Assembly: GCF_036663835.1 (NCBI RefSeq)
Contig: NZ_JAXOJT010000001.1
Span: 1,116,001-1,180,000, forward strand
DNA from: Sphingomonas sp. LT1P40
GTDB lineage: Bacteria; Pseudomonadota; Alphaproteobacteria; Sphingomonadales; Sphingomonadaceae
Length of the DNA stretch: 64,000 bases
Reading direction: 5' to 3'
The notes below the pieces were generated by a model, which had not been told where the DNA came from, made no database searches, and was given only the letters and a program-made list of their open reading frames with translations. Both the position numbers and the translations under genes were made by a program. Within the stretch, counting starts at the first letter, position 1, and every line of letters begins with the position of its first letter. Of this stretch, positions 1-64,000 are shown piece after piece.

Positions 1-1170
1 GACGAGCTTGTTCATCTCCGCCTTGTACTCGGCCGGGAAATAGCGTGCGGCATATTCCTTGCCCACGGCATCGCCCAGCGACCCCTCGGCAAAGCCGACG
101 GCGCGCTTCCATCGCTCCTCACGCTGTGGCGTCCCCTGCAACGTGGTGCCGTAAAATGCGAAATTCTCGTTGGCGATGGCGTCGGGCAGATAGTTGGACA
201 GACCGTTCAGGCTGCGCAGCAGCATCTGGTCCTTCAGCACTGCCAGCGGTGCCTTGTCCAGAATCTGCGCAATGCCCTTCACCGCGCTGGGCTGGCCGAT
301 CAGCACTTCGGTGATTTTCGGGCTGGACGCCTTCAGCATCGTCGGCAGGTCGAGCGTCGGGGTCGAGAACTGTGCGGTCTGTGCCAGCGTATATTTATTG
401 TAAGTTTTGGTGGCATCGGACGCATCTTCGCGGGTCCACTGGACTTTCGCGATTTCGGTTTCCATCGCCATCACGGCCTGCGCACGCGCGGCGGCTTCTG
501 CCTCGCCCGCCAGCGTCAGCATCCGTGTCAGATGCGCGACATAAGCGGTGCGGATCGCCACCATCTTGGGGTTGTCGAGCAGATACATGTCACGATCGGG
601 CAATCCGGTGCCGCCCTGAAACATCGTGAAGATGTAATTTTGCGGCAGCTTGTCGTCCTGCCCGACATAGCCGCCGACGGGTCCGCCGACGCCGTTCTTA
701 GCGGCTTCCACCACGAGCGCGGAATAGCCCGCCTTGTTCTCAAGCGCCTTGATCCGATTCAGCCATGGCTGGATCGGGGCCAGCCCCTTCGCCTCGACCG
801 ATGCGGTGTCGAGATAGCTGGAATAGGCACGACCGATCATGCTCGATTGATCGTCCTTCACCGCATCGAGAATGCCGCGCACGCGATCGTTCGACAGATC
901 GCCGAGCGCGGTGAACATGCCGTAGTTGGATTTATCGGCGGGAATCGGCGTGTTCTTCGCCCAGCTGCCATTGGCATAGGCGTAGAAATCGTCGCCCGGT
1001 GCGACGGTCTTTTCCATCCCGGTTTCATCGAAACCGAAGCTGCCGAGCTGCGGTTTGGCGGCGGCCGGTGCCGTCGTTGGCGTGGCGGGTGCCTCTGCCG
1101 TCATGGTGGGCGCACAGGCGCTGGTCAGCGCGGTGCCAGCGAGAAGAGCGGAGACGAGGAAAAGACGCAT
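1..1170 (-). CDS. M13 family metallopeptidase, N-terminal part (truncated by window edge)
   Basis: The reading frame starts at an ATG at 1170 and stays open to base 1, giving 390 residues without the C-terminus. The N-terminus is a signal peptide with an Ala/Cys stretch (LVSALLAGTALTSAC) that fits a lipobox, so the protein is probably exported and lipid-anchored. It then has the start typical of M13 peptidases (DDFYAYANGSWAKNTPIP) and the long helical peptidase_M13_N region (for example LPDRDMYLLDNPK). M13 enzymes are neprilysin/PepO-like zinc endopeptidases that cut oligopeptides. The zinc motif HExxH and the second Glu lie in the missing C-terminal half, so catalytic competence cannot be judged here. 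Family assignment is firm; substrate is unknown. Confidence 0.9.
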   Translation of the reverse strand, partial: MRLFLVSALLAGTALTSACAPTMTAEAPATPTTAPAAAKPQLGSFGFDETGMEKTVAPGDDFYAYANGSWAKNTPIPADKSNYGMFTALGDLSNDRVRGILDAVKDDQSSMIGRAYSSYLDTASVEAKGLAPIQPWLNRIKALENKAGYSALVVEAAKNGVGGPVGGYVGQDDKLPQNYIFTMFQGGTGLPDRDMYLLDNPKMVAIRTAYVAHLTRMLTLAGEAEAAARAQAVMAMETEIAKVQWTREDASDATKTYNKYTLAQTAQFSTPTLDLPTMLKASSPKITEVLIGQPSAVKGIAQILDKAPLAVLKDQMLLRSLNGLSNYLPDAIANENFAFYGTTLQGTPQREERWKRAVGFAEGSLGDAVGKEYAARYFPAEYKAEMNKLV

Positions 1171-1226
1171 CGGATCACCTTACACGGAGTCGGGATGCGC
1201 GTGACTTAATCCAATAATACGCCCGA

Positions 1227-1802
1227 TCAAGTGTCGGCGGTTACTTTGGACGAACGGTCTTTGATACGCTTGCGCCATTTGCGCGCGATCCACAGCCGCC
1301 AGCCGACGACGCTGAGCAGGTAGCCCAGGATGGATGCGACGATGGTGATCGTCACCAAGCCGGTGATCAGCGACGGTCCCGCCTCTGACCACAGCCAGTT
1401 CAGCCAGCTGTCGTTGGCAACGTGGGTGGCGATCGGCTGCCCCGGCACCGTCGCGTCGAAGTGCAGGATCTTGCGCCCGACCCAATAAGCCGCGACCCAC
1501 AAAGGCGGGGTCGTGAACGGATTGGTGATGAATGTGGTCAGCGCTGCCACCGGCACGTTGGCACGAAACGGCAACGCGAGAATGGCCGAGAAGACGATCT
1601 GCGCGACCGGGAGCATGATGCCGGTAATCATGCCAAGTGCCACGCCGCGCGGCACCGAACGGCGGGTGAAACGCCACAACTCCGGGGCCAGCACGCGGTG
1701 CGCAACGGGGCGGAGCCAGCGATTCTGCTCCATACCCTCCCGCGTCGGCATGTTCCGCTGCGCCCATGCGACGGCCCGACCCCAGATGGTCCGGTCAGCC
1801 AC
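1227..1802 (-). CDS. DUF2062 domain membrane protein
   Basis: About 191 residues. The motif [18 protein letters not shown] followed by two to three hydrophobic segments ([40 protein letters not shown]) and the NPFTTPPLW sequence are typical of DUF2062 proteins, which are uncharacterised inner-membrane proteins. I chose the GTG at 1802, which overlaps the smpB stop by 8 nt and suggests translational coupling. An ATG at 1751 ([10 protein letters not shown]) is the alternative; the frame runs further upstream to 1859 but that part would lie deep inside smpB. The function is unknown. It is last in a dapA-smpB-DUF2062 run on the minus strand. Confidence 0.8.
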
Positions 1803-2277
1803 GGTCGCGCATGAGCCTTCCCTGTTCACGCTTCCAGTCCCGTTCCTTAACCGTCTCACGCTTGTCGTGATTCTTCTTGCCCTTCGCCAGCGCGAGCTCG
1901 ACTTTCGCCCGGCCCTGGCTGTTAAAGTAAACGGATAGCGGCACGAGGGTCATCCCGTCGCGCGCCACCGCGCCATGGAACTTCTTTATCTGGCGTTGAT
2001 GAAGGAGCAATTTACGGGGACGCTTCGGTTCGTGATTAAAGCGGTTGCCGTGGCTGAATTCGGGGATGTTGGCGTTGACCAGAAACACCTGGTCGTTCTT
2101 CACCTCGGCATAGGCCTCCGCAATCGACCCTTCGCCGCCGCGCAACGCCTTTACCTCGGTCCCCTGAAGCGCGATTCCCGCTTCATAGACGTCCTCGATA
2201 AAATACTCGAAGCGCGCGCGCCGGTTCTCGGCGACGATCTTTTTCTTGTCGAATTCTAGGGGACGGGGACGTGCCAT
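1795..2277 (-). CDS. smpB: SsrA-binding protein SmpB
   Basis: 160 residues, the normal SmpB length. SmpB binds tmRNA and brings it to stalled ribosomes for trans-translation, which releases the ribosome and tags the unfinished peptide. Visible family signatures are the N-terminal [20 protein letters not shown], the TEVKALR/G segment, [14 protein letters not shown] for RNA binding, and the basic C-terminal tail ([20 protein letters not shown]) that enters the mRNA channel. It lies 48 nt downstream of dapA on the same strand, and its stop overlaps the next gene. The tmRNA gene itself is not in this window. Confidence 0.97.
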
Positions 2278-2325
2278 GGGACGCGCGATGTAGGCGCGAT
2301 CACGCCAAAGGGGAAGCGGACGGCT

Positions 2326-3207
2326 TCAGATAATCCCCGCCGCCGCCATCGCCGCATCGACCGCAGCCCTGCTCGCGTCGGACGGCGGGGCCATCGGCAG
2401 GCGCAGTTCGGCGGAGATGGCGGGGCGCAGCTTGTTGACGGCGTACTTGACCGGCCCCGGTGAGGCATCGGTGAACAGTGCCAGATGCAGCGCAAAAAGC
2501 CGGTCGTGGAGCGCCAGCGCGACGACCTCATCACCCTCCGCCCATGCCGCCTGAAACTGCGCGCACAGCTTTGGCGCGACGTTGGCGGCGACCGAGATGC
2601 ACCCTGCCCCGCCCATCGCGTTGAACGCCAGCGCGGTTTCGTCATTGCCCGATAGTTGCGCGAAGCTGGCCCCCAGCGCTGCGCGATGCTTCGACACGCG
2701 GGTCAGGTCGCCGGTCGCATCCTTGATCGCGACGAACTTGCCGGGGAGGCTCTGCACGAGGCGGATGACTGTTTCCGGCTGGATGTCGGTCGCGGTGCGT
2801 GCGGGCACGTTATAGAGGATGATCGGCAGATCGCATGCCGCCGCCACTGCCTCAAAATGCAGGAAGATGCCCTCCTGGCTCGGGCGGTTGTAATAGGGCG
2901 GGACCATCAGCACCGCATCGGCACCCGCTTCCTTCGCCGCCTGCACGTTGCCGATGGCGACGCGCGTATCGTTCGATCCGGTCCCGGCGATCACCGGCAC
3001 GCGCCCGTGCACCTGATCGGCACAGACGCGCACGACCTCGAAATGCTCGTCCTTCGACAGCGTCGCCGCCTCGCCAGTCGTACCTACCGGGACCAGCGCC
3101 GACGATCCTTCGGCGATCTGCCATTCGACGAAATCGCGGAATGCGGCCTCGTCGAAGCTGCCGTTACGGAATGGCGTGACCAATGCGGGGATGGAACCGG
3201 AAAACAT
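2326..3207 (-). CDS. dapA: 4-hydroxy-tetrahydrodipicolinate synthase
   Basis: DapA condenses pyruvate with aspartate semialdehyde, the first committed step of lysine and meso-diaminopimelate synthesis. With the start at 3207 (MFSGSIPALVTPF) the protein has 293 residues, the usual length; an in-frame ATG 9 nt upstream is less likely. Key residues are visible: the GTTGE loop (Thr43/Thr44), Tyr132 in the YNVPART motif and the Schiff-base Lys162 in AIKDATGDL. These match Thr44, Thr45, Tyr133 and Lys161 of the E. coli enzyme. It is transcribed away from the lytic transglycosylase gene across a 70-nt divergent spacer, so two cell-wall genes share one promoter region. Confidence 0.97.
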   Translation of the reverse strand: MFSGSIPALVTPFRNGSFDEAAFRDFVEWQIAEGSSALVPVGTTGEAATLSKDEHFEVVRVCADQVHGRVPVIAGTGSNDTRVAIGNVQAAKEAGADAVLMVPPYYNRPSQEGIFLHFEAVAAACDLPIILYNVPARTATDIQPETVIRLVQSLPGKFVAIKDATGDLTRVSKHRAALGASFAQLSGNDETALAFNAMGGAGCISVAANVAPKLCAQFQAAWAEGDEVVALALHDRLFALHLALFTDASPGPVKYAVNKLRPAISAELRLPMAPPSDASRAAVDAAMAAAGII

Positions 3208-3277
3208 GTGCGCCAAAATGCCCCAAATGTCGGAAATACGGGGTGGCCAATAGGGTAGCGACGCGTATCATGTCCAC

Positions 3278-5278
3278 ATGTTCGCATTTTGGTTCAGAAC
3301 CGGCCTGTTGCTCGCAGGCGTGTCCGGCATCGCTGCCTCGTCCCAGGTCGTTCAGGACGGGGTCGAATGGTATCGAACGAAGTTCTTCGCGCTGGTCGGG
3401 CAGCAGCCCGCCTCCGCGTCGTCGCTGCAATATAATGTCAGCGAGTGGAAGCGGCTGCAACAGTCGGATCGCTATCCGTTCGGCGATTACGCCAATTTCA
3501 TGCTCGCCCATCCGGGCTGGCCGGGCGAGATGGGGCGGCGTGCGGCGGCGGAGACCGCGCTGGGGTCCGGGCTTGAAGCGCCATCGCTGGTAGTGCGCTA
3601 TTTTGATCGCTTCCCGCCGGTGACTGCTGCGGGTCGGGTTCGGTTCGCCGAAGCTTTGGCGATTTCGGGACGCCGTGCGGAGGCGGACGAGCAGGCTCGC
3701 AGGGCATGGCGTGCGGGATCGCTCCGCCCAGCGGACGAGAGCGCTGTGATTGGCAGCTTCCCCGGCGCGCTGTCGCCCGCCGATCACGACGCGCGAATGG
3801 ATGCGCTGTTGTGGCAGGACGCGCGCACCGCCGCCGCGCGCCAGCTCGGCTTTACCTCGCCGCAGAACCGCACGCTGTTCGATGCGCGGCTGGCGCTGAA
3901 GGGCAATGCGCCGGATGCTTCGGCCAAGGCCGCGTCGGTCGAGGCGATCGGCATGCGCGACCCCGGCTTCATCGCCGACCGCGCAATGTGGTTTCGCGCG
4001 AATGGCAGTAGTCATTCTGCGCGTTCGCTCCTCGCCCGACCGCGCAGCCTTGCCACCCGTCCGGGCAATGTCGAGAAATGGTACGAAGTCCTCCTGATCA
4101 ACGCCCGCGCGGCGGAGTCGGACGGGCAATATGGCCTGGCCTATGCCATCGCGTCGCAGGTCGATGACGCCTTTGCTCCCGGCACTGATGTATCCGACCT
4201 CGGCCTCGGCATACGCGACGATTATACCAGCCTGGTCTGGCTGGCCGGTACGGTGGCGATGCAGAAAATGCGCCGCCCCGCCGACGCGATGGCGATGTTC
4301 GACCGCTATTCGCGGGGCAGCCGCACCCCGACCACCCAGTCCAAGGGCATCTACTGGGCGGGCCGCGCGGCAGACGCCGCCGGGCAGCAGCCAACCGCGC
4401 AAGCCTATTACCAGCGCGCCGCCGCCTATTCCGATCTCTATTACGGCCAGCTCGCGGCCGAGCGCATGGGACTGCCCTTGCGCGCGCCACCCGCTTTCGA
4501 CGGCACTCGCGCCACGTCCAGCGCGCGCACGGCGTTCTACAACCGCGAAGTCGTGCGCGTGGCCCAGATGCTCGGCACCACCGGCCAGTGGCAGGATCAG
4601 GGGCTGTTCCTGCGCCAGATCGCCGCGGACGCCACGACTGCTGAGGATCATCTGCTCGCGACCGAACTCTCCCGCAACATCGGTCGCCCCGATCTGGGCG
4701 TGATGGTCGGGCGCAGCGCGCTGCTCAACGGGCTGACCGACTATACCGTCGCCGGCTTCCCGACGGTGCGTGTCCCGGCGGGTGAGGAAAGCTATTTCAC
4801 GATCATCCACGCAATCGCGCGGCAGGAGAGCCAGTTCGACCGCGCTGCCATGAGCCGCGTCGGTGCGCGCGGGCTGATGCAATTGATGCCCGGCACCGCG
4901 CGCGAAACGGCGGGCAAGCTGGGCCTCGGTTACAATTTGGCCGCGCTGACCACCGACACGGATTATAATATCCGGCTCGGCTCCAGCTATTTCCAGCGCA
5001 TGCTCAGCTATTATGGGGGCAGCTATCCACTCGCGGTCGCCGCGTACAATGCCGGGCCGGGCAATGTGAACAAATGGATCCGCGCCAATGGCGACCCGCG
5101 CATGCCCGGTGTCGACATGCTCAACTGGGTCGAGGCGATCCCGATCTTCGAGACCAAGAATTACGTCCACCGTGTGCTGGAAAACGCCGTGGTTTACGAC
5201 CTTCTCTACCCCCAACGCGCGCGGTCGCGCGGGCCAAACCATATCAGCTGGTATCTGGGCAAGAACCGCCCCGGATGA
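3278..5278 (+). CDS. Soluble lytic murein transglycosylase (Slt-like, GH23)
   Basis: 666 residues with a hydrophobic export signal at the N-terminus (FRTGLLLAGVSGIAASS). A long alpha-superhelical region occupies about residues 40-500, followed by a C-terminal SLT/GH23 domain. The catalytic Glu is residue 517 in AIARQESQFD. The family motifs SRVGARGLMQLMPGTA and AVAAYNAGPGNV are present, as is ETKNYVHRVLENAVVY near the end. Such enzymes cleave the MurNAc-GlcNAc bond of peptidoglycan in the periplasm and release 1,6-anhydro muropeptides. The AmpG-like permease at 32272-33957 could import the products. The stop overlaps the following GNAT start as ATGA. Confidence 0.95.
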   Translation: MFAFWFRTGLLLAGVSGIAASSQVVQDGVEWYRTKFFALVGQQPASASSLQYNVSEWKRLQQSDRYPFGDYANFMLAHPGWPGEMGRRAAAETALGSGLEAPSLVVRYFDRFPPVTAAGRVRFAEALAISGRRAEADEQARRAWRAGSLRPADESAVIGSFPGALSPADHDARMDALLWQDARTAAARQLGFTSPQNRTLFDARLALKGNAPDASAKAASVEAIGMRDPGFIADRAMWFRANGSSHSARSLLARPRSLATRPGNVEKWYEVLLINARAAESDGQYGLAYAIASQVDDAFAPGTDVSDLGLGIRDDYTSLVWLAGTVAMQKMRRPADAMAMFDRYSRGSRTPTTQSKGIYWAGRAADAAGQQPTAQAYYQRAAAYSDLYYGQLAAERMGLPLRAPPAFDGTRATSSARTAFYNREVVRVAQMLGTTGQWQDQGLFLRQIAADATTAEDHLLATELSRNIGRPDLGVMVGRSALLNGLTDYTVAGFPTVRVPAGEESYFTIIHAIARQESQFDRAAMSRVGARGLMQLMPGTARETAGKLGLGYNLAALTTDTDYNIRLGSSYFQRMLSYYGGSYPLAVAAYNAGPGNVNKWIRANGDPRMPGVDMLNWVEAIPIFETKNYVHRVLENAVVYDLLYPQRARSRGPNHISWYLGKNRPG

Positions 5279-5691
5279 TCGCGGTCGAGCCGTATCGGGA
5301 GGATCAGTTCGGTGAAGTCGATGCGCTGTGGCGTCTTATCTTCACCGAAGACCCGCCGCACAGCCATGCCGATGCGGCGATCCCGGCAAAGCTGGCGGTT
5401 CAGCGCGATCTGTTCCTGACCGCGACCGAACATGGCCATGTGCTGGGGACGGTAATGGGCGGTTATGATGGGCATCGTGGCTGGATCTACAAGCTCGCCG
5501 TGCACCCCAATGCGCGGGATTGCGGGATCGGCGAACGACTGGTGCGCGCGACCGAAGATCGGCTGACGGCGCTGGGTTGCCTGAAAATCAACCTGCAGGT
5601 GCGCCTGACCAATCAGGCGGTCTCCGCCTTCTGGAAGCGGATGGGCTATGACGTCGAACCGCTGATGAGCATGGGCAAGCGCCTGTCGTGA
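5275..5691 (+). CDS. GNAT family N-acetyltransferase
   Basis: 138 residues. The acetyl-CoA binding motif A is seen as LAVHPNARDCGIGERLVRATEDRL, followed by the NQAVSAFWKRMGY segment near the C-terminus, a pattern like that of YpeA-type acetyltransferases. The acceptor substrate cannot be read from the sequence. The start ATG overlaps the stop of the transglycosylase gene by 4 nt, and the stop overlaps the greB start by 4 nt, so the gene is translationally coupled on both sides. Family assignment is secure; biological role unknown. Confidence 0.88.
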   Translation: MIAVEPYREDQFGEVDALWRLIFTEDPPHSHADAAIPAKLAVQRDLFLTATEHGHVLGTVMGGYDGHRGWIYKLAVHPNARDCGIGERLVRATEDRLTALGCLKINLQVRLTNQAVSAFWKRMGYDVEPLMSMGKRLS

Positions 5692-6182
5692 GCGAACCTC
5701 GCCCCAACTACATCACGCTGGCGGGCTACACCGTGCTCCGGACGGAATATGACGAATTGTTCGGTCAGGAGCGTCCGAAATTGGTCGAAACAATCGCCTG
5801 GGCGGCGGACAATGGCGATCGCAGCGAGAATGGCGATTACATCTATGGCCGCAAACGGCTGCGCGAGATCGACCGGCGGCTGGGTTGGCTGTCGAAACGG
5901 ATGAAGGCGGCATATGTCGTCGATCCATCCGCGCAGGCGGATCGGACGCGGGTGTGGTTCGGCGCCACGATCACCATCGCGGACGAGGACGACCATCAGC
6001 GTGTGCTGACCCTGGTCGGCGATGACGAGGCGGATGCGGGTGCTGGTCGGATCGGCTGGAATGCCCCGATCGCCCGCGCGTTTCGCGGTGCGGCGGTGGG
6101 CGACATGCGGCGGGTCACTCTACCGGTCGGTGAGAAGGAATATGAAGTGATGGCGGTGAGCTATCCGGAACGATCCAAATGA
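5688..6182 (+). CDS. greB: Transcription elongation factor GreB
   Basis: 164 residues. It begins with a GTG that overlaps the upstream TGA (GTGA). The N-terminal coiled coil carries the acidic tip ([15 protein letters not shown]) that reaches into the RNA polymerase secondary channel and stimulates cleavage of backtracked RNA. The [14 protein letters not shown] signature separates GreB from GreA. The C-terminal FKBP-like domain ends with [18 protein letters not shown]. The gene sits in a four-gene chain with 4-nt overlaps. Confidence 0.94.
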
Positions 6183-6538
6183 CCAGACATCGCATCTATT
6201 CGATCAGCGTCGCCAGCGTTTACCCGCACTACATCGCCAAGGCCGAGAAGAAGGGTCGGACGAAAGCGGAGGTTGATGAAATCTTTTACTGGCTCACAGG
6301 TTACAGTCAGGATACGCTGGAACACGAACTGGCGCAGAAAACAACCTTCGAGGACTTCTTCGCACAGGCACCTGCACTCAATCCGTCACGGTCGCTGATC
6401 ACCGGCATGATTTGTGGCGTCCGCGTCGAAAATATCGAGGAGCCGCTGATGCGCGAACTCCGCTATCTCGACAAGCTGATCGACGAGCTTGCCAAGGGCA
6501 GAAAGATGGAAAAAATCCTGCGAAAGCCAAGGGATTAA
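6179..6538 (+). CDS. DUF2200 family protein
   Basis: 119 residues. The N-terminus ([24 protein letters not shown]) and the [11 protein letters not shown] motif are characteristic of DUF2200, a small cytoplasmic family with no assigned function. The middle segment [24 protein letters not shown] is also conserved in the family as I remember it. The ATG overlaps the greB stop by 4 nt. It is the last gene of the slt-GNAT-greB-DUF2200 chain and ends 22 nt before the convergent sdaA stop. Confidence 0.85.
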
Positions 6539-6560
6539 TGCGAAAAACTCGCCGTCAATC

Positions 6561-7952
6561 TCAACACGCCACCACATTCACCGCCAGCCCGCCCTGCGCG
6601 GTTTCTTTATACTTCGACCGCATGTCTTCGCCGGTCTGCCGCATCGTCTCGATCACCGCGTCCAGGCTGACGACATGGCTGCCGTCACCGTGCATCGCCA
6701 GATAGGCGGCGTTGATCGCCTTGATCGCGCCCATCGTGTTGCGCTCGATGCAGGGTATTTGGACAAGACCGCCGATCGGGTCGCAGGTCAGGCCCAGATT
6801 ATGCTCCATGCCGATTTCGGCGGCATTCTCGATCTGCGCATTGCTCGCGCCCAGCGCCGCTGCCAGCCCCGCCGCCGCCATCGAACAAGCCACGCCGACT
6901 TCGCCCTGGCACCCCATTTCCGCTGCGGAAATCGACGCACGCTTCTTGTACAGAAAACCGATCGCCGCCGTCGTCAGCAGGAATATTCGCGCACCCGCCG
7001 GGGTCGGTGAGGCGCAAAACGTCTCGTAATAGCGCAGCACCGCCGGGATCACCCCCGCTGCGCCATTGGTCGGCGCAGTGACGACACGGCCACCCGCCGC
7101 ATTCTCCTCATTCACCGCCAGCGCCCACAAACTCACCCAGTCGAACACCAAAGACGGATCGGAGCGCGGCCCGCGTGCCATCAGCCGGGCGTAGAGATCG
7201 CGGGCGCGGCGCTTGACCTTCAGCCCACCGGGCAACTCCCCCTCCCCGCGCATCCCGCGTTCGATGCAGGCCGACATCGCGCCGCGCAGCGAATCGATAA
7301 AGGCGTCGGTCTCGGTGTCGTCGCGCCATGCCGCTTCGTTGGCGCGGACGATGTCGGCGATGCTCTTGCCCTGTGCCTCGCCCACCGCCAGCAGTTCCGC
7401 GCCGGACGAGAAAGCGAACGGCAGCTTCACATTGGTCTGTGGCGGCTCGCAGCCACCCTCGACCACCGCGCCGCCGCCGATCGAGTACCAATAGGTCTCA
7501 TACGGCTCGCCACCATCATAGTGCGCGACGAAGCGCATGCCGTTCGGGTGCGACGGCAGGAAGCGGTCTTCGCGGAAGATCAAATGCGTGCCCTCGACGA
7601 ACGGCACGGGCACATGCCCGCCCAGCGACAGTCGCGCCTCCGCCCGGATCGTCGCGACGATCGTCGCCACCGCATCGGGATCGACCGCCTCGGGCCGATG
7701 CCCGGCCAGCCCCAGCATCACCGCCGTATCGGTCGCATGCCCCCTGCCAGTCAGCGCCAGCGATCCGAACAACTCGCACGACACCGACACCGGCACGCCG
7801 CGATCCAGTGCCGCCTCGGCAAAGGCAAACCCCGCACGCATCGGCCCCACCGTGTGCGACGATGACGGCCCGATGCCGATCGTGAACAGATCGGCCAGAC
7901 CGATCGTCGCCTCGACCCGTGAGCGTGGGACTGCTGGTGAACCGTCGAGCAT
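6561..7952 (-). CDS. sdaA: L-serine ammonia-lyase, single-chain, iron-sulfur type
   Basis: 463 residues, full length for the one-chain enzyme. L-serine dehydratase converts serine to pyruvate and ammonia using a [4Fe-4S] cluster. The N-terminal beta domain has [16 protein letters not shown]. The C-terminal alpha domain carries [18 protein letters not shown] and [19 protein letters not shown], which supply the cluster cysteines. The protein ends with the conserved Cys (NVVAC) that acts as a tail ligand in this family. The start lies 6 nt after the aspS stop on the same strand, so the two are probably co-transcribed. Confidence 0.96.
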
Positions 7953-7958
7953 TTGCCC

Positions 7959-9755
7959 TTATTCGGTCGGCGCGACGCCCGGTGCAAGCCGGATGTGCAA
8001 TTCCTTGAGCTGCTTGTCGCTGACATAGGACGGTGCCTGCATCATCAGATCCTCCGCCTTCTGGTTCATCGGGAACAGGATGACCTCACGGATGTTCGGC
8101 TGATCCGCCAGCAGCATGACGATGCGGTCGACGCCCGGTGCGGAGCCACCGTGCGGTGGCGCACCGAACTTGAACGCGTTGATCATGCCCGCGAAATTGC
8201 TGTCGACATCGGCCTGGCTGTACCCGGCAATCTCGAACGCCTTGTACATGATCTCCGGCCGGTGGTTCCGGATCGCGCCGGACGACAATTCGATGCCGTT
8301 GCAGACGATGTCATATTGCCACGCCAGAATGTCGAGCGGGTCCATGGTCTCCAACGCTTCCAGCTCGCCCTGCGGCATGCTGAAGGGGTTGTGGCTGAAG
8401 TCGATCTTGCCGGTATCCTCGTCCGCCTCGAACATCGGGAAATCGACGATCCAGCAGAATTCAAAGCGCGACTTGTCGATCAGCTCCAGACTGTCACCAA
8501 CGCGCGAACGGGCCAGACCGGCCAGCTTGGTCGCCTGCGCTTCCTTGCCCGCCGCAAAGAAGATGCCGTCGTTCGGACCCAGGCCGAGCGCGTCGGCGAT
8601 GGCCTGCATCCCCTCCTGCCCGTGATTGTTGGCGATCGGCCCGCCGAACACGCCGTCCTTCTGCGTGGCATAGCCCAGCCCGGGGAAGCCTTCGGACTGT
8701 GCCCAGCTGTTCATCTCGTCGAAGAATTTGCGGCTCTTCTCCGCCGTGTTCGGCGCGGGGATCGCGCGGACGACGTCGCCCGCCTCGACCATCGATGCAA
8801 AGCGCCCAAAGCCAGAGCCTTCAAACAGCTTGCTCACATCGGTTATCAGGAGCGGGTTGCGCAAATCGGGCTTGTCGTTGCCGTATTTCAGCATCGATTC
8901 ACGGTAGGGAATGCGCTTGAACGGCAGAGGGCTGACAGTACGTCCCTTGCCCTGCCAGTCGGCGAATTGCTCGAACACGCCATGCAGCACCGGCTCGATC
9001 GCCGCGAACACGTCGTCCTGTGTGACATAGCTCATCTCGAAATCGAGCTGGTAAAACTCGCCCGGCGAGCGGTCGGCGCGGGCATCCTCGTCGCGGAAGC
9101 ATGGCGCGATCTGGAAATAACGGTCGAACCCGGCCACCATCAACAGCTGCTTGAACATCTGCGGCGCCTGCGGGAGCGCATAGAACTTGCCGGGATGAAC
9201 GCGGCTGGCAACCAGATAATCGCGTGCGCCTTCGGGCGACGATGCGGTCAGGATCGGCGTCTGGAACTCGGTAAAGCCTTGGTCGATCATCCGCTTGCGC
9301 AGCGAAGCGATGACATTCGATCGCAGCATGATGTTGGCGTGCAACTGCTCACGACGCAGGTCGAGGAAGCGGTTGCGAAGGCGGATTTCCTCGGGATATT
9401 CGGCGTCTCCGAACACCGGCAGTGGCAGCTTCTCGGCGCTCGACTGAACGACGATCGATTCGGGAAACACCTCGATCTCGCCCGTCGCCAGCTTCGTGTT
9501 CAGCGTCTCCGCCGACCGTGCCGACACCCTGCCCGTCACCGTGATGACCGATTCGGGACCGGCGGCATCGACGATCGGGAACAGCTCGGACCCAGTCTCC
9601 ACCACGACCTGCGTAATTCCGTAATGATCGCGCAAATCGATGAAGAGCACGTTGGCATGCTCGCGCGTCCGGTGGATCCAGCCCGACAGGCGGACGGTTT
9701 CACCAACCTGGGCGGCGGCGAGCTGGCCGCATGTGTGCGTGCGATAGGCGTGCAT
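7959..9755 (-). CDS. aspS: Aspartyl-tRNA synthetase (bacterial type)
   Basis: 598 residues, the usual bacterial length. It has an N-terminal OB-fold anticodon-binding domain ([24 protein letters not shown]) and class II catalytic motifs: motif 2 as [19 protein letters not shown] and motif 3 as [16 protein letters not shown]. The bacterial GAD insertion domain lies between them. The enzyme charges tRNA-Asp with aspartate. It is divergent from rnd with about 100 nt between, and the downstream sdaA follows after 6 nt. Confidence 0.97.
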
Positions 9756-9856
9756 GGTTCGGTTTTCTTCTTTTGAACGACAAGAAATTATAGGGGCGGC
9801 GCATCCTTCCCATACACCCCTTTGTCAACCCGCGCACACGCGGCTATGGGCCTGCG

Positions 9857-11035
9857 ATGCATATTCACGACCTGATCTCGGACTCGGCCAGCCTCGCCAA
9901 TCTCTGTGCCCGCCTCGCGCAACAGCCGTTCATCACGGTCGACACCGAATTCATGCGCGAAAACACCTTCTGGCCGGAACTTTGCCTGATCCAGATCGCC
10001 GACACGAACGAAGCGGCGGCGATCGACCCGATGGCGCCGGGAATCGACATGACCCCCCTGCTCGACCTGATGGTCAACAATGAGGACGTGCTGAAGGTCT
10101 TTCATGCCGGCGGGCAGGATCTGGAGATCGTCTATAACCTGACCGGCAAGACCCCCCACCCGCTGTTCGATACCCAGGTCGCGGCGATGGCGCTGGGGCA
10201 AGGCGAGCAGATCGGCTATTCCAATCTGGTCGAAAATTATCTGGGCATCGTGGTCGACAAGGGCGCGCGCTTTACCGACTGGTCGCGCCGTCCGCTCGAT
10301 AAGCGCCAGATCGACTATGCGATTTGCGACGTCACCTATCTTTCCGAAATCTTCCCCAAGATGCTGGAAAAACTGCGCAAGACCGGGCGCGGCGACTGGC
10401 TGAACGAGGAAATGGAGCGGATCGCCGATCCGGAGAATTATCGAAACGACCCCGAACAGGCATGGCAGCGCATCCGCATTTCGAGCCGCAAGGCGGAAGT
10501 GCTGGGTCGGCTGAAAGCGCTGGCGAAATGGCGAGAGCTGGAGGCGCAGGGCAAAAATCTGCCGCGCGGGCGGATCGTGAAGGACGAAACGATCGCCGAC
10601 CTCGCGGGCAATCCGCCGCGCAAGCAGGCCGATCTGACGCGCGTGCGCGGCCTGTCGGCGGCATGGGGGCATAACGATATCGGCGGGCGGCTGATGGCGG
10701 CGATCGAAGGCGCGACGGCGATGTCCGCCGACGAAATGCCGACGCGCGACGACCGGAAATTGCCGCTGGGCAAGGAGGGGTCGCTGGTCGCCGATTTGCT
10801 CAAGCTGCTTTTGAAGATTCGCTCGCGTGATATCAATGTGGCCTCGCGGTTGCTCGCCCGCTCGGACGAGCTGGAGGCGCTGGCGGCTGGGCAACGCGAG
10901 GGGCTCGCGATCCTCGAAGGCTGGCGGTTCGAGCAATTCGGCCGCGACGCGCTGGCGCTGGTCGAGGGTCAGCTTGGGTTCACCGTCCGCGGGGGTAAAC
11001 TGAAAATGACTCGCACCGAGGAGCCGACCCCATGA
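9857..11035 (+). CDS. rnd: Ribonuclease D
   Basis: 392 residues. This is a DEDDy 3'-5' exoribonuclease involved in tRNA 3'-end maturation. ExoI is visible as FITVDTEFMRENTFWPELC, ExoII in VLKVFHAGGQDLEIVYNL, and ExoIII as DKRQIDYAICDVTYL with the DEDDy tyrosine. HRDC-like helical regions make up the C-terminal half. The ATG at 9857 directly precedes HIHDLI, the normal start of the family. The stop overlaps the next gene by 4 nt. Confidence 0.95.
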   Translation: MHIHDLISDSASLANLCARLAQQPFITVDTEFMRENTFWPELCLIQIADTNEAAAIDPMAPGIDMTPLLDLMVNNEDVLKVFHAGGQDLEIVYNLTGKTPHPLFDTQVAAMALGQGEQIGYSNLVENYLGIVVDKGARFTDWSRRPLDKRQIDYAICDVTYLSEIFPKMLEKLRKTGRGDWLNEEMERIADPENYRNDPEQAWQRIRISSRKAEVLGRLKALAKWRELEAQGKNLPRGRIVKDETIADLAGNPPRKQADLTRVRGLSAAWGHNDIGGRLMAAIEGATAMSADEMPTRDDRKLPLGKEGSLVADLLKLLLKIRSRDINVASRLLARSDELEALAAGQREGLAILEGWRFEQFGRDALALVEGQLGFTVRGGKLKMTRTEEPTP

Positions 11036-11322
11036 TCCGCTTCACCCTTATCCTGCTTCCCGCCGTTCTTGCTGGCTGCGTGACGTTGCCGACGCCGCTG
11101 CCCGGGCCGGGGGCGGGTGTCCGCTGCAATGCCGATCGGGTTCAGCCCTTGGTTGGGCGCGAAGCGAAGCCACAGGTCGTGGCGCGAGCGAAACAGCGTT
11201 CGGGCGCACGCCTCGTGCGGCTCATCAAGCCCGACATGGCGGTAACGATGGATTTTCGGTCGGACCGGCTGAACCTTGAGCTGGACAATGTGAACACGAT
11301 CAAGGCGGCGCGCTGCGGTTAA
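11032..11322 (+). CDS. I78 family peptidase inhibitor-like lipoprotein
   Basis: 96 residues. A short signal peptide ends in the lipobox LAGC (Cys16), indicating an outer-membrane or periplasmic lipoprotein. The mature part matches the inhibitor I78 pattern: an early Cys (GVRCNADRVQPLVG), a helix with ARAKQRSGARLVRLIKPDMAVT, then MDFRSDRLNLELD and a terminal Cys (AARCG). I78 proteins resemble potato-type serine protease inhibitors. Whether this one inhibits a protease is not shown here. It overlaps rnd by 4 nt and converges on ppx, the two stops overlapping. Confidence 0.8.
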   Translation: MIRFTLILLPAVLAGCVTLPTPLPGPGAGVRCNADRVQPLVGREAKPQVVARAKQRSGARLVRLIKPDMAVTMDFRSDRLNLELDNVNTIKAARCG

Positions 11323-12824
11323 ACCTCCACTGCCGCGATCAGCGCCACGGCTCCGGCCAGCGCGCGATGGCGCTTCTCGACCGCCTCGCCATAGAGCGCA
11401 GCGTCGTCGCCTTCGAGCCGTAACACCAGTTCCTCGTCGACGACCTCCAGCGATGAGCGTCGCAGCGGCCCCGCGACGCCGCCGCTTAGCCGTTGGCCCA
11501 GCCGCATCGCCAGACCCCAGAGTTTGGCGTGCTCCAGATCGTCGAGGCTGGCGAGTTGTCCGATCGGCGGTGGCGATTCGAACCCGCCGCCAAGCGACGT
11601 GAACAGTGCCTGCGCGATCAATGCCCGGCCACGCGCGTCAACCCCGACCCAATTGCCGTGCATCGCGATTTCCATGCCGCGCTCCGCCCGAAATTCCGGG
11701 TTCGCGCGCCAGCCGACATCGGCGAGCAGGCACGCGGCATGCCGCAACCGCACCAAATCGGGCGTGTCGTCGGCAAACAATGGCGCGATCCAGCCGTCGA
11801 GCAGATCGCCATGCTCGGGAAACCGACCCGATCGCCGCGCTTCGTCCCGCGCGGCTGCGATCAGCGGATCTTCGCGGCGTTGCTCGATCGTCAGGTCGCC
11901 GAATAACAGCCCTTCGCGCAGTCCGAATGCGGACGCGACGGTGGCGCTGCTGCCCAGATGCTTCATCAGCACCGCCAGCAGGGCAGCGGCGTGCTCCAGA
12001 GTCGGGATACGTCCCGACGACAGGTTCGGCACGGCGCGGATCTTGCCCTTGCCCAACTGCGCGATCGTGCGCTGAAGCCGCGTTACCGTCCCGGCCGGCA
12101 TGGTATATTCGTGGATCACCGGCAGCGGGTACCCCGTCAAATACATATCGAGCCGCGCCAATGCTCGCCACGACCCGCCAACGAGGTAAAAAGGCAAGTC
12201 ATTGCCCCGCCCCGTCCAGCCCGCTTCATCGAGGAGCTTTGCCACGGTGCGATCGAGAACCCCCTTCCCCTTTGCCCGGATCGCGCCCAGCCGCAACACA
12301 CCGAGCGGAAACGATACGCGATCGGTCACCGTTCCTGCGACGACGCGCACCAGTTCCAGCGATCCGCCGCCCAGATCGCCGACGATGCCATCCGCGTCGG
12401 GGATGCCGGACAGCACGCCGTAACCAGCCGCCAGCGCCTCCGCCTCGCCCGAAAGCGTTTCGACTTCCAGCCCCAGCGCGGTTGCAATCGCGATCAGCTT
12501 GTCGCCGTTCGAGGCATCGCGGACGGCAGCGGTGGCGACGGTGCGTAGTGTGTCCACGCCCATTTCGCGCGCCAGACTGCCGAATCGCGCCAGTGCAGTG
12601 GTCGCAGTGGTCAGCGCTGCCTCGTCGATAATGCCCGTTTCAGCCAGCGATCGGCCCAGCCCCGCCATCACCTTTTCATTGAACAGGATCGCGGGCAGCC
12701 GCGCCGCGCCGTCATAGACGACCAGGCGGATCGAGTTTGAACCGATATCGATGATGCCGGTGCGGCGCGACACCGGGGCCGGCGTCTCGCGCGGCTTGCG
12801 GAACAACAGGGTCGCCACGCTCAC
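11319..12824 (-). CDS. ppx: Exopolyphosphatase, Ppx/GppA family
   Basis: 501 residues. The N-terminal ASKHA-type domain starts with GIIDIGSNSIRLVVYDG and continues with the phosphate-binding IVGDLGGGSLELV. The C-terminal half is a helical HD-like domain. The enzyme releases phosphate from polyphosphate and may also act on pppGpp, as many members of the family do. Its start overlaps the ppk stop by 4 nt, so polyphosphate synthesis and breakdown are encoded in one coupled pair. Confidence 0.93.
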   Translation of the reverse strand: MSVATLLFRKPRETPAPVSRRTGIIDIGSNSIRLVVYDGAARLPAILFNEKVMAGLGRSLAETGIIDEAALTTATTALARFGSLAREMGVDTLRTVATAAVRDASNGDKLIAIATALGLEVETLSGEAEALAAGYGVLSGIPDADGIVGDLGGGSLELVRVVAGTVTDRVSFPLGVLRLGAIRAKGKGVLDRTVAKLLDEAGWTGRGNDLPFYLVGGSWRALARLDMYLTGYPLPVIHEYTMPAGTVTRLQRTIAQLGKGKIRAVPNLSSGRIPTLEHAAALLAVLMKHLGSSATVASAFGLREGLLFGDLTIEQRREDPLIAAARDEARRSGRFPEHGDLLDGWIAPLFADDTPDLVRLRHAACLLADVGWRANPEFRAERGMEIAMHGNWVGVDARGRALIAQALFTSLGGGFESPPPIGQLASLDDLEHAKLWGLAMRLGQRLSGGVAGPLRRSSLEVVDEELVLRLEGDDAALYGEAVEKRHRALAGAVALIAAVEV

Positions 12825-14989
12825 CCGCCGCGCTCGGCGCGCCAGCGCCGCAGCGACAGTTTCGGCACGGCTTCACTGGTCGCCAGTGCCGCGCCACGTC
12901 CGGACAGCGATGGATTGGTCATGAAGTAACGGTGGAGGTTGAACGGCTTCGGGCCGGGATCGTCGCGGATATATCGGCCATCGCTTTGCAGCTCCCAGCT
13001 TTGTTCGGTGTCGATCAGATTGGCGACGATGACCTGATCCAATATCTGGTCATGCACCGTCGGGTTCTCGATCGGTAGCATGAACTCGACGCGACGGTCG
13101 AAGTTTCGTGGCATCCAGTCGGCGGATGAGATGAACAGCCGCGCACCGTCGTTCGGCAGCGCCTTACCATTGCCGAACGCCCAGATGCGACTGTGCTCCA
13201 GAAAGCGCCCGACCACGGATTTCACCCGGATATTGTCGGACATCCCGGCGACGCCGGGGCGCAGACAGCAAATGCCACGGATTATCAGGTCAACCTCGAC
13301 CCCGGCATTGCTGGCCTCGTACAGTTTCTCGATCAGCGCGGGATCGACCAGCGAGTTCATCTTTGCCCAGATCGCCGCAGGCTCGCCCGCCAGCGCATTA
13401 GCGATTTCGTCGTCGATCAGTTCGGCCAAACGATCGCGCAAATGTCGCGGCGATACCGTCAGTTTTTCCAGATCCTGCGGCTCGACATAGCCGGTGACGT
13501 AGTTGAAGATTTTCGCCGCATCGCGCCCGATGCGCGGATCGGCGGTGAAGAAGCTGAGATCAGTGTAAATTCGCGCCGTCACCGGGTGGTAATTGCCAGT
13601 GCCGAAATGACAGTAGGTACGAAACTCGTCGCCCTCGCGCCGGACCACCATCGACACCTTGGCGTGGGTCTTCCACGTGGTGAAACCATAAATCACCTGC
13701 ACCCCCGCCCGCTCCAGTGCGGAGGCCCAGAGCAGATTTTGCTCCTCATCGAAGCGCGCCTTCAGTTCGACGACGGCGGTGACCGATTTGCCCGCCTCGG
13801 CGGCGGCGATCAGCGCCTGAATCACGGCCGATTGCTTGCCCGCGCGATACAAGGTCTGCTTGATCGCGATAACGTCCGGGTCGCTTGCCGCCTGTTTGAG
13901 GAAGGCGAGCACAACGTCGAACGTCTCGTAAGGGTGGTGGACGACAATGTCCTTCGACCGGATCGCCGCAAAGCAATCGCCGCCGAATTCGCGGACGCGC
14001 TCGGGAAAGCGCGGGGCGTAGGGGGTGAATTTCAGGTCGGGCCGGTCCTCCTCGACGATCATCGCCAGATCGCCGACGCCCAGAAACCCGCCGGTTTCGG
14101 TCAGGATCGCTTCGCTGCCGCCCAGCTCCTCTTTCAGCACCGCTTCCAGCTCGGGCGCGATGCCGTCTTCCATCTCAAGCCGGATGACGCGACCGCGGCG
14201 GCGGCGCTTGATCGCGGTGCGGAAGTAGAGGACCAGATCCTCAGCCTCCTCCTCCAGCTCGATATCGCTGTCGCGCAGCACGCGGAACGTCGCCGCACCG
14301 CGTTCTTCGAACCCCGGAAACAGCAGCCCGGAATAGCGCCTGAGCAAGGTCTCGATCGGCACGAACCGCGCCTTTTCGCCGGGAATCCGCACGAAGCGCG
14401 GACTCGCTGGCGGCAGCAGGACCAGTTCGCGGACCTCTTCCCCATCCGACTTGCGGATCAGGTCGAAGATCACGCTCAACCCTTTGTTGGGGATGAACGG
14501 GAACGGGTGCGCGGGATCGAGCGCCTGTGGGGTGAGAATCGGAAAAATCTGGCGGCGGAAATGGTCCTCGACCCATTCGGCAACCTCACCGGTGATCGCG
14601 TCGGCATCGAGCACCTCGACCGCGCGCTCACCAAGTTCGCGGCGGATATCGTTCCACACCGCCTGCTGGCTGTCGACCAGATCGCTGGCATCCTCGACGA
14701 TCGCTGTCAGCTGTTGCGCCGGGGTCAGTCCGTCGGCCGAATGCGCCTCGACCTCCTGCATTTGCTGTCCCTTAAGGCCAGCCACGCGAACCATGAAGAA
14801 TTCGTCGAGGTTGGAGCCGGAGATCGACAGGAAGCGCAGCCGTTCGAGCAAGGGATGTGCGGTGTTGCACGCCTCCTCCATCACCCGCCGGTTGAAACCG
14901 AGCCACGACAGCTCGCGGTTGAAATAGCGCGCGCCGGTCTGTCCGGCAGGGTCGGTGGCTTCCAGCTTGATTTGCGCGCGGCTCGACAT
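12821..14989 (-). CDS. ppk: Polyphosphate kinase 1
   Basis: 722 residues, full length. Ppk1 polymerises the gamma-phosphate of ATP into polyphosphate at the inner membrane. The N-terminal domain begins FNRELSWLGFNRRVMEEA. The head domain has SGSNLDEFFMVRVAGLK. The catalytic HKD-like C1 region carries FGTGNYHPVTARIYTDLSFF with the histidine context expected near the autophosphorylation site, and the C2 region has VVGRFLEHSRIWAFGNG. It lies 10 nt after hda and overlaps ppx by 4 nt. Confidence 0.96.
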   Translation of the reverse strand: MSSRAQIKLEATDPAGQTGARYFNRELSWLGFNRRVMEEACNTAHPLLERLRFLSISGSNLDEFFMVRVAGLKGQQMQEVEAHSADGLTPAQQLTAIVEDASDLVDSQQAVWNDIRRELGERAVEVLDADAITGEVAEWVEDHFRRQIFPILTPQALDPAHPFPFIPNKGLSVIFDLIRKSDGEEVRELVLLPPASPRFVRIPGEKARFVPIETLLRRYSGLLFPGFEERGAATFRVLRDSDIELEEEAEDLVLYFRTAIKRRRRGRVIRLEMEDGIAPELEAVLKEELGGSEAILTETGGFLGVGDLAMIVEEDRPDLKFTPYAPRFPERVREFGGDCFAAIRSKDIVVHHPYETFDVVLAFLKQAASDPDVIAIKQTLYRAGKQSAVIQALIAAAEAGKSVTAVVELKARFDEEQNLLWASALERAGVQVIYGFTTWKTHAKVSMVVRREGDEFRTYCHFGTGNYHPVTARIYTDLSFFTADPRIGRDAAKIFNYVTGYVEPQDLEKLTVSPRHLRDRLAELIDDEIANALAGEPAAIWAKMNSLVDPALIEKLYEASNAGVEVDLIIRGICCLRPGVAGMSDNIRVKSVVGRFLEHSRIWAFGNGKALPNDGARLFISSADWMPRNFDRRVEFMLPIENPTVHDQILDQVIVANLIDTEQSWELQSDGRYIRDDPGPKPFNLHRYFMTNPSLSGRGAALATSEAVPKLSLRRWRAERGG

Positions 14990-14999
14990 GAATCCTCGT

Positions 15000-15623
15000 C
15001 TATTGGAGCGCGCCCGGCTCTTTCAACAGGCCGGACGCAGTCAATGTGGCCCGCGCCGCCGGGATCGACAAGCGCCGGTTGCGGCGGCGGCTGGCATCCT
15101 CCTCCAGCGCTTCGCCCGTGCGCAGGATCGACAAATAGCTCCGTTCGATCCGGCGCATCACCCATGCCACTACATCGGGGACTGCGACAAGTTCGTGACG
15201 GTCGAAAAACTGGCGCAAGATATCCGCCGCCAACGCATCGTCGGGCTGCTCGATCCGCGCCACCGGGCTGGTGTTCAGGCGGGATCGCAGATCGGGCAGT
15301 TTCACCGCCCATACCGGCGGCGCGTCGTCCGCCACCAGGAACAGCGGTCGCCGCTCTGCCTGTGCCGCGTTCCACGCATGGAACAGCGTGGTTTCGCTCT
15401 GCCGGTCGGCCTCGTCGATCATCGTGCCGCCGGTACGCGCCACCATCGTCCGCGCGAGCAGACTGCGACCCGATTTGCGCGGGCCGGTGATGATCGCCGT
15501 CATGACCGGCCAGGTCGCCGTGTGCTCCAGGATATGGACGGCGCGCGCATTGCCCTCGCCAATCAGGAACCTGTCCTCACGCGCACCTGCCGGACGGTCG
15601 AGCGGCAGTGGAAGCTGGCTCAT
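15000..15623 (-). CDS. DnaA-related replication regulator Hda/HdaA
   Basis: 207 residues, covering the AAA+ part of DnaA without its C-terminal DNA-binding domain. The N-terminus has QLPLPLDRP, a good match to the beta-clamp-binding motif of Hda (QL-x-LPL), so it probably docks on the sliding clamp and promotes DnaA-ATP hydrolysis to limit re-initiation. The Walker A region reads GPRKSGRSLL, with Arg53 where the usual Lys would be. The final helices (RNRRLSIPAARATL) match the family C-terminus. Its ATG overlaps the upstream gene's stop by 4 nt. Confidence 0.85.
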   Translation of the reverse strand: MSQLPLPLDRPAGAREDRFLIGEGNARAVHILEHTATWPVMTAIITGPRKSGRSLLARTMVARTGGTMIDEADRQSETTLFHAWNAAQAERRPLFLVADDAPPVWAVKLPDLRSRLNTSPVARIEQPDDALAADILRQFFDRHELVAVPDVVAWVMRRIERSYLSILRTGEALEEDASRRRNRRLSIPAARATLTASGLLKEPGALQ

Positions 15624-16915
15624 CCGTCGCTGCTGTTTCCGGCTTCCGCGGGAATCGGCGACGATGTCGGGGCTGGAGCGGGAGCCGGTGCGGGTGTCCC
15701 GCCGCCACGGCGCACGCGCAGCACGCCCGCCCCCTCCTGCACCTGCCAGCCCCGCGCTTCCAGCGCGGCACGCAACGACGCCTGACTACCCTCATAGGTC
15801 ACACGCATCAGCGAAACCCCGCCCAGCGCGGTGCTGGTGGTCACCGCCGAACTGACGCCCGGCACGGACTGCATCGCAATTTCGCCGCTGGTCAGCGCCG
15901 CCACGCTCGGCGTGTCGAACTGGATGGTATAGGCCGCGCCCGTCGCCACCAGCGGCGCATCGCTGGTCTCGACCGCGCCTTCCTCTTCGCCGGTCTCCTC
16001 GACGGGAACCTCCGGCCGGGGCGGTTCGGTAATCAACAGCCGGTCAGGCTTCAGGATGCCAGCGCGCAAGGCGTCCTGATACGCCTTGTCGATCCGCTGG
16101 ATTCCCGCGTCGATCAGTGCAGGCAACGCGTTGCCGTCGTTCACCCGCAACACGAACTGCGCAAGCGTTCGGTTGTCCGGCCCATGTCCCGCCGTGAACA
16201 CGCCGACGATCGGCCCGCCGGGGTAGCTGCGGCGCAGCTCAACCGTCGGCACCAGGATATCGCTCGCGCCATATTGGTCGATGATTGCGCGCCACCACCC
16301 GCGTCCGCGCCGCTGAATCTGCCCGGCGTTTATCAGCAGCCGGTCCGGACCGGTGCCGCCCGGCCGCACATAATCGATCGCACTGTTGCCGGTGCGGAAT
16401 CGCTTCCACCCCTCGTTGAACGCACTGTCACCCTCGAACACGCGGTGCACGCCGCCCGAAACCTGCACCGGGATCAGCAGCATCGGCGGCGATCGCAGCA
16501 CTTGGCCGCCCACGCCCAGCACCGACGCCGCACGTCCGCGATCGAACAGCACGCCCAGTCGCGCGACATAGCGATTGGGTCCGATCTGCTCCTTCTCGAC
16601 GATGATTCCGGTGACCATCGCGTCGAGCGCCGAATCGGATAGCGACGAACCATGGCCCGCCAGCCGCTGTGCCAGCATGCCCCACGCCTTGCGCTGCGCC
16701 AGCCGCCAGCCGCCCATCCGTGCCGCCTGGGCATTCGCGCCGCGCACATCGACCTCGACGCCGCTGACCTCGAAACTGCCTGAACTGTCGCCCGCGTCGC
16801 GGCTCTGATCGGCTTTTGCCGCGCCTTTCCCGGCCTGAGCGACCGCAAAACCAGCCGTCGCCAACAGTGCGAGCGCGGCGGTGGCGGCAAAGACGGGGGA
16901 AAGGCGTTGGCGCAT
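15620..16915 (-). CDS. Secreted protein of unknown function, DUF2066-like
   Basis: 431 residues from the ATG at 16915. The N-terminal signal peptide (FAATAALALLATAGFAVAQA) indicates export. The region at about residues 50-270 (FEVSGVEVDVRGANAQAAR, RLGVLFDRGRA, LINAGQIQRRGRGWWRAII) recalls DUF2066-type periplasmic proteins. A C-terminal segment (YTIQFDTPSVAALTSGEIAM, LRAALEARGWQVQEG) could be a small ferredoxin-like fold. A proline/alanine tail follows. The open frame continues far upstream on this strand, but that part is antisense to purM and is not coding. It overlaps hda by 4 nt and heads the hda-ppk-ppx unit. Confidence 0.7.
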   Translation of the reverse strand: MRQRLSPVFAATAALALLATAGFAVAQAGKGAAKADQSRDAGDSSGSFEVSGVEVDVRGANAQAARMGGWRLAQRKAWGMLAQRLAGHGSSLSDSALDAMVTGIIVEKEQIGPNRYVARLGVLFDRGRAASVLGVGGQVLRSPPMLLIPVQVSGGVHRVFEGDSAFNEGWKRFRTGNSAIDYVRPGGTGPDRLLINAGQIQRRGRGWWRAIIDQYGASDILVPTVELRRSYPGGPIVGVFTAGHGPDNRTLAQFVLRVNDGNALPALIDAGIQRIDKAYQDALRAGILKPDRLLITEPPRPEVPVEETGEEEGAVETSDAPLVATGAAYTIQFDTPSVAALTSGEIAMQSVPGVSSAVTTSTALGGVSLMRVTYEGSQASLRAALEARGWQVQEGAGVLRVRRGGGTPAPAPAPAPTSSPIPAEAGNSSDG

Positions 16916-16978
16916 CTGGCGGCCCTTTTGGCGAAGGAGGCGTAGAAATCCAAGCGCGATATGGCTAGGCGGCACTTT

Positions 16979-18073
16979 ATGACCGACCCAAAGCCCTACA
17001 CCTATGCCCAGGCGGGCGTCTCGATCGACGCCGGAAACGCGCTGGTTCGCGCGATTGCGCCCCTCGCCCGCTCGACCCGCCGCCCCGGCGCGGACGCCGA
17101 CCTTGGCGGGTTTGGCGGCCTGTTCGACCTGAAGGCGGCGGGCTTTACCGATCCGCTGCTGGTCGCGGCCAATGATGGTGTCGGCACCAAGCTGAAACTG
17201 GCGATCGAGCATGACGCACATGACGGCGTCGGCATCGATCTGGTGGCGATGTGCGCCAACGACCTGATCGTACAGGGTGCGGAGCCGCTGTTCTTTCTCG
17301 ATTACTACGCGTCCGGCAAACTCGTCCCCGGCGTCGCCGAACGCGTCATTGCCAGTATCGCCGATGGCTGCCGTCAGGCGGGCTGTGCGCTGATCGGCGG
17401 CGAGACGGCGGAAATGCCGGGCATGTATGCCGATGGCGACTACGACCTTGCCGGATTCTGCGTCGGCGCGGTCGAGCGTGCACAGTTGCTCGACGGCACG
17501 CGGATCAAGCCCGGCGACGTGATGCTCGGCCTCGCCTCCACCGGCGTGCACAGCAACGGCTTCTCGCTGGTTCGCCGCCTTGCCGCCGACAAGGGCTGGA
17601 AGCTCAATCGCCCGGCGGTGTTCGATCAGGAGGTGATCTTGCTCGACGCGCTGATGGCCCCCACCCGCATCTATGTGCAGAGTCTGCTTCCGCAACTTCG
17701 CAACGGTGCGATCAACGGTCTGGCCCATATTACTGGCGGCGGGTTGCTCGAAAATATCCCGCGCGTCCTTCCCGAGGGCTGTCATGCCAATGTCGACGCC
17801 GATGCGTGGGAACAGCCGCGCCTGATGGCATTCCTTCAGGCACAGGGAAATATCGAGCCGGAAGAAATGGCGCGCACCTTCAACTGCGGCGTCGGCATGG
17901 TCGCGGTGGTGGATGCAGGTCGTGCAGATGCCGTGACGGCGGCGCTGGAGGCGGCGGGTGAAACCGTCCACCGCATCGGTGAAATCGTCGCGGGGCCGCG
18001 CGGCTGCACGGTTGCAGGCAGTGTGGAGACGTGGAGCGCACGTGAAGCGTGGAGCGCGATGCATAATGCCTAA
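16979..18073 (+). CDS. purM: Phosphoribosylformylglycinamidine cyclo-ligase
   Basis: 364 residues from the ATG at 16979 ([17 protein letters not shown]). PurM closes the imidazole ring of AIR in purine synthesis using ATP. Visible signatures are [53 protein letters not shown] and the glycine-rich [18 protein letters not shown]. An in-frame ATG 18 nt upstream is less likely. purN follows with an 8-nt overlap, the usual alphaproteobacterial arrangement. Confidence 0.96.
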
Positions 18074-18632
18074 GCGACTCGGCATCCTCATTTCGGGTCG
18101 TGGCTCGAACATGATGGCGCTGGTCGAAGCATCGCGTGAGGCCGACAGCCCGTACATCGTTGCGCTCGTTGCTTCCGACAAACCCGAAGCTGCGGGCCTT
18201 GTCTGGGCCGACAGCAACGGCGTCGCCACCTTTGCCCTTTCACCCAAGGGTATGCCTAAAGCCGATTACGAAGCGCAGATCGACGCCGCCCTCCGCAACG
18301 CCAACGTCGAGGCCATCGCCCTCGCCGGTTACATGCGCCTTCTCTCCGACAATTTCGTCGCGCGCTGGCGCGGGCGGATCGTCAACATCCACCCGTCACT
18401 GCTGCCCAAATATAAGGGCCTCGACACCCATGCCTGCGCAATTGCGGCCGGGGACACGCACGCCGGATGCTCGGTGCATATCGTGACCGAGGAACTCGAC
18501 GGCGGCGAAGTGCTGGGACAGGCCGAGGTGCCGATCCTGCCCGGCGACACCCCCGATACGCTTGCCGCGCGCGTGCTGGCCGAGGAACATCGGCTATATC
18601 CGCGCGTCTTGCAGGCATGGCTGAGCAGATGA
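18066..18632 (+). CDS. purN: Phosphoribosylglycinamide formyltransferase
   Basis: 188 residues. PurN formylates GAR using 10-formyltetrahydrofolate. Motifs present are [13 protein letters not shown], the phosphate loop of the family; [21 protein letters not shown] with the catalytic His; and the downstream Asp-containing [13 protein letters not shown]. The ATG at 18066 gives [13 protein letters not shown] and overlaps the purM stop by 8 nt. Confidence 0.96.
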
Positions 18633-19006
18633 CCCCACAGGCGGTGGCCGCGCTGGAGAAACTCCGCGCCATCGCCCTTGGGCTGCCCGAAGCGGACGAG
18701 AAGCTTTCCCACGGGATGCCCGCCTTCTTCATCACCAAAGGCAAGATGTTCGCCTATTTCTGGCACGCGCATCACGGCGACGATGTCACCGCCGCGATCG
18801 TCAAGACCAGCGGGGCGGAGGAACAGGCGATGCTGATCGAAATGGAGCCGGACCTCTATTATCGCCCTCCCTATTTCGGGCCGTCGGGCTGGGTCGGCAT
18901 TCACCTCGACCGCGATGATACCGACTGGGACCGTGTCGGCGATCGCGTGGCGATCAGTTGGGAACTCGTTGCGCCGCGCCGGTTGCTGGAGGCAGGCGGT
19001 CGCTGA
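18629..19006 (+). CDS. MmcQ/YjbR family protein
   Basis: About 125 residues from the ATG at 18629, which overlaps the purN stop as ATGA. Another ATG at 18617 would add four residues. The pattern LGLPEADEKLSHGMPAFFI, KMFAYFWHAHHGDD and PDLYYRPPYFGPSGWVGIHLD matches the MmcQ/YjbR family of small double-wing proteins. Some members bind DNA; the role in purine operons is unknown to me. Confidence 0.82.
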   Translation: MTPQAVAALEKLRAIALGLPEADEKLSHGMPAFFITKGKMFAYFWHAHHGDDVTAAIVKTSGAEEQAMLIEMEPDLYYRPPYFGPSGWVGIHLDRDDTDWDRVGDRVAISWELVAPRRLLEAGGR

Positions 19007-19082
19007 CTGTAAATCGGCCGCCCCATTTTGGGTAGCTTCGCGTTGATCCCCCCGGATATTTTAGACCGGATCTGCGTTGGAT

Positions 19083-19313
19083 ATGGTTCAGGCGATCGCA
19101 GACAGGACCCGTGCGATGACAGCTTTTGGACGCGAACCCTTCTCCGAGCCCGGCACTGCCAGCGCCGATTCCGGGATGGTCATTCTCGATGGTCCGGGCG
19201 GCGTGGCCATTGCCATGACCCCCGACGCGGCGGAGGTTACTGCCCGCAATCTCAAGGCTGCTGCCGACGAAGCGCGCCGCCAGCCACAGCAAATGCCGCC
19301 GATTCCCGCGTGA
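19083..19313 (+). CDS. Small hypothetical protein
   Basis: 76 residues from the ATG at 19083; a second in-frame ATG at 19116 is also possible. The sequence (GMVILDGPGGVAIAMTPDAAEVTARNLKAAADEAR) looks like a compact helix-strand protein ending in a proline-rich tail. Codon use and the Ala-rich helix resemble those of neighbouring genes, which supports coding. I do not recognise the family. It lies between the YjbR-like gene and the nuclease/phosphatase gene on the same strand. Confidence 0.55.
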   Translation: MVQAIADRTRAMTAFGREPFSEPGTASADSGMVILDGPGGVAIAMTPDAAEVTARNLKAAADEARRQPQQMPPIPA

Positions 19314-19353
19314 TCCCCTTGCCCTTGCTCGCCCGGACCCGCAATTAGGGCCG

Positions 19354-20049
19354 ATGTTCAAAGTCGCCAGCTATAATATGCGCAAGTCGATCGGCACCGA
19401 TCGGCGGCGGCGACCCGAGCGGACACTGGAGGTGTTGCGTGAGATCGACGCCGATGTCGTCGCCTTGCAGGAATGCGACCGCCGCTTCGGAAAGCGCGAA
19501 GGGGTTATCTCCCCGCATATGCTCGACGAGCACAGCCCGTGGAAAGCGGTGCAGTTCGGCGTCCGCACCGGCAGCATGGGTTGGCATGGCAATGCCCTGC
19601 TGGTGCGCAAGGATGCGCAAATCCTGGACTGCGAGATCATCCATCTCCCCGCGCTGGAACCGCGCGGCGCAGTCGTGGCGGACGTGCGCGTCAACGGGCA
19701 CAGCTTGCGCGTCGTCGGCATGCACCTCGACCTGTCGGGCCTGTGGCGGCGGCGACAGGCACATGCGATCCTGACCCATCTGGAGTCGAGCGAACGACAG
19801 CTGCCGACGGTTATGATGGGCGATCTCAACGACTGGAGCGCCAATTCGGGCTGCCTGCGCGATTTCGGGCGCAACTTCGCCTTCGCGGACACCGGCAAGT
19901 CGTTCCACGCCCGCCGACCGGTGGCGCGGCTCGACCGCATCATGGTCTCGGCGGGCTTGCAGGTTGACGCGTGCGGCGTGCATGACAGCGCCGCATCGCG
20001 TACCGCATCCGATCATCTGCCGATCTGGGCGATGCTGGGGCGAGATTGA
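19354..20049 (+). CDS. Endonuclease/exonuclease/phosphatase family protein
   Basis: 231 residues. It has the EEP fold signatures: KVASYNMRKSIG at the start, VVALQECDRRFG with the metal-binding Glu, VVGMHLDLSG, VMMGDLNDWS with the Asp-x-Asn pair, and the terminal ASDHLPIWAML with the catalytic Asp-His. Members cleave phosphodiester bonds in DNA, RNA, inositol phosphates or lipids. The substrate cannot be read from the sequence. It has no obvious signal peptide. It is followed after 4 nt by a GTG-started patatin-like gene. Confidence 0.88.
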   Translation: MFKVASYNMRKSIGTDRRRRPERTLEVLREIDADVVALQECDRRFGKREGVISPHMLDEHSPWKAVQFGVRTGSMGWHGNALLVRKDAQILDCEIIHLPALEPRGAVVADVRVNGHSLRVVGMHLDLSGLWRRRQAHAILTHLESSERQLPTVMMGDLNDWSANSGCLRDFGRNFAFADTGKSFHARRPVARLDRIMVSAGLQVDACGVHDSAASRTASDHLPIWAMLGRD

Positions 20050-20053
20050 ACGG

Positions 20054-22348
20054 GTGCGGGACAAGGAACTTCGGCTCGCACTCGTCTGCTATGGCGGCAT
20101 CAGCCTGGCCGTCTACATGCACGGCATCACCAAGGAGATCTGGCACCTCGCCCGCGCCAGCCGCGCGCACCGCGATGGCGAAGCGTCGGTGTCGGGCAGC
20201 GAAGCGGTCTATCACGCGCTGCTCGACGAGATTGGTGAGGCGACCGGTATCCGCCTGCGCGTGATCGTCGATATCGTCGCGGGGGCCAGCGCCGGGGGCA
20301 TCAACGGCGTGTTCCTGGCGCAAGCCATCGCCACCGGTCAGCCGCTCGATCCACTAACCGACCTATGGTTGGAGACGGCCGATGTCGAGGCGTTGCTGAA
20401 TCCCGATCAGGGGCCGTCGCACAAGCTTGCCAAGATATGGGCACTGCCGATTGCGTGGATGTTCACGCGCGAAGGGTCGACCGTCGACGAGACCGTCGAG
20501 GCCGGTTCGCGCGCCGAAGTCCGCGCAAAGTTGGAGAAATTCGTCCGTTCGCGCTGGTTCGAACCGCCCTTTGGCGGCAAGGAACTGCTCAACATGATGC
20601 TCGACGCGTTCGATGCGATGGCACAGGCACCGTGCGGCCCGCGCCTGTTGCCGGACGGGCAACCGCTCGACCTGTTCGTCACCGTTACCGATTTTCGCGG
20701 CCATCCCGAACGGCTGAAACTCAACTCCCCACCGGAAGTGGTCGAGACCGAACACCGGCTGGTCTTCTCGTTCAGCGACCATGGCACCGGCCAGGACAGC
20801 TTGGCTGATCCCGCCGAACTCGCCTTTGCCGCGCGCGCCACCTCCAGCTTTCCCGGCGCTTTCCCGCCTGCGACGGTCACCGAACTCGATAGCGTGCTCG
20901 CAGACCGCAAGGTCGAATGGCCGGGCCGTGAAGCGTTCCTTCAGCATGTGCTGCCGCGTCAGCATGCTGCGGGCATTGCGGACAAGGCCGCGCTGATCGA
21001 CGGATCGGTGCTCGCCAACGCACCGTTTCGCCCCGCAATCGATGCGCTAAAGGAACGCCCTGCCCGCCGCCAGATCGACCGCCGTTTCGTGTTCATCGAC
21101 CCCACCCCGGGTCATCGGCTTGGCCTGTATAACAACGCCACCCCCGCCGCGCCGGGCTTTTTCCAGACAATTATCGGCGCGCTGACCGAATTGCCCCGGC
21201 AACAGCCGATCCGCGACAATCTGGAGTCGCTGGGCGAGCGATCGGCGCGGATCGAGCGGATGCTGGCGATCATCGAACGCATCCGCGCCGAGGTGGAGGA
21301 GCAGGTCGAATCGCTGTTCGGCTACACGCTGTTCCTTGATTATCCCACGCCAAAGCGGCTGTCCGCATGGCGCAACCGCGCGCAGATCGCCGCCGCCGCC
21401 AAGGCAGGTTACGGTCACGCCGCTTACGGCATGCTGAAGGTCGAGAGCGTCGCCGATCGAATCGCCACGCATCTGCACCAGATCGGCGATCAGTCCGGCC
21501 AGAATCGCTGGCAACAACTGCGCGACGCGATCGGCGCGGAGATCGCGCGGCGCGGCGCCGACGATTTCCCAACGAGCAATGCCCGTTCCGCCAGTCCGGC
21601 CGCGCTCGATCTGTTGCGGACGCACGATCTTGGCTTCCGTATCCGCCGATTGCGCATGCTCGCGCGGCGGATGACCGAGCTGGATCAGGCGCATGAGAGC
21701 GGCGAACTCGCGCCGATGCGCGATGCCATCTACGAATCGCTGGCCGGCTATCTCGAATGCCAGCGTGCCGATCCATTCAGCGGCCTGCGTGAAACCGTGC
21801 GCGCGGTTGATTTCGATGCAGGGGCGATCATGGACCGGCTCGCCGCGCAGATGGACCTGCGCACGCTGGATGCCGAGACCGACGAGCGCCTGTCCGTCGG
21901 GCTCAGCGCGCTATCCAGGGAGATGCGGCGACCGATGCTGCTCGCCTATCTCGGTTTTCCGTTTTTCGATATCGCCACGCTGCCGCTGTTGCAGGGCGAA
22001 GGGCTGAACGAGTTCGATCCGATCCGCGTGGACCGCATCTCTCCCGACGACGCCACCGGCATCCGCGCCGGCGGCGCACAGGCGACGCTAAAGGGCACAC
22101 AGTTCAACAATTTCGGCGCATTCTTCAGCCGCGCCTATCGTGAAAACGACTATCTGTGGGGCCGACTGCATGGCGCGGAGCGATTGATCGATATCACCTT
22201 GTCAACATTGCCCCCCAACACCGGACTCGGCCCGGGACGGCTGGCCACGATCAAGCGCGACATGTTCCTCGCCATCCTCGACGAAGAAGAATCGCGCCTG
22301 AAAGCCATCCCCGCCCTCTTCGCCCAGATCCGCAAGGAAATCGGGTGA
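20054..22348 (+). CDS. Large patatin-like phospholipase with DUF3376-like C-terminus
   Basis: 764 residues. I chose the GTG at 20054, which gives VRDKELRLALVCYGGISLAV, the normal start of this family. The patatin hydrolase has a glycine-rich oxyanion loop (CYGGISLAVYMHG), the nucleophile Ser79 in GASAGG and a later Asp-Gly (IDGSVLANAPF) completing the Ser-Asp dyad. The long C-terminal half (about residues 350-764) resembles the DUF3376 region found in bacterial patatin-like proteins. The expected activity is lipid acyl hydrolysis. No signal peptide is seen, so it probably acts in the cytoplasm or at the inner face of the membrane. Confidence 0.88.
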   Translation: MRDKELRLALVCYGGISLAVYMHGITKEIWHLARASRAHRDGEASVSGSEAVYHALLDEIGEATGIRLRVIVDIVAGASAGGINGVFLAQAIATGQPLDPLTDLWLETADVEALLNPDQGPSHKLAKIWALPIAWMFTREGSTVDETVEAGSRAEVRAKLEKFVRSRWFEPPFGGKELLNMMLDAFDAMAQAPCGPRLLPDGQPLDLFVTVTDFRGHPERLKLNSPPEVVETEHRLVFSFSDHGTGQDSLADPAELAFAARATSSFPGAFPPATVTELDSVLADRKVEWPGREAFLQHVLPRQHAAGIADKAALIDGSVLANAPFRPAIDALKERPARRQIDRRFVFIDPTPGHRLGLYNNATPAAPGFFQTIIGALTELPRQQPIRDNLESLGERSARIERMLAIIERIRAEVEEQVESLFGYTLFLDYPTPKRLSAWRNRAQIAAAAKAGYGHAAYGMLKVESVADRIATHLHQIGDQSGQNRWQQLRDAIGAEIARRGADDFPTSNARSASPAALDLLRTHDLGFRIRRLRMLARRMTELDQAHESGELAPMRDAIYESLAGYLECQRADPFSGLRETVRAVDFDAGAIMDRLAAQMDLRTLDAETDERLSVGLSALSREMRRPMLLAYLGFPFFDIATLPLLQGEGLNEFDPIRVDRISPDDATGIRAGGAQATLKGTQFNNFGAFFSRAYRENDYLWGRLHGAERLIDITLSTLPPNTGLGPGRLATIKRDMFLAILDEEESRLKAIPALFAQIRKEIG

Positions 22349-22410
22349 GGGTGGCATCTAGCGCGCGTCCGGCCTAAGCTGCGTCAAACCACAAAAGGCA
22401 TGGACGGCGA

Positions 22411-22743
22411 ATGCAGTTTCTGAAGGCATTATTCTGGTTCCTGATCCTCGGGCTGGTCGCGGCATTTGCGGTCACCAACTGGCATCCGGTCGAAATCCAG
22501 CTGTGGAGCGGTCTGGTCGCGGACGTGAACCTTCCTTTCCTGCTGTTCGTCGTGTTCCTCGCCGGGTTCCTGCCGATGCTGCTGCTGTTTCACACCGTGC
22601 GCTGGCGGTCGCGGCAGCGGATTGCGATGCTGGAGCGTACCGTCGAGGATCTGCGCCCGAATCCCACACCGGCTCCCCCAGCGGACATCACACCGGAGCC
22701 GCCGGTCGAAACCCCCTCCGCGCCGCCTTTGGTGGTGCCATGA
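22411..22743 (+). CDS. LapA-domain (DUF1049) inner-membrane protein
   Basis: 110 residues. It has two transmembrane segments (FLKALFWFLILGLVAAFAVTNW and LPFLLFVVFLAGFLPMLLLF) separated by the short HPVEIQLWSGLVADVN loop. A basic segment, coiled coil (RQRIAMLERTVEDL) and proline-rich cytoplasmic tail follow. This matches the LapA domain family, associated with LPS assembly in E. coli. Its stop overlaps the pyrF start by 4 nt, an arrangement common in alphaproteobacteria. Confidence 0.85.
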   Translation: MQFLKALFWFLILGLVAAFAVTNWHPVEIQLWSGLVADVNLPFLLFVVFLAGFLPMLLLFHTVRWRSRQRIAMLERTVEDLRPNPTPAPPADITPEPPVETPSAPPLVVP

Positions 22744-23411
22744 GCCCGATCTACGTCGCGCTCGACACCCCCGACCTCGAACGCGCCAAGGCTATCGCCA
22801 CCCGCGTCCGCCACCATGTCGGCGGGATTAAGTTGGGCCTGGAGTTCTTCATGGCCAACGGGCGTCAGGGCGTTCACGACATGGCCGAAATCGGTCTGCC
22901 GATCTTTCTCGACCTGAAATTTCACGACATTCCCAACACCGTGGGCAAGGCGGTGCAGGCGCTCCGCCCGCTCGAACCCGCGATCATCACCGTCCACGCC
23001 GCCGGCGGCCGTGCGATGCTAGAGGATGCCAAGGCCGCCGCCCCGCTCGGTACCAAGGTCGTAGCGGTGACCATGCTCACCAGCCTCGATGCAAGCGACC
23101 TCAAATCGATCGGCCTCTCGCCCGACCCGCACGAACAAGTCGTCCGATTGGCCGAACTCGCCCGGTCGGCGGGCGTCGACGGCATCGTCTGCTCGGGCGA
23201 GGAAGTGAAGGCCGCCCATGCCGCATGGAAAGACGGCTTCTTCGTCGTCCCAGGCGTCCGCCTCGCCAATGGCGCAGCGGGCGACCAGAAACGCGTCGTC
23301 ACCCCCCGCGCCGCGCTGGACGCCGGTGCCTCGATCCTAGTCGTCGGTCGCCCGATCACCCAGGCGGAAGACCCTGACATGGCGGCGCGTGAGATCGAGG
23401 CGACGCTGTAA
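22740..23411 (+). CDS. pyrF: Orotidine-5'-phosphate decarboxylase
   Basis: 223 residues. PyrF decarboxylates OMP to UMP, the last step of de novo pyrimidine synthesis. The catalytic tetrad motif is visible as FLDLKFHDIPNT (Asp58, Lys60, Asp63). The phosphate-binding end is seen in VVGRPITQAEDP, and GGIKLGLEFF supplies the upstream Lys. It overlaps the LapA-like gene by 4 nt. Confidence 0.97.
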   Translation: MSPIYVALDTPDLERAKAIATRVRHHVGGIKLGLEFFMANGRQGVHDMAEIGLPIFLDLKFHDIPNTVGKAVQALRPLEPAIITVHAAGGRAMLEDAKAAAPLGTKVVAVTMLTSLDASDLKSIGLSPDPHEQVVRLAELARSAGVDGIVCSGEEVKAAHAAWKDGFFVVPGVRLANGAAGDQKRVVTPRAALDAGASILVVGRPITQAEDPDMAAREIEATL

Positions 23412-23412
23412 T

Positions 23413-23838
23413 TTGCTGAGCAATACAGAGACATCGTCGAAGCGATCTGTTGCGCTTGCCCAAGGGCGGAATGGTCTTCGACTGCTGTCGTTCGGTGCTA
23501 CGGTTGTCCTTGTTCTGCTAGTATTTTACGCTGGCGATCCCGACAGGCCCGACGCGTGGTTGGCTATAGTGCCGTTTGGCGTCTGGGTCGTTGGACCTGC
23601 CGTCGCGCCTTGGCTGATCGCGCGGACACGACCGACGTTAATCGTGGTTTTTTCGATGCTGGTTTTCCTGCTGGTGTCGTCAGCGGCATCAGGGTTCATA
23701 TACTATGATGCGGTCTTCGTTTCGCCATCTCCGGCGGCGTCCCAAATCCTGTATTTCCTTCCGTTTGTTCAGTGGATCGCGCTGGCCGTCGTCGCATGCA
23801 CCGCAATTCTGATATCGACGTGGACCAAGGGGGCCTGA
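23413..23838 (+). CDS. Hypothetical membrane protein
   Basis: About 141 residues if it starts at the TTG at 23413, just after the pyrF stop; a GTG at 23389 inside pyrF is another option. There are three to four hydrophobic segments: LLSFGATVVLVLLVFYAG, WLAIVPFGVWVVGPAVAPWLI, LIVVFSMLVFLLVSSAASGF and FVQWIALAVVACTAILIST. No recognised domain. The stop is 2 nt before the next gene, which supports it being a real gene in the run. Base composition is a little lower in GC than its neighbours. Confidence 0.6.
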   Translation: MLSNTETSSKRSVALAQGRNGLRLLSFGATVVLVLLVFYAGDPDRPDAWLAIVPFGVWVVGPAVAPWLIARTRPTLIVVFSMLVFLLVSSAASGFIYYDAVFVSPSPAASQILYFLPFVQWIALAVVACTAILISTWTKGA

Positions 23839-23840
23839 GG

Positions 23841-24347
23841 ATGGCGATCATCATTCGGCCTGCTACGTCTGTTGACCTCCCTGTCCTTCATCCCGTCGTG
23901 GAGCGTGCTTATCGCGGCGAAGCGGCGCGGGGCGGATGGACGCATGAGGCTGACCTGATCACCGGCGAACGCACCGACATAGAAACCCTCGCCAGCCTGC
24001 TCGATGGCCCCAGTCGCCTGCTGATCGCCTTAGAAGACGAGGCCATCCTTGGCTGCGTCAATGTCGCTCACAAAGGCGACGGCCTCGCCTATCTCGGCCT
24101 GCTCTGCGTCGATCCGCAGCTTCAGGCGAGTGGGATCGGCAAGCGACTGATCGCCGCCGCCGAAGCGACTGCCCGCACCGACTTCGCCGCCGACCGCATC
24201 GAGATGACGGTCATCGACCGCCGCGTCGAACTGATCGCATGGTATGTCCGCCACGGTTACCAGCCATCGGGCGAGACGCGGCCCTTTCCGATTATCCTCG
24301 ATCCGCCGTTATCGATGACGGTGCTGGTCAAGAATCTTGTCACCTGA
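23841..24347 (+). CDS. GNAT family N-acetyltransferase
   Basis: 168 residues. The start ATG at 23841 gives MAIIIRPATSVDLPVLHPVV, typical of GNAT proteins. Motif A is LGLLCVDPQLQASGIGKRLIAAAE. The C-terminal part (ELIAWYVRHGYQPSGETRPFP) fits the usual acetyl-CoA-binding core. A GGW near residue 33 and the ETL helix are seen in related sequences. The substrate is unknown. Confidence 0.87.
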   Translation: MAIIIRPATSVDLPVLHPVVERAYRGEAARGGWTHEADLITGERTDIETLASLLDGPSRLLIALEDEAILGCVNVAHKGDGLAYLGLLCVDPQLQASGIGKRLIAAAEATARTDFAADRIEMTVIDRRVELIAWYVRHGYQPSGETRPFPIILDPPLSMTVLVKNLVT

Positions 24348-24421
24348 ACGGGTTGCCCTGAACCGCGCGCGCCGTTACGAATGTTACATTATCTCCCAAT
24401 CCCGTTCCGGAGCATTCCTTC

Positions 24422-25981
24422 ATGCGTATCCTGTTGCTCGCCACCACCCTCCTCGCCACGCCCGCGTTCGCCCAGTCAGAACGGGTCGCAGTCGGCACCG
24501 GGGTCGTCACCAGCGAGCGTCTGAACAGCGCCGAACGCCCGATCCGCTTCGCCACTACCGCGCCGACCGACGGCGTCCTCGTCCTGCCGATGGCGGGTGC
24601 GACCGACCTGTCCCGCGTGCCCGCCACCCTGCGAGACAGCGTCACCCGCGCCGTCGCCACCGCCAACTTCAAGGCGGCGGCGGACAAGACGCTCTCGCTC
24701 TATGGCGTCGGCGGCTATGACCGCGTTGTCCTGATCGGCGTGCCCACCGGCCAGCTCGATGCGGTCGCGCTCACCGATTTCGGCGGACGCGCCGCTCAGG
24801 AGACGAAGGACAACGCCCTCCCCGTCGCAATTATGGCGGACGGTCTGAGCACCAGCGCCACCGATCCCGCAGCGCATGTCGCGCTGGGCGCGACGCTCGG
24901 CCAATATCGTTTCGATCAGCTCAAGAACCTCAAATCCACCCCCCCGAACCAGCCCGTCACCATCGTCGCGGCATCGGGCGAAGCGACCTACACGCGCGAA
25001 ATGGCGGGCGTGGCACAGGGCGCGCGCATAACCCGCGACCTCATCACGCTCCCCTCCGACGCCAAACACCCCGAAAGCTTCGTCGAAGCCGTTCGCGCGC
25101 AGTTTGCTGGAGTGTCCAACATACGCATCACCGTGCTGGATGAAGCACAGATGCGTAAGCTCAACATGGGTTCGATTCTTTCGGTCTCCGCCGGATCGCG
25201 GCACCCGGCCCGCATGATGATCGTCGAATATCGCGGCGGAGGCGACGCCGCGCCGCTGGCGCTGGTCGGCAAGGGCATTACCTTCGACAGCGGCGGCATC
25301 AGCCTGAAGGCCGGCGCGGGGATGGAGGCGATGCGTGCAGACATGGCGGGGGCCGCAGCGGTGATGGGCGCGACGCTGGCAGCGGCAAAACGTGGCGCGA
25401 AAGCCAATATTGTCGGCATCGCAGCGCTGGCCGAGAACATGCCCGGCGGCAACGCCGCGCGTCCCGGTGACGTCGTGCGTACGATGAACGGCCAGACAAT
25501 CGAGATCATCAGCACCGATGCCGAGGGGCGAATGGTACTGGCCGATGCCAACCAATATGCCATCGACCGCTACAAGCCCGCTGCAATCGTCAACATCGCC
25601 ACGCTGACCGGTGCGGTAACGACCGCGCTGGGCGACGATTATGCCGGACTGTTCGCGCGCGACGAAGCGTTGGCGGGGCGGCTGGAAAACGCCGCGACGC
25701 GATCGGGCGAAGCGCTGTGGCGGCTGCCGCTGCACCCCAGCTATGCCGACGATATGAAGTCGCCGATCGCCGACATCGCCAACACCACGCGCAAAGCCGG
25801 CGCCGGTGCAGGTCGCGGCGCACACTTCATCGCCTTCCTGACGCCGGAGCCGACGCCATGGGCGCATATCGACATCGCTGGAGTCGACGCCACCGACGAA
25901 TCGCTGCCGACCATGCCAAAGGGCGCACGCGGCTTTGGCGTCCGCCTGTTCGACGCACTGGTCCGCGAATACGAGAAGTAA
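24422..25981 (+). CDS. M17 family leucyl aminopeptidase with signal peptide
   Basis: 519 residues. The C-terminal catalytic domain shows the M17 signature: LALVGKGITFDSGGISLKAGAGM with the metal-binding Lys and Asp, MRADMAGAAAV, AENMPGGNAARPGDVV, and the hallmark STDAEGRMVLADA with catalytic Arg. It removes N-terminal residues such as leucine using two metal ions. The N-terminus (RILLLATTLLATPAFAQS) is a clear Sec signal peptide with an AFA cleavage site. This makes it a periplasmic or exported version, unlike cytosolic E. coli PepA. Confidence 0.93.
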   Translation: MRILLLATTLLATPAFAQSERVAVGTGVVTSERLNSAERPIRFATTAPTDGVLVLPMAGATDLSRVPATLRDSVTRAVATANFKAAADKTLSLYGVGGYDRVVLIGVPTGQLDAVALTDFGGRAAQETKDNALPVAIMADGLSTSATDPAAHVALGATLGQYRFDQLKNLKSTPPNQPVTIVAASGEATYTREMAGVAQGARITRDLITLPSDAKHPESFVEAVRAQFAGVSNIRITVLDEAQMRKLNMGSILSVSAGSRHPARMMIVEYRGGGDAAPLALVGKGITFDSGGISLKAGAGMEAMRADMAGAAAVMGATLAAAKRGAKANIVGIAALAENMPGGNAARPGDVVRTMNGQTIEIISTDAEGRMVLADANQYAIDRYKPAAIVNIATLTGAVTTALGDDYAGLFARDEALAGRLENAATRSGEALWRLPLHPSYADDMKSPIADIANTTRKAGAGAGRGAHFIAFLTPEPTPWAHIDIAGVDATDESLPTMPKGARGFGVRLFDALVREYEK

Positions 25982-26020
25982 GGCTTGCTAAAGTCCAGCG
26001 GCCGCACGATGGCCTCCAGC

Positions 26021-26659
26021 ATGCCGGTCACCGCCAAAATCTGTGGCCTGTCCACCCCCGCCACCCTCGACGCGGCGGTGGCGGGCGGGGCCAGCCACGT
26101 CGGCTTCGTCTTCTTCCCGCCCTCCCCGCGCCATGTCACGTTCGATCAGGTCGCATCACTTGCAGCGAACGTGCCCGCGCATGTCGGCCGCGTCGGCGTG
26201 TTCGTCGATCCGGAAGACGCCCTGATCGACCACGCGATTCGCGCCGCTGGCCTCGACGCGATCCAGCTCCACAAGGCGACGCCGGAACGCGCCGCCGCGA
26301 TCGGCACCCGCACGCGCCTGCCGGTGTGGGCCGCCGTGGCTGTCAAAACGCGCGCCGACCTCGACGCCGCCAACGCGTTTCGTGGCGCGGTTCAGCGTAT
26401 TCTCTATGATGCGAAGACACCCGACGACGCCAAGCTGCCCGGCGGCATGGGCCTGCGCTTCGACTGGACACTGCTTCAGGGATTCGCTCACCCGCTCCCC
26501 TGGGCGTTGTCGGGCGGCCTCGACGCCGCCAACGTCGCCGAGGCAGTGCGGATCAGCGGCGCGCGGCTGGTAGATATCTCCTCCGGCGTCGAATCCGCAC
26601 CGGGCGTGAAGGACAAGGCAAAGATCGCCGCGTTCCTGAAGATCACCGCGTCGCTGTAA
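26021..26659 (+). CDS. trpF: Phosphoribosylanthranilate isomerase
   Basis: 212 residues from the ATG at 26021 ([13 protein letters not shown]); an ATG at 26009 would add four residues. TrpF isomerises N-phosphoribosylanthranilate in tryptophan synthesis. The catalytic Cys is in KICGL, the acidic residue in RVGVFVD, and the phosphate-binding C-terminal loops are [13 protein letters not shown] and [15 protein letters not shown]. It begins the trpF-trpB-trpA-accD-folC run, the standard order in alphaproteobacteria. Confidence 0.95.
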
Positions 26660-26699
26660 CGGCTTGGCGTCGGGCGCGGACCCGCCTAAACGCCACCCC

Positions 26700-27929
26700 A
26701 TGAACGCCCCCAACTCCTTCCGCGCCCAGCCCGACGAACGCGGGCATTTCGGCCCTTATGGCGGCCGCTATGTCGCCGAAACGCTGATGCCGCTCGTCCT
26801 CGACCTCGAACGCGAATATACGGCAGCCAAGGCCGACCCGGCCTTCGCCGCACAGTTCGACGATTTGCTCGAACATTATGTCGGCCGTCCCAGCCCGCTT
26901 TATTACGCCGAACGCCTGACCGACGCGCTGCGCGAAAATGCGCCTGATGGCATGGGTGCCGAAATCTGGTTCAAGCGCGACGAGCTGAACCACACCGGCG
27001 CACACAAGATCAACAATTGCATCGGCCAGATCCTGCTGGCGATCCGCATGGGCAAGACGCGGATCATCGCGGAGACCGGCGCAGGCCAGCACGGCGTCGC
27101 CACCGCCACCGTCTGCGCGCGCTTCGGCCTGCCCTGCACCATCTTCATGGGTGCCAAGGATGTCGGGCGGCAACAGCCGAACGTGTTCCGCATGAAGCTG
27201 CTCGGTGCCGAAGTCCGCCCGGTCACCAGCGGCGCGGCCACGCTGAAGGACGCGATGAATGAGGCGATGCGGGATTGGGTCGCCAACGTCCACGACACCT
27301 TTTACATCATCGGCACCGCTGCCGGCCCGCACCCCTATCCCGAGCTCGTCCGCGATTTCCAAAGCGTGATCGGCAAGGAAGCGCGCGCGCAGATGTTGTC
27401 GCGCACCGGCAAGCTGCCAGACCTGCTCGTCGCCGCGATCGGCGGTGGCAGCAACGCGATCGGCCTGTTCCACCCGTTCCTCGACGACGCCGATGTCGCG
27501 ATGCTGGGCGTCGAGGCGGCGGGCGAAGGTCTCGACGCCAAGCACGCCGCCAGCCTCGCGGGCGGTGCCCCCGGTATCCTCCACGGCAACAAGACCTATC
27601 TGCTTCAGGATCACGACGGCCAGATCGCCGAAGCGCATTCGATCAGCGCCGGGCTGGACTATCCAGGCATCGGCCCGGAGCATGCATGGCTGAAGGATTC
27701 GGGTCGCGTCGAATATACCGCGGTGACCGATACCGAGGCGCTGGATGCGTTCCAGCTGCTCTGCCGCACCGAAGGCATCATCCCCGCCCTGGAACCGGCA
27801 CACGCCATCGCAGCCGTCGCAAAGCGGGCGCGTGAAATGAAACGCGATCAGGTGATCCTCGCCAATCTGTGCGGTCGCGGCGACAAGGACATCTTCACCG
27901 TCGCTGAGGCGCTGGGGGTCGAGATATGA
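26700..27929 (+). CDS. trpB: Tryptophan synthase beta chain
   Basis: 409 residues from the ATG at 26700 ([20 protein letters not shown]). TrpB joins indole with serine using PLP. The PLP lysine is Lys103 in [12 protein letters not shown]. The phosphate loop is [15 protein letters not shown], and the conserved [17 protein letters not shown] and [11 protein letters not shown] segments are present. It is separated from trpA by 100 nt that carry a palindromic repeat. Confidence 0.97.
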
Positions 27930-27938
27930 GCAACAATC

Positions 27939-28017
27939 GTCATCCCATCGAAAGCTGGGATCTCCCACCGCAAGCGAACGGCCTGTGGCCAGAGACCCCA
28001 GCTTTCGCTGGGGTGAC
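27939..28017. repeat. REP-like inverted-repeat doublet between trpB and trpA
   Basis: Two 26-nt arms at 27939-27964 and 27992-28017 are inverted copies of each other with 3 mismatches, separated by 27 nt. Each arm is itself a partial palindrome around CGAAAGCTGGG / CCCAGCTTTCG. This structure fits a bacterial REP doublet. I recall sequences of this kind as common between genes in sphingomonads, but I cannot count genomic copies here. It fills most of the trpB-trpA spacer and could affect mRNA stability or the ratio of the two subunits. Confidence 0.8.
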
Positions 28018-28029
28018 GGGGGGGCGCGC

Positions 28030-28833
28030 ATGACCCGCATCACCTCCACCTTCGCCGCCACCGCCGCCCAACACCGCGCCGCGCTCGTCACCTTCGTCAC
28101 CGCCGGTGACGGCGATACAGCCGCGATCCTCGACGCGCTGGTCGCGGGCGGTGCGGACGTGATCGAACTCGGTATGCCCTTCACCGATCCTATGGCCGAC
28201 GGCCCCGCGATCCAGGCCGCGAACCTGCGCAGCCTGGCCAAAGGCACCCGCACCGCCGATGTCCTCGCCATCGCCAGCGCCTTCCGCCAGCGCCACGCCG
28301 ACGTGCCGCTGGTCCTCATGGGCTATGCCAACACCATGACCCGCCCCACGCCCGAGGCGTTCGCCCAAAAGGCGGCGGACGCGGGCGTCGACGGCACGAT
28401 CATCGTCGATATCCCGCCTGAGGAGGCCGACGAGATCGCGTCCTTCGCCGAGCACGGCATCGCCACCATCCGCCTCGCCACCCCCACCACCGACGCCGCG
28501 CGCCTGCCCGCCGTGCTCGATGGCGCATCCGGTTTCCTTTATTACGTCTCGGTCGCCGGGATCACCGGCCTGCAACAGGCGGCACAGGACAGCATCGAGA
28601 GCGCCGTCGCCCGCCTGAAAGCCGCAACTGACCTGCCCGTGGCAGTCGGCTTCGGCGTCCGCACCCCGGAACAGGCCGCCGCGATCGGTCGCGTCGCCGA
28701 TGGCGTCGTCGTCGGCTCCGCGATCATCGACTTGATCGCAGAGCACGGCGCGGATGCACCCGCCGCCGTCCGCACCTATATCGCCACATTGTCGGCGGCT
28801 CTCGCCGACGCTCGCAAGGAAAAAGCCGCATGA
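28030..28833 (+). CDS. trpA: Tryptophan synthase alpha chain
   Basis: 267 residues from the ATG at 28030. TrpA cleaves indole-3-glycerol phosphate and passes indole to TrpB. Catalytic Glu46 is in [11 protein letters not shown] and Asp57 in [10 protein letters not shown], matching Glu49 and Asp60 of the E. coli enzyme. The phosphate site is seen in [16 protein letters not shown] and [12 protein letters not shown]. The stop overlaps the accD start by 4 nt. Confidence 0.97.
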
Positions 28834-29690
28834 GCTGGCTCACCCGCGTCCGCAACGTCCTGTCCTTCGTCGTGCCGGCCAAGGCCGAGACGCCCGACAA
28901 TCTCTGGCACAAGTGCAAGGGCTGCGGGCAGATGGTGTTCGTCAAGGAACTCGAGGAGAACCAGTCGGTCTGCCCGATCTGCGACCACCACGAACGCATC
29001 GGCGGTCGCGCGCGGTTCGAGCAATTGTTCGACGAAGGCAGCTACACGGTACTGACCAACCCGCGCGTCGCCGAAGACCCGCTCAAATTCCGCGACCAGA
29101 AACCCTATGCCGCCCGCATCAAGGCCGCGCGCACCGCGACCGGCGAGCAGGATGCGTTTCTCAACGCGAGCGGCGAGATCATGGGCCATCACGCGGTGGT
29201 CGGCGTCCAGGACTTCGCCTTCATGGGCGGATCGATGGGCCAGGCCGTCGGCGAAGCCTTCATCGCCGGGGTCGAGGCCGCAATTGGCGCCCGCGCACCC
29301 TATATCGTTTTCACGGCTTCGGGCGGCGCACGCATGCAGGAGGGCATATTGTCGCTGATGCAAATGCCGCGCAGCACCGTCGCCATCTCGATGCTCCACG
29401 ACGCCGGCCTGCCTTATATCGTCGTGTTGACCGATCCCACGTCGGGCGGTGTCATGGCCGCCTACGCGATGCTCGGCGACGTCCAGATTGCGGAACCCAA
29501 GGCAACGCTGGCATTCACCGGCCGCCGCGTCATCGAAAGCACGATCCGCGAAAAGCTGCCCGACGATTTCCAGACGTCCGAATATTACCTCGAACATGGC
29601 CTCATCGATATGGTCGTCCATCGCAAGGAACTGCGCGAAAAGCTGGGCCAGCTGATCGGGTTGTTAGTTGGGGAAAAGGCGGCGGCCTGA
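28830..29690 (+). CDS. accD: Acetyl-CoA carboxylase carboxyltransferase subunit beta
   Basis: 286 residues. AccD with AccA moves the carboxyl group from biotin to acetyl-CoA, the first step of fatty acid synthesis. The N-terminal zinc ribbon has Cys29, Cys32, Cys48 and Cys51 (CKGCGQ and CPICDHH). The carboxyltransferase domain shows [20 protein letters not shown] and [17 protein letters not shown]. It starts inside the trpA stop (ATGA). Confidence 0.97.
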
Positions 29691-29701
29691 CCCTCGGCGC
29701 G

Positions 29702-31018
29702 ATGCCCGACCACGCTACCTCCACCGACGCCGCGGTTCAGCGCCAGCTCGATCGCCTCTGGGCACTCGGCCCCGGTGCAGACACGCTTGGCCTCGACCGC
29801 GTCATCCGCCTGCTCGACCGGATCGGCAACCCGCACCGCGCCCTGCCGCCCGTGCTCCATGTCGCGGGCACCAACGGCAAGGGTTCGACCTGCGCCTTCC
29901 TGCGCGCCGCGATCGAAGCTGCTGGCCTTACCGCCCACGTCTATTCCAGCCCACACCTCGTCCGCTTCAACGAACGCATCCGCCTTGCAGGGCAATTGAT
30001 CGACGACGCCCAACTCGCCGCGCTGCTCGAAGAAGTGCTTGATGCAGGTGGCGATATCGGCGCGAGCTTCTTCGAGGTTACTACCGCCGCCGCCTTCCTC
30101 GCCTTTCACCGCAGCCCCGCCGATGCCTGTGTGATCGAGGTCGGCCTGGGCGGCAGGCTCGACGCCACCAACGTCGTCACGCCCGCCGCCTGCGCCATCG
30201 CTCAACTCGGCATCGATCACCAGTCGTTCCTCGGCGACACCGCCGAGGCGATTGCGGGTGAAAAGGCGGGAATCGCCAAGCTCGGCGTCCCGCTGGTGAC
30301 GATGGACTATGCCGATTCCATTGCCGCCCGCGTCGCCGAAGTCGCCGCTGCCGCTGGTGCCCCCGTGTTCGCGCGCGGCACCGCCTGGGATTTCGACGTC
30401 GCGGATCGACGCCTCCACTATCGCGACGCGCAGGGCACGCTCGACACCCCGCTTCCAGCGCTCGCCGGGCCGCATCAGCCCGCCAATCTCGCACTCGCAA
30501 TTGCCATGCTCCGCCACCAGCGCGCACTGACGATTCCCAACACCGCCCTCGCCATCGCTGCCACCACCGCGCGCTGGCCCGCCCGGATGCAGCGCCTGTC
30601 GCCGGGGCCGTTACTCGATCTGCTTCCGCCAGACAGCGAACTGTGGCTCGACGGCGGCCATAACGAGGCCGCCGCCCGCTCGGTCAGCGCCGCGCTGGTA
30701 CAGGTCGCGCAAAGCCGCCCTGTTCACCTCGTGCTCGGCATGTTGTCGAACAAGGATGCTGCGGGCCTGCTCACCCCTTTCGCCCCGCTGGCCGCCTCGC
30801 TCACCGCCGTCCCGGTCCCCGGCCACGCGCATCACGATCCGGCGGACTTGGCGCGAATCGCCAGCAGCCTCGGCATCCCGACCACCGCCATGGCGGCCGA
30901 TCCGTCGGCAGCACTCCGCCACGTCGCCGAAACTGGCCGCCCCGCGATCATCCTCATCCTCGGCTCACTCTACCTCGCCGGTGAAGCGCTCGCCGTGAAC
31001 GGTGAATTCCCTGACTAA
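29702..31018 (+). CDS. folC: Bifunctional folylpolyglutamate synthase / dihydrofolate synthase
   Basis: 438 residues from the ATG at 29702. The Mur-ligase-like ATP-binding loop is VAGTNGKGSTCAF (residues 54-66). Other signatures are VIEVGLGGRLDATNVV, GIDHQSFLGDT, the GPHQPANLALA motif and LWLDGGHNEAAARSVS near the C-terminal domain. The enzyme adds glutamate to dihydropteroate and to folates. It closes the trp-accD-folC run. A longer open frame upstream overlaps accD and is not used. Confidence 0.94.
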   Translation: MPDHATSTDAAVQRQLDRLWALGPGADTLGLDRVIRLLDRIGNPHRALPPVLHVAGTNGKGSTCAFLRAAIEAAGLTAHVYSSPHLVRFNERIRLAGQLIDDAQLAALLEEVLDAGGDIGASFFEVTTAAAFLAFHRSPADACVIEVGLGGRLDATNVVTPAACAIAQLGIDHQSFLGDTAEAIAGEKAGIAKLGVPLVTMDYADSIAARVAEVAAAAGAPVFARGTAWDFDVADRRLHYRDAQGTLDTPLPALAGPHQPANLALAIAMLRHQRALTIPNTALAIAATTARWPARMQRLSPGPLLDLLPPDSELWLDGGHNEAAARSVSAALVQVAQSRPVHLVLGMLSNKDAAGLLTPFAPLAASLTAVPVPGHAHHDPADLARIASSLGIPTTAMAADPSAALRHVAETGRPAIILILGSLYLAGEALAVNGEFPD

Positions 31019-31024
31019 CTCTTA

Positions 31025-31045
31025 TTGCGATTGACTATCAATAAC
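31025..31045 (+). promoter_or_regulatory. Candidate Fur-type iron-response operator
   Basis: The 21-nt AT-rich sequence TTGCGATTGACTATCAATAA, plus one base, contains the dyad ATTGA-CTA-TCAAT. The core TGACTATCA differs by one base from TGATTATCA, the heart of many Fur boxes. It stands out in GC-rich DNA and lies 40 nt upstream of the start at 31086. The match is by eye and no scoring was done. Confidence 0.45.
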
Positions 31046-31085
31046 AGATGGGCAGGATAGGCACCGAACCACGGAGTCTTTCTCA

Positions 31086-31523
31086 ATGACCGCCACCCCC
31101 GTCACCGCTGCGCTAGGCCACGCCCTCCCCCGCGTTCAGCCCGATGACGCAGGCGCGCGCCTGCTGCTGTTTGGCATCCGTCAGATCGGCGCGAACGGCC
31201 TCGCCGATGCGGCCGCCGCGCATGCCTTTGTCACCGGCTTCGGGAAAAGCTTCCGTCGCCCCCTCCTCCTCGTCCGCACGATGATGGCGGAGATGTCGGC
31301 GGCGTCGTCCGGCCCGATCCAGATCGCGCCTTGGTGCTGCCCGCGCATGACTGCGGCGGAGGGCGCGTTGCTCGACGTCATCGCTTGCGCGCCAACCGAC
31401 CCGGAACGCGCGCGGTTGCTACTTGCCGATTTGCTCGGCGCGCGGCGGGTAGATGGCATTCTTGCCACCGCGCATGCGCTGTCGAACGCATTCTATGACG
31501 CCGGCCTGCCGCTGGAGGATTAG
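31086..31523 (+). CDS. DUF6628-like small protein
   Basis: 145 residues. The N-terminal half has a long helix (ARLLLFGIRQIGANGLADAAAAHAFVTGFGKSFRRP). A cysteine-containing motif (IQIAPWCCPRMTAAEGALLDVIAC) lies in the centre and a second helical region at the C-terminus. I believe it belongs to the DUF6628 family seen in sphingomonads, but this is from memory. No signal peptide or membrane segment is evident. The preceding Fur-box-like dyad suggests iron control. It ends 4 nt into the convergent TPR gene's stop. Confidence 0.65.
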   Translation: MTATPVTAALGHALPRVQPDDAGARLLLFGIRQIGANGLADAAAAHAFVTGFGKSFRRPLLLVRTMMAEMSAASSGPIQIAPWCCPRMTAAEGALLDVIACAPTDPERARLLLADLLGARRVDGILATAHALSNAFYDAGLPLED

Positions 31524-32272
31524 CCGCTCTTTGCCCGCAACTGCGCCAGCGCATCCGTCGCCCAGCGGTACATACCCGCCTCCGCCGCACGCTGCTGCCG
31601 GTCCAGCCGTTTCGCCCGCGCCTCGACCTCTTCCAGGATCTTCCGCGCCTTGTTTTCCCACCCCTCGGCCAACAACAGCGCGGCATAGCGGCAGCGCGCT
31701 TCCTCCCCGGGCAGGCGCGCGACGACATCGGCATAGAGCGCCAGCGCCTCGTCATTCCGCCCCAGATGCTCGAGCATCCGCGCGCGCAACAGCCCTTGAC
31801 GGTCGCGGTCGCCCTGCGCCGACATCGGCTCCAGCCCGTCGAGCATCGCCAGCCCCGCCGCCGCATCGCCACTCTCGAACAATACCCGGGCCAGCTTCGC
31901 CTCGGTCCTCGCATCGGCGGGCGCACGCGACAGCGCGTCACGATAGGCCGTCACCGCCTCACTCCACCGCTGCAATTCGCTCAGCGCATCGCCCAGCCGC
32001 ACGCGGTTCGCCGCCGTATCGGCCAGATCGACCGCATCCCGCGCCTCCCGCAAATCCCGCTCCGGGTCCAGCGCCGCTCGTGCCTTCGCCCCGACCGTGC
32101 GGACATGTCGATTGCCCTGCAGGCCCGGCAACACCTCGACAATGAAATAGGCGATCGCCCCGACCATCGGCAAAAAGATCAATGCCGTCAGCCACAGCGG
32201 ATTGCGCCCGGTCTTCACCAGGTGAACCACGCACGCCACCTGAATGGCGATAATGCCCAGCCAGGCGATCAT
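31520..32272 (-). CDS. Membrane-anchored tetratricopeptide repeat protein
   Basis: 250 residues. Two N-terminal transmembrane segments (AWLGIIAIQVACVVHLV and LWLTALIFLPMVGAIAYFIVEVLPGL) resemble the PLDc_N-type membrane hairpin. A cytoplasmic helical part with several TPR-like units follows (VRLGDALSELQRWSEAVTAYRDAL, AKLARVLFESGDAAAGLAML, RARMLEHLGRNDEALALYADVV). The start ATG shares one base with the AmpG-like stop (TGATG), indicating coupling. Function unknown; such proteins often serve as scaffolds. Confidence 0.78.
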   Translation of the reverse strand: MIAWLGIIAIQVACVVHLVKTGRNPLWLTALIFLPMVGAIAYFIVEVLPGLQGNRHVRTVGAKARAALDPERDLREARDAVDLADTAANRVRLGDALSELQRWSEAVTAYRDALSRAPADARTEAKLARVLFESGDAAAGLAMLDGLEPMSAQGDRDRQGLLRARMLEHLGRNDEALALYADVVARLPGEEARCRYAALLLAEGWENKARKILEEVEARAKRLDRQQRAAEAGMYRWATDALAQLRAKSG

Positions 32273-33957
32273 CAGGCAGGCTTTACGGCGCCGTGATCCC
32301 CCACCGGATCGGCACGCGCATCGCCCTCACCCTTCGTCCCCGCATCGCCCATCGATCGATCGACCAGCCCGCTCTTCATCATCCAAGCGAACAGGATCAC
32401 ACCGGGCAGCGCGAGGACGGTGGTGAGGACGTAGTAGTTCACATAGCCGATACCTTCGATCGCCTTGCCCGCCGAAGTGCCGCTGAGGAAGCGCCCAAGG
32501 ATACTCGCGGCGGCGGACAGCATCGCAAACTGCGTCGCGGTGAAGCTGAGATTGCACAGTGAAGCGAGATACGCGCCGACGCACACGCCGCCGATCCCGC
32601 TGGCGAAATTCTCGAACGCCATTGCTCCAGCCATGCCGGCATTGGTGTGGCCCACCGCCGCCATACCCGCAAAGCTGAGGTTCGAGATCATCATCAGCAC
32701 CAGTGAGATGAGTACCGATCGCTTCATGCCCAGCTTGGCGTACATGATTCCGCCGACGAAAATGCCCGCCATCAATGCCCAGAATCCGACGAACACATCG
32801 TAAAACAGGATTTCGTCGTTGGTGTAGCCCTGTTCGTTGAACAGCAACCGCAGCGTCAGGTTCGCCAGCGTATCGCCGATCTTGTGCAGCAACACGAACA
32901 ACAGCACCATCATCCCGCCCTCACGACGGAAAAATTCCATCAGGGGTCCGACCTTGCCGCTTTCCACCTTGGTCATCTCGATGGGTTTGAGCGACGCGAT
33001 CCACAGCAAAGTCGCGGCACCCGCCGCCACCAATATCATTGCCTCTGGCGCATCCCACCCGCGCCACAACGCGACGCCGACACCCACCACGGGCAACAGC
33101 CCCAGCCAAGTCAAGGCACTGGGCTTTCCGGCATCGCGCGCGCGGCGCGCAGTCAGGTCGAACAGCGGAAAGAGATAACCGACCAGCACCATGTTGGAGA
33201 GGATGTTCACCGCCAGCAGCGCATCGATCCACCGCGCACCAAGATAGAGCGGTGCAAAAGCCAGCACGAAGATCAGATAAGGCCGCTGCCCCATCCGTTC
33301 CGGCCATTCCCGAAATACCTTGCGCTCAGGTTCGCCGACGATCAGCCCGGCGACAACCGCCGGCAACGCGAAGATCGCGCACGCCATATAAGCGGCACTC
33401 CATCCCCAACGCGCGGCGACGTACAGCGCAAGCCCGCCCGCCGCCGCCGAACCGATCCGCCAGCCATATTGCGACATGCCCGAACCCACGCCTAACTGGC
33501 GCGGTTCGAGCAATTCGATGCGATAGGCGTCGATGACGATATCGAATGTCGCACCCGCCAGCCCGACCATGATCGCCGCCGCCGCAACCCAGCCGAGCGA
33601 CGCGCGCGGGTCCAGACTGCCCAGGAAAATCACCGCCGCCGCGACCATCGCGCCCGTCACGATCAACCATGATCGCCGCGCACCCAACCGCCCGAGCACC
33701 GGCACCGTGAACTTGTCGACAATCGGCGCCCACGCCCATTTGAGATTATAGGCGAGAAACGTCAGCGCGAACGCAGTCACCGCCGATTTGGTGATTCCGT
33801 CCTGCGCCAGGCGGGTGGTCAGCGTCGCCCCGATCATTGCAAACGGAAAACCGGATGAAATGCCCAGCGCGAGTGCGGCCAGCGGCGCTTTCTCGAAATA
33901 GGGTTTGATGCCGTCGAGCAGCGTCCCCTGCCCCTCCGCCTTCAACGCCTCAGCCAT
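32272..33957 (-). CDS. AmpG-like MFS muropeptide permease
   Basis: 561 residues from the ATG at 33957. There are about 12-14 hydrophobic helices, and the first one has ALALGISSGFPFAMIGATLT, the AmpG-type start. LGRLGARRSWLIVTGAM and ATFDIVIDAYRIELLEPRQLG also fit this branch of the major facilitator superfamily. AmpG imports GlcNAc-1,6-anhydroMurNAc peptides for cell-wall recycling. The lytic transglycosylase at 3278 could produce the substrate. No ampC or ampD is visible nearby. The assignment to muropeptide transport is by family resemblance. Confidence 0.8.
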   Translation of the reverse strand: MAEALKAEGQGTLLDGIKPYFEKAPLAALALGISSGFPFAMIGATLTTRLAQDGITKSAVTAFALTFLAYNLKWAWAPIVDKFTVPVLGRLGARRSWLIVTGAMVAAAVIFLGSLDPRASLGWVAAAAIMVGLAGATFDIVIDAYRIELLEPRQLGVGSGMSQYGWRIGSAAAGGLALYVAARWGWSAAYMACAIFALPAVVAGLIVGEPERKVFREWPERMGQRPYLIFVLAFAPLYLGARWIDALLAVNILSNMVLVGYLFPLFDLTARRARDAGKPSALTWLGLLPVVGVGVALWRGWDAPEAMILVAAGAATLLWIASLKPIEMTKVESGKVGPLMEFFRREGGMMVLLFVLLHKIGDTLANLTLRLLFNEQGYTNDEILFYDVFVGFWALMAGIFVGGIMYAKLGMKRSVLISLVLMMISNLSFAGMAAVGHTNAGMAGAMAFENFASGIGGVCVGAYLASLCNLSFTATQFAMLSAAASILGRFLSGTSAGKAIEGIGYVNYYVLTTVLALPGVILFAWMMKSGLVDRSMGDAGTKGEGDARADPVGDHGAVKPA

Positions 33958-34038
33958 ACAAACCCCCAACCGAACAAGGGCAGACCCTAGCGCGAAAAAA
34001 CGGGATGCAAAGCCCGCGCTCGGATTATTGGGCGCGGA

Positions 34039-34473
34039 TTATTGAGCGGTCGTCTCGAACAGTTTCAGGCTGCCCGGGAGTCGTTTCGGCGTCTTTCCGT
34101 CCAGCAGCGCCTCGACCACCGCGATCGCGCGCAACAAATCGCGCTGCGGATAGGGTTTGGACAGGCAGCCCACCGCAATTGCCTCAACCTCGTGCAGCGA
34201 TCGCCCGGTCACCAGCAGCGCCGGCACGCCCTGCGCCCGCGCGGCATGCGCGACATCCGCGCCATTGCCATCGGCCAGTCCCAGATCAACCAGCACCAAA
34301 TCGATCGAATCGGGCGCGATGATGTGTCCGATCGCTTCACCCACCGAATCGGTGGTGGCGACGACGATAAAACCTTCTTCGGTTAGGAAGTGTTCGATGT
34401 CGAACGCAACCAGGGGCTCGTCCTCGACGATCAGGAGCCGTACAATCCGGCGCTTCTTCTTCGAGAACAGCAT
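34039..34473 (-). CDS. Single-domain response regulator (receiver only)
   Basis: 144 residues, consisting of one REC domain after a basic N-terminus (FSKKKRRIVR). The acidic pair is Glu17-Asp18 (IVEDEP), the phosphoacceptor Asp63 is in LVLVDLGLADGNG, the switch Thr89 in LLVTG, and Lys106 in CLSKPY. All residues needed for phosphorylation are there. No output domain or adjacent kinase gene is present. Such lone receivers usually act through protein contacts or as phosphate shuttles. Confidence 0.88.
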   Translation of the reverse strand: MLFSKKKRRIVRLLIVEDEPLVAFDIEHFLTEEGFIVVATTDSVGEAIGHIIAPDSIDLVLVDLGLADGNGADVAHAARAQGVPALLVTGRSLHEVEAIAVGCLSKPYPQRDLLRAIAVVEALLDGKTPKRLPGSLKLFETTAQ

Positions 34474-34578
34474 GTCCCACCCACATCATTACGGCACCAC
34501 AACGCGCTAGGGCCTATCGCGGCTCCCGGCGCAGAAGATTTTTTGCGCCCGACCCCATCTGTCTGTATCGCGCCGCAA

Positions 34579-35670
34579 ATGCCCCCGTCATCCGACAAAG
34601 AACAACAACGCATCGCCAAGCTGCTCGCCCGTGCCGGAATCGCGTCACGTCGAGAGATTGAGCGGATGATTACCGATGGGCGCATCGCGCTCGACGGCGT
34701 TGTCCTCACCACCCCCGCCACGATCCTGCCGTCGCTGCGCGGCGTCACCGTGGACGGCAATCCCGTCGCCGCCCCCACCGCCGCGCGCCTGTTCCGCTTT
34801 CACAAGCCGACCGGCGTGCTCACCGCCGAACGCGATCCGGCCGGTCGCGCGACGATCTATGACCGCTTGTCGAAGGATCTGCCCCGCCTCGTCCCCGTCG
34901 GCCGCCTCGATCTGAATACCGAAGGGCTGTTGCTGATGACCACTGACGGCGAGCTCAAGCGCCAGCTCGAACTCCCCTCGACCGGGGTCGAACGCAGCTA
35001 CCGCGCCCGCGCTTATGGCCCGATCACGCAGGAGCAGCTTGAAGGGTTGATGGAAGGGATCGAGATCGAGGGCGTCCGCTACGGCTCAATCGACGCCAAT
35101 CTGGAACGCCGCACCGGCACCAATACCTGGATCCAGATGCGGCTGAAGGAGGGCAAGAACCGCGAAGTCCGCCGCGTCCTCGAGCATTTCGGGCTGAAGG
35201 TCTCACGCCTTATCCGCACCAGCTATGGCCCGTTCACGTTGGGCGATCTCGCTCCGGGCGCAATCGAGGAGATCCCGCAGAACGAGCTGGTCGCGTTCCG
35301 CAAGGCGCTGGACCGCCCCGGCGGGCTACCCGAAGCCGGCGAATGGACCAAACCGTCCGCGCCGATCGCGCCCAAAAAGCCGACGCCGCCAGCGAATATG
35401 TCGCGCCGCGGGGCCGGACGCGTCACGCCGGCGAGTGACGAGCGAAAGGTGATCCGCTCTTCCGGAAGGGTCGAGGGGGGCAGACCGGTGCGCGTTGCGG
35501 GCGAACAACAGGCACGACCAACTTCGCCTCAACGCGGTGCTGCACCAGCCAAAGCGGGCGACGACATTAGCGCCGCTCGCCCACCGCGCCCGAAACCCAA
35601 ACCCGGCTGGGCCAAGCCGAAGAGCAAACGCCCCGGCGCCAAGCCGGCGCCACGCGGCGGAAAGAGCTGA
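34579..35670 (+). CDS. RluB-type rRNA pseudouridine synthase with basic C-terminal tail
   Basis: 363 residues from the ATG at 34579. An N-terminal S4 RNA-binding domain (RIAKLLARAGIASRREIERMI) precedes the RsuA/RluB catalytic domain. The catalytic Asp is in VPVGRLDLNTEGLLLMTTDG, and the KEGKNREVRRVLEHFGLKV motif is present. The product probably modifies 23S rRNA. After about residue 250 there is a long, low-complexity tail rich in Lys, Arg, Pro and Ala, common in alphaproteobacterial RluB. rsmD follows 2 nt after the stop. Confidence 0.9.
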   Translation: MPPSSDKEQQRIAKLLARAGIASRREIERMITDGRIALDGVVLTTPATILPSLRGVTVDGNPVAAPTAARLFRFHKPTGVLTAERDPAGRATIYDRLSKDLPRLVPVGRLDLNTEGLLLMTTDGELKRQLELPSTGVERSYRARAYGPITQEQLEGLMEGIEIEGVRYGSIDANLERRTGTNTWIQMRLKEGKNREVRRVLEHFGLKVSRLIRTSYGPFTLGDLAPGAIEEIPQNELVAFRKALDRPGGLPEAGEWTKPSAPIAPKKPTPPANMSRRGAGRVTPASDERKVIRSSGRVEGGRPVRVAGEQQARPTSPQRGAAPAKAGDDISAARPPRPKPKPGWAKPKSKRPGAKPAPRGGKS

Positions 35671-35672
35671 TC

Positions 35673-36221
35673 ATGGCGACCATCCGTATCATCGCCGGCC
35701 AGTGGCGTGGCCGCACGCTCGCCGCACCCAAGGGCGACGTCACCCGCCCCACCGCCGACCGCACGCGCGAAGCGCTGTTCTCGATGCTCGTCAGCCGCGT
35801 CGGCAGTTTCGAGGATCTGGCGGTCGCCGACCTGTTTGCAGGTTCCGGCGCGCTCGGTTTCGAGGCGCTGTCACGCGGTGCCGCATCCTGCCTGTTCGTC
35901 GAACAGGACCGCGCCGCGCTCGACGCCCTGCGCGCCAATGCGGAGAAGCTGGGCGTCCGCCCCGACATCCGCGCTGCCTCTGTGCTGTCGCTAGGCATTG
36001 CGCCAACGCCGCTCGACGTCATCATGATGGACCCGCCCTATCGAACGGGTGCCGGTGCCGTCGCGCTCGACAAGCTGGCCCGCCTCGGCTGGACCGGTCC
36101 GGCCACCTGGATTAGCATCGAAACCGCCAAGGGCGAAGTGGTCGAGGTCGACGGTTTTGAAACCGACGTCGAACGCGTCCACGGCAAGGCGATGCTGACG
36201 ATCTTGCGCGCGAAGTGCTGA
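35673..36221 (+). CDS. rsmD: 16S rRNA (guanine966-N2)-methyltransferase RsmD
   Basis: 182 residues. The N-terminal IRIIAGQWRGRTLAAP and RPTADRTREALFSML are typical of RsmD. The SAM-binding motif I is VADLFAGSGALGFEALSRGA, and the catalytic DPPY motif is in VIMMDPPYRTG. The enzyme methylates G966 of 16S rRNA during 30S assembly. It follows the pseudouridine synthase by 2 nt, so the two rRNA-modification genes probably share a transcript. Confidence 0.95.
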   Translation: MATIRIIAGQWRGRTLAAPKGDVTRPTADRTREALFSMLVSRVGSFEDLAVADLFAGSGALGFEALSRGAASCLFVEQDRAALDALRANAEKLGVRPDIRAASVLSLGIAPTPLDVIMMDPPYRTGAGAVALDKLARLGWTGPATWISIETAKGEVVEVDGFETDVERVHGKAMLTILRAKC

Positions 36222-36238
36222 ACGCGCATATTCGCGCT

Positions 36239-36412
36239 ATGGGAAAGCTTGATCCGATCGTTTCGGAATTCGCAACCGAGGAAGACGCGGAAGCCTATGA
36301 CAAATGGTTTCGCGCTCAGGTAGAGGCTGCGCTCAATTCGACCGAGCCGGATATCCCGCACGAGCAGATGAAAGCCGAAATCCGCGAAATTATCGAAAAG
36401 CATGGCTCGTAA
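36239..36412 (+). CDS. Antitoxin-like small protein (stability determinant)
   Basis: 57 residues from the ATG at 36239 (GKLDPIVSEFATEEDAEAYDKW). The acidic helical N-terminus and the IPHEQMKAEIREIIEKHGS C-terminus resemble small proteins annotated as stability determinants, which pair with RelE/ParE toxins. It overlaps the downstream toxin gene by 11 nt, the normal layout for a type II toxin-antitoxin operon. It starts 17 nt after rsmD. The antitoxin looks intact. Confidence 0.72.
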   Translation: MGKLDPIVSEFATEEDAEAYDKWFRAQVEAALNSTEPDIPHEQMKAEIREIIEKHGS

Positions 36413-36679
36413 GCTTGTCTGGGCGGCTGACGCCCGACGTGATCTCCGCGATCTCTTCATGTTCGTAGCGACGCGTAATCTCGCTGCTGCCGACCGGCTG
36501 GAGCAACTGATCGTGGAGGGAGCGGAGCGCGTAGCCTTGCTTCCTCTGGCATATCGACCGGGTCGCGCGCTCGATACGCGTGAGGCAATCCTGCACCCAA
36601 CTACATTCTAATCTATCATGTGAATGACAGCCGCGTCCGAATTTTGCGCGTCCTTCACGCTCGTCAGCACTATCCGTGA
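36402..36679 (+). pseudogene. RelE/ParE-family toxin, frameshifted
   Basis: The frame starting at ATG 36402 reads ARKLVWAADARRDLRDLFMF and continues to a premature TAA at 36609-36611, giving 69 residues. Shifting back by one base at 36599-36600 restores the conserved RelE/ParE ending: HPNYILIYHVNDSRVRILRV, then LHARQHYP and a TGA at 36677-36679. The restored protein would have about 93 residues, the usual length. A single missing A in the CCCAAC tract explains this. It is either a real inactivating deletion or a sequencing error. The partner antitoxin is intact. Confidence 0.8.
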
Positions 36680-36719
36680 CCAATGCGGCGACTTCGCCGG
36701 GAAGCCGCCACACAGTCCG

Positions 36720-38822
36720 TCAGGGCAGCATCCGAACCCCAGGCTCACGATCCCAATACCGCTTCGCGGCCGCCGCCACGAACCCGTCGTCCAGCCCCAT
36801 CACGCCCGCATCCGACTTCACGCCCGCCTTGTCCAGCAACGGCTTGGCCTCATCACTCGCGGCAATCGCCTTCAAATGCCCGAAAGCATCCATCACGAAC
36901 TGCACCGCTGCGCCTTCGTTCAGGAGCTTCGCCGTGCCCTCCTTCGACAGAGCGATCGCCACGGCATCCGCCATCACCGACGGATAACCGGCCAATTGCG
37001 CATCGGCCTTCAACAGCGACCCGTCGGACATCTTCGCACCCCCAACCTTGGGCGCGACGATCACAGCGCGCGCGCCCGCACCCTCGATCGCCTTGGCCAG
37101 CTTTGCCACTGCCGCAGCATCCGATCCATCGGCCACCAAAATGGCGATCGAGCGCCCGACGATATCCTCCGGCTCAAGCGGCCCGTCGATGATCCGCAGC
37201 GCGGGCGACAGGTCGAAATCCTGAACCTCCGCCGCTGCCTTCGACGCTTTCGGCACCGGCATCCCGATTCCGTCCGCCACGCGTTTGGCCAGATCAGGAT
37301 CGACATTCACCAGATTCGCCACCGTCCGCACTCGGATATGCTCCAGCCCGACCTTGGACAGCTCGAACACCAGCGCAAAGGCGACATGCGCCTGTTCCGG
37401 CTCAGCCAGCGAGCGATAGAACATCCGCGCCTGGCTGTAATGGTCGGCAAAGCTTTCGGGCCGCAGCCGTAGCTTGTCCCCCTGCTCCTCCTGCGCTTCG
37501 CGGCCGGGATGCGTTTCAAACCCGGTCATCGGGCATTCACGCGGCCCGGTTTCCTCGCCCGCCAGGTCCAGGCTGTTGGGTTCGTAATTCGCGCGCCCCT
37601 TTGGCACATTCATCTGCATGTGCCCATCGCGCTGAAAGTTCATCACGGGGCATTTCGCCGCGTTGATCGGCAACTGGTGGAAATTTGTCGATCCCAGCCG
37701 CTTGAGCTGCGTGTCGAGATACGAGAACAGCCGCCCTTGCAACAGCGGATCGTTGCTGAAGTCGATCCCGGGCACGATGTTCCCCGGGCAGTACGCAACC
37801 TGCTCGGTCTCCGCGAAGAAATTGTCGGGATAGCGATCGAGCACCATCCGCCCGATCGGTCGCACCGGCAGCACTTCTTCGGGAATGATCTTCGTCGGAT
37901 CGAGCACGTCATAGGGGAGGCTATCGGCGAATGCCTCGTCGAACGCCTGAATGCCCAGCTCCCATTCGGGGAAATTGCCCAGGTCGATCGCCTCGAACAG
38001 GTCGCGGCGATGGAAATCAGGGTCGGCCCCGGCGATCTTCACCGCCTCGTCCCAACAGGTCGATTGCACGCCCTGTTTGGGCTTCCAGTGGAATTTGACG
38101 AAGGTCGACCTACCCTTGGCGTTGACGAGCCGGAACGTATGGACGCCAAATCCCTGCATCGTACGCAGCGAGCGCGGGATCGTGCGGTCACTCATCGCCC
38201 ACATGATCATGTGCGTCGATTCCGGCATCAGGCTGATGAAGTCCCAGAACGTGTCGTGTGCCGACGCCGCCTGCGGATAACCGCGATCGGCCTCCATCTT
38301 CACCGAATGGACAAGATCGGGAAACTTCATCGCATCCTGGATGAAGAACACCGGAATGTTGTTGCCAACCAAGTCCCAATTGCCTTCTTCGGTGTAGAAT
38401 TTCACGGCAAACCCACGCACGTCGCGCGGCGTATCGACCGACCCGGCCCCACCCGCGACGGTCGAGAAGCGCGTGAACACCGGCGTCCTCTTGCCCTTTT
38501 CGCTGAACAGCCCCGCCTTGGTCAGGTCGGACAAATCCTCATAGCTCTCGAAATACCCATGCGCCGCCGAACCCCGCGCATGGACGATCCGCTCTGGAAT
38601 TCGCTCATGATCGAAGTGGAAAATCTTCTCCCGCAGCACGAAATCTTCCAGCAGTACCGGTCCGCGCGCACCCGCCTTCAGCTGGTTCTGATTGTCGGAC
38701 ACGCGAATGCCCTGATTGGTGGTCAGGTGATCGGCACCCGCGTGATCGCCCTTGGCCGGAATACGCTGATGGGTTTCGCCGCCGTTACCGTGATCGGTGT
38801 CGAATTGCGTGTCGTCTGCCAT
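36720..38822 (-). CDS. katE: Large-subunit catalase HPII (KatE type)
   Basis: 700 residues from the ATG at 38822 ([12 protein letters not shown]); a GTG or ATG further upstream would add 16 residues. This is a clade-2 large catalase that breaks down hydrogen peroxide. Catalytic His is in [13 protein letters not shown], Asn in [14 protein letters not shown], and the proximal heme tyrosine in [13 protein letters not shown]. After the core there is a C-terminal flavodoxin-like domain ([20 protein letters not shown]), a feature of large catalases. It is a single gene, convergent with the broken toxin gene. Confidence 0.96.
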
Positions 38823-38919
38823 GTGCGAAGCTCCCGTGATGTGCTGCCCGCCTAACGGGCCGCACAGCATGAAGGGTCCGCCTCAATCGACGCTGCTAAC
38901 CTGAATCAACACGAATGTA

Positions 38920-40194
38920 TCAGGAGGTCGTCTCGCCATCCCGCTCTTTCAGCGCCAGTAATGCCACCAGACTGAGCACCGCCGCTGCACTTAGATACCA
39001 GCCGACCGGGGCCAGCCCGCCACCCTGCATCGCCAATGTCTGTGCAAAGAACGGGGTCAGCCCGCCGCCGATGACGCCGGCAATGTTGAACGTCATCGAC
39101 GCGCCAGTATAGCGCACGCGCGGCGGGAACAGCCCCGGCAGCCACGCGCCCAGCGGCCCATAGACGAATCCCATGCCGAACAGCAGCAGCGACAGGAAAA
39201 CGAACACGCCGGTAAGCCCTGCATCCATCAGCGGTGCCATCGCAAAGCCGCTCGCCGCCACCAGCACGCAGCCGCCCGCCAGCACCCGGCGCGGATCATA
39301 TTTGGCGTCCGCCATCCACGCCGCCAGATAAATGCCCCCTGCCATAAACAGGATCGCTACCAGCTGAACCTGCAGGAAGTCCGACATCGAATAGCCAAGC
39401 GATTTGGTGCCATATCCCAGCAGAAATGCGGTTGCGATGTAATAGGTGGCGAAGCAGCACACCGCGCCGATCGTCCCGCCCAGCAACGCCCCGCCATGCC
39501 GCTTCGTTACTTCGCCCAGCGGCACTTTCGGCGGCGGTGCTTCCTTCAGCGATGCGGCAAACTCGGGTGTTTCGGTCAGCTTCAGCCGCACCCACAGGCC
39601 AACGGCCACCAACGCGGCCGACAGGATGAATGGAATCCGCCAGCCCCACTCGGCAAACTCCTCCGGCGTCATCCACATCAGCAGCAACAAAAACAGCCCG
39701 TTCGCGGCGATAAACCCCGCCGGCGCCCCCATCTGTGGCGCTGCACCAAAGCGCGCGCGCCAGCCCGGTGGCGCATTCTCGACCGCCAGCAATGCCGCGC
39801 CGCCCCATTCGCCGCCAAGACCAAAGCCCTGCCCGAACCGCAACAGGCACAGTAGAGCAGGCGCAACCCAGCCCGCCATCGCATAGGTCGGCAGGAACGC
39901 TACCAGCGTCGTCGAAATGCCCATCGTCAGCAGCGACGCGACCAATGTCGCCTTGCGCCCGATGCGGTCGCCATAATGGCCGAACACCGCCGCCCCCAAA
40001 GGCCGCGCAAAGAACGCGATCGACAGCGTCAGATACGCCCAAAGCTGCTTCTCGGCGTCAGTGCCCGTGAAGAACACCCCTCCGAATACCAAAGCGGCGG
40101 CGGTCGCATAGATATAGAAATCGTAGAACTCGATCCCCGTCCCAACGAAGCTCGCCCATAGCGCGCGGCGTTGCCGTGCCCGGTCAGTGTTCAT
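38920..40194 (-). CDS. MFS transporter, metabolite:H+ symporter (MHS) type
   Basis: 424 residues from the ATG at 40194; another ATG is 12 nt upstream. It has twelve hydrophobic segments and the MHS family signatures: GTGIEFYDFYIYATAAALVF in helix 1, FFARPLGAAVFGHYGDRIGRK between helices 2 and 3, and FGQGFGLGGEWGGAALLAVE. MHS transporters import organic acids, shikimate, proline or betaine with protons. The substrate here is not clear from context. The neighbours are katE and a small membrane protein. Confidence 0.88.
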   Translation of the reverse strand: MNTDRARQRRALWASFVGTGIEFYDFYIYATAAALVFGGVFFTGTDAEKQLWAYLTLSIAFFARPLGAAVFGHYGDRIGRKATLVASLLTMGISTTLVAFLPTYAMAGWVAPALLCLLRFGQGFGLGGEWGGAALLAVENAPPGWRARFGAAPQMGAPAGFIAANGLFLLLLMWMTPEEFAEWGWRIPFILSAALVAVGLWVRLKLTETPEFAASLKEAPPPKVPLGEVTKRHGGALLGGTIGAVCCFATYYIATAFLLGYGTKSLGYSMSDFLQVQLVAILFMAGGIYLAAWMADAKYDPRRVLAGGCVLVAASGFAMAPLMDAGLTGVFVFLSLLLFGMGFVYGPLGAWLPGLFPPRVRYTGASMTFNIAGVIGGGLTPFFAQTLAMQGGGLAPVGWYLSAAAVLSLVALLALKERDGETTS

Positions 40195-40229
40195 CACTCC
40201 CCCCATTTCCGTGCCCGTCCCCGCAGGCT

Positions 40230-40433
40230 TCATTTGGTCTCGTCGAAACAGGTCGTGCGCAACACCTGCACGACCTGGCCCTTGTCGTCCTTCACCTCTT
40301 TGCGCCCTTCGACGCACGCCTTTTGCTGCGGCTGATCGGAAAAGCTGCCGGTGCGCCACGCGACATAAGCCGCGATCACAGCGATGCCGAGGACGATGCC
40401 GAGCCGCAATTTGCGCTGTCGCAGAAACTTCAT
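40230..40433 (-). CDS. Small membrane-anchored hypothetical protein
   Basis: 67 residues. A basic N-terminus (KFLRQRKLR) is followed by one hydrophobic helix (LGIVLGIAVIAAYVAW) and an exported or periplasmic part with two cysteines (KACVEGRKEV and RTTCFDETK). A disulfide between these is possible. No known family. It lies 35 nt upstream of the MHS transporter on the same strand and may be co-transcribed. Confidence 0.6.
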   Translation of the reverse strand: MKFLRQRKLRLGIVLGIAVIAAYVAWRTGSFSDQPQQKACVEGRKEVKDDKGQVVQVLRTTCFDETK

Positions 40434-40509
40434 CCCCGCTCACTGCCGCACTCTGCCCGCCCTTGCAATGAAACTTGCCCCCGCCCCCCACGTTCCCTAA
40501 CTGTTCGCC

Positions 40510-42795
40510 ATGAGTTTCCCCGCGCCCTCCCCCGACGATCCCCCCTATCTGCGCGGCCTCAATTCGCCGCAGCGCGAGGCCGTTCTTACCACCGACGGCC
40601 CGGTCCTCGTCCTCGCGGGGGCCGGTACCGGCAAGACCGCCGCGCTCACCGCCCGGCTCGCGCATTTGCTGTGGACGCGCAAAGCCTATCCGTCGGAAAT
40701 CCTCAGTGTCACCTTCACCAACAAGGCGGCGCGCGAGATGAAGGAACGCGTTCACCGAATTATCGGCGACGCGGTAGAGGGGATGCCGTGGCTCGGCACC
40801 TTCCACGCAATCGGTGCCAAGATGCTCCGCCGCCACGCCGAGCTGGTCGGGTTGCAGTCGAACTTCACCATCCTCGACACCGACGATCAGCTACGCCTGC
40901 TCAAACAACTCATTCAGGCCAACGATCTCGACGAGAAGCGCTGGCCCGCGCGCCAGCTCGGCGGCCTGATCGACGGGTGGAAGAACAAGGGGCTGACCCC
41001 CGCCATGCTCGACGCGGGCGAGTCCGAGCATTTCGCCGCTGGCAAGGGCCAGTCGATGTATCAGCAATATCAGGACCGCCTGAAAACGCTCAACGCCTGC
41101 GATTTCGGCGACCTGCTGCTCCACGTTCTCACCATATTACGCACCCACCGTGACGTGCTGGAGCAATATCAGCAGCGCTTCCGCTACATCATGGTCGACG
41201 AGTATCAGGACACCAACAGCGTCCAGTATCTGTGGCTCCGCCTGCTCGCACAGGAGCGCAAGAATATCTGCTGCGTCGGTGACGACGATCAGTCGATCTA
41301 CTCGTGGCGCGGGGCGCAGGTCGAAAATATCCTGAAGTTCGAGAAGGATTTTCCGGGCGCAAAAATCGTCCGCCTCGAACAGAATTACCGCTCCACCCCG
41401 CACATCCTCGCGGCGGCCAGCGGCGTCATCGCCAACAATGGCGGCCGTCTTGGCAAGACGCTATGGACCGAGGAAGCCGAGGGCGAGAAGGTCAAGGTCA
41501 TCGGCGTGTGGGACGGCCCCGAAGAGGCGCGCCGGGTTGGCGAAGAAGTCGAATCCGCCCAACGGCATCAGGGGAGGTCGCTCGACGAATTCGCCATCCT
41601 GGTCCGCGCGCAGCATCAGACCCGCGAGTTCGAGGACCGCTTCATCGCGATCGGCCTGCCCTACCGCATCGTCGGCGGCTTCCGCTTTTACGAACGCGCC
41701 GAAATCCGAGATGCGCTCGCTTATCTCCGCATCGTCCACCAACCGTCCGACGACTTGGCGTTCGAGCGCATCGTCAACGTCCCCAAGCGTGGCCTGGGCG
41801 ACAAGGCGATTGCCAAAATCCACCAACTCGCCCGCGCACAGGGCAGCCCCTTGCTCACCGCCGCCGCCCGCATCCTCGACACCGACGAACTGACGCCGCA
41901 AGCCCGCCGCGCGCTCGGCAATTTCGTCGGCGACATCGCGCGCTGGCGCGACATGGCGACGCAACTGCCGCACGCCGAACTCGCCCGGCAATTGCTCGAC
42001 GAAAGCGGCTACACCGCGATGTGGCAGGTCGATCGCACCGCCGAAGCCGCCGGTCGCCTCGAAAACCTGGGCGAACTCGTCCGCGCGATGGAGGAATATG
42101 AAACCCTCGGCGCGTTCCTCGAACACGTTTCGCTCGTCATGGACAATGACGCCAACGCCGCCGAGGCCAAGGTCACGATCATGACCATCCACGCCGCCAA
42201 GGGCCTGGAATATGACACTGTATTCCTCGTCGGCTGGGAGGAAGGCTTGTTCCCGTCGCAACGCTCGCTCGATGAAGGCGGCCTCGCCTCGCTCGAGGAA
42301 GAACGCCGCCTCGCTTATGTCGCCATCACCCGCGCCCGCCGCCGCGCGCTCATCATCCACGCCGCGAACCGCCGCATCTATGGCCAATGGACCAGCAGCA
42401 TCCCCAGTCGCTTTGTCGGCGAGCTGCCGGAGGCGCATGTCGATGCCGAAACCACGCTGTCCGGTGGCGCATCGCTCTGGCGCGCCAACTGGAGCGAAAA
42501 CGCCGATCCCTTCGCCCATGTCGAACGCGGCACCGGCCGCGGCCCCGGCTGGCAACGCGCCGCCTCGCCGTCGTCCAGCTTCACCACCGCCCCCAAACGC
42601 ATCGTCGAAAGCCGCGCCAGCGCCGTCAGCATCGGCAACAAGGGCCGCGACGACCTGTCGCTTGGCATGCGCGTCTTCCACCAGAAATTCGGTTATGGCG
42701 AAATCGTCGAGATCGAGGGCAACAAGCTGGAGATCGAGTTCGAGACGAGCGGACGAAAGCGGGTGATGGATAGTTTTGTGTCGATCCCCGCCTGA
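40510..42795 (+). CDS. UvrD/PcrA-family ATP-dependent DNA helicase
   Basis: 761 residues. This is a superfamily 1A 3'-5' helicase for DNA repair and replication restart. Motifs are in order: Q motif LNSPQREAV; Walker A GAGTGKT (residues 37-43); FTNKAAREM (Ia); Walker B VDEYQDTN; DDDQSIYSWRGA (III); RLEQNYRS (IV); MTIHAAKGLEYDTVFLVGWE (V); and VAITRARRR (VI). A C-terminal Tudor-like segment (VFHQKFGYGEIVEIEGNKLEI) is typical of PcrA/UvrD. Either symbol could apply, so I leave it blank. Confidence 0.95.
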   Translation: MSFPAPSPDDPPYLRGLNSPQREAVLTTDGPVLVLAGAGTGKTAALTARLAHLLWTRKAYPSEILSVTFTNKAAREMKERVHRIIGDAVEGMPWLGTFHAIGAKMLRRHAELVGLQSNFTILDTDDQLRLLKQLIQANDLDEKRWPARQLGGLIDGWKNKGLTPAMLDAGESEHFAAGKGQSMYQQYQDRLKTLNACDFGDLLLHVLTILRTHRDVLEQYQQRFRYIMVDEYQDTNSVQYLWLRLLAQERKNICCVGDDDQSIYSWRGAQVENILKFEKDFPGAKIVRLEQNYRSTPHILAAASGVIANNGGRLGKTLWTEEAEGEKVKVIGVWDGPEEARRVGEEVESAQRHQGRSLDEFAILVRAQHQTREFEDRFIAIGLPYRIVGGFRFYERAEIRDALAYLRIVHQPSDDLAFERIVNVPKRGLGDKAIAKIHQLARAQGSPLLTAAARILDTDELTPQARRALGNFVGDIARWRDMATQLPHAELARQLLDESGYTAMWQVDRTAEAAGRLENLGELVRAMEEYETLGAFLEHVSLVMDNDANAAEAKVTIMTIHAAKGLEYDTVFLVGWEEGLFPSQRSLDEGGLASLEEERRLAYVAITRARRRALIIHAANRRIYGQWTSSIPSRFVGELPEAHVDAETTLSGGASLWRANWSENADPFAHVERGTGRGPGWQRAASPSSSFTTAPKRIVESRASAVSIGNKGRDDLSLGMRVFHQKFGYGEIVEIEGNKLEIEFETSGRKRVMDSFVSIPA

Positions 42796-42810
42796 CTCTA
42801 TTCCCTCCAC

Positions 42811-42828
42811 TCCGGCGTTGAGCCGGGG
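42811..42828. repeat. Short palindrome between convergent helicase and parE-like genes
   Basis: The sequence TCCGGCGTTGAGCCGG forms a stem CCGGC/GCCGG with a GTTGA loop in the 68-nt gap between two convergent genes. It resembles a half-REP motif common in sphingomonads (from memory) and may act as a weak bidirectional terminator. There is no T-run after it. Confidence 0.45.
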
Positions 42829-42863
42829 TCCCGCTTCTTCATTTCAACTGACACGAAGGCGGC

Positions 42864-43175
42864 TCAATCCGGGTCGTGAAACACCCGACTCAGATCCCGC
42901 CCGCCATAAGACACACCCACGATCGAAACGACGTTCTCGACAACCAGATAGCCAATCACCACCCGCCGCTCGAACGATAACGTCCGTAGCCCCGGCATCA
43001 GATCGTCGCGCGGTGAACCCCGCAGTGCAAAGGTGTCCAGGCGTTCGCATTGCGCCTCGATCCGCCGGACATAGCGTCTCGCCACATGCGGCCCGGACTC
43101 ACCGGCGATATAACGATAGAGATCGAGCAATTGCGCCTGCGCCAGGTCCGAATAAACCACCCTATAGCGCATCAT
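42864..43175 (-). CDS. ParE/RelE-family toxin
   Basis: 103 residues. The ParE-like fold is indicated by YRVVYSDLAQAQLLDLYRYIAG at the start, then ARRYVRRIEAQCERLDTFALRG and the beta-strand region RTLSFERRVVIGYLV, ending VGVSYGGRDLSRVF. ParE toxins block gyrase; RelE toxins cut mRNA. Which one applies cannot be settled from sequence alone. Its start overlaps the upstream antitoxin stop by 4 nt. Unlike the pair at 36239, this toxin appears complete. Confidence 0.83.
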   Translation of the reverse strand: MMRYRVVYSDLAQAQLLDLYRYIAGESGPHVARRYVRRIEAQCERLDTFALRGSPRDDLMPGLRTLSFERRVVIGYLVVENVVSIVGVSYGGRDLSRVFHDPD

Positions 43176-43468
43176 TCGCCGCGAACGGTCCGCTCATGCA
43201 ACGCGTCGATCTGCGCTCGGACTTCCTCGGGCGAGTACATCCGCTCCTTGCCATCACGCACCCGTTGCGCCGTTGGCACCACCGTCTCGCGTAGCCAATG
43301 CTCGACCTCGGCATCCCAGGCCGGATCATCCTCCCGCGCCGCCAACGCGCGCAACCCCTCCTCAATCACCGCACTGACGCTCTCATACTCACCTGCACTG
43401 ACCCGCGCCTCTACGGCATCGGCCACATCGTCGGGCAGTTCGACTGAAAGGCGGCGAGTGGATTCCAT
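43172..43468 (-). CDS. ParD-type ribbon-helix-helix antitoxin
   Basis: 98 residues from the ATG at 43468 (MESTRRLSVELPDDVADAVE). The N-terminal ribbon-helix-helix part (RRLSVELPDDVADAVEARVSAGEYESVSAVIEEGLRAL) is a typical DNA-binding antitoxin that would repress its own operon. The C-terminal half, with an acidic segment and the helix SPEEVRAQIDALHERTVRG, would bind and neutralise the toxin. It overlaps the toxin gene by 4 nt, the usual order for ParDE. Confidence 0.85.
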   Translation of the reverse strand: MESTRRLSVELPDDVADAVEARVSAGEYESVSAVIEEGLRALAAREDDPAWDAEVEHWLRETVVPTAQRVRDGKERMYSPEEVRAQIDALHERTVRGE

Positions 43469-43632
43469 CGGTATCATCCTTGCGATAGGGTGCGAGGATA
43501 TAGCGGAACCCGTCCGGCTTCAAGAAAGTGCTCGGTGTGCGGCAGAAACCTGCGCGATTCGACCGCTCGCCGCATCTCTGCTTAAATCCCCCGCAACCGG
43601 TCCCAGCACCGGTACAATGGGGGAGCCATGCG

Positions 43633-43857
43633 ATGCGATGCACCAAACCATGCCCGAAATGTCAGCGCTCGATGACCGAGGGGTTCGTGATCGACAACAC
43701 CTATGGCGCGCGCGGCGTCAGCAGCTGGCTGGAGGGGACGCCGGCGAAGAGTATCTGGGTGGGCGTGAAGCTGGAGGGGCGGAAACCGATCGAGATCAGG
43801 ACGTGGCGCTGTGACGGGTGCGGCTTTCTGGAGAGCTATGCGCCGCCGCCACGATGA
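43633..43857 (+). CDS. Small zinc-ribbon protein
   Basis: 74 residues from the ATG at 43633. Two CxxC pairs (CPKC near residue 7 and CDGC near residue 58) would hold one zinc ion. The segment between them (MTEGFVIDNTYGARGVSSWLEG and IEIRTWRCDGCG) fits a small PF20097/DUF6487-like zinc-ribbon family as I remember it. Function unknown. It lies 122 nt upstream of the CDP-alcohol transferase gene. Confidence 0.68.
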   Translation: MRCTKPCPKCQRSMTEGFVIDNTYGARGVSSWLEGTPAKSIWVGVKLEGRKPIEIRTWRCDGCGFLESYAPPPR

Positions 43858-43979
43858 GCCGCCCTGCCACAAACGCACCGTCGCTGCCCGAAACCGGGAC
43901 ACCGGTTTCTCGACAGCAACCGGCGGACTGTAACAACTCGGTTGGTGACCAATGGCGAAACACTGTTTATGACGTGGCA

Positions 43980-44849
43980 ATGACAGGCGTGTTACCGGAT
44001 GGATCGCGGGATCTCCGCATCGAGGATCCGACCAATCTCTGGATCGTTCACCCGGCGGGGCGCAGGCTGCTCCCGCTGTTCGTCGCGCGTGGCATTTCGG
44101 CCAATATTGTGTCGGTCGGCGGGCTGGTTCTGGGCACGCTCGCTGCGCTTTCCTATGCCAATTGGGGCCATTGGCAGTTCGCGGTCATGGGGCTGTTGCT
44201 GTCGATCGCGTGGTTGATCGCCGACGGCCTCGACGGGATGATCGCCCGCGCCACCAACACCGCCAGCCCGCTGGGTCGCGCACTTGACGGGCTGTGCGAT
44301 CATGGCGTGTTCGCACTGATCTATATCGCGCTGGCCATTTCCATCGGCACGATCGAGGGCTGGGTGTTGTCGGTCACCGCCGGGATATTCCACGCCGTGC
44401 AGTCGAACCTGTACGAGAGCGAGCGCGCGCGGTTCCATCGGCGGATCAAGGGCGTCGCCGCCGCCCCGCCCGTCCCCAGCCGCAACCCGCTGGTCCAGCT
44501 CTATGATTATGTCGCGGGCACGATCGACCGATTCGCGCAGTCGTTCGACAATGTCCTGCGCGCCGCACCCGATCCCGCGCGACTCGCCGCCGATTACGGC
44601 GTGCGGGCCGCGCGTCCGCTCCACCTAATGAGCCTGCTCAGCGCCAATGTCCGCGTCATTGCGATCTTTCTCGCTTGCGTGGGCGGCGATCCGCGCTTCT
44701 TCTGGTGGTTTGAAATCGTGCCGCTGACCGTAATCCTGGTCGTCGGCCTTATCTGGCATCGCATCGTGGAGGGTCGCCTCATCCGGGGCGGCGCCGCTGC
44801 GTATCTTCATCAACCAACACACACCCTCATAGGACAAGACAAACAATGA
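43980..44849 (+). CDS. CDP-alcohol phosphotransferase, candidate CDP-inositol-dependent enzyme
   Basis: 289 residues from the ATG at 43980. It is a membrane protein with about six hydrophobic helices. The CDP-alcohol phosphotransferase motif is complete: Asp82-Gly-Leu-Asp85-Gly86, Ala89-Arg90, Gly99, Asp103 and Asp107. These enzymes swap CMP from a CDP-alcohol for another alcohol in the membrane. The next gene makes inositol-1-phosphate and overlaps it by 4 nt. A cytidylyltransferase-like gene follows. I infer that it uses either CDP-inositol with a lipid or inositol-phosphate acceptor, or CDP-diacylglycerol with inositol-1-phosphate. The acceptor is not known. Confidence 0.85.
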   Translation: MTGVLPDGSRDLRIEDPTNLWIVHPAGRRLLPLFVARGISANIVSVGGLVLGTLAALSYANWGHWQFAVMGLLLSIAWLIADGLDGMIARATNTASPLGRALDGLCDHGVFALIYIALAISIGTIEGWVLSVTAGIFHAVQSNLYESERARFHRRIKGVAAAPPVPSRNPLVQLYDYVAGTIDRFAQSFDNVLRAAPDPARLAADYGVRAARPLHLMSLLSANVRVIAIFLACVGGDPRFFWWFEIVPLTVILVVGLIWHRIVEGRLIRGGAAAYLHQPTHTLIGQDKQ

Positions 44850-45937
44850 CGAGCATCAACATCGCCCTGGTCGGCGTCGGCAATTGTTCCAGCTCGCTGG
44901 TGCAGGGCCTGTCGCATTATCGTGAAGGCGCGAACGACACGATCGGCCTGATGCACGTCGATCTGGGCGGTTACCGCCCCAGCGACATCAAGGTCGTCGC
45001 CGCATGGGACGTCGATTCGCGCAAGGTGGGCAAGGACGTGGCGGAGGCGATCTTCGCCAAACCGAATTGCACCGCGATCTTCTGCGACACGGTCGAGCCG
45101 ACCGGCGCAGTGGTCCAGATGGGCCGCATCCTCGACGGCGTCGCCGAGCATATGGACGAATATAATGACGACCGTACCTTTATCGTCGCCAAAGCACGCG
45201 AAGCGACCAAGGACGAAGTCGTCGCCATGCTGCGCGCGACCAAGACCGACGTGTTGATGAACTATCTGCCCGTCGGATCGCAGAAAGCCAGCGAATTCTA
45301 CGCCGAATGCGCGCTCGAAGCCGGCGTCGCGTTCGTCAACAACATTCCCGTGTTCATCGCCAGCAACCCCGAATGGGCGCAGCGCTTCATCGATGCCGGC
45401 GTGCCGATCATCGGCGACGACATCAAGGCACAGCTGGGCGCGACGATCGTCCACCGCGTGCTGACCGACCTGTTCGCCAAGCGCGGCGTGAAGCTGGAGC
45501 GGACCTACCAGCTCAACACGGGCGGCAATACCGATTTCCTGAATATGTCGAACCACCGCCGCCTGGCGTCGAAGAAGATTTCCAAGACCGAAGCGGTGCA
45601 GTCGGTTGCGGCCGAGCGGTTGGAGGACGAGAATGTCCATATCGGCCCGTCCGACTATGTGCCGTGGCAGAACGACAACAAGGTCTGCTTCCTGCGCATG
45701 GAAGGGTCGATGTTCGGCGGCGTGCCGATGAACCTGGAACTGCGCCTGTCGGTTGAAGACTCGCCCAACAGCGCCGGCGTGGCCATCGACATGATCCGTT
45801 GTGCCAAGATCGCCAAGGATCGCGGCATCGCTGGACCGATCGACGCGGCATCGGCCTATTTCTGCAAGCATCCGCGCACGCAGATGACTGACGATCTCGC
45901 GGCGCAGGCAGTCGAAGACTTCATCGCTGCCGCTTGA
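44846..45937 (+). CDS. myo-Inositol-1-phosphate synthase (Ino1 type)
   Basis: 363 residues. It converts glucose-6-phosphate to L-myo-inositol-1-phosphate with NAD as cofactor. The NAD-binding start is NIALVGVGNCSSSLVQGL. Core motifs are DVLMNYLPVGSQKAS, FVNNIPVFIASNPEWA, IIGDDIKAQLGATIVHRVL, LNTGGNTDFLNM, HIGPSDYVPW and SPNSAGVAIDMIR. This closely resembles the mycobacterial enzyme, not the longer eukaryotic type. Its ATG overlaps the CDP-alcohol transferase stop, so synthesis and use of inositol phosphate are directly coupled. Confidence 0.95.
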   Translation: MTSINIALVGVGNCSSSLVQGLSHYREGANDTIGLMHVDLGGYRPSDIKVVAAWDVDSRKVGKDVAEAIFAKPNCTAIFCDTVEPTGAVVQMGRILDGVAEHMDEYNDDRTFIVAKAREATKDEVVAMLRATKTDVLMNYLPVGSQKASEFYAECALEAGVAFVNNIPVFIASNPEWAQRFIDAGVPIIGDDIKAQLGATIVHRVLTDLFAKRGVKLERTYQLNTGGNTDFLNMSNHRRLASKKISKTEAVQSVAAERLEDENVHIGPSDYVPWQNDNKVCFLRMEGSMFGGVPMNLELRLSVEDSPNSAGVAIDMIRCAKIAKDRGIAGPIDAASAYFCKHPRTQMTDDLAAQAVEDFIAAA

Positions 45938-45944
45938 TCGCAGC

Positions 45945-46658
45945 ATGATCGACACCGCAATCCTGCTCGCTGCGGGCGAAGGCAGCCGCCTTCGCGCCGT
46001 GGTGCCGTCTAAGCCGCTCTGCCATGTCGCAGGGCGGCCGTTGATCGAGCATGCCATCCAAAATCTCGCGGCGGCGGGAATAAAGCGGGTCGTGGTCGTC
46101 CTCGGCTATGCGGCGGAGGTTATCGAAGCGCATCTCGACTCATGCACGCTGCCGATCCCGGTAGAGACGGTGCGGACCGACGATTACCGCAAACCCAATG
46201 GCGTTTCGCTGCTGGCTGCGGAGTGCGCCGTTGCGGGCGGTGAGGCGTTGCTGGCGATGTGCGATCATCTGGTCGAACCCGCGCTGTACCGGCGCGTGGC
46301 ACAGGCCGGTGCTGGCGGCGGTGCGCGGCTGGGGGTCGACCGTAACATCGCCAGCGATCTGGTCGATCTCGACGATGTCACCCGCGTAGCGACCAATGGC
46401 GACCGCATTGTCGGCATCGGCAAGCACCTCGAACCCTATGACTGTTTCGACACCGGCGTGTTCGCGGTCGGCCCGGCGCTGTTCGCCGCGCTTCGCACGC
46501 TCAATGCACCGTCGCTGACCGAGGGCATGCGCATTCTCGCCATGCGGGGAACGGCGCGCGTGATCGATTGCGGCACGTTGGGCTGGATCGATGTCGATGA
46601 CCAGCCCGCCCTCGACAAGGCGGAGGCCTGGGTCCGACAATCGGCTGAAATGATTTAA
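45945..46658 (+). CDS. NTP-transferase, candidate CTP:inositol-1-phosphate cytidylyltransferase
   Basis: 237 residues. The nucleotidyltransferase signature is ILLAAGEGSRLRAVVPSKPLCHVAGRPL (in two parts: residues 6-16 and the Lys at 23). It is followed by VVVVLGYAAEVIE, the metal-binding region LLAMCDHLVEPALY, and FDTGVFAVGPALFAAL. This class includes phosphocholine cytidylyltransferases and the IPCT enzymes that make CDP-inositol. Its position 7 nt after inositol-1-phosphate synthase and next to a CDP-alcohol transferase favours the inositol role. Base and substrate specificity are inferred, not shown. Confidence 0.78.
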   Translation: MIDTAILLAAGEGSRLRAVVPSKPLCHVAGRPLIEHAIQNLAAAGIKRVVVVLGYAAEVIEAHLDSCTLPIPVETVRTDDYRKPNGVSLLAAECAVAGGEALLAMCDHLVEPALYRRVAQAGAGGGARLGVDRNIASDLVDLDDVTRVATNGDRIVGIGKHLEPYDCFDTGVFAVGPALFAALRTLNAPSLTEGMRILAMRGTARVIDCGTLGWIDVDDQPALDKAEAWVRQSAEMI

Positions 46659-46886
46659 AAGACTGTCCGCCTGTACGGCACCGTACCGCGTCGTCCCGGC
46701 TTTAACGATTTATATCGCTAGAAACCGGTTGGATTCCTGTTACATCTCACGCTGATCGACGCGCAGGTCTGGCACGCCCGCGCGCCTCTCAATGTTGGAG
46801 CCTTTGCTCCCTGTAAAGCGTGCATGCCGAGTGCGTAACCGGTCGCCTTGAATGCGAGCGGGCTAACAGTTTGACAGGAGATTTCG

Positions 46887-48470
46887 ATGCGCAAACCTGC
46901 ATTGTTGACCAGCGTTGCCCTTGGCGGCGCGGCAGCACTTTTCTTCACCGCAACCCCGGCATTGGCGGACGCGACGGCACCTTGTAACGACGGCGCAGGT
47001 GTCGGTTCGACCGAGTGCGGCAGCAACAGCACCACCGGCGCGGCGACCTTCGCGACGGCGGTCGGCGCTGCGGCCACCGCAACAGGTGCAGAAAGCACCG
47101 CCGTTGGCGAGTCATCCGAAGCGATCGGCAGTCAGAGCACAGCCACCGGTTCTTTGTCGGATGCGACCGGCGCCGGTTCGACCGCAAATGGCTATAATTC
47201 CAACGCCACCGCCACCAATGCCTCATCCTATGGCAGCAATTCCAACGCCGATGGCATCGGATCGAGCGCAATCGGCGCGGGTGCAAGTGCATCCGGGCTA
47301 AATGCAACCGCAGTGGGCATCGGCGCGCAGGCGACGTTTGTAAGCGCAACCGCCGTTGGCTCAAATGCGCTGTCGAGCAGCGTGCAGTCTACCGCAGTGG
47401 GCACCGGATCGGTAGCGTCCGGTGTTGGCAGCACCGCCACGGGTAGTTTCTCGCAGGCAACCGGCGCCGCCAGCGTCGCAAACGGCTATGCAGCAACCGC
47501 TGCTGGCACGAACGCCTATGCTGGCGGACTTGGCGCCGTCGCTTCGGCCAATAATTCGATTGCGATCGGTACGGGCGCCAACACCACGACCGCAACAAAC
47601 CCGACTTCGCTCGGCACGTCGGTTGCAATCGGCAACGGCGCGCGCGCAACCGATGAGGATGCGGTCGCACTGGGCGATCTTGCCAATGCCTCCGGCTTCC
47701 ACTCCACCGCAATCGGCGGCGAATCGACTGCATCGGGGCGTGGTGCTCAAGCGTTCGGCTGGCAGGCTTCGGCAACCGGCAACCTATCGCTCGCGGTCGG
47801 CCATCAGGCCAATGCAGCGGGCGTGAATGCCAGCGCGATCGGCAAGAATGCGAACGCGGGCTTCGACAATTCGACCGCGGTCGGCTTCGGTGCCACCACT
47901 ACGCGCGCCAATCAGGTCGTTGTCGGCGGTGCCGGCAGCTCGGTCACCGTCGGCGATCTCACCGCCAGCACCGCGGCACAGGTCGGCGCAGTCAACGTCG
48001 TGACGGCGGATGCCACCGGCACGCTGGGTCGCGGTCCGACGGTCGCCAGCCTCGCCACCGCCGCCTCGGTCACCGCATTGGGGACTCAGGTGTCCACGAT
48101 CAGCGGTCAGGTCGGCACGCTGCAAACCCAGGTCGGCACGCTGAACACCCAAGTGGGCACGCTGAACACGCAGGTCGGCACCCTCAACGGTCAGGTTGCC
48201 GGGCTGATTGCATCGGATGCCTCGATCCGCAGCGAACTGCGCCGCACCAATGAAGGTGTCGCGCTGGCGCTGGCGATGGAAAGCCCGATGGTGCCCGAAG
48301 GGTCGAAATTCGCCATGTCCGGCGGCGTCGGCTATTTCAACGAACGTGCCGCCGGTTCGGTCGCACTCAGCGCCCGGATCAGTGATCGTGCAATCTTCTC
48401 CGCAGGCGTCGGTGCCGGTTTCCAGACCGGTGAGATCGGCGCGCGCGGTGGTTTCCAGGTTGCCTGGTAA
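46887..48470 (+). CDS. Short trimeric autotransporter (YadA-like adhesin)
   Basis: 527 residues. A signal peptide (LLTSVALGGAAALFFTATPALA) is followed by a long head made of 14-15 residue YadA-type repeats (for example SSAIGAGASASGLNATAVGIGAQA) up to about residue 370. There is a very short stalk with four 7-residue VGTLxxQ repeats at residues 409-436. The C-terminal anchor (SKFAMSGGVGYFNERAAGS to FQVAW) ends in an aromatic residue, as required for beta-barrel assembly. It should trimerise in the outer membrane and mediate adhesion or self-aggregation. A strong ribosome-binding site (AGGAG at 46876-46880) precedes the ATG. Confidence 0.9.
   Translation: MRKPALLTSVALGGAAALFFTATPALADATAPCNDGAGVGSTECGSNSTTGAATFATAVGAAATATGAESTAVGESSEAIGSQSTATGSLSDATGAGSTANGYNSNATATNASSYGSNSNADGIGSSAIGAGASASGLNATAVGIGAQATFVSATAVGSNALSSSVQSTAVGTGSVASGVGSTATGSFSQATGAASVANGYAATAAGTNAYAGGLGAVASANNSIAIGTGANTTTATNPTSLGTSVAIGNGARATDEDAVALGDLANASGFHSTAIGGESTASGRGAQAFGWQASATGNLSLAVGHQANAAGVNASAIGKNANAGFDNSTAVGFGATTTRANQVVVGGAGSSVTVGDLTASTAAQVGAVNVVTADATGTLGRGPTVASLATAASVTALGTQVSTISGQVGTLQTQVGTLNTQVGTLNTQVGTLNGQVAGLIASDASIRSELRRTNEGVALALAMESPMVPEGSKFAMSGGVGYFNERAAGSVALSARISDRAIFSAGVGAGFQTGEIGARGGFQVAW
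48111..48194 (+). repeat. Four tandem 21-nt repeats encoding the stalk VGTLxxQ heptads
   Basis: Four units of 21 nt at 48111, 48132, 48153 and 48174 encode VGTLQTQ, VGTLNTQ, VGTLNTQ and VGTLNGQ. The near-identity at DNA level suggests recent duplication and a potential for stalk-length variation by slippage. Confidence 0.85.
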
Positions 48471-48473
48471 ACG

Positions 48474-49022
48474 ATGAAAACCTTGTTTAAGCGTAACCGG
48501 CCGGGGCTCCTTGCCCCGGCCGTCCTTTTCCTCGCTGCTGCTGCTGCCCCCTCTATCGCACAGCAAGCGCCGTCCGGTGCGCAGGCCGCACCGCAATCCT
48601 CGCAACCGCTGCCCGACGAGCTTCAGCGCGCCAAGCTGCTATGGACAACAATGGCGGCGATCGATCATGCCAACCAGTCGGGCAATTACTCGGTGCTGCG
48701 CGATCTCTCCGCGCCCGGATTTCAACTCAACAACGATGCCGCGCGCCTCGCGCAAATCTTTGCCGGGATCCGTCAACTTAACGTCGATCTGTCGAACACG
48801 CTGCTGCTCGCGCCGACTTACGCGCGCGCGCCGGCGATCGAGGGCAACGGCCTGCTGCGCATGCAGGGGTCGTTCAACCTGCGCCCGACCGCCATCCTGT
48901 TCGACTTCAGCTATCAATGGTATGGAAATCGCTGGCGACTGATGGGCGTCTCGATCGGTGCCCGGTCAGTCGGAAGCGATCAGGCCGCGCCGCGCCCGGC
49001 GGCACCGCCGCCCAAAAAATAG
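48474..49022 (+). CDS. Secreted protein of unknown function, partner of the adhesin gene
   Basis: 182 residues. An N-terminal signal peptide (LLAPAVLFLAAAAAPSIAQQ) and Ala/Gln/Pro-rich linker precede a globular part of about 110 residues. That part (LLWTTMAAIDHANQSGNYSVLRDLSAPGFQ and PTAILFDFSYQWYGNRWRLMGVSIG) looks like an NTF2-like or DUF4019-like cone fold. A proline-rich tail ends the protein. It starts 3 nt after the autotransporter stop, so the two are co-expressed. A role in helping export or assembly of the adhesin, as small partners do for some other trimeric autotransporters, is a guess from position. Confidence 0.72.
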   Translation: MKTLFKRNRPGLLAPAVLFLAAAAAPSIAQQAPSGAQAAPQSSQPLPDELQRAKLLWTTMAAIDHANQSGNYSVLRDLSAPGFQLNNDAARLAQIFAGIRQLNVDLSNTLLLAPTYARAPAIEGNGLLRMQGSFNLRPTAILFDFSYQWYGNRWRLMGVSIGARSVGSDQAAPRPAAPPPKK

Positions 49023-49062
49023 CGCATGGTGGGTTCGCCCGTCATCCCACCCGGAAAAGCGA

Positions 49063-49088
49063 AAAGGCGGGGCCGAAACCCCGCCTTT
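49063..49088. terminator. Bidirectional intrinsic terminator
   Basis: A perfect 10-bp stem AAAGGCGGGG/CCCCGCCTTT with a CCGAAA loop lies between two convergent genes. A-rich and T-rich ends flank it on each side, so it can work in both directions. It would end the adhesin operon and the DUF2061 gene. Confidence 0.82.
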
Positions 49089-49109
49089 CCTTGTCTCACA
49101 ATCGCGTCA

Positions 49110-49370
49110 TCACATCGGAGAAGACAATTCCACACTCTCCGCCGGCGTTGCCGCCCGCATCGGCGGGTTGGTCACCTTGCTCCACGCCCTGTCATGGAAG
49201 TAGAAAGCGAAGGTCTGCACAAACGGCTCGACAATCCCGATTGCCAGCGCCGCACGCCAATCCCGCGTCAACATATAGGCAACAGCGATCGCAACGACGA
49301 AATGCATCAACGCGTAGCTGCCCGTCTTCATGCACGTGATCTTCAGGCAGGGTCCGTGGCCGTGTGACAT
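49110..49370 (-). CDS. DUF2061 family membrane protein
   Basis: 86 residues. The start SHGHGPCLKITCMKTGSYALMHFVVA and the hydrophobic helix with LTRDWRAALAIGIVEPFVQTFAFYFHDRAW match DUF2061, a predicted small inner-membrane family. The early Cys and His residues could bind metal. A good ribosome-binding site (GGGAGGA) precedes the ATG. It lies 21 nt downstream of the first ferritin-like gene on the same strand and may share its transcript. Confidence 0.82.
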   Translation of the reverse strand: MSHGHGPCLKITCMKTGSYALMHFVVAIAVAYMLTRDWRAALAIGIVEPFVQTFAFYFHDRAWSKVTNPPMRAATPAESVELSSPM

Positions 49371-49391
49371 GGTATTCCTCCCTTTGCTGAA

Positions 49392-50396
49392 CTAGTTCGC
49401 CGCGCTGAGGCGAACGGTGCCGTTGACACCGGCGGGGAAGAACCCGCCGCGATCGACCGCCATCTTGTTGAGATAGGCGATGTTAAGCACCTGTCCCGTG
49501 GTCCGGCTGAAAGCGAGGCCCGAACTGTCGGTTGGCGCGATATTCGACGCCGTAGTTGCGCCGGTACCGGTCGCCTTGACGCCCTGATCCAGGTCGCTCG
49601 CCCCGTCGAGACTGTCACGCGCGTTCGAGATCGCTTCGGTCGCGTCGATCAGCGTCGGCGTCGCAATACCCTTGCGATACAGCACCGTGCGCACCAGTCC
49701 GGCATGATAGGCTTCCGCCGCCAATATGCCCGCCGCGGCCTCCAGGAACGTCTTGTTGGTAATCAGCACCGACGCGCCCTTATATGCGGTCACACCGACA
49801 TCCTCGAAGATATAGGCACCCAGCAGGAAGTTCTCATCGCTGGCATAGGGGTCGAACGATGCGCCGGCACCGATAAGTCCGGCGGCACGCGCTGCCGAGG
49901 AGAAGGCACCGGTCGGGCTCGATCCGATGTCGATCGCCGGTTGGGCGACCTTGGCGGTGCCCAGCGCGGTGCGCAAGAATGCGACATGCGCTCGTTCGTC
50001 CGCAGCGATCTCACGGGCATATTGCGCGACCAGCGGATCGGTAAAGACCACTTGTCGCCCGCCAGTGACCGCCCCCTGCGTTCCCGTCCCATCCAGCATA
50101 TTCGCCGGAAGTCCCGATCCAGTTGCTGCAAACAGATAGAATTGCGCTTCCAGATATTCGAGATTGAGGGCGAAGTTCAAAACGTCGCCATCGGTTACAC
50201 CGGTAGCGGGCGGGGTTGGCGTCGGAGTCGGCGCGGGCGTCACCGCACCGCTGCTGTCGGTTTTATCGCACGCTGCGAGTAGCGAGGCACCCGCAATTGC
50301 CGCGGTTGCGCCGCCAGCGGCTTTCAGGAATTTACGCCGCTCGTCCCGGCGTTGCTCGCTTGCGCCGAGCACTTCGAGGATCAGATCTTGCTTCAT
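49392..50396 (-). CDS. Tat-exported ferritin-like lipoprotein, copy A
   Basis: 334 residues. The N-terminus has a twin-arginine motif (RRKFLKAAG, residues 20-28) and a lipobox LLAAC with Cys43, so it is probably exported folded and lipidated. The Thr/Pro-rich linker after that leads to a ferritin-like domain: [50 protein letters not shown] and [11 protein letters not shown]. The Glu and Glu-x-x-His positions fit a di-iron site of the PF13668 (ferritin_2) type. The biological role of this family is not settled; desiccation and stress links are known. A strong Shine-Dalgarno AAGGAGG lies at 50403-50409. Confidence 0.85.
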
Positions 50397-50425
50397 GGGA
50401 AACCTCCTTGGGCTATGCCCGAACC

Positions 50426-51382
50426 TCAGTTGGCCGCGCTCATGCGGAGTTCGCCGTTGACGCCTGCGGGGAAGAACCCGCCGCCGGTCACGGCTGCCCG
50501 GTTGAGATAGACGATGTTCAGAACCTGTCCGGGGGTGCGGCTGTACGCGATACCGTTCGCGTCAAGCGGCGCGATGTTACTCGCGGTCGTCAAGCCGGAA
50601 CCCGTCGCGCGAACGCCCTGATCGAGATCGCTCGACCCGTCGAGACTGTCGCGCGCGTCTGAGATCGCCTCCGTCGCATCGATCAGGCTGGGTGTCGTCA
50701 GCCCCTTGGCATACAGCGTCGTGCGCACGATCGCGGCATGATAGGCTTCGACCGCCAGAAGTCCTGCCGCCGCTTCCAGAAACGTCTTGTTCTGCACTAG
50801 CGGCGATGCACCCTTATAGGCGGTGACGCCGACATCCTCGAAGATATAGGCGGCGAGGAGAAAATTCTCGTCATTTGCATAGGGATCGAACGACGCACCG
50901 GCACCGATCAGTCCGGCCGCGCGTGCGGCCGACGAAAAGGCTCCAGTGGGACTCGATCCGATGTCGATCGCAGGCTGGGCGACCGCGACCGTGCCCAGCG
51001 CGCTGCGCAGAAACTCAACATGCGCACGTTCATCGGCAGCGATCTCGCGCGCATATTGCGCGACCACCGGATCGGTGAACGCCACCTGCCGTCCGCCGGT
51101 CGCCGCACCCTGTGTCCCGCGCCCGGTCAGCAAACCGGCCGGAAGACCGGCACCCGTCGCAGCGAAAAGGTAGAATTGCGCTTCGAGATATTCGAGGTTC
51201 AACGCGAAGTTCAGAATGTCTGCGTCGCTGGGCGCCGTCTGCGCGCTCGCCGGCGAACCCATTTGCGTGACTGCGGCGGCGGTCGTTCCCACCAGGCCGA
51301 AAGCCATGAAGAAGTTGCGCCGGCTCTCGCGGCGTTCGCCCCGAGCCTCCAGCGCTTCGATCAGCTCGTCACTTCTTTCCAT
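50426..51382 (-). CDS. Tat-exported ferritin-like protein, copy B
   Basis: 318 residues. It is a close paralogue of the next gene downstream, sharing [53 protein letters not shown] and [13 protein letters not shown] almost without change. The N-terminus has [16 protein letters not shown], a Tat signal, and the cleavage site is probably near ASAQT; there is no lipobox. So copy B would be soluble in the periplasm and copy A lipid-anchored. A Shine-Dalgarno GAGGAGGA precedes the ATG. It is divergent from the Crp/Fnr gene across 150 nt. Confidence 0.85.
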
Positions 51383-51488
51383 TACGTTCCTCCTCGAACA
51401 ACAAGGCCGGGAACAAGGGTGGGTGCAGACCGTTCCTCATGCGGGTCCTGTCGGTCCGGCAACGTACCGACGGGAACTTGTGCCTCGA

Positions 51489-51508
51489 TTTGGCGTAACG
51501 ACGCCAAA
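51489..51508 (+). promoter_or_regulatory. Perfect dyad TTTGGCGT-N4-ACGCCAAA, candidate operator
   Basis: An inverted repeat with 8-bp arms and a 4-nt spacer (AACG) lies 24 nt upstream of the Crp/Fnr-family start at 51533. Dimeric Crp/Fnr proteins bind such symmetrical sites, so this may be an autoregulatory operator. It is not a consensus Crp (TGTGA) or Fnr (TTGAT) site. As an RNA hairpin it could also affect translation. Confidence 0.5.
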
Positions 51509-51532
51509 CCGGCGCAAAAGGGGAAAGCGCAG

Positions 51533-52321
51533 ATGCGAGGATTTCCACCACAGACCGTTGCTACCAACGCGTTGGTGGATCGACTTCCCCACAATGAAGC
51601 TTCGCTACTCCAGGCGCGCGCAACGCGCGTATGGCTGGACGACCGAACCCCGATCCAGTTGCGCGAAAGCGACGGCTCGATGGGCACCTGCTTTCCCGAA
51701 ACCGCGATCCTTGCCTTGTCGCAATGCGTGAGCGACCGGCATTATGAAGTCGCGCTGGTGGGTCGGGAGGGGGCGATCGGCTGGCCGGGGCTGCTCTCGG
51801 GCCTGCCGTTCCTGAACAGCGTCGTGTCCCATCGCGGCAGCGCACTGGTGCTCAGCGCACGAAGCATGGGCGCGTTGGTATCGGTCTGTCCGGACCTTCG
51901 CCAAATCCTGCTGCGCTACATCCAGTGCCTGACGGCTCAGTTGTCGACCACCATTGTCTCTAGCCTGCGCGATTCGGCCCATGCACGCGTCGCGCGGCGG
52001 TTATTGATGCTCCACGACCGGCTGGGCACACCCTCCTTTTCCGTCACGCACCGCAAGCTCGCCGACACCCTCAACCTGCGTCGCGCGACCGTTACGGAGT
52101 GTCTGCACGAGCTGGAGGGTCGATTGCTGATCCGTTCGACCCGCGCATTGATCGCGATACGCGATCGTGAAGGGCTGACGGCGGTCGCCGGCAATGCCTA
52201 TGGTGCTGCGGAGCTCAGCTATGACAGCCTGATCGGTCGCCATGCAGCACGCCCCGCACCTGCTCCGGAGGGTAGCCCGGCTATAGCGCGCGCGCTATTG
52301 CCCGCGCCCGTTGCAATCTGA
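51533..52321 (+). CDS. Crp/Fnr family transcriptional regulator
   Basis: 262 residues from the ATG at 51533. The N-terminal cyclic-nucleotide-binding-like domain is degenerate: VALVGREGAIGWPGLLSGLPF replaces the cAMP pocket. A dimer helix (LLRYIQCLTAQLSTTIVSSL) follows, then a winged helix (HARVARRLLMLHDRLG, TLNLRRATVTECLHELEGRLLI). No cysteine cluster for an FeS sensor is visible. A tail of about 45 residues with low complexity ends the protein. It is divergent from the ferritin-like pair, which it may control; this is inferred from position. Confidence 0.82.
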   Translation: MRGFPPQTVATNALVDRLPHNEASLLQARATRVWLDDRTPIQLRESDGSMGTCFPETAILALSQCVSDRHYEVALVGREGAIGWPGLLSGLPFLNSVVSHRGSALVLSARSMGALVSVCPDLRQILLRYIQCLTAQLSTTIVSSLRDSAHARVARRLLMLHDRLGTPSFSVTHRKLADTLNLRRATVTECLHELEGRLLIRSTRALIAIRDREGLTAVAGNAYGAAELSYDSLIGRHAARPAPAPEGSPAIARALLPAPVAI

Positions 52322-52338
52322 TCGACACAGACACCCGG

Positions 52339-55300
52339 CTACTGCCAATTCCCCAGCAGCACGAACGGCGCCCAGTAGAATGGGTGGGCATAGCCTGTCA
52401 CCGCCGGTCCGGTTGGCGCGCTGCCGGGCGGTGGCGCGCGCATCTCACCCCGGTCGCCACCGGCCTTGCCGCTCGCATCCATCAGTGCGACCTGCGCCTG
52501 CCGCAGCCCTTCGGCCTTGCTCGTCGCGCCCTTGGCCTGGATCGCATAGAAACGCTGCATTAGCACGGCGGTGGATTCGTCCGCCACTGACCACAATGAT
52601 GCCAGCACCGCCGACGCGCCCGCCTTTTGCGCCATTTCCGCAAGGCTGGAATCGATCTCCGCCCCGTTCTGGTCGATCTGCGGCACGCCGGTCTGGCATG
52701 CCGATAGCGCCAGCAGGTCCACGTCGATCGCGGTAAAGCGGCCGTCGCTGATAAACTCGTTGAGCGGCAGCTGCTTACCGTCGCCGAGCAACAGGAACGA
52801 TTTGGACGCGCTCCCCGGATCGAGCGAGAAGTGCGATGCGATGTGGATCACGCGATACCCGCCCGCCATCGCGGTGCCCAATGCCGCCCGGTCGAACGCC
52901 GCATCCAGCCGGACGACGCCGGGCAGCACGCCCGTTGCTATGGCCGGATCGGCGCGGACGATCCCGCTCAGTTCGGCGGGGACGGCTGGCAAAGGGCTAA
53001 GGCCACTTCCGCCCTGACTCGCGCCAAGCGCAGCGACGCGCCAGTTTTTCGCATCCGTCGGCCCGGTTTGGACTTCGTCGATCGATCGGAACGCGCTGAA
53101 TGCATAGCGTTTCGCCAGCCAGTCCTTGCCGTCATGCAGCGCCGCAAACGGCAAATAGCGCAATGCGTCGTCGAGCGAGAGCATCACCTGCTTGATGCCC
53201 GCCGCCTTCAGCGCCCTGTCCACCGGCTCGAATGCCGCCTTGTACAGCTTGCTCGCGGGATCGGTAATGAACACCGCCTTGTCGCTGATCGCCTGACGAT
53301 AGGCACCAACGTCCTTGCGCAGCGCGATGATGTCGACCGGCACGACGATCGATCGCTGGTAATTGGCGGTGGTCAGCAACCAGTGGATGCGGTCCGGCAG
53401 CACCACCGCATGCAGCGCGGCGACATCCTTGCCCAACCGTCGCACCGTGGTGATCAGCTTGGGCTGGATCGCCGCGACCCGGTTCGCCTTTGCCTCCAGA
53501 TCGGGCGCCCGCTTTGAATCCAGCGCCGCCACCGCGGTGCCCAGCGATGTCAATTCGGTGCGGAACGCCGATTGCGCCGCGCCCAGCGCGGTCGTGGCAA
53601 CCTCGAGCTCCTTTTGCTGATCGGCGGTCAGATCGCCCTTTGCCTGCAATGCGATCAGCCGGTCGCGCGCGCTTCCCGCCTGATGCAGCGCCGCCGTGGC
53701 ATTGTCGAATGCCGCCAGACTCGCGGTCTGCGTCGCGTCCAGCGGCATCCGCTCGAACGCCTCGCCCTCGCGCCGCTTATCCCGCGTGTAATTATAGGTC
53801 TCGAAATCCTTGAGCATCGCCAGGACATTCTCGGCCTCGGCGAACCGCCCCATGCCCATGAAAATATCGGCGAGATAGCGATAGCGATCCTGATGCACGC
53901 GGATGAAGCATTCGCGGATCGATGGATCGAGGTCCGCGATCCGCTTGCGCGCATCCTGCAGCTTGTTCACGGCAACCTTTGCGAAGAACAGTGCCGCCTC
54001 CGGTCGACCGCCGCCATTGGCCTCCGTCGCAGCGGTCGACCAGAGGCAGGAGGCTTCGATCAGCGCGAAATAATTGTCCGTGCCGCCAAACTTCACGCGC
54101 AGCCCGGCTTCCTTCGTAGCCAGCGACCGCATCTTGGTCGCCAGATACAGGTCCATCTTGTTGTAGAGCAGATAATGCTCCTCAAGCCCGCGAAACCCTT
54201 CGAACACCGCGAATTCAGAACCTTGCTCGACGGCCGCGTCCAGCGCTTTGGTCAGCGCGGCAGCCCGGTCCTCGAACGCCGGCTCGGGTGCGATATCGGG
54301 CGTCTCCACCCCGATGGGAATCGGCGTGAAATCCTTTTGCTTCACCAAACATGCAATCGTCGCCTGCGCACCGCACGCCTCGGTCCATTTCTTCGCGTTT
54401 TCGCTGGTCCGCCGCACGCCCTCGGCGAGCCAGTAGCGCACCTGCTTCACATCGGGCGTCATGCCCCAGCCCAGCGCCGACGCGCGCACCATCGCCTCGG
54501 CACCGCCCGAAAAGCGCGGGTAAGCGGCGTGCTTGAACCAGCGCAGCGCCATTGTCGGATCCTTGGCCACGCCCACCCCGTGCAGATACGCCTCACCCAT
54601 CGCCACGCGCGCGCTGTAATCGCCGCAATGCACGGCATAACGCAGCAGCCGGATGCCCTCTTTCGGATCCGCCTTGGTGCCGTTGCCGGCCATGTACATC
54701 CGCGCGAGATTGACCTGCATGGCATAGCTTGCCGACGCTGCCCGCTGCATCCACTCGAACGCCTGAACCGGATCGGGCGACGGCGCGCCCACCAGCTCAG
54801 CCTCGGTAAATTCCATGGTTCCGCCATAATAGACGGCCAGGTTATAGGCGGCATAGGACTCGCCCTGCCGATAGGCGTCTTCCCAGGCCCGAACCGCCTT
54901 CAGCGCGCTCTTCTGGCCGTCGAACCCGCGCATGTGCATATAGCCGATCGCGCGCATCGCATCGCCCGACCCCAATTTGGCACCCTGCTCGAACCAGGTG
55001 CGCGCCGCCTTCGCATCGCCCTTGCCTTCGTCCAGCAGCATCCAGGCATAGCGCGACGCCGCCTCCTTCATCCCCAGCTCCGAAAGCTGGCGCAGCAACG
55101 GCGCATGGCTCGCCGTGCGCGTGAAGTTGAAGGCAAAGGGGGTGTCGGCAACTTTCAGGAACGTCTCCCGACGCTCCGGCGTCATCGCCTTGAACTCGGC
55201 GGTCTCCGAATAGCGCGCCACCTCGCGCAGCGCCGCTTCCTGCAACTGCAGGTTGAGCATCAGCTGAATCTGAAACTGCTTGGCGGCAACCGGATCGGTC

Positions 55301-56895
55301 GCGGCACCCGTGTAGCGCATCGCCAAGGCGAATTGCTGCGCAGACAACCGTCCCATCTGCAACGCCTCGGCCACCCCGAGCAGCACTTTGGGATCGGTCT
55401 CACCCGCGATCCGGGCGCGCCATTTGACGCTATCGACGACCAGTCCGCGCGATTCCATCAGCGATCCGGGATGCGCCAGCGCGGCCAGCGCCCAACCCTC
55501 GTTCATCGCCGCACGCTTCTCGATCAGCGCCAGCGCATAAGCCTTATCAGCTTGTGACGGATCGTCGCGGAGCACCACTTCAACGAGCGGCCCGGCGACG
55601 TTCGGGACATCTGAGGCCAGCGCTTTCTCATAATAGCGGCGCGCTGCTTTCAGGTCGGCGGGAACCTCCTTGCCCTCGGCAAAGGCAGCGGCGGCAATCG
55701 CCGCATTGTCCGCATCCTCGTCCTCGGCCAGCTTGTGATACCATTTGACCGCAGCCGGATTATCGCTCGGCTGGCCGGTGAATTCGCTCGAACTCAGCGC
55801 ACGAGCCAGCCGCTGCATGCCCCGCGCATCGCCTGCCTCTGCCGCCTTGCGATACCATTCGCGTCCGGCGCCCTCGTCGCGCGGCATGCCTTCGCCCATG
55901 CTCGCCATGTCGCCGAGTTGCACCATCGCCTCGGTCTCGTCCTCGTCAGCCGCTTTGCGATACCACAGGATCGCCTTCGGCAGGTCGCGCTCGACACCGA
56001 CGCCCTGGTGGTAGTGATAGCCGAGCATGCGCATGCCGGCCGCGTCCCCGCGATCCACCGCCAGCTTCGTGAGGTTGAACGCCCCGACAGCGTCACGCGG
56101 CCCGCCACGACCGTTCCGCAGCAACAGACTCAAATTCGACGCCGCCCAGCCCGACCCCTGTTTGACGGCCAGTGCATAGAGCCGCCGCGCCTCGACATCG
56201 TCCTTCGGCGAACCATGGCCCGCCTCGGCCATATAAGCCAATGCCGCAATCGAATCGGCGTCGCCCATCGCCATTGCGCGCGAATACCATTTCCGCGCCA
56301 ATGCATAGTCACGCGGCACCCCGTATTTTCCAAAGCGATAGATATCGCCCAGATCCTTCGCGCCGCCCCGGTTGCCCAGCCCAACGGCCCGCTCATACAT
56401 CGCAATCCCGGCCTTCAGGTCGACCGGCGTACCAGTCCCGGCCATGTAATATTCCGCCAGCCGCCCGACGATCCACGCATAGCCGCTGCGCTCGCCCGAT
56501 TTGACGATGGCAAAGGCGCGTGCGGAATCTTTGGGAACCCCCTCGCCATTTTCGTAAATGCTGGCCAGCGTGTTGAGCGCCTGCATGCTGCCGGCTGCGG
56601 CTGCCCGCTCGATATAGGGCAGTGCTTTCTTGCCCTCACCCGCCTTGGTCAGCGCACGGCCCAGATTGGCAAGCACATCACGATCGTCCGGCGCAGTCTC
56701 CAGCGCCCGGCGGCAAAGCTGGATCGCACGTTCGGCAACCATGTCATCGTAAGAGACACCGGTGGGATCATTGGGCGTCGGAAGCCGCGCTTCCTGTATG
56801 CACGCCTTGCGAAAATCGGTTTGCCGCGCCTCGGCCTGGGTCGTGACAAGTGCTGCGAACGATACACCCGCACCAAGAAGGATTCCGCGTATCAT
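52339..56895 (-). CDS. Giant secreted Sel1-repeat protein with C-terminal CHAT peptidase domain
   Basis: 1518 residues from the ATG at 56895; an earlier start at 56952 is possible but would bury the signal peptide (IRGILLGAGVSFAALVTTQAEA). Residues from about 80 to 430 and 640 to 860 hold Sel1/TPR-like repeats (for example ALARKWYSRAMAMGDADSIAAL, ILWYRKAADEDETEAMVQLG). A helical region with coiled-coil character follows at about 940-1130. The C-terminus is a CHAT caspase-like domain, with His1355 in VIHIASHFS and Cys1400 in LLALSACQTGV forming the dyad. CHAT peptidases cleave proteins on activation, often through the repeat part. Substrate and trigger are unknown. Confidence 0.87.
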   Translation of the reverse strand: MIRGILLGAGVSFAALVTTQAEARQTDFRKACIQEARLPTPNDPTGVSYDDMVAERAIQLCRRALETAPDDRDVLANLGRALTKAGEGKKALPYIERAAAAGSMQALNTLASIYENGEGVPKDSARAFAIVKSGERSGYAWIVGRLAEYYMAGTGTPVDLKAGIAMYERAVGLGNRGGAKDLGDIYRFGKYGVPRDYALARKWYSRAMAMGDADSIAALAYMAEAGHGSPKDDVEARRLYALAVKQGSGWAASNLSLLLRNGRGGPRDAVGAFNLTKLAVDRGDAAGMRMLGYHYHQGVGVERDLPKAILWYRKAADEDETEAMVQLGDMASMGEGMPRDEGAGREWYRKAAEAGDARGMQRLARALSSSEFTGQPSDNPAAVKWYHKLAEDEDADNAAIAAAAFAEGKEVPADLKAARRYYEKALASDVPNVAGPLVEVVLRDDPSQADKAYALALIEKRAAMNEGWALAALAHPGSLMESRGLVVDSVKWRARIAGETDPKVLLGVAEALQMGRLSAQQFALAMRYTGAATDPVAAKQFQIQLMLNLQLQEAALREVARYSETAEFKAMTPERRETFLKVADTPFAFNFTRTASHAPLLRQLSELGMKEAASRYAWMLLDEGKGDAKAARTWFEQGAKLGSGDAMRAIGYMHMRGFDGQKSALKAVRAWEDAYRQGESYAAYNLAVYYGGTMEFTEAELVGAPSPDPVQAFEWMQRAASASYAMQVNLARMYMAGNGTKADPKEGIRLLRYAVHCGDYSARVAMGEAYLHGVGVAKDPTMALRWFKHAAYPRFSGGAEAMVRASALGWGMTPDVKQVRYWLAEGVRRTSENAKKWTEACGAQATIACLVKQKDFTPIPIGVETPDIAPEPAFEDRAAALTKALDAAVEQGSEFAVFEGFRGLEEHYLLYNKMDLYLATKMRSLATKEAGLRVKFGGTDNYFALIEASCLWSTAATEANGGGRPEAALFFAKVAVNKLQDARKRIADLDPSIRECFIRVHQDRYRYLADIFMGMGRFAEAENVLAMLKDFETYNYTRDKRREGEAFERMPLDATQTASLAAFDNATAALHQAGSARDRLIALQAKGDLTADQQKELEVATTALGAAQSAFRTELTSLGTAVAALDSKRAPDLEAKANRVAAIQPKLITTVRRLGKDVAALHAVVLPDRIHWLLTTANYQRSIVVPVDIIALRKDVGAYRQAISDKAVFITDPASKLYKAAFEPVDRALKAAGIKQVMLSLDDALRYLPFAALHDGKDWLAKRYAFSAFRSIDEVQTGPTDAKNWRVAALGASQGGSGLSPLPAVPAELSGIVRADPAIATGVLPGVVRLDAAFDRAALGTAMAGGYRVIHIASHFSLDPGSASKSFLLLGDGKQLPLNEFISDGRFTAIDVDLLALSACQTGVPQIDQNGAEIDSSLAEMAQKAGASAVLASLWSVADESTAVLMQRFYAIQAKGATSKAEGLRQAQVALMDASGKAGGDRGEMRAPPPGSAPTGPAVTGYAHPFYWAPFVLLGNWQ

Positions 56896-56968
56896 AGATC
56901 CCGCCTCCGCCCTCTTATCCTCCAACCGGCGATGCGATGACAAGCCCGTCAATTCAGACGAAATAAGT

Positions 56969-57352
<384 letters not shown>

Positions 57353-57373
57353 GAGGCGGCGATACGATGAAAG

Positions 57374-58006
57374 TCAGGGGCGTGCAAATGCCCGTTTCGC
57401 GGCGGGCCACCAGCTCAGCCATGCCTCGGTCACCAGCAGCGGCAGCACGAAGCTGAGCCAGCCCCGCGTCGCCGCGCGCATCTCCTCACTCTCGACAAAC
57501 CCCAGCAGCATGCCGTCCCCCGCCGCCATCATCCGCACCCACACGAACGACAGTGCCAATGCCGTCCCGCGGATCACAAACGCGCGATGCACGTCGAAGC
57601 GCCGCCGCCGCGCCGCTTGCCACGCGATGACGCTGAACCCGATCCACACGACCGCGAACAGGCTCAGCGGCACCTGCGTCCCCGGCGTGGTGATCGTCAG
57701 CCCCAGATGCAGCGCTATCAGTCCCGCCACCAGCGATGCGGTCAAATACGCCCGCCCCAACCAGCGATGCACAGTCGGACGCTTGATGCGCAATGCAGCC
57801 ACGAACTGGATCGGCGCGATCAGCAGCAGCGGCACCGCCAGCGCAATATGCGAATAATACCATATGCGTCGGTTGAGCAGCGTCTCCCCGGCGGGCGCAT
57901 CGCGTTCCGAAACGAATGTTAGTGCCTCAGCCAGAAACCACGCAGCCGCGACACCGGTAACCAGCCAAAAGGCCGCCCATCCCCACGCGCGTGGGCTGGC
58001 GATCAT
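57374..58006 (-). CDS. DUF2306-like multi-pass membrane protein
   Basis: 210 residues from the ATG at 58006 ([16 protein letters not shown]). Five to six hydrophobic segments are visible, including WAAFWLVTGVAAAWFLAEAL, ALAVPLLLIAPIQFVAAL and LTASLVAGLIALHLGL. The pairs with HRWLGRAYL and FDVHRAFVIRGTALALSFVWVR fit the DUF2306 family of predicted membrane proteins. A longer frame upstream overlaps the lipoprotein gene and is not used. It overlaps that gene by 4 nt. Confidence 0.78.
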   Translation of the reverse strand: MIASPRAWGWAAFWLVTGVAAAWFLAEALTFVSERDAPAGETLLNRRIWYYSHIALAVPLLLIAPIQFVAALRIKRPTVHRWLGRAYLTASLVAGLIALHLGLTITTPGTQVPLSLFAVVWIGFSVIAWQAARRRRFDVHRAFVIRGTALALSFVWVRMMAAGDGMLLGFVESEEMRAATRGWLSFVLPLLVTEAWLSWWPAAKRAFARP

Positions 58007-58407
58007 TTCGTATCGGCACCCCGGACCCGCGCGGGCAGGCGATAACGCGCATCCTCGATCGCGACCTCGATCGCGTCCTTGTCGATGATCGACACCACCG
58101 CCTCGCGCGCGCCGTCCGCCGCCACTACACCGCGCCCGTCGGTGGTCACACGCAGCCGATGGAAGCCGCCCTGCGGATGCCGCACGGTCAGCATCAGCCC
58201 GTCCTGCGTCTGCGCGCGCTCGATCGTGCAGTCGGTGGTAAAGGTCGTCGTCCCGCCAATCGCGCACGGGATGCGACCCTCGGCCTCCGCGCGCGCGGCC
58301 TCGATCCGTGCCGTCTCGGCCCGATCAGCCTTGGTCTCGACCTTTGGTGCGCCACAGGCGGCAAGCGACAGTATCGCCAACAGCCCCGCCGCTTCAGATA
58401 TCCGCAT
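58003..58407 (-). CDS. Hypothetical lipoprotein
   Basis: 134 residues from the ATG at 58407; another ATG is 6 nt upstream. The signal peptide ends in the lipobox SLAAC with Cys18. After a charged helical linker ([19 protein letters not shown]) the mature part has [20 protein letters not shown], with two cysteines that may form a disulfide, and a beta-rich region ([19 protein letters not shown]). No family recognised. It overlaps the ilvD stop upstream by 14 nt. Confidence 0.7.
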
Positions 58408-60115
58408 AGACATGCGTTTCGGAACTTGCCCCCGGATGCGTCACCGCCCCCTGATAGGCCGGTCCGACATTTTGCGCATAGCGCCACAATGCGCCCGACT
58501 GATAGTCATTCGTGCGCGGCTGCCATTTTGCGCGGCGTTCGGCGAGCACATCATCGGCGACCAGCAGGTCGATCGTGCCGAGTTCGGCGTCGATGCGGAT
58601 CGTGTCGCCATCCTCGACCAGCGCGATCGGCCCGCCGTCCGCCGCCTCCGGCCCGACATGGCCGATGCAGAAACCCCGCGTCGCACCCGAAAACCGCCCA
58701 TCGGTGATCAGCGCGACCTTCTCGCCCATACCAAGCCCATAGAGCGCAGCGGTGGTCGACAGCATCTCGCGCATCCCCGGCCCGCCCTTCGGCCCTTCAT
58801 AGCGGATGACGATAACCTCGCCCTCGTTGATCGAGCGTGCCTCGACCGCTGCGAACGTATCTTCCTCGCAATCGAAGCAGCGCGCCGGTCCCTCGAACAC
58901 TAGTCGACTCATCCCCGCGACCTTCACGATCGCGCCATCGGGTGCGAGTGATCCACGCAAGCCCACAACACCGCCGGTCGGCGTGATCGGTGTCTTCACA
59001 TCGTAAATGACCTTCTGGTCCGGGTTCCACGTCACCGCGTCGATATTCTCGCCCAGCGTCTTGCCGGTCACGGTCAGACAATTGCCGTCGAGCAGGTCGT
59101 TCGCCAGCAGTGTCTTCATCAACATGTAAACGCCCCCCGCGTCATACATATCCTTCGCCACATACTTCCCACCGGGTTTCAAATCGGCCAGGTAAGGCGT
59201 TGATTTGAAGACTTCGGCGACATCGAACAGGTCGAACTCGATCCCCGCCTCATGCGCCATCGCGGGCAGATGCAGCGCGCCGTTGGTCGATCCACCGGTC
59301 GCCGCAACGATCCGCGCCGCGTTGACGAACGCCTCGCGCGTGCAGATGTCGCGCGGGCGGATGTTGCGCTCCAGCAATTCCATCACCTGATAGCCCGCGG
59401 CAACGGCGATTTGCTCACGGCTGCTGTACGGCGCGGGCACCATGTTGCTGTTCGGCAACGACAATCCGATCGCCTCGCCCACGCACGCCATCGTGTTCGC
59501 GGTATATTGCCCGCCGCATGCGCCATGACCGGGGCATGCGACCTTTTCCAGCGCATGGACTTCGCTGATCGGGCAATTCCCCGCCGCGAACTTGCCCACG
59601 ACCTCGAACACATCGACCACAGTGACGTCGCGGTCCTGATAGCGGCCAGGCAGGATCGACCCGCCATAGACGAAGATTGACGGGATGTTCAGCCGCAGCA
59701 TCGCCATCATCATCCCCGGCAGCGACTTGTCGCACCCGGCAAACCCGACCAGCGCGTCATAGCAATGCCCGCGCACCGACAATTCGACCGAGTCTGCAAT
59801 GACCTCGCGGCTGACCAGCGAGGATTTCATCCCCTGATGCCCCATCGCGATACCGTCTGTAACCGTGATCGTGTTAAACCGGCGCGGCATGCCGCCATTA
59901 CTTTCGACGCCCTTGCGCGCAGCGTCGGCCTGGTAATCCAGCGTCGTGTTGCATGGCGCAGAGTCGTTACCCGCACTCGCCAGCGCGACGAACGGGCGCG
60001 CGATCTCCTCTTCACTCAACCCCATCGCATAATAATAGCTGCGATGTGGGGCGCGTTCGGGGCCGACGGACACATGGCGCGACGGCAGGCGGGCTTTGTC
60101 GAAACGGTTGGTCAT
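58394..60115 (-). CDS. ilvD: Dihydroxy-acid dehydratase
   Basis: 573 residues. IlvD dehydrates 2,3-dihydroxy acids in the synthesis of isoleucine, valine and leucine, using an iron-sulfur cluster. Signatures are [37 protein letters not shown] with a cluster Cys, [21 protein letters not shown] with another, [20 protein letters not shown] and the C-terminal [20 protein letters not shown]. It is full length and heads a run with two downstream genes overlapping by a few bases. Confidence 0.97.
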
Positions 60116-60123
60116 GGAAGCGC

Positions 60124-60855
60124 CTATGTCGCCCCACGCCCCCCTTGCGCAAGGTGATCGCGCACGGCTGATACTATCTTGGCAAGTTTTTCCGCCCAGC
60201 GTGCAGCGTCGCCATCGTCGGCGATCAGATCGTTGCGGATTTCGATGCCCAGATAGGGGATTCCGTTCGCCTCGGCATGCCGGTTCATCGTCGCGTTGAG
60301 CAGCCGTCCGGAATAGGGCTCATTGTCCCCGGTCACGATGCCCGAGGCGTTGAGCAACTCGATCCCGATCCGCGCCGCCCGCGCATCGCGGTTATAGAGA
60401 ATGCCGACCTCCCACGGCCGCACCTGACCATCCGCATGTTCCAGTTGCTGCGTAAAGCTGTGGACCGACACCAGCATAGCGGGCGGTCGCGCGCGGATCG
60501 CCTCCGCGATCAGGCGATGGTACGGCGCATGAAAGCGCGCGATCCGCTCCCAGCGATCAACGCCGACATTGCCCGGAATGTGATGCCCGTCGCTCATCAG
60601 CGGGATCAGCCCCAAACTGTCCGGCTCCCGGTTCAGGTCGATCACAAGCCGCGACACGGTCGCCAGAATGGCAGAGGCGTTCTGCCGCGCGGCCAACCCC
60701 TCGGTGACCGCCGCAGCGCCGATGTCGATGGCGATATGCTTGTCGAGCAACGCTGGATTGACCTCCAGCTCGATGTCCTCCGGCACGGCATTGGACGCAT
60801 GATCGCACAGGATCAGCACATTGCCCGTACCGTCGATGACTCGTGCCACGCTCAT
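60124..60855 (-). CDS. N-formylglutamate amidohydrolase family protein
   Basis: 243 residues. The pattern [44 protein letters not shown] and [11 protein letters not shown] fits the N-formylglutamate amidohydrolase (FGase) family, which removes formate from N-formylglutamate in histidine breakdown. No hut genes are nearby, so the real substrate may be another N-acyl amino acid. The His, Asp and Glu residues seen in these motifs would bind zinc. It overlaps the crotonase-like gene by 4 nt. Confidence 0.85.
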
Positions 60856-61580
60856 CGCGCGCCACCCAGAAACGCTTCCAGCCGCTCGGCAAATGCCTCC
60901 GACGCGAACGCATCGTCGAACGTCCGGTCATGCCCTTCCGCCGCTGGATCACGCAGTACGCATTTCAGCGCGCGAACAGCCTCGGGCACATTTTCTGCGA
61001 TCCCGTGCGCCAACGCCCACGCCACGCTCAACGCATGCTCGATACGTCGCTGCGCCAGTCCAATGCGAAATGCGGCATCTGCATTCACGGGCGCGCCGCC
61101 AAACAGCATCATCGCCGCATTGGCATGTCCTATACGGGCAGCCAGTCGGGCCACATCTGCGGCAGGATATGACAGACCCAGCTTGGCCGGTGTCGTTGCG
61201 AACACCGCCTGATCCCCCGCCACGACGATATCGCACGCCAGCGTCAGCGCCACCGCCGCGCCGAAACACCCGCCATCCACCGCCGCGATCACCGGCATCG
61301 GCAGTGCCGCCACACCCTCGATCCCTGCCGCCATCGCCTCCCGAAAACGCCGTCTCATCGCCGGATCGGCGACCAGTTGGCGAAACTCGTTCAGATCAGC
61401 CCCAGCCGAGAAAATCCCGTCCATCGCCGATCGCAGGACCACCGCCCGCGCATCCGACCCCGCGATTTCTCCAGCGGCGACAGCAAGCGCCTCCCACCCC
61501 GCTATCGGAATGGCATTGCGCGCCGAACCCCTGTCGATCGTCAGGATCGCGATATGGTCTTGAAGCGCCCAGCCGATCAT
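60852..61580 (-). CDS. Crotonase-fold protein lacking both catalytic glutamates
   Basis: 242 residues from the ATG at 61580 (MIGWALQDHIAILTIDRG); a longer start at 61640 is possible. The crotonase fold is clear: the oxyanion-hole segment FSAGADLNEF and the helix GAAVALTLACDIVVAG. In enoyl-CoA hydratases two glutamates act in catalysis, in the patterns GGGCEL and PEVKLGL. Here the aligned residues are Ala (AAVAL) and Ala (TPAKLGL). So a normal hydratase reaction is unlikely; another CoA-thioester reaction, such as isomerisation or hydrolysis, is possible. It is coupled to the amidohydrolase gene. Confidence 0.82.
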   Translation of the reverse strand: MIGWALQDHIAILTIDRGSARNAIPIAGWEALAVAAGEIAGSDARAVVLRSAMDGIFSAGADLNEFRQLVADPAMRRRFREAMAAGIEGVAALPMPVIAAVDGGCFGAAVALTLACDIVVAGDQAVFATTPAKLGLSYPAADVARLAARIGHANAAMMLFGGAPVNADAAFRIGLAQRRIEHALSVAWALAHGIAENVPEAVRALKCVLRDPAAEGHDRTFDDAFASEAFAERLEAFLGGAR

Positions 61581-61701
61581 AGCTGACGGCCAAAGCGGGG
61601 ATGGCGCCCGCTCGCCTGAAGCGGCGAAAACGGGGGCCATCCACGGACGTTTCGCTCCCGGCGCATGATCCGCATGGGAAACACCGCAAGGTTCGGGCCA
61701 A

Positions 61702-61717
61702 CGGCGGAAAACCGCCG
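61702..61717. other. Short GC hairpin in spacer between ispE and the crotonase-like gene
   Basis: CGGCGG-AAAA-CCGCCG forms a perfect 6-bp stem in the 187-nt spacer downstream of ispE on the minus strand. It could be a terminator stem, but no T-run follows on either strand. Apart from this the spacer holds nothing I recognise. Confidence 0.35.
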
Positions 61718-61767
61718 ATCACGCTCATCGACGTCCGTACCGAGTCCCGAAACAGAACAAAAAACTG

Positions 61768-62598
61768 TCACGACAGCACCGTTTCGAGACACCACCATCC
61801 CGGCTGAGCGGCCCGTATGGCCATAGCCGCAACATCCCGCGTGGTCGCGTTATCGAACAATGCAAAGCATGTCGCGCCCGACCCCGACATCCGCGCCAGC
61901 CTCGCACCGCGCTGAGCCGCCAGCATTGCCAGCACCTCCCCAATCACCGGCGCAATCGCGAGCGCAGGCGGCTCAAGATCGTTGCGCCCAGCTTGCGCCA
62001 CCGCCAGCACATCGCCCTCGATCAATGGCCCACGATCCACGCCATCCCAGCCCGCAAACACCGGCCCTGTCGCGACCGCCACACCCGGATTGACCAGCAA
62101 AACGGCTGTCCCAGCCGCCCCGGCAACCGGCGTTAGCAACTCGCCCCGCCCCCGCCCGATTGCCGTTCCCCCGTACAGACACGCCGGAACATCAGACCCC
62201 AGCCCATCGGCCACCGCAAACAACCACGCATCGTCCAGCGCCACCCCATGCCAGCGCGCCAGCAACCGCAACGTCGCCGCCGCATCCGCCGATCCCCCGC
62301 CCAGCCCCGACGCCACCGGCAGCCGCTTGGTCAGCGTGATCCGCCCGGGCACCGTCAGCCCGAAAACCTCAACAAACCGCGCCGCCGCCCGCGTTACCAG
62401 ATTGTCGCCCTCGCCCGACAGCGCGCCGGCAAACGGCCCCTCGACCGCAAACCCCTCGCCCTCGTCCGACAGCGTCACCGTGTCGCCATCCGCCACGAAC
62501 GCGAACAGCGTTTCCAGTTCGTGATAGCCGTCATCCCGCCGCCGCCGCACATGCAGCGCCAGGTTCAGTTTCGCACGCGCCTGTTCGGTGACGATCAG
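61768..62598 (-). CDS. ispE: 4-diphosphocytidyl-2-C-methyl-D-erythritol kinase, apparent CTG start
   Basis: 276 residues if it begins at the CTG at 62598. IspE phosphorylates CDP-methylerythritol in the MEP isoprenoid pathway. The GHMP kinase ATP loop is LPVASGLGGGSADAAATL, and the C-terminal MSGSGATCFALF is also typical. The essential N-terminal motif ARAKLNLALHVRRRRDDGYHE requires a start upstream of the GTG at 62550. I read no ATG, GTG or TTG in frame for about 60 nt further up. The CTG forms a 4-nt CTGA overlap with the TPR gene stop, like the ATGA and GTGA junctions elsewhere here. Confidence 0.9.
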   Translation of the reverse strand: MIVTEQARAKLNLALHVRRRRDDGYHELETLFAFVADGDTVTLSDEGEGFAVEGPFAGALSGEGDNLVTRAAARFVEVFGLTVPGRITLTKRLPVASGLGGGSADAAATLRLLARWHGVALDDAWLFAVADGLGSDVPACLYGGTAIGRGRGELLTPVAGAAGTAVLLVNPGVAVATGPVFAGWDGVDRGPLIEGDVLAVAQAGRNDLEPPALAIAPVIGEVLAMLAAQRGARLARMSGSGATCFALFDNATTRDVAAMAIRAAQPGWWCLETVLS

Positions 62599-64000
62599 TT
62601 TGCCGCAACCCGTTGCGCCAGCCCATCGGCCAGCTTGCCCGACAGCCGCGTCTTCTGCTCACCCTCGGCATAGAGTGCCGCCGCGCGCCACGCATAGCGA
62701 GCCTCATACCGCCGACCCGCCCTCCAATAGGCATCGCCCAGATGTTCGTTGATCGTGGCACTACCGGGCTCGCCCTGCGCCGCCTTTTCCAGCAGCGGCA
62801 GTGCCCGGGCGACATCACCGCGCCGGAAATAGGCCCAGGCCAGCGAATCGGTGATCGCTGCATCGTCGGGCCTGAGCGCGCTCGCCCGCTCCAGCAACGC
62901 CTGCGCCGCGTCCAGATTCTCGCCACGCTCGACCTGCGCATAGCCCAGATAGTTGAGCGCGACCGGCTGTTCCGGTGCCAGTTCCACCGCCTTGAGTAAA
63001 TGCGGCAATGCCGCATCCCACTGCCCCGCCCGCTCCAGCGCGCCGCCCAGTTGCAGGTAATTGACCCAGCTCGCCCCGGCCCCCGCCTGTGTCAGCGCGT
63101 CGGCATAGACTTTCGCCGCCTCGGCCTCTCGCCCCGCCGTGTCGAGCATATCGGCATAACGCTGGCGATCCGCGACCGTCGCGTCCGGCGAACCCGCCAG
63201 CGTCGCGGCCAGTGTCAGCGCGCCCGCCGGATCGCCCTGCTTGCGCCGCAAGTCGATCCGCTCACCCAGCGCGGCGGCATAAAAGGGGCTTTCCTTCGTG
63301 ACCCCGTCCAGCACCGCCGACGCGCGGTCATATGCCTGTTCACCCGCCAATGCCGCCGCCAGCAACAGCCGCGCACGATCATCCGCCGGATCGAGCAGCA
63401 ATGCCGAGCGCGCGAGCAGGATCGACAGCGACTGCGTCTCCTGTTCGGCCAGGTCGCTCGCCAGCCGTGTCAGCGTACGGCTGACCCCGAACGCCGCGCC
63501 CGGCTTCGGTCCGCGCTTCAGGCGTTCCCGCAGCCCCGTCATCACCGGATCGTCGCCTGACAGCAGCGACAACCCGATGTTGCGCTTGCCCTTCGCCGCC
63601 AGCAAGGTTGCGGCGTTCCAGCGCAAATCGACGCTGCCCGGGTCCGCACTCACCGCCACATGCAGTGCCGATACCCCCTCGTCCGTGCGGTTCGAAGCGA
63701 TCAGCAACAGCGCACGATGCTCGGCGATATAGCGGCGACTGAGCGCACTCTCCGTGGAGGCGTCGAGCGGCGCAAACGGGTCCTCCCCGCGATCATAGGC
63801 CAGCCAGGCACGCAGGATCGGCGTCAGAAAATCGAGCGGTCCCGCACCGATCCGCCCGACCGCGTCATCCGCCGCCGTCCGATCGCGGCTGCGCAACGCA
63901 TCGGCGAACATCAGGATCGACACATCCGGCGGCGCGACCCCCGATCGCGTCAGCACCCCTGCGGCCCGTTTCGCCAGCACCAGATCGCCCGCCGCGAGCG
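62595..64000 (-). CDS. Tetratricopeptide repeat protein, N-terminus cut by window edge
   Basis: At least 467 residues; the frame stays open to the end of the window, so the start is outside. Many TPR units are visible, such as LLALDPADDRARLLLAAALAG-type helices in the middle and PVALNYLGYAQVERGENLDAAQALL, ITDSLAWAYFRRGDVARALPLLE and INEHLGDAYWRAGRRYEARYAW near the end. This layout resembles the TPR proteins of about 550 residues found next to ispE in sphingomonads. A GTG at 63980 lies in frame but is probably internal. Function unknown; a scaffold role is likely. Confidence 0.82.
   Translation of the reverse strand, partial: LAAGDLVLAKRAAGVLTRSGVAPPDVSILMFADALRSRDRTAADDAVGRIGAGPLDFLTPILRAWLAYDRGEDPFAPLDASTESALSRRYIAEHRALLLIASNRTDEGVSALHVAVSADPGSVDLRWNAATLLAAKGKRNIGLSLLSGDDPVMTGLRERLKRGPKPGAAFGVSRTLTRLASDLAEQETQSLSILLARSALLLDPADDRARLLLAAALAGEQAYDRASAVLDGVTKESPFYAAALGERIDLRRKQGDPAGALTLAATLAGSPDATVADRQRYADMLDTAGREAEAAKVYADALTQAGAGASWVNYLQLGGALERAGQWDAALPHLLKAVELAPEQPVALNYLGYAQVERGENLDAAQALLERASALRPDDAAITDSLAWAYFRRGDVARALPLLEKAAQGEPGSATINEHLGDAYWRAGRRYEARYAWRAAALYAEGEQKTRLSGKLADGLAQRVAAN

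Follow-up and report, generated by a model that had tools for sequence, protein, structure and literature searches.

Within the window, the 64,000-nucleotide stretch of DNA analysed here (C1:1116001-1180000, from a 3.47 Mb genome in two contigs that is 99.97% complete), positions 43980-46658 carry three genes on the (+) strand, referred to here as the trio. The first (43980..44849, +) encodes a class I CDP-alcohol phosphotransferase (CDP-AP) of 289 aa (PF01066, 2.8e-10), proposed to be an inositolphosphotransferase that depends on CDP-inositol, the second (44846..45937, +) a myo-inositol-phosphate synthase of the MIPS/Ino1 type of 363 aa (PF01658, 4e-38), and the third (45945..46658, +) a nucleotidyltransferase of 237 aa (PF12804, 6e-16), proposed to be a CTP:inositol-1-phosphate cytidylyltransferase (IPCT). 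The CDP-AP and MIPS genes share an ATGA overlap (-4 nt), and 7 nt separate MIPS from the nucleotidyltransferase gene. The original prediction had described three coupled genes with these spacings; reading frames, strand, position and both distances were reproduced, and the PF01066 and PF01658 matches are over cut-off. A longer CDP-AP reading frame is possible from GTG 43818; ATG 43980 is taken as the start because the aligned relatives begin near it.

On the 5′ side of the trio are a gene for a UvrD helicase and one for a ParE-type toxin, the latter with a presumed partner gene, and none of the flanking genes in the window hints at lipid synthesis. The gene directly 3′ (46887-48470, +) encodes a YadA-like protein with head repeats and a membrane anchor. 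Elsewhere in the window, two adjoining genes (49392-51382, -) encode ferritin-like proteins (PF13668) that resemble each other and measure 334 and 318 aa, and a further gene (52339-56952, -) encodes a protein of 1537 aa in which Sel1 repeats are combined with a CHAT protease domain at the C-terminus.

The MIPS protein scores 130.3 bits against PF01658 (cut-off 27), which places it in the MIPS/Ino1 family, and matches the inositol-3-phosphate synthase 1gr0 at 2.3e-121; its 454.8 bits against the mycothiol-type Ino1 equivalog TIGR03450 lie below the cut-off of 638. It is the sole PF01658 match in the whole genome. For this family it is established that the MIPS product serves as the substrate of IPCT.

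The profile of the nucleotidyltransferase matched three IPCTs over its full length (2xme 9.8e-34, 4mnd 2.6e-33 and 4jd0 8.9e-27). IPCTs occupied the first four Foldseek rows for its AF2 model (pLDDT 95.5). The grouping with phosphocholine or sugar enzymes that the original prediction had named as the contrary outcome was not seen by profile: LicC, a phosphocholine enzyme, was matched at 1.6e-12 over positions 2-107 only, and sugar enzymes at 4.3e-14 or weaker. Residues R15, K23 and D107, matched to IPCT residues by alignment, are invariant in 32/32 sequences; the catalytic Arg, Lys and Asp in the comparison of CpgD with IPCT are R16, K26 and D112 in the available part of that report (PMC12275187). 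Against NF041135, which models the Thermococcales bifunctional IPCT/DIPPS, the nucleotidyltransferase scores 103.9 bits (cut-off 580), the trio genes being unfused. Taken together, profile, fold and invariant residues make it very likely that the 237-aa protein joins inositol-1-phosphate and CTP to give CDP-inositol.

A different substrate is highly improbable. The nucleotidyltransferase would then act on phosphocholine, on phosphoglycerate (like CpgD) or on a sugar phosphate, with MIPS as a bystander. Databases do call its relatives ‘choline kinase’ or ‘phosphocholine cytidylyltransferase’; moreover, VIA-align placed PntC and UDP-glucose enzymes within about 1 of the IPCT scores, and for CpgD, too, the solved structure that comes nearest is the T. 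maritima IPCT, according to the part of the report available (PMC12275187). However, the E-values of the full-length IPCT match and the half-length LicC match differ by about 22 orders of magnitude in favour of IPCT, and MIPS is present in 171/171 genus genomes that have the nucleotidyltransferase. For CpgD itself, the comparison covers published residue descriptions.

The CDP-AP signature is complete (D82xxD85GxxAR...G99xxxD103xxxD107), as had been claimed for it, and conforms to the class I pattern D-x2-D-G-x2-A-R-x8-G-x3-D-x3-D, with PF01066 over cut-off; residues D82, D85, R90, D103 and D107 are identical in 51/51 aligned homologues. PF01066 is found at three places in the genome, namely PgsA, PssA (both over their NCBIfam cut-offs) and the trio protein, which is the natural user of CDP-inositol because it is the only PF01066 protein other than PgsA and PssA. 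An ordinary PIP synthase, condensing CDP-diacylglycerol with inositol-1-phosphate, is scarcely credible here: against the PIP/archaetidylinositol-phosphate synthase models, the CDP-AP reaches just 34.1 bits for NF045883 (cut-off 170) and 40.2 bits for NF040950 (cut-off 180), far too low for either, and nothing in the genome would then use the product of the co-inherited IPCT. CDP-inositol is regarded, with good confidence, as the donor in the CDP-AP step.

The acceptor is assigned with less assurance. In favour of a lipid, the CDP-AP as a single sequence matched, among solved structures and with an E limit of 0.1, only choline/ethanolamine phosphotransferases, enzymes which combine CDP-alcohol donors with a lipid acceptor, and its helix 170-195, between the model's membrane helices four and five, is strongly amphipathic (moment 0.56). 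Counted against a lipid is the structural likeness of the model, which is closest to AF2299 and AfDIPPS; Foldseek returned zero matches at E up to 0.001, the best being AF2299 at 1.7e-3, and ranked PIP synthases above AfDIPPS. Both AF2299 and AfDIPPS are said not to process lipids, and those CDP-APs whose acceptor is a lipid usually carry 3-4 additional helices at the C-terminus, as stated in the available part of PMC4634129. The trio CDP-AP looks like a six-helix protein, which also counts against a lipid; this number was taken from the model and from the six-TM structures that it matches, and not from hydropathy, where just five 19-residue windows exceed 1.2. Finally, R225 and R261, conserved in 51/51 and 47/51 homologues respectively, are spaced like the two arginines with which PIP synthase binds the phosphate of its soluble acceptor; this likeness, which is one of spacing only, counts against a lipid as well.

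The six-helix appearance and the model's resemblance to enzymes with soluble substrates keep a di-inositol-phosphate solute alive as a rival. Di-myo-inositol phosphate is a solute known from thermophiles, and the CDP-AP would then act as a DIPP synthase on CDP-inositol and inositol-1-phosphate, a phosphatase completing the pathway. This is considered unlikely, since the profile match of the CDP-AP to IPCT-DIPPS is weak (3.2e-7, ranked after AF2299, CEPT1 and PIP synthases), its 24.7 bits against the Thermococcales NF041135 fall far short of the cut-off of 580, and it carries the amphipathic insert. Rhodothermus marinus, with the same enzymes, reportedly makes a lipid and not di-myo-inositol phosphate, and among the 10 listed of 257 matches from the open-licence literature no title concerned di-myo-inositol phosphate in Sphingomonas. 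On balance, a lipid is the favoured acceptor.

The inheritance of the genes was surveyed in 295 genomes of the genus, with E limits for the three genes of 1e-30, 1e-15 and 1e-60. The nucleotidyltransferase and the CDP-AP were each found in 171 genomes, both in 169 and neither in 122, with two genomes holding the nucleotidyltransferase without CDP-AP and two the reverse. The association exceeds chance (Fisher p 1.6e-78, a value that ignores kinship). MIPS is present in 188 genomes, comprising all 171 nucleotidyltransferase holders plus 17 with MIPS only. Two genomes (G359 and G423) that have the nucleotidyltransferase and MIPS, with CDP-AP not detected, count against the best explanation. In a sample of 149 genomes from the family, a full-length nucleotidyltransferase (E below 1e-40) was found in 17, and MIPS and CDP-AP in 17/17 of these; in three of the 17 (G036, G068 and G133) the three genes are not adjacent, those of G068 being far apart, and one further genome (G092) has CDP-AP alone. 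The almost perfect co-occurrence of MIPS, IPCT and CDP-AP, with the IPCT-type profile, bears out the claim that the enzyme classes of a CDP-inositol pathway are encoded here.

One peptide-pattern scan of contigs gave 126 matches, of which 80 were kept as named loci. The three genes lie together in 77 of the 80, over spans of 2.6-4.3 kb; the CDP-AP gene is divergent in 42 of these, 33 are colinear like the window, and two other orders occur once each. As to the incomplete loci, one stretch lacks MIPS and CDP-AP (L084), one begins inside MIPS (L100), and one has neither gene in the ~9 kb upstream of its nucleotidyltransferase (L143). Named holders include Sphingomonas, Polymorphobacter, Sphingosinicella, Sandaracinobacteroides and Thermaurantiacus, and the names of remoter relatives of the nucleotidyltransferase point to Aliidongia, Acetobacteraceae, Lichenicoccus and other groups. 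Novosphingobium is not among the 80 of 126 loci listed for this one peptide pattern, an absence that proves nothing. In S. parapaucimobilis the trio genes overlap by 1 and 4 nt on an 853-kb replicon, and the one match each of the nucleotidyltransferase and the CDP-AP to plasmid records fell on this same replicon.

The flanks of the trio differ from locus to locus, and relatives outside Sphingomonas add the neighbour family c13 (20/80 named loci) and Wzi (14/80 named loci). The latter bears on a surface polymer as the destination of CDP-inositol, that is, a phosphoinositol-modified polysaccharide or cell-surface glycolipid. Wzi is a capsule-assembly protein (PF14052, 6.4e-55) often found beside the trio outside Sphingomonas, and three divergent members (L049-L051) have ABC-2 export-type and glycosyltransferase-type genes nearby, as in a capsule locus. 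Against this, no such gene adjoins the trio in the window, and neighbour clustering yielded no fourth gene common to the Sphingomonas loci; the surface polymer is improbable.

The c13 proteins supply a further CDP-AP, which follows a nucleotidyltransferase-like domain that is degenerate. In c13 (L032, L034-L036, L041, L043, L044, L070) and c16 (L033, L038) the C-terminal CDP-AP domain is intact and the N-terminal part is without nucleotidyltransferase catalytic residues, and the genes often lie between CDP-AP and MIPS; these proteins look like an IPCT-DIPPS fusion with a decayed first half. The window's genome has a c13 relative of 388 aa (L076:8511-9677, -; 8.9e-11) with the CDP-AP motif lost and no Pfam match. 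Loci around MIPS in the family genomes also revealed a second MIPS setting without an IPCT-like gene (L052-L066, L068), its neighbours being NAD-epimerases (15 loci), a methyltransferase (15), a Pfam-less protein (13), a zinc dehydrogenase (12), a Gfo/Idh oxidoreductase (10) and a histidine phosphatase (8). This setting has the look of a pathway of its own, for a cyclitol or a natural product.

Overall, the trio is best explained as a three-gene operon for CDP-inositol-dependent inositol phosphate transfer. It very probably makes activated inositol and attaches inositol phosphate either to a lipid of the membrane or to a small molecule, and the probability that a membrane lipid is the acceptor is put at about 0.6. 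The genes, their motifs and their coupling are observed. In the proposed pathway, MIPS, going by its family, would convert glucose-6-phosphate to L-myo-inositol-1-phosphate, and the IPCT would combine this with CTP to form CDP-inositol. The membrane-bound CDP-AP would then move inositol phosphate from CDP-inositol to the hydroxyl of a glycerolipid or ceramide, giving an inositol glycerophospholipid or an inositol phosphosphingolipid. By analogy, this last step would be as in the R. marinus enzyme, as reported, and as proposed for Bacteroides vulgatus.

Jorge, Borges and Santos reportedly described in 2015 a CDP-inositol route to dialkylether glycerophosphoinositol in R. marinus, in an abstract that is said to mention homologues in Alphaproteobacteria. 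That route would be CDP-inositol-dependent like the one proposed here, with dialkylglycerol as its acceptor. (Hyper)thermophiles make di-myo-inositol phosphate with the same enzyme classes, represented by 4mnd (IPCT-DIPPS of A. fulgidus) and 4jd0 (IPCT of T. maritima); the trio nucleotidyltransferase is closest to their IPCTs by profile, and their DIPPS is close to the CDP-AP by fold. In A. fulgidus a single fusion protein combines IPCT with DIPPS, whereas the trio genes are separate, in a presumed mesophile, and the CDP-AP has an extra amphipathic helix. In the ‘alternative’ inositol lipid cluster of B. vulgatus, a route via CDP-inositol was proposed, the functions being called not confirmed by the authors (PMC9246714). 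There, as here, an NTP transferase and a CDP-AP are encoded beside MIPS by separate genes; the cluster also has a HAD hydrolase gene (PMC9246714), which is not seen here. The genes are indeed split, as the original prediction emphasised; the arrangement is not special, however, because clusters of the B. vulgatus type are separate too and 4jd0 is a stand-alone IPCT. The available parts of PMC12275187 and PMC13228409 describe Caulobacter CpgD as a cytidylyltransferase for ceramide diphosphoglycerate that uses phosphoglycerate. The trio nucleotidyltransferase would resemble it as an alphaproteobacterial COG1213-group cytidylyltransferase, here a candidate, feeding a sphingolipid head group; it pairs with MIPS, whereas no MIPS partner is described for CpgD in those parts.

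A serine palmitoyltransferase (SPT) is encoded in the genome (NF047603, 799 bits, cut-off 670), which makes ceramide a possible acceptor and an inositol phosphosphingolipid one of the possible products. SPT is present in 284/295 genus genomes, so co-occurrence cannot test this. The window's genome also has four PF00459 genes. The known eukaryotic routes to inositol phosphoceramide start from phosphatidylinositol, as does the one proposed for Bacteroides. In sphingomonads, a one-step synthesis in which CDP-inositol reacts directly with (dihydro)ceramide, and not by way of phosphatidylinositol, is a tentative and rather doubtful extension of the lipid reading.

One genome (G239) has an SPT that agrees at 100% identity, across 407 residues, with the 2jg2 chain, which presumably originates from S. 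paucimobilis, and G239 is taken as that species for this reason. None of the three trio genes was found in it at limits of 1e-30, 1e-15 and 1e-60, which counts against the best explanation. Among the sixteen genomes whose SPT shows 94-100% identity, the trio is present in 11 and absent from five (G239, G260, G184, G437 and G252). For S. paucimobilis ATCC 29837, a phosphohexose-type DHC is reported in the available part of PMC9246714. The trio was considered as the source of this sphingolipid and rejected, since G239 is without it. That part of PMC9246714 also reports a PI-DHC-like lipid in Novosphingobium acidiphilum, and describes this species and S. paucimobilis, with its phosphohexose-like lipid, as being without homologues of either Bacteroides cluster. 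Phosphatidylinositol is listed among the major polar lipids of Pseudoblastomonas (Erythrobacteraceae, Sphingomonadales) in the available part of PMC12210278.

Within the open-licence literature searched, no experimental test of trio-type enzymes and no work on alphaproteobacterial CDP-inositol phospholipids was found, and PMC9246714 was the only paper retrieved that joins phosphatidylinositol, inositol-1-phosphate and sphingolipids with Sphingomonas. The kind of pathway is already known, reportedly from Rhodothermus and as a proposal for Bacteroides, and the trio apparently adds new, widespread members. The available part of PMC9246714 calls inositol lipids relatively rare among Bacteria and reports the PI-DHC-like lipid of N. 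acidiphilum without known genes. The trio would offer a simple three-gene system in which the unconfirmed Bacteroides CDP-inositol route could be probed. If it makes an inositol lipid, over half of the species sampled from the genus (169/295 genomes) would possess a compact route to such lipids; if direct transfer to ceramide were true, this would be an independent bacterial route to inositol phosphoceramide across much of a large environmental genus.
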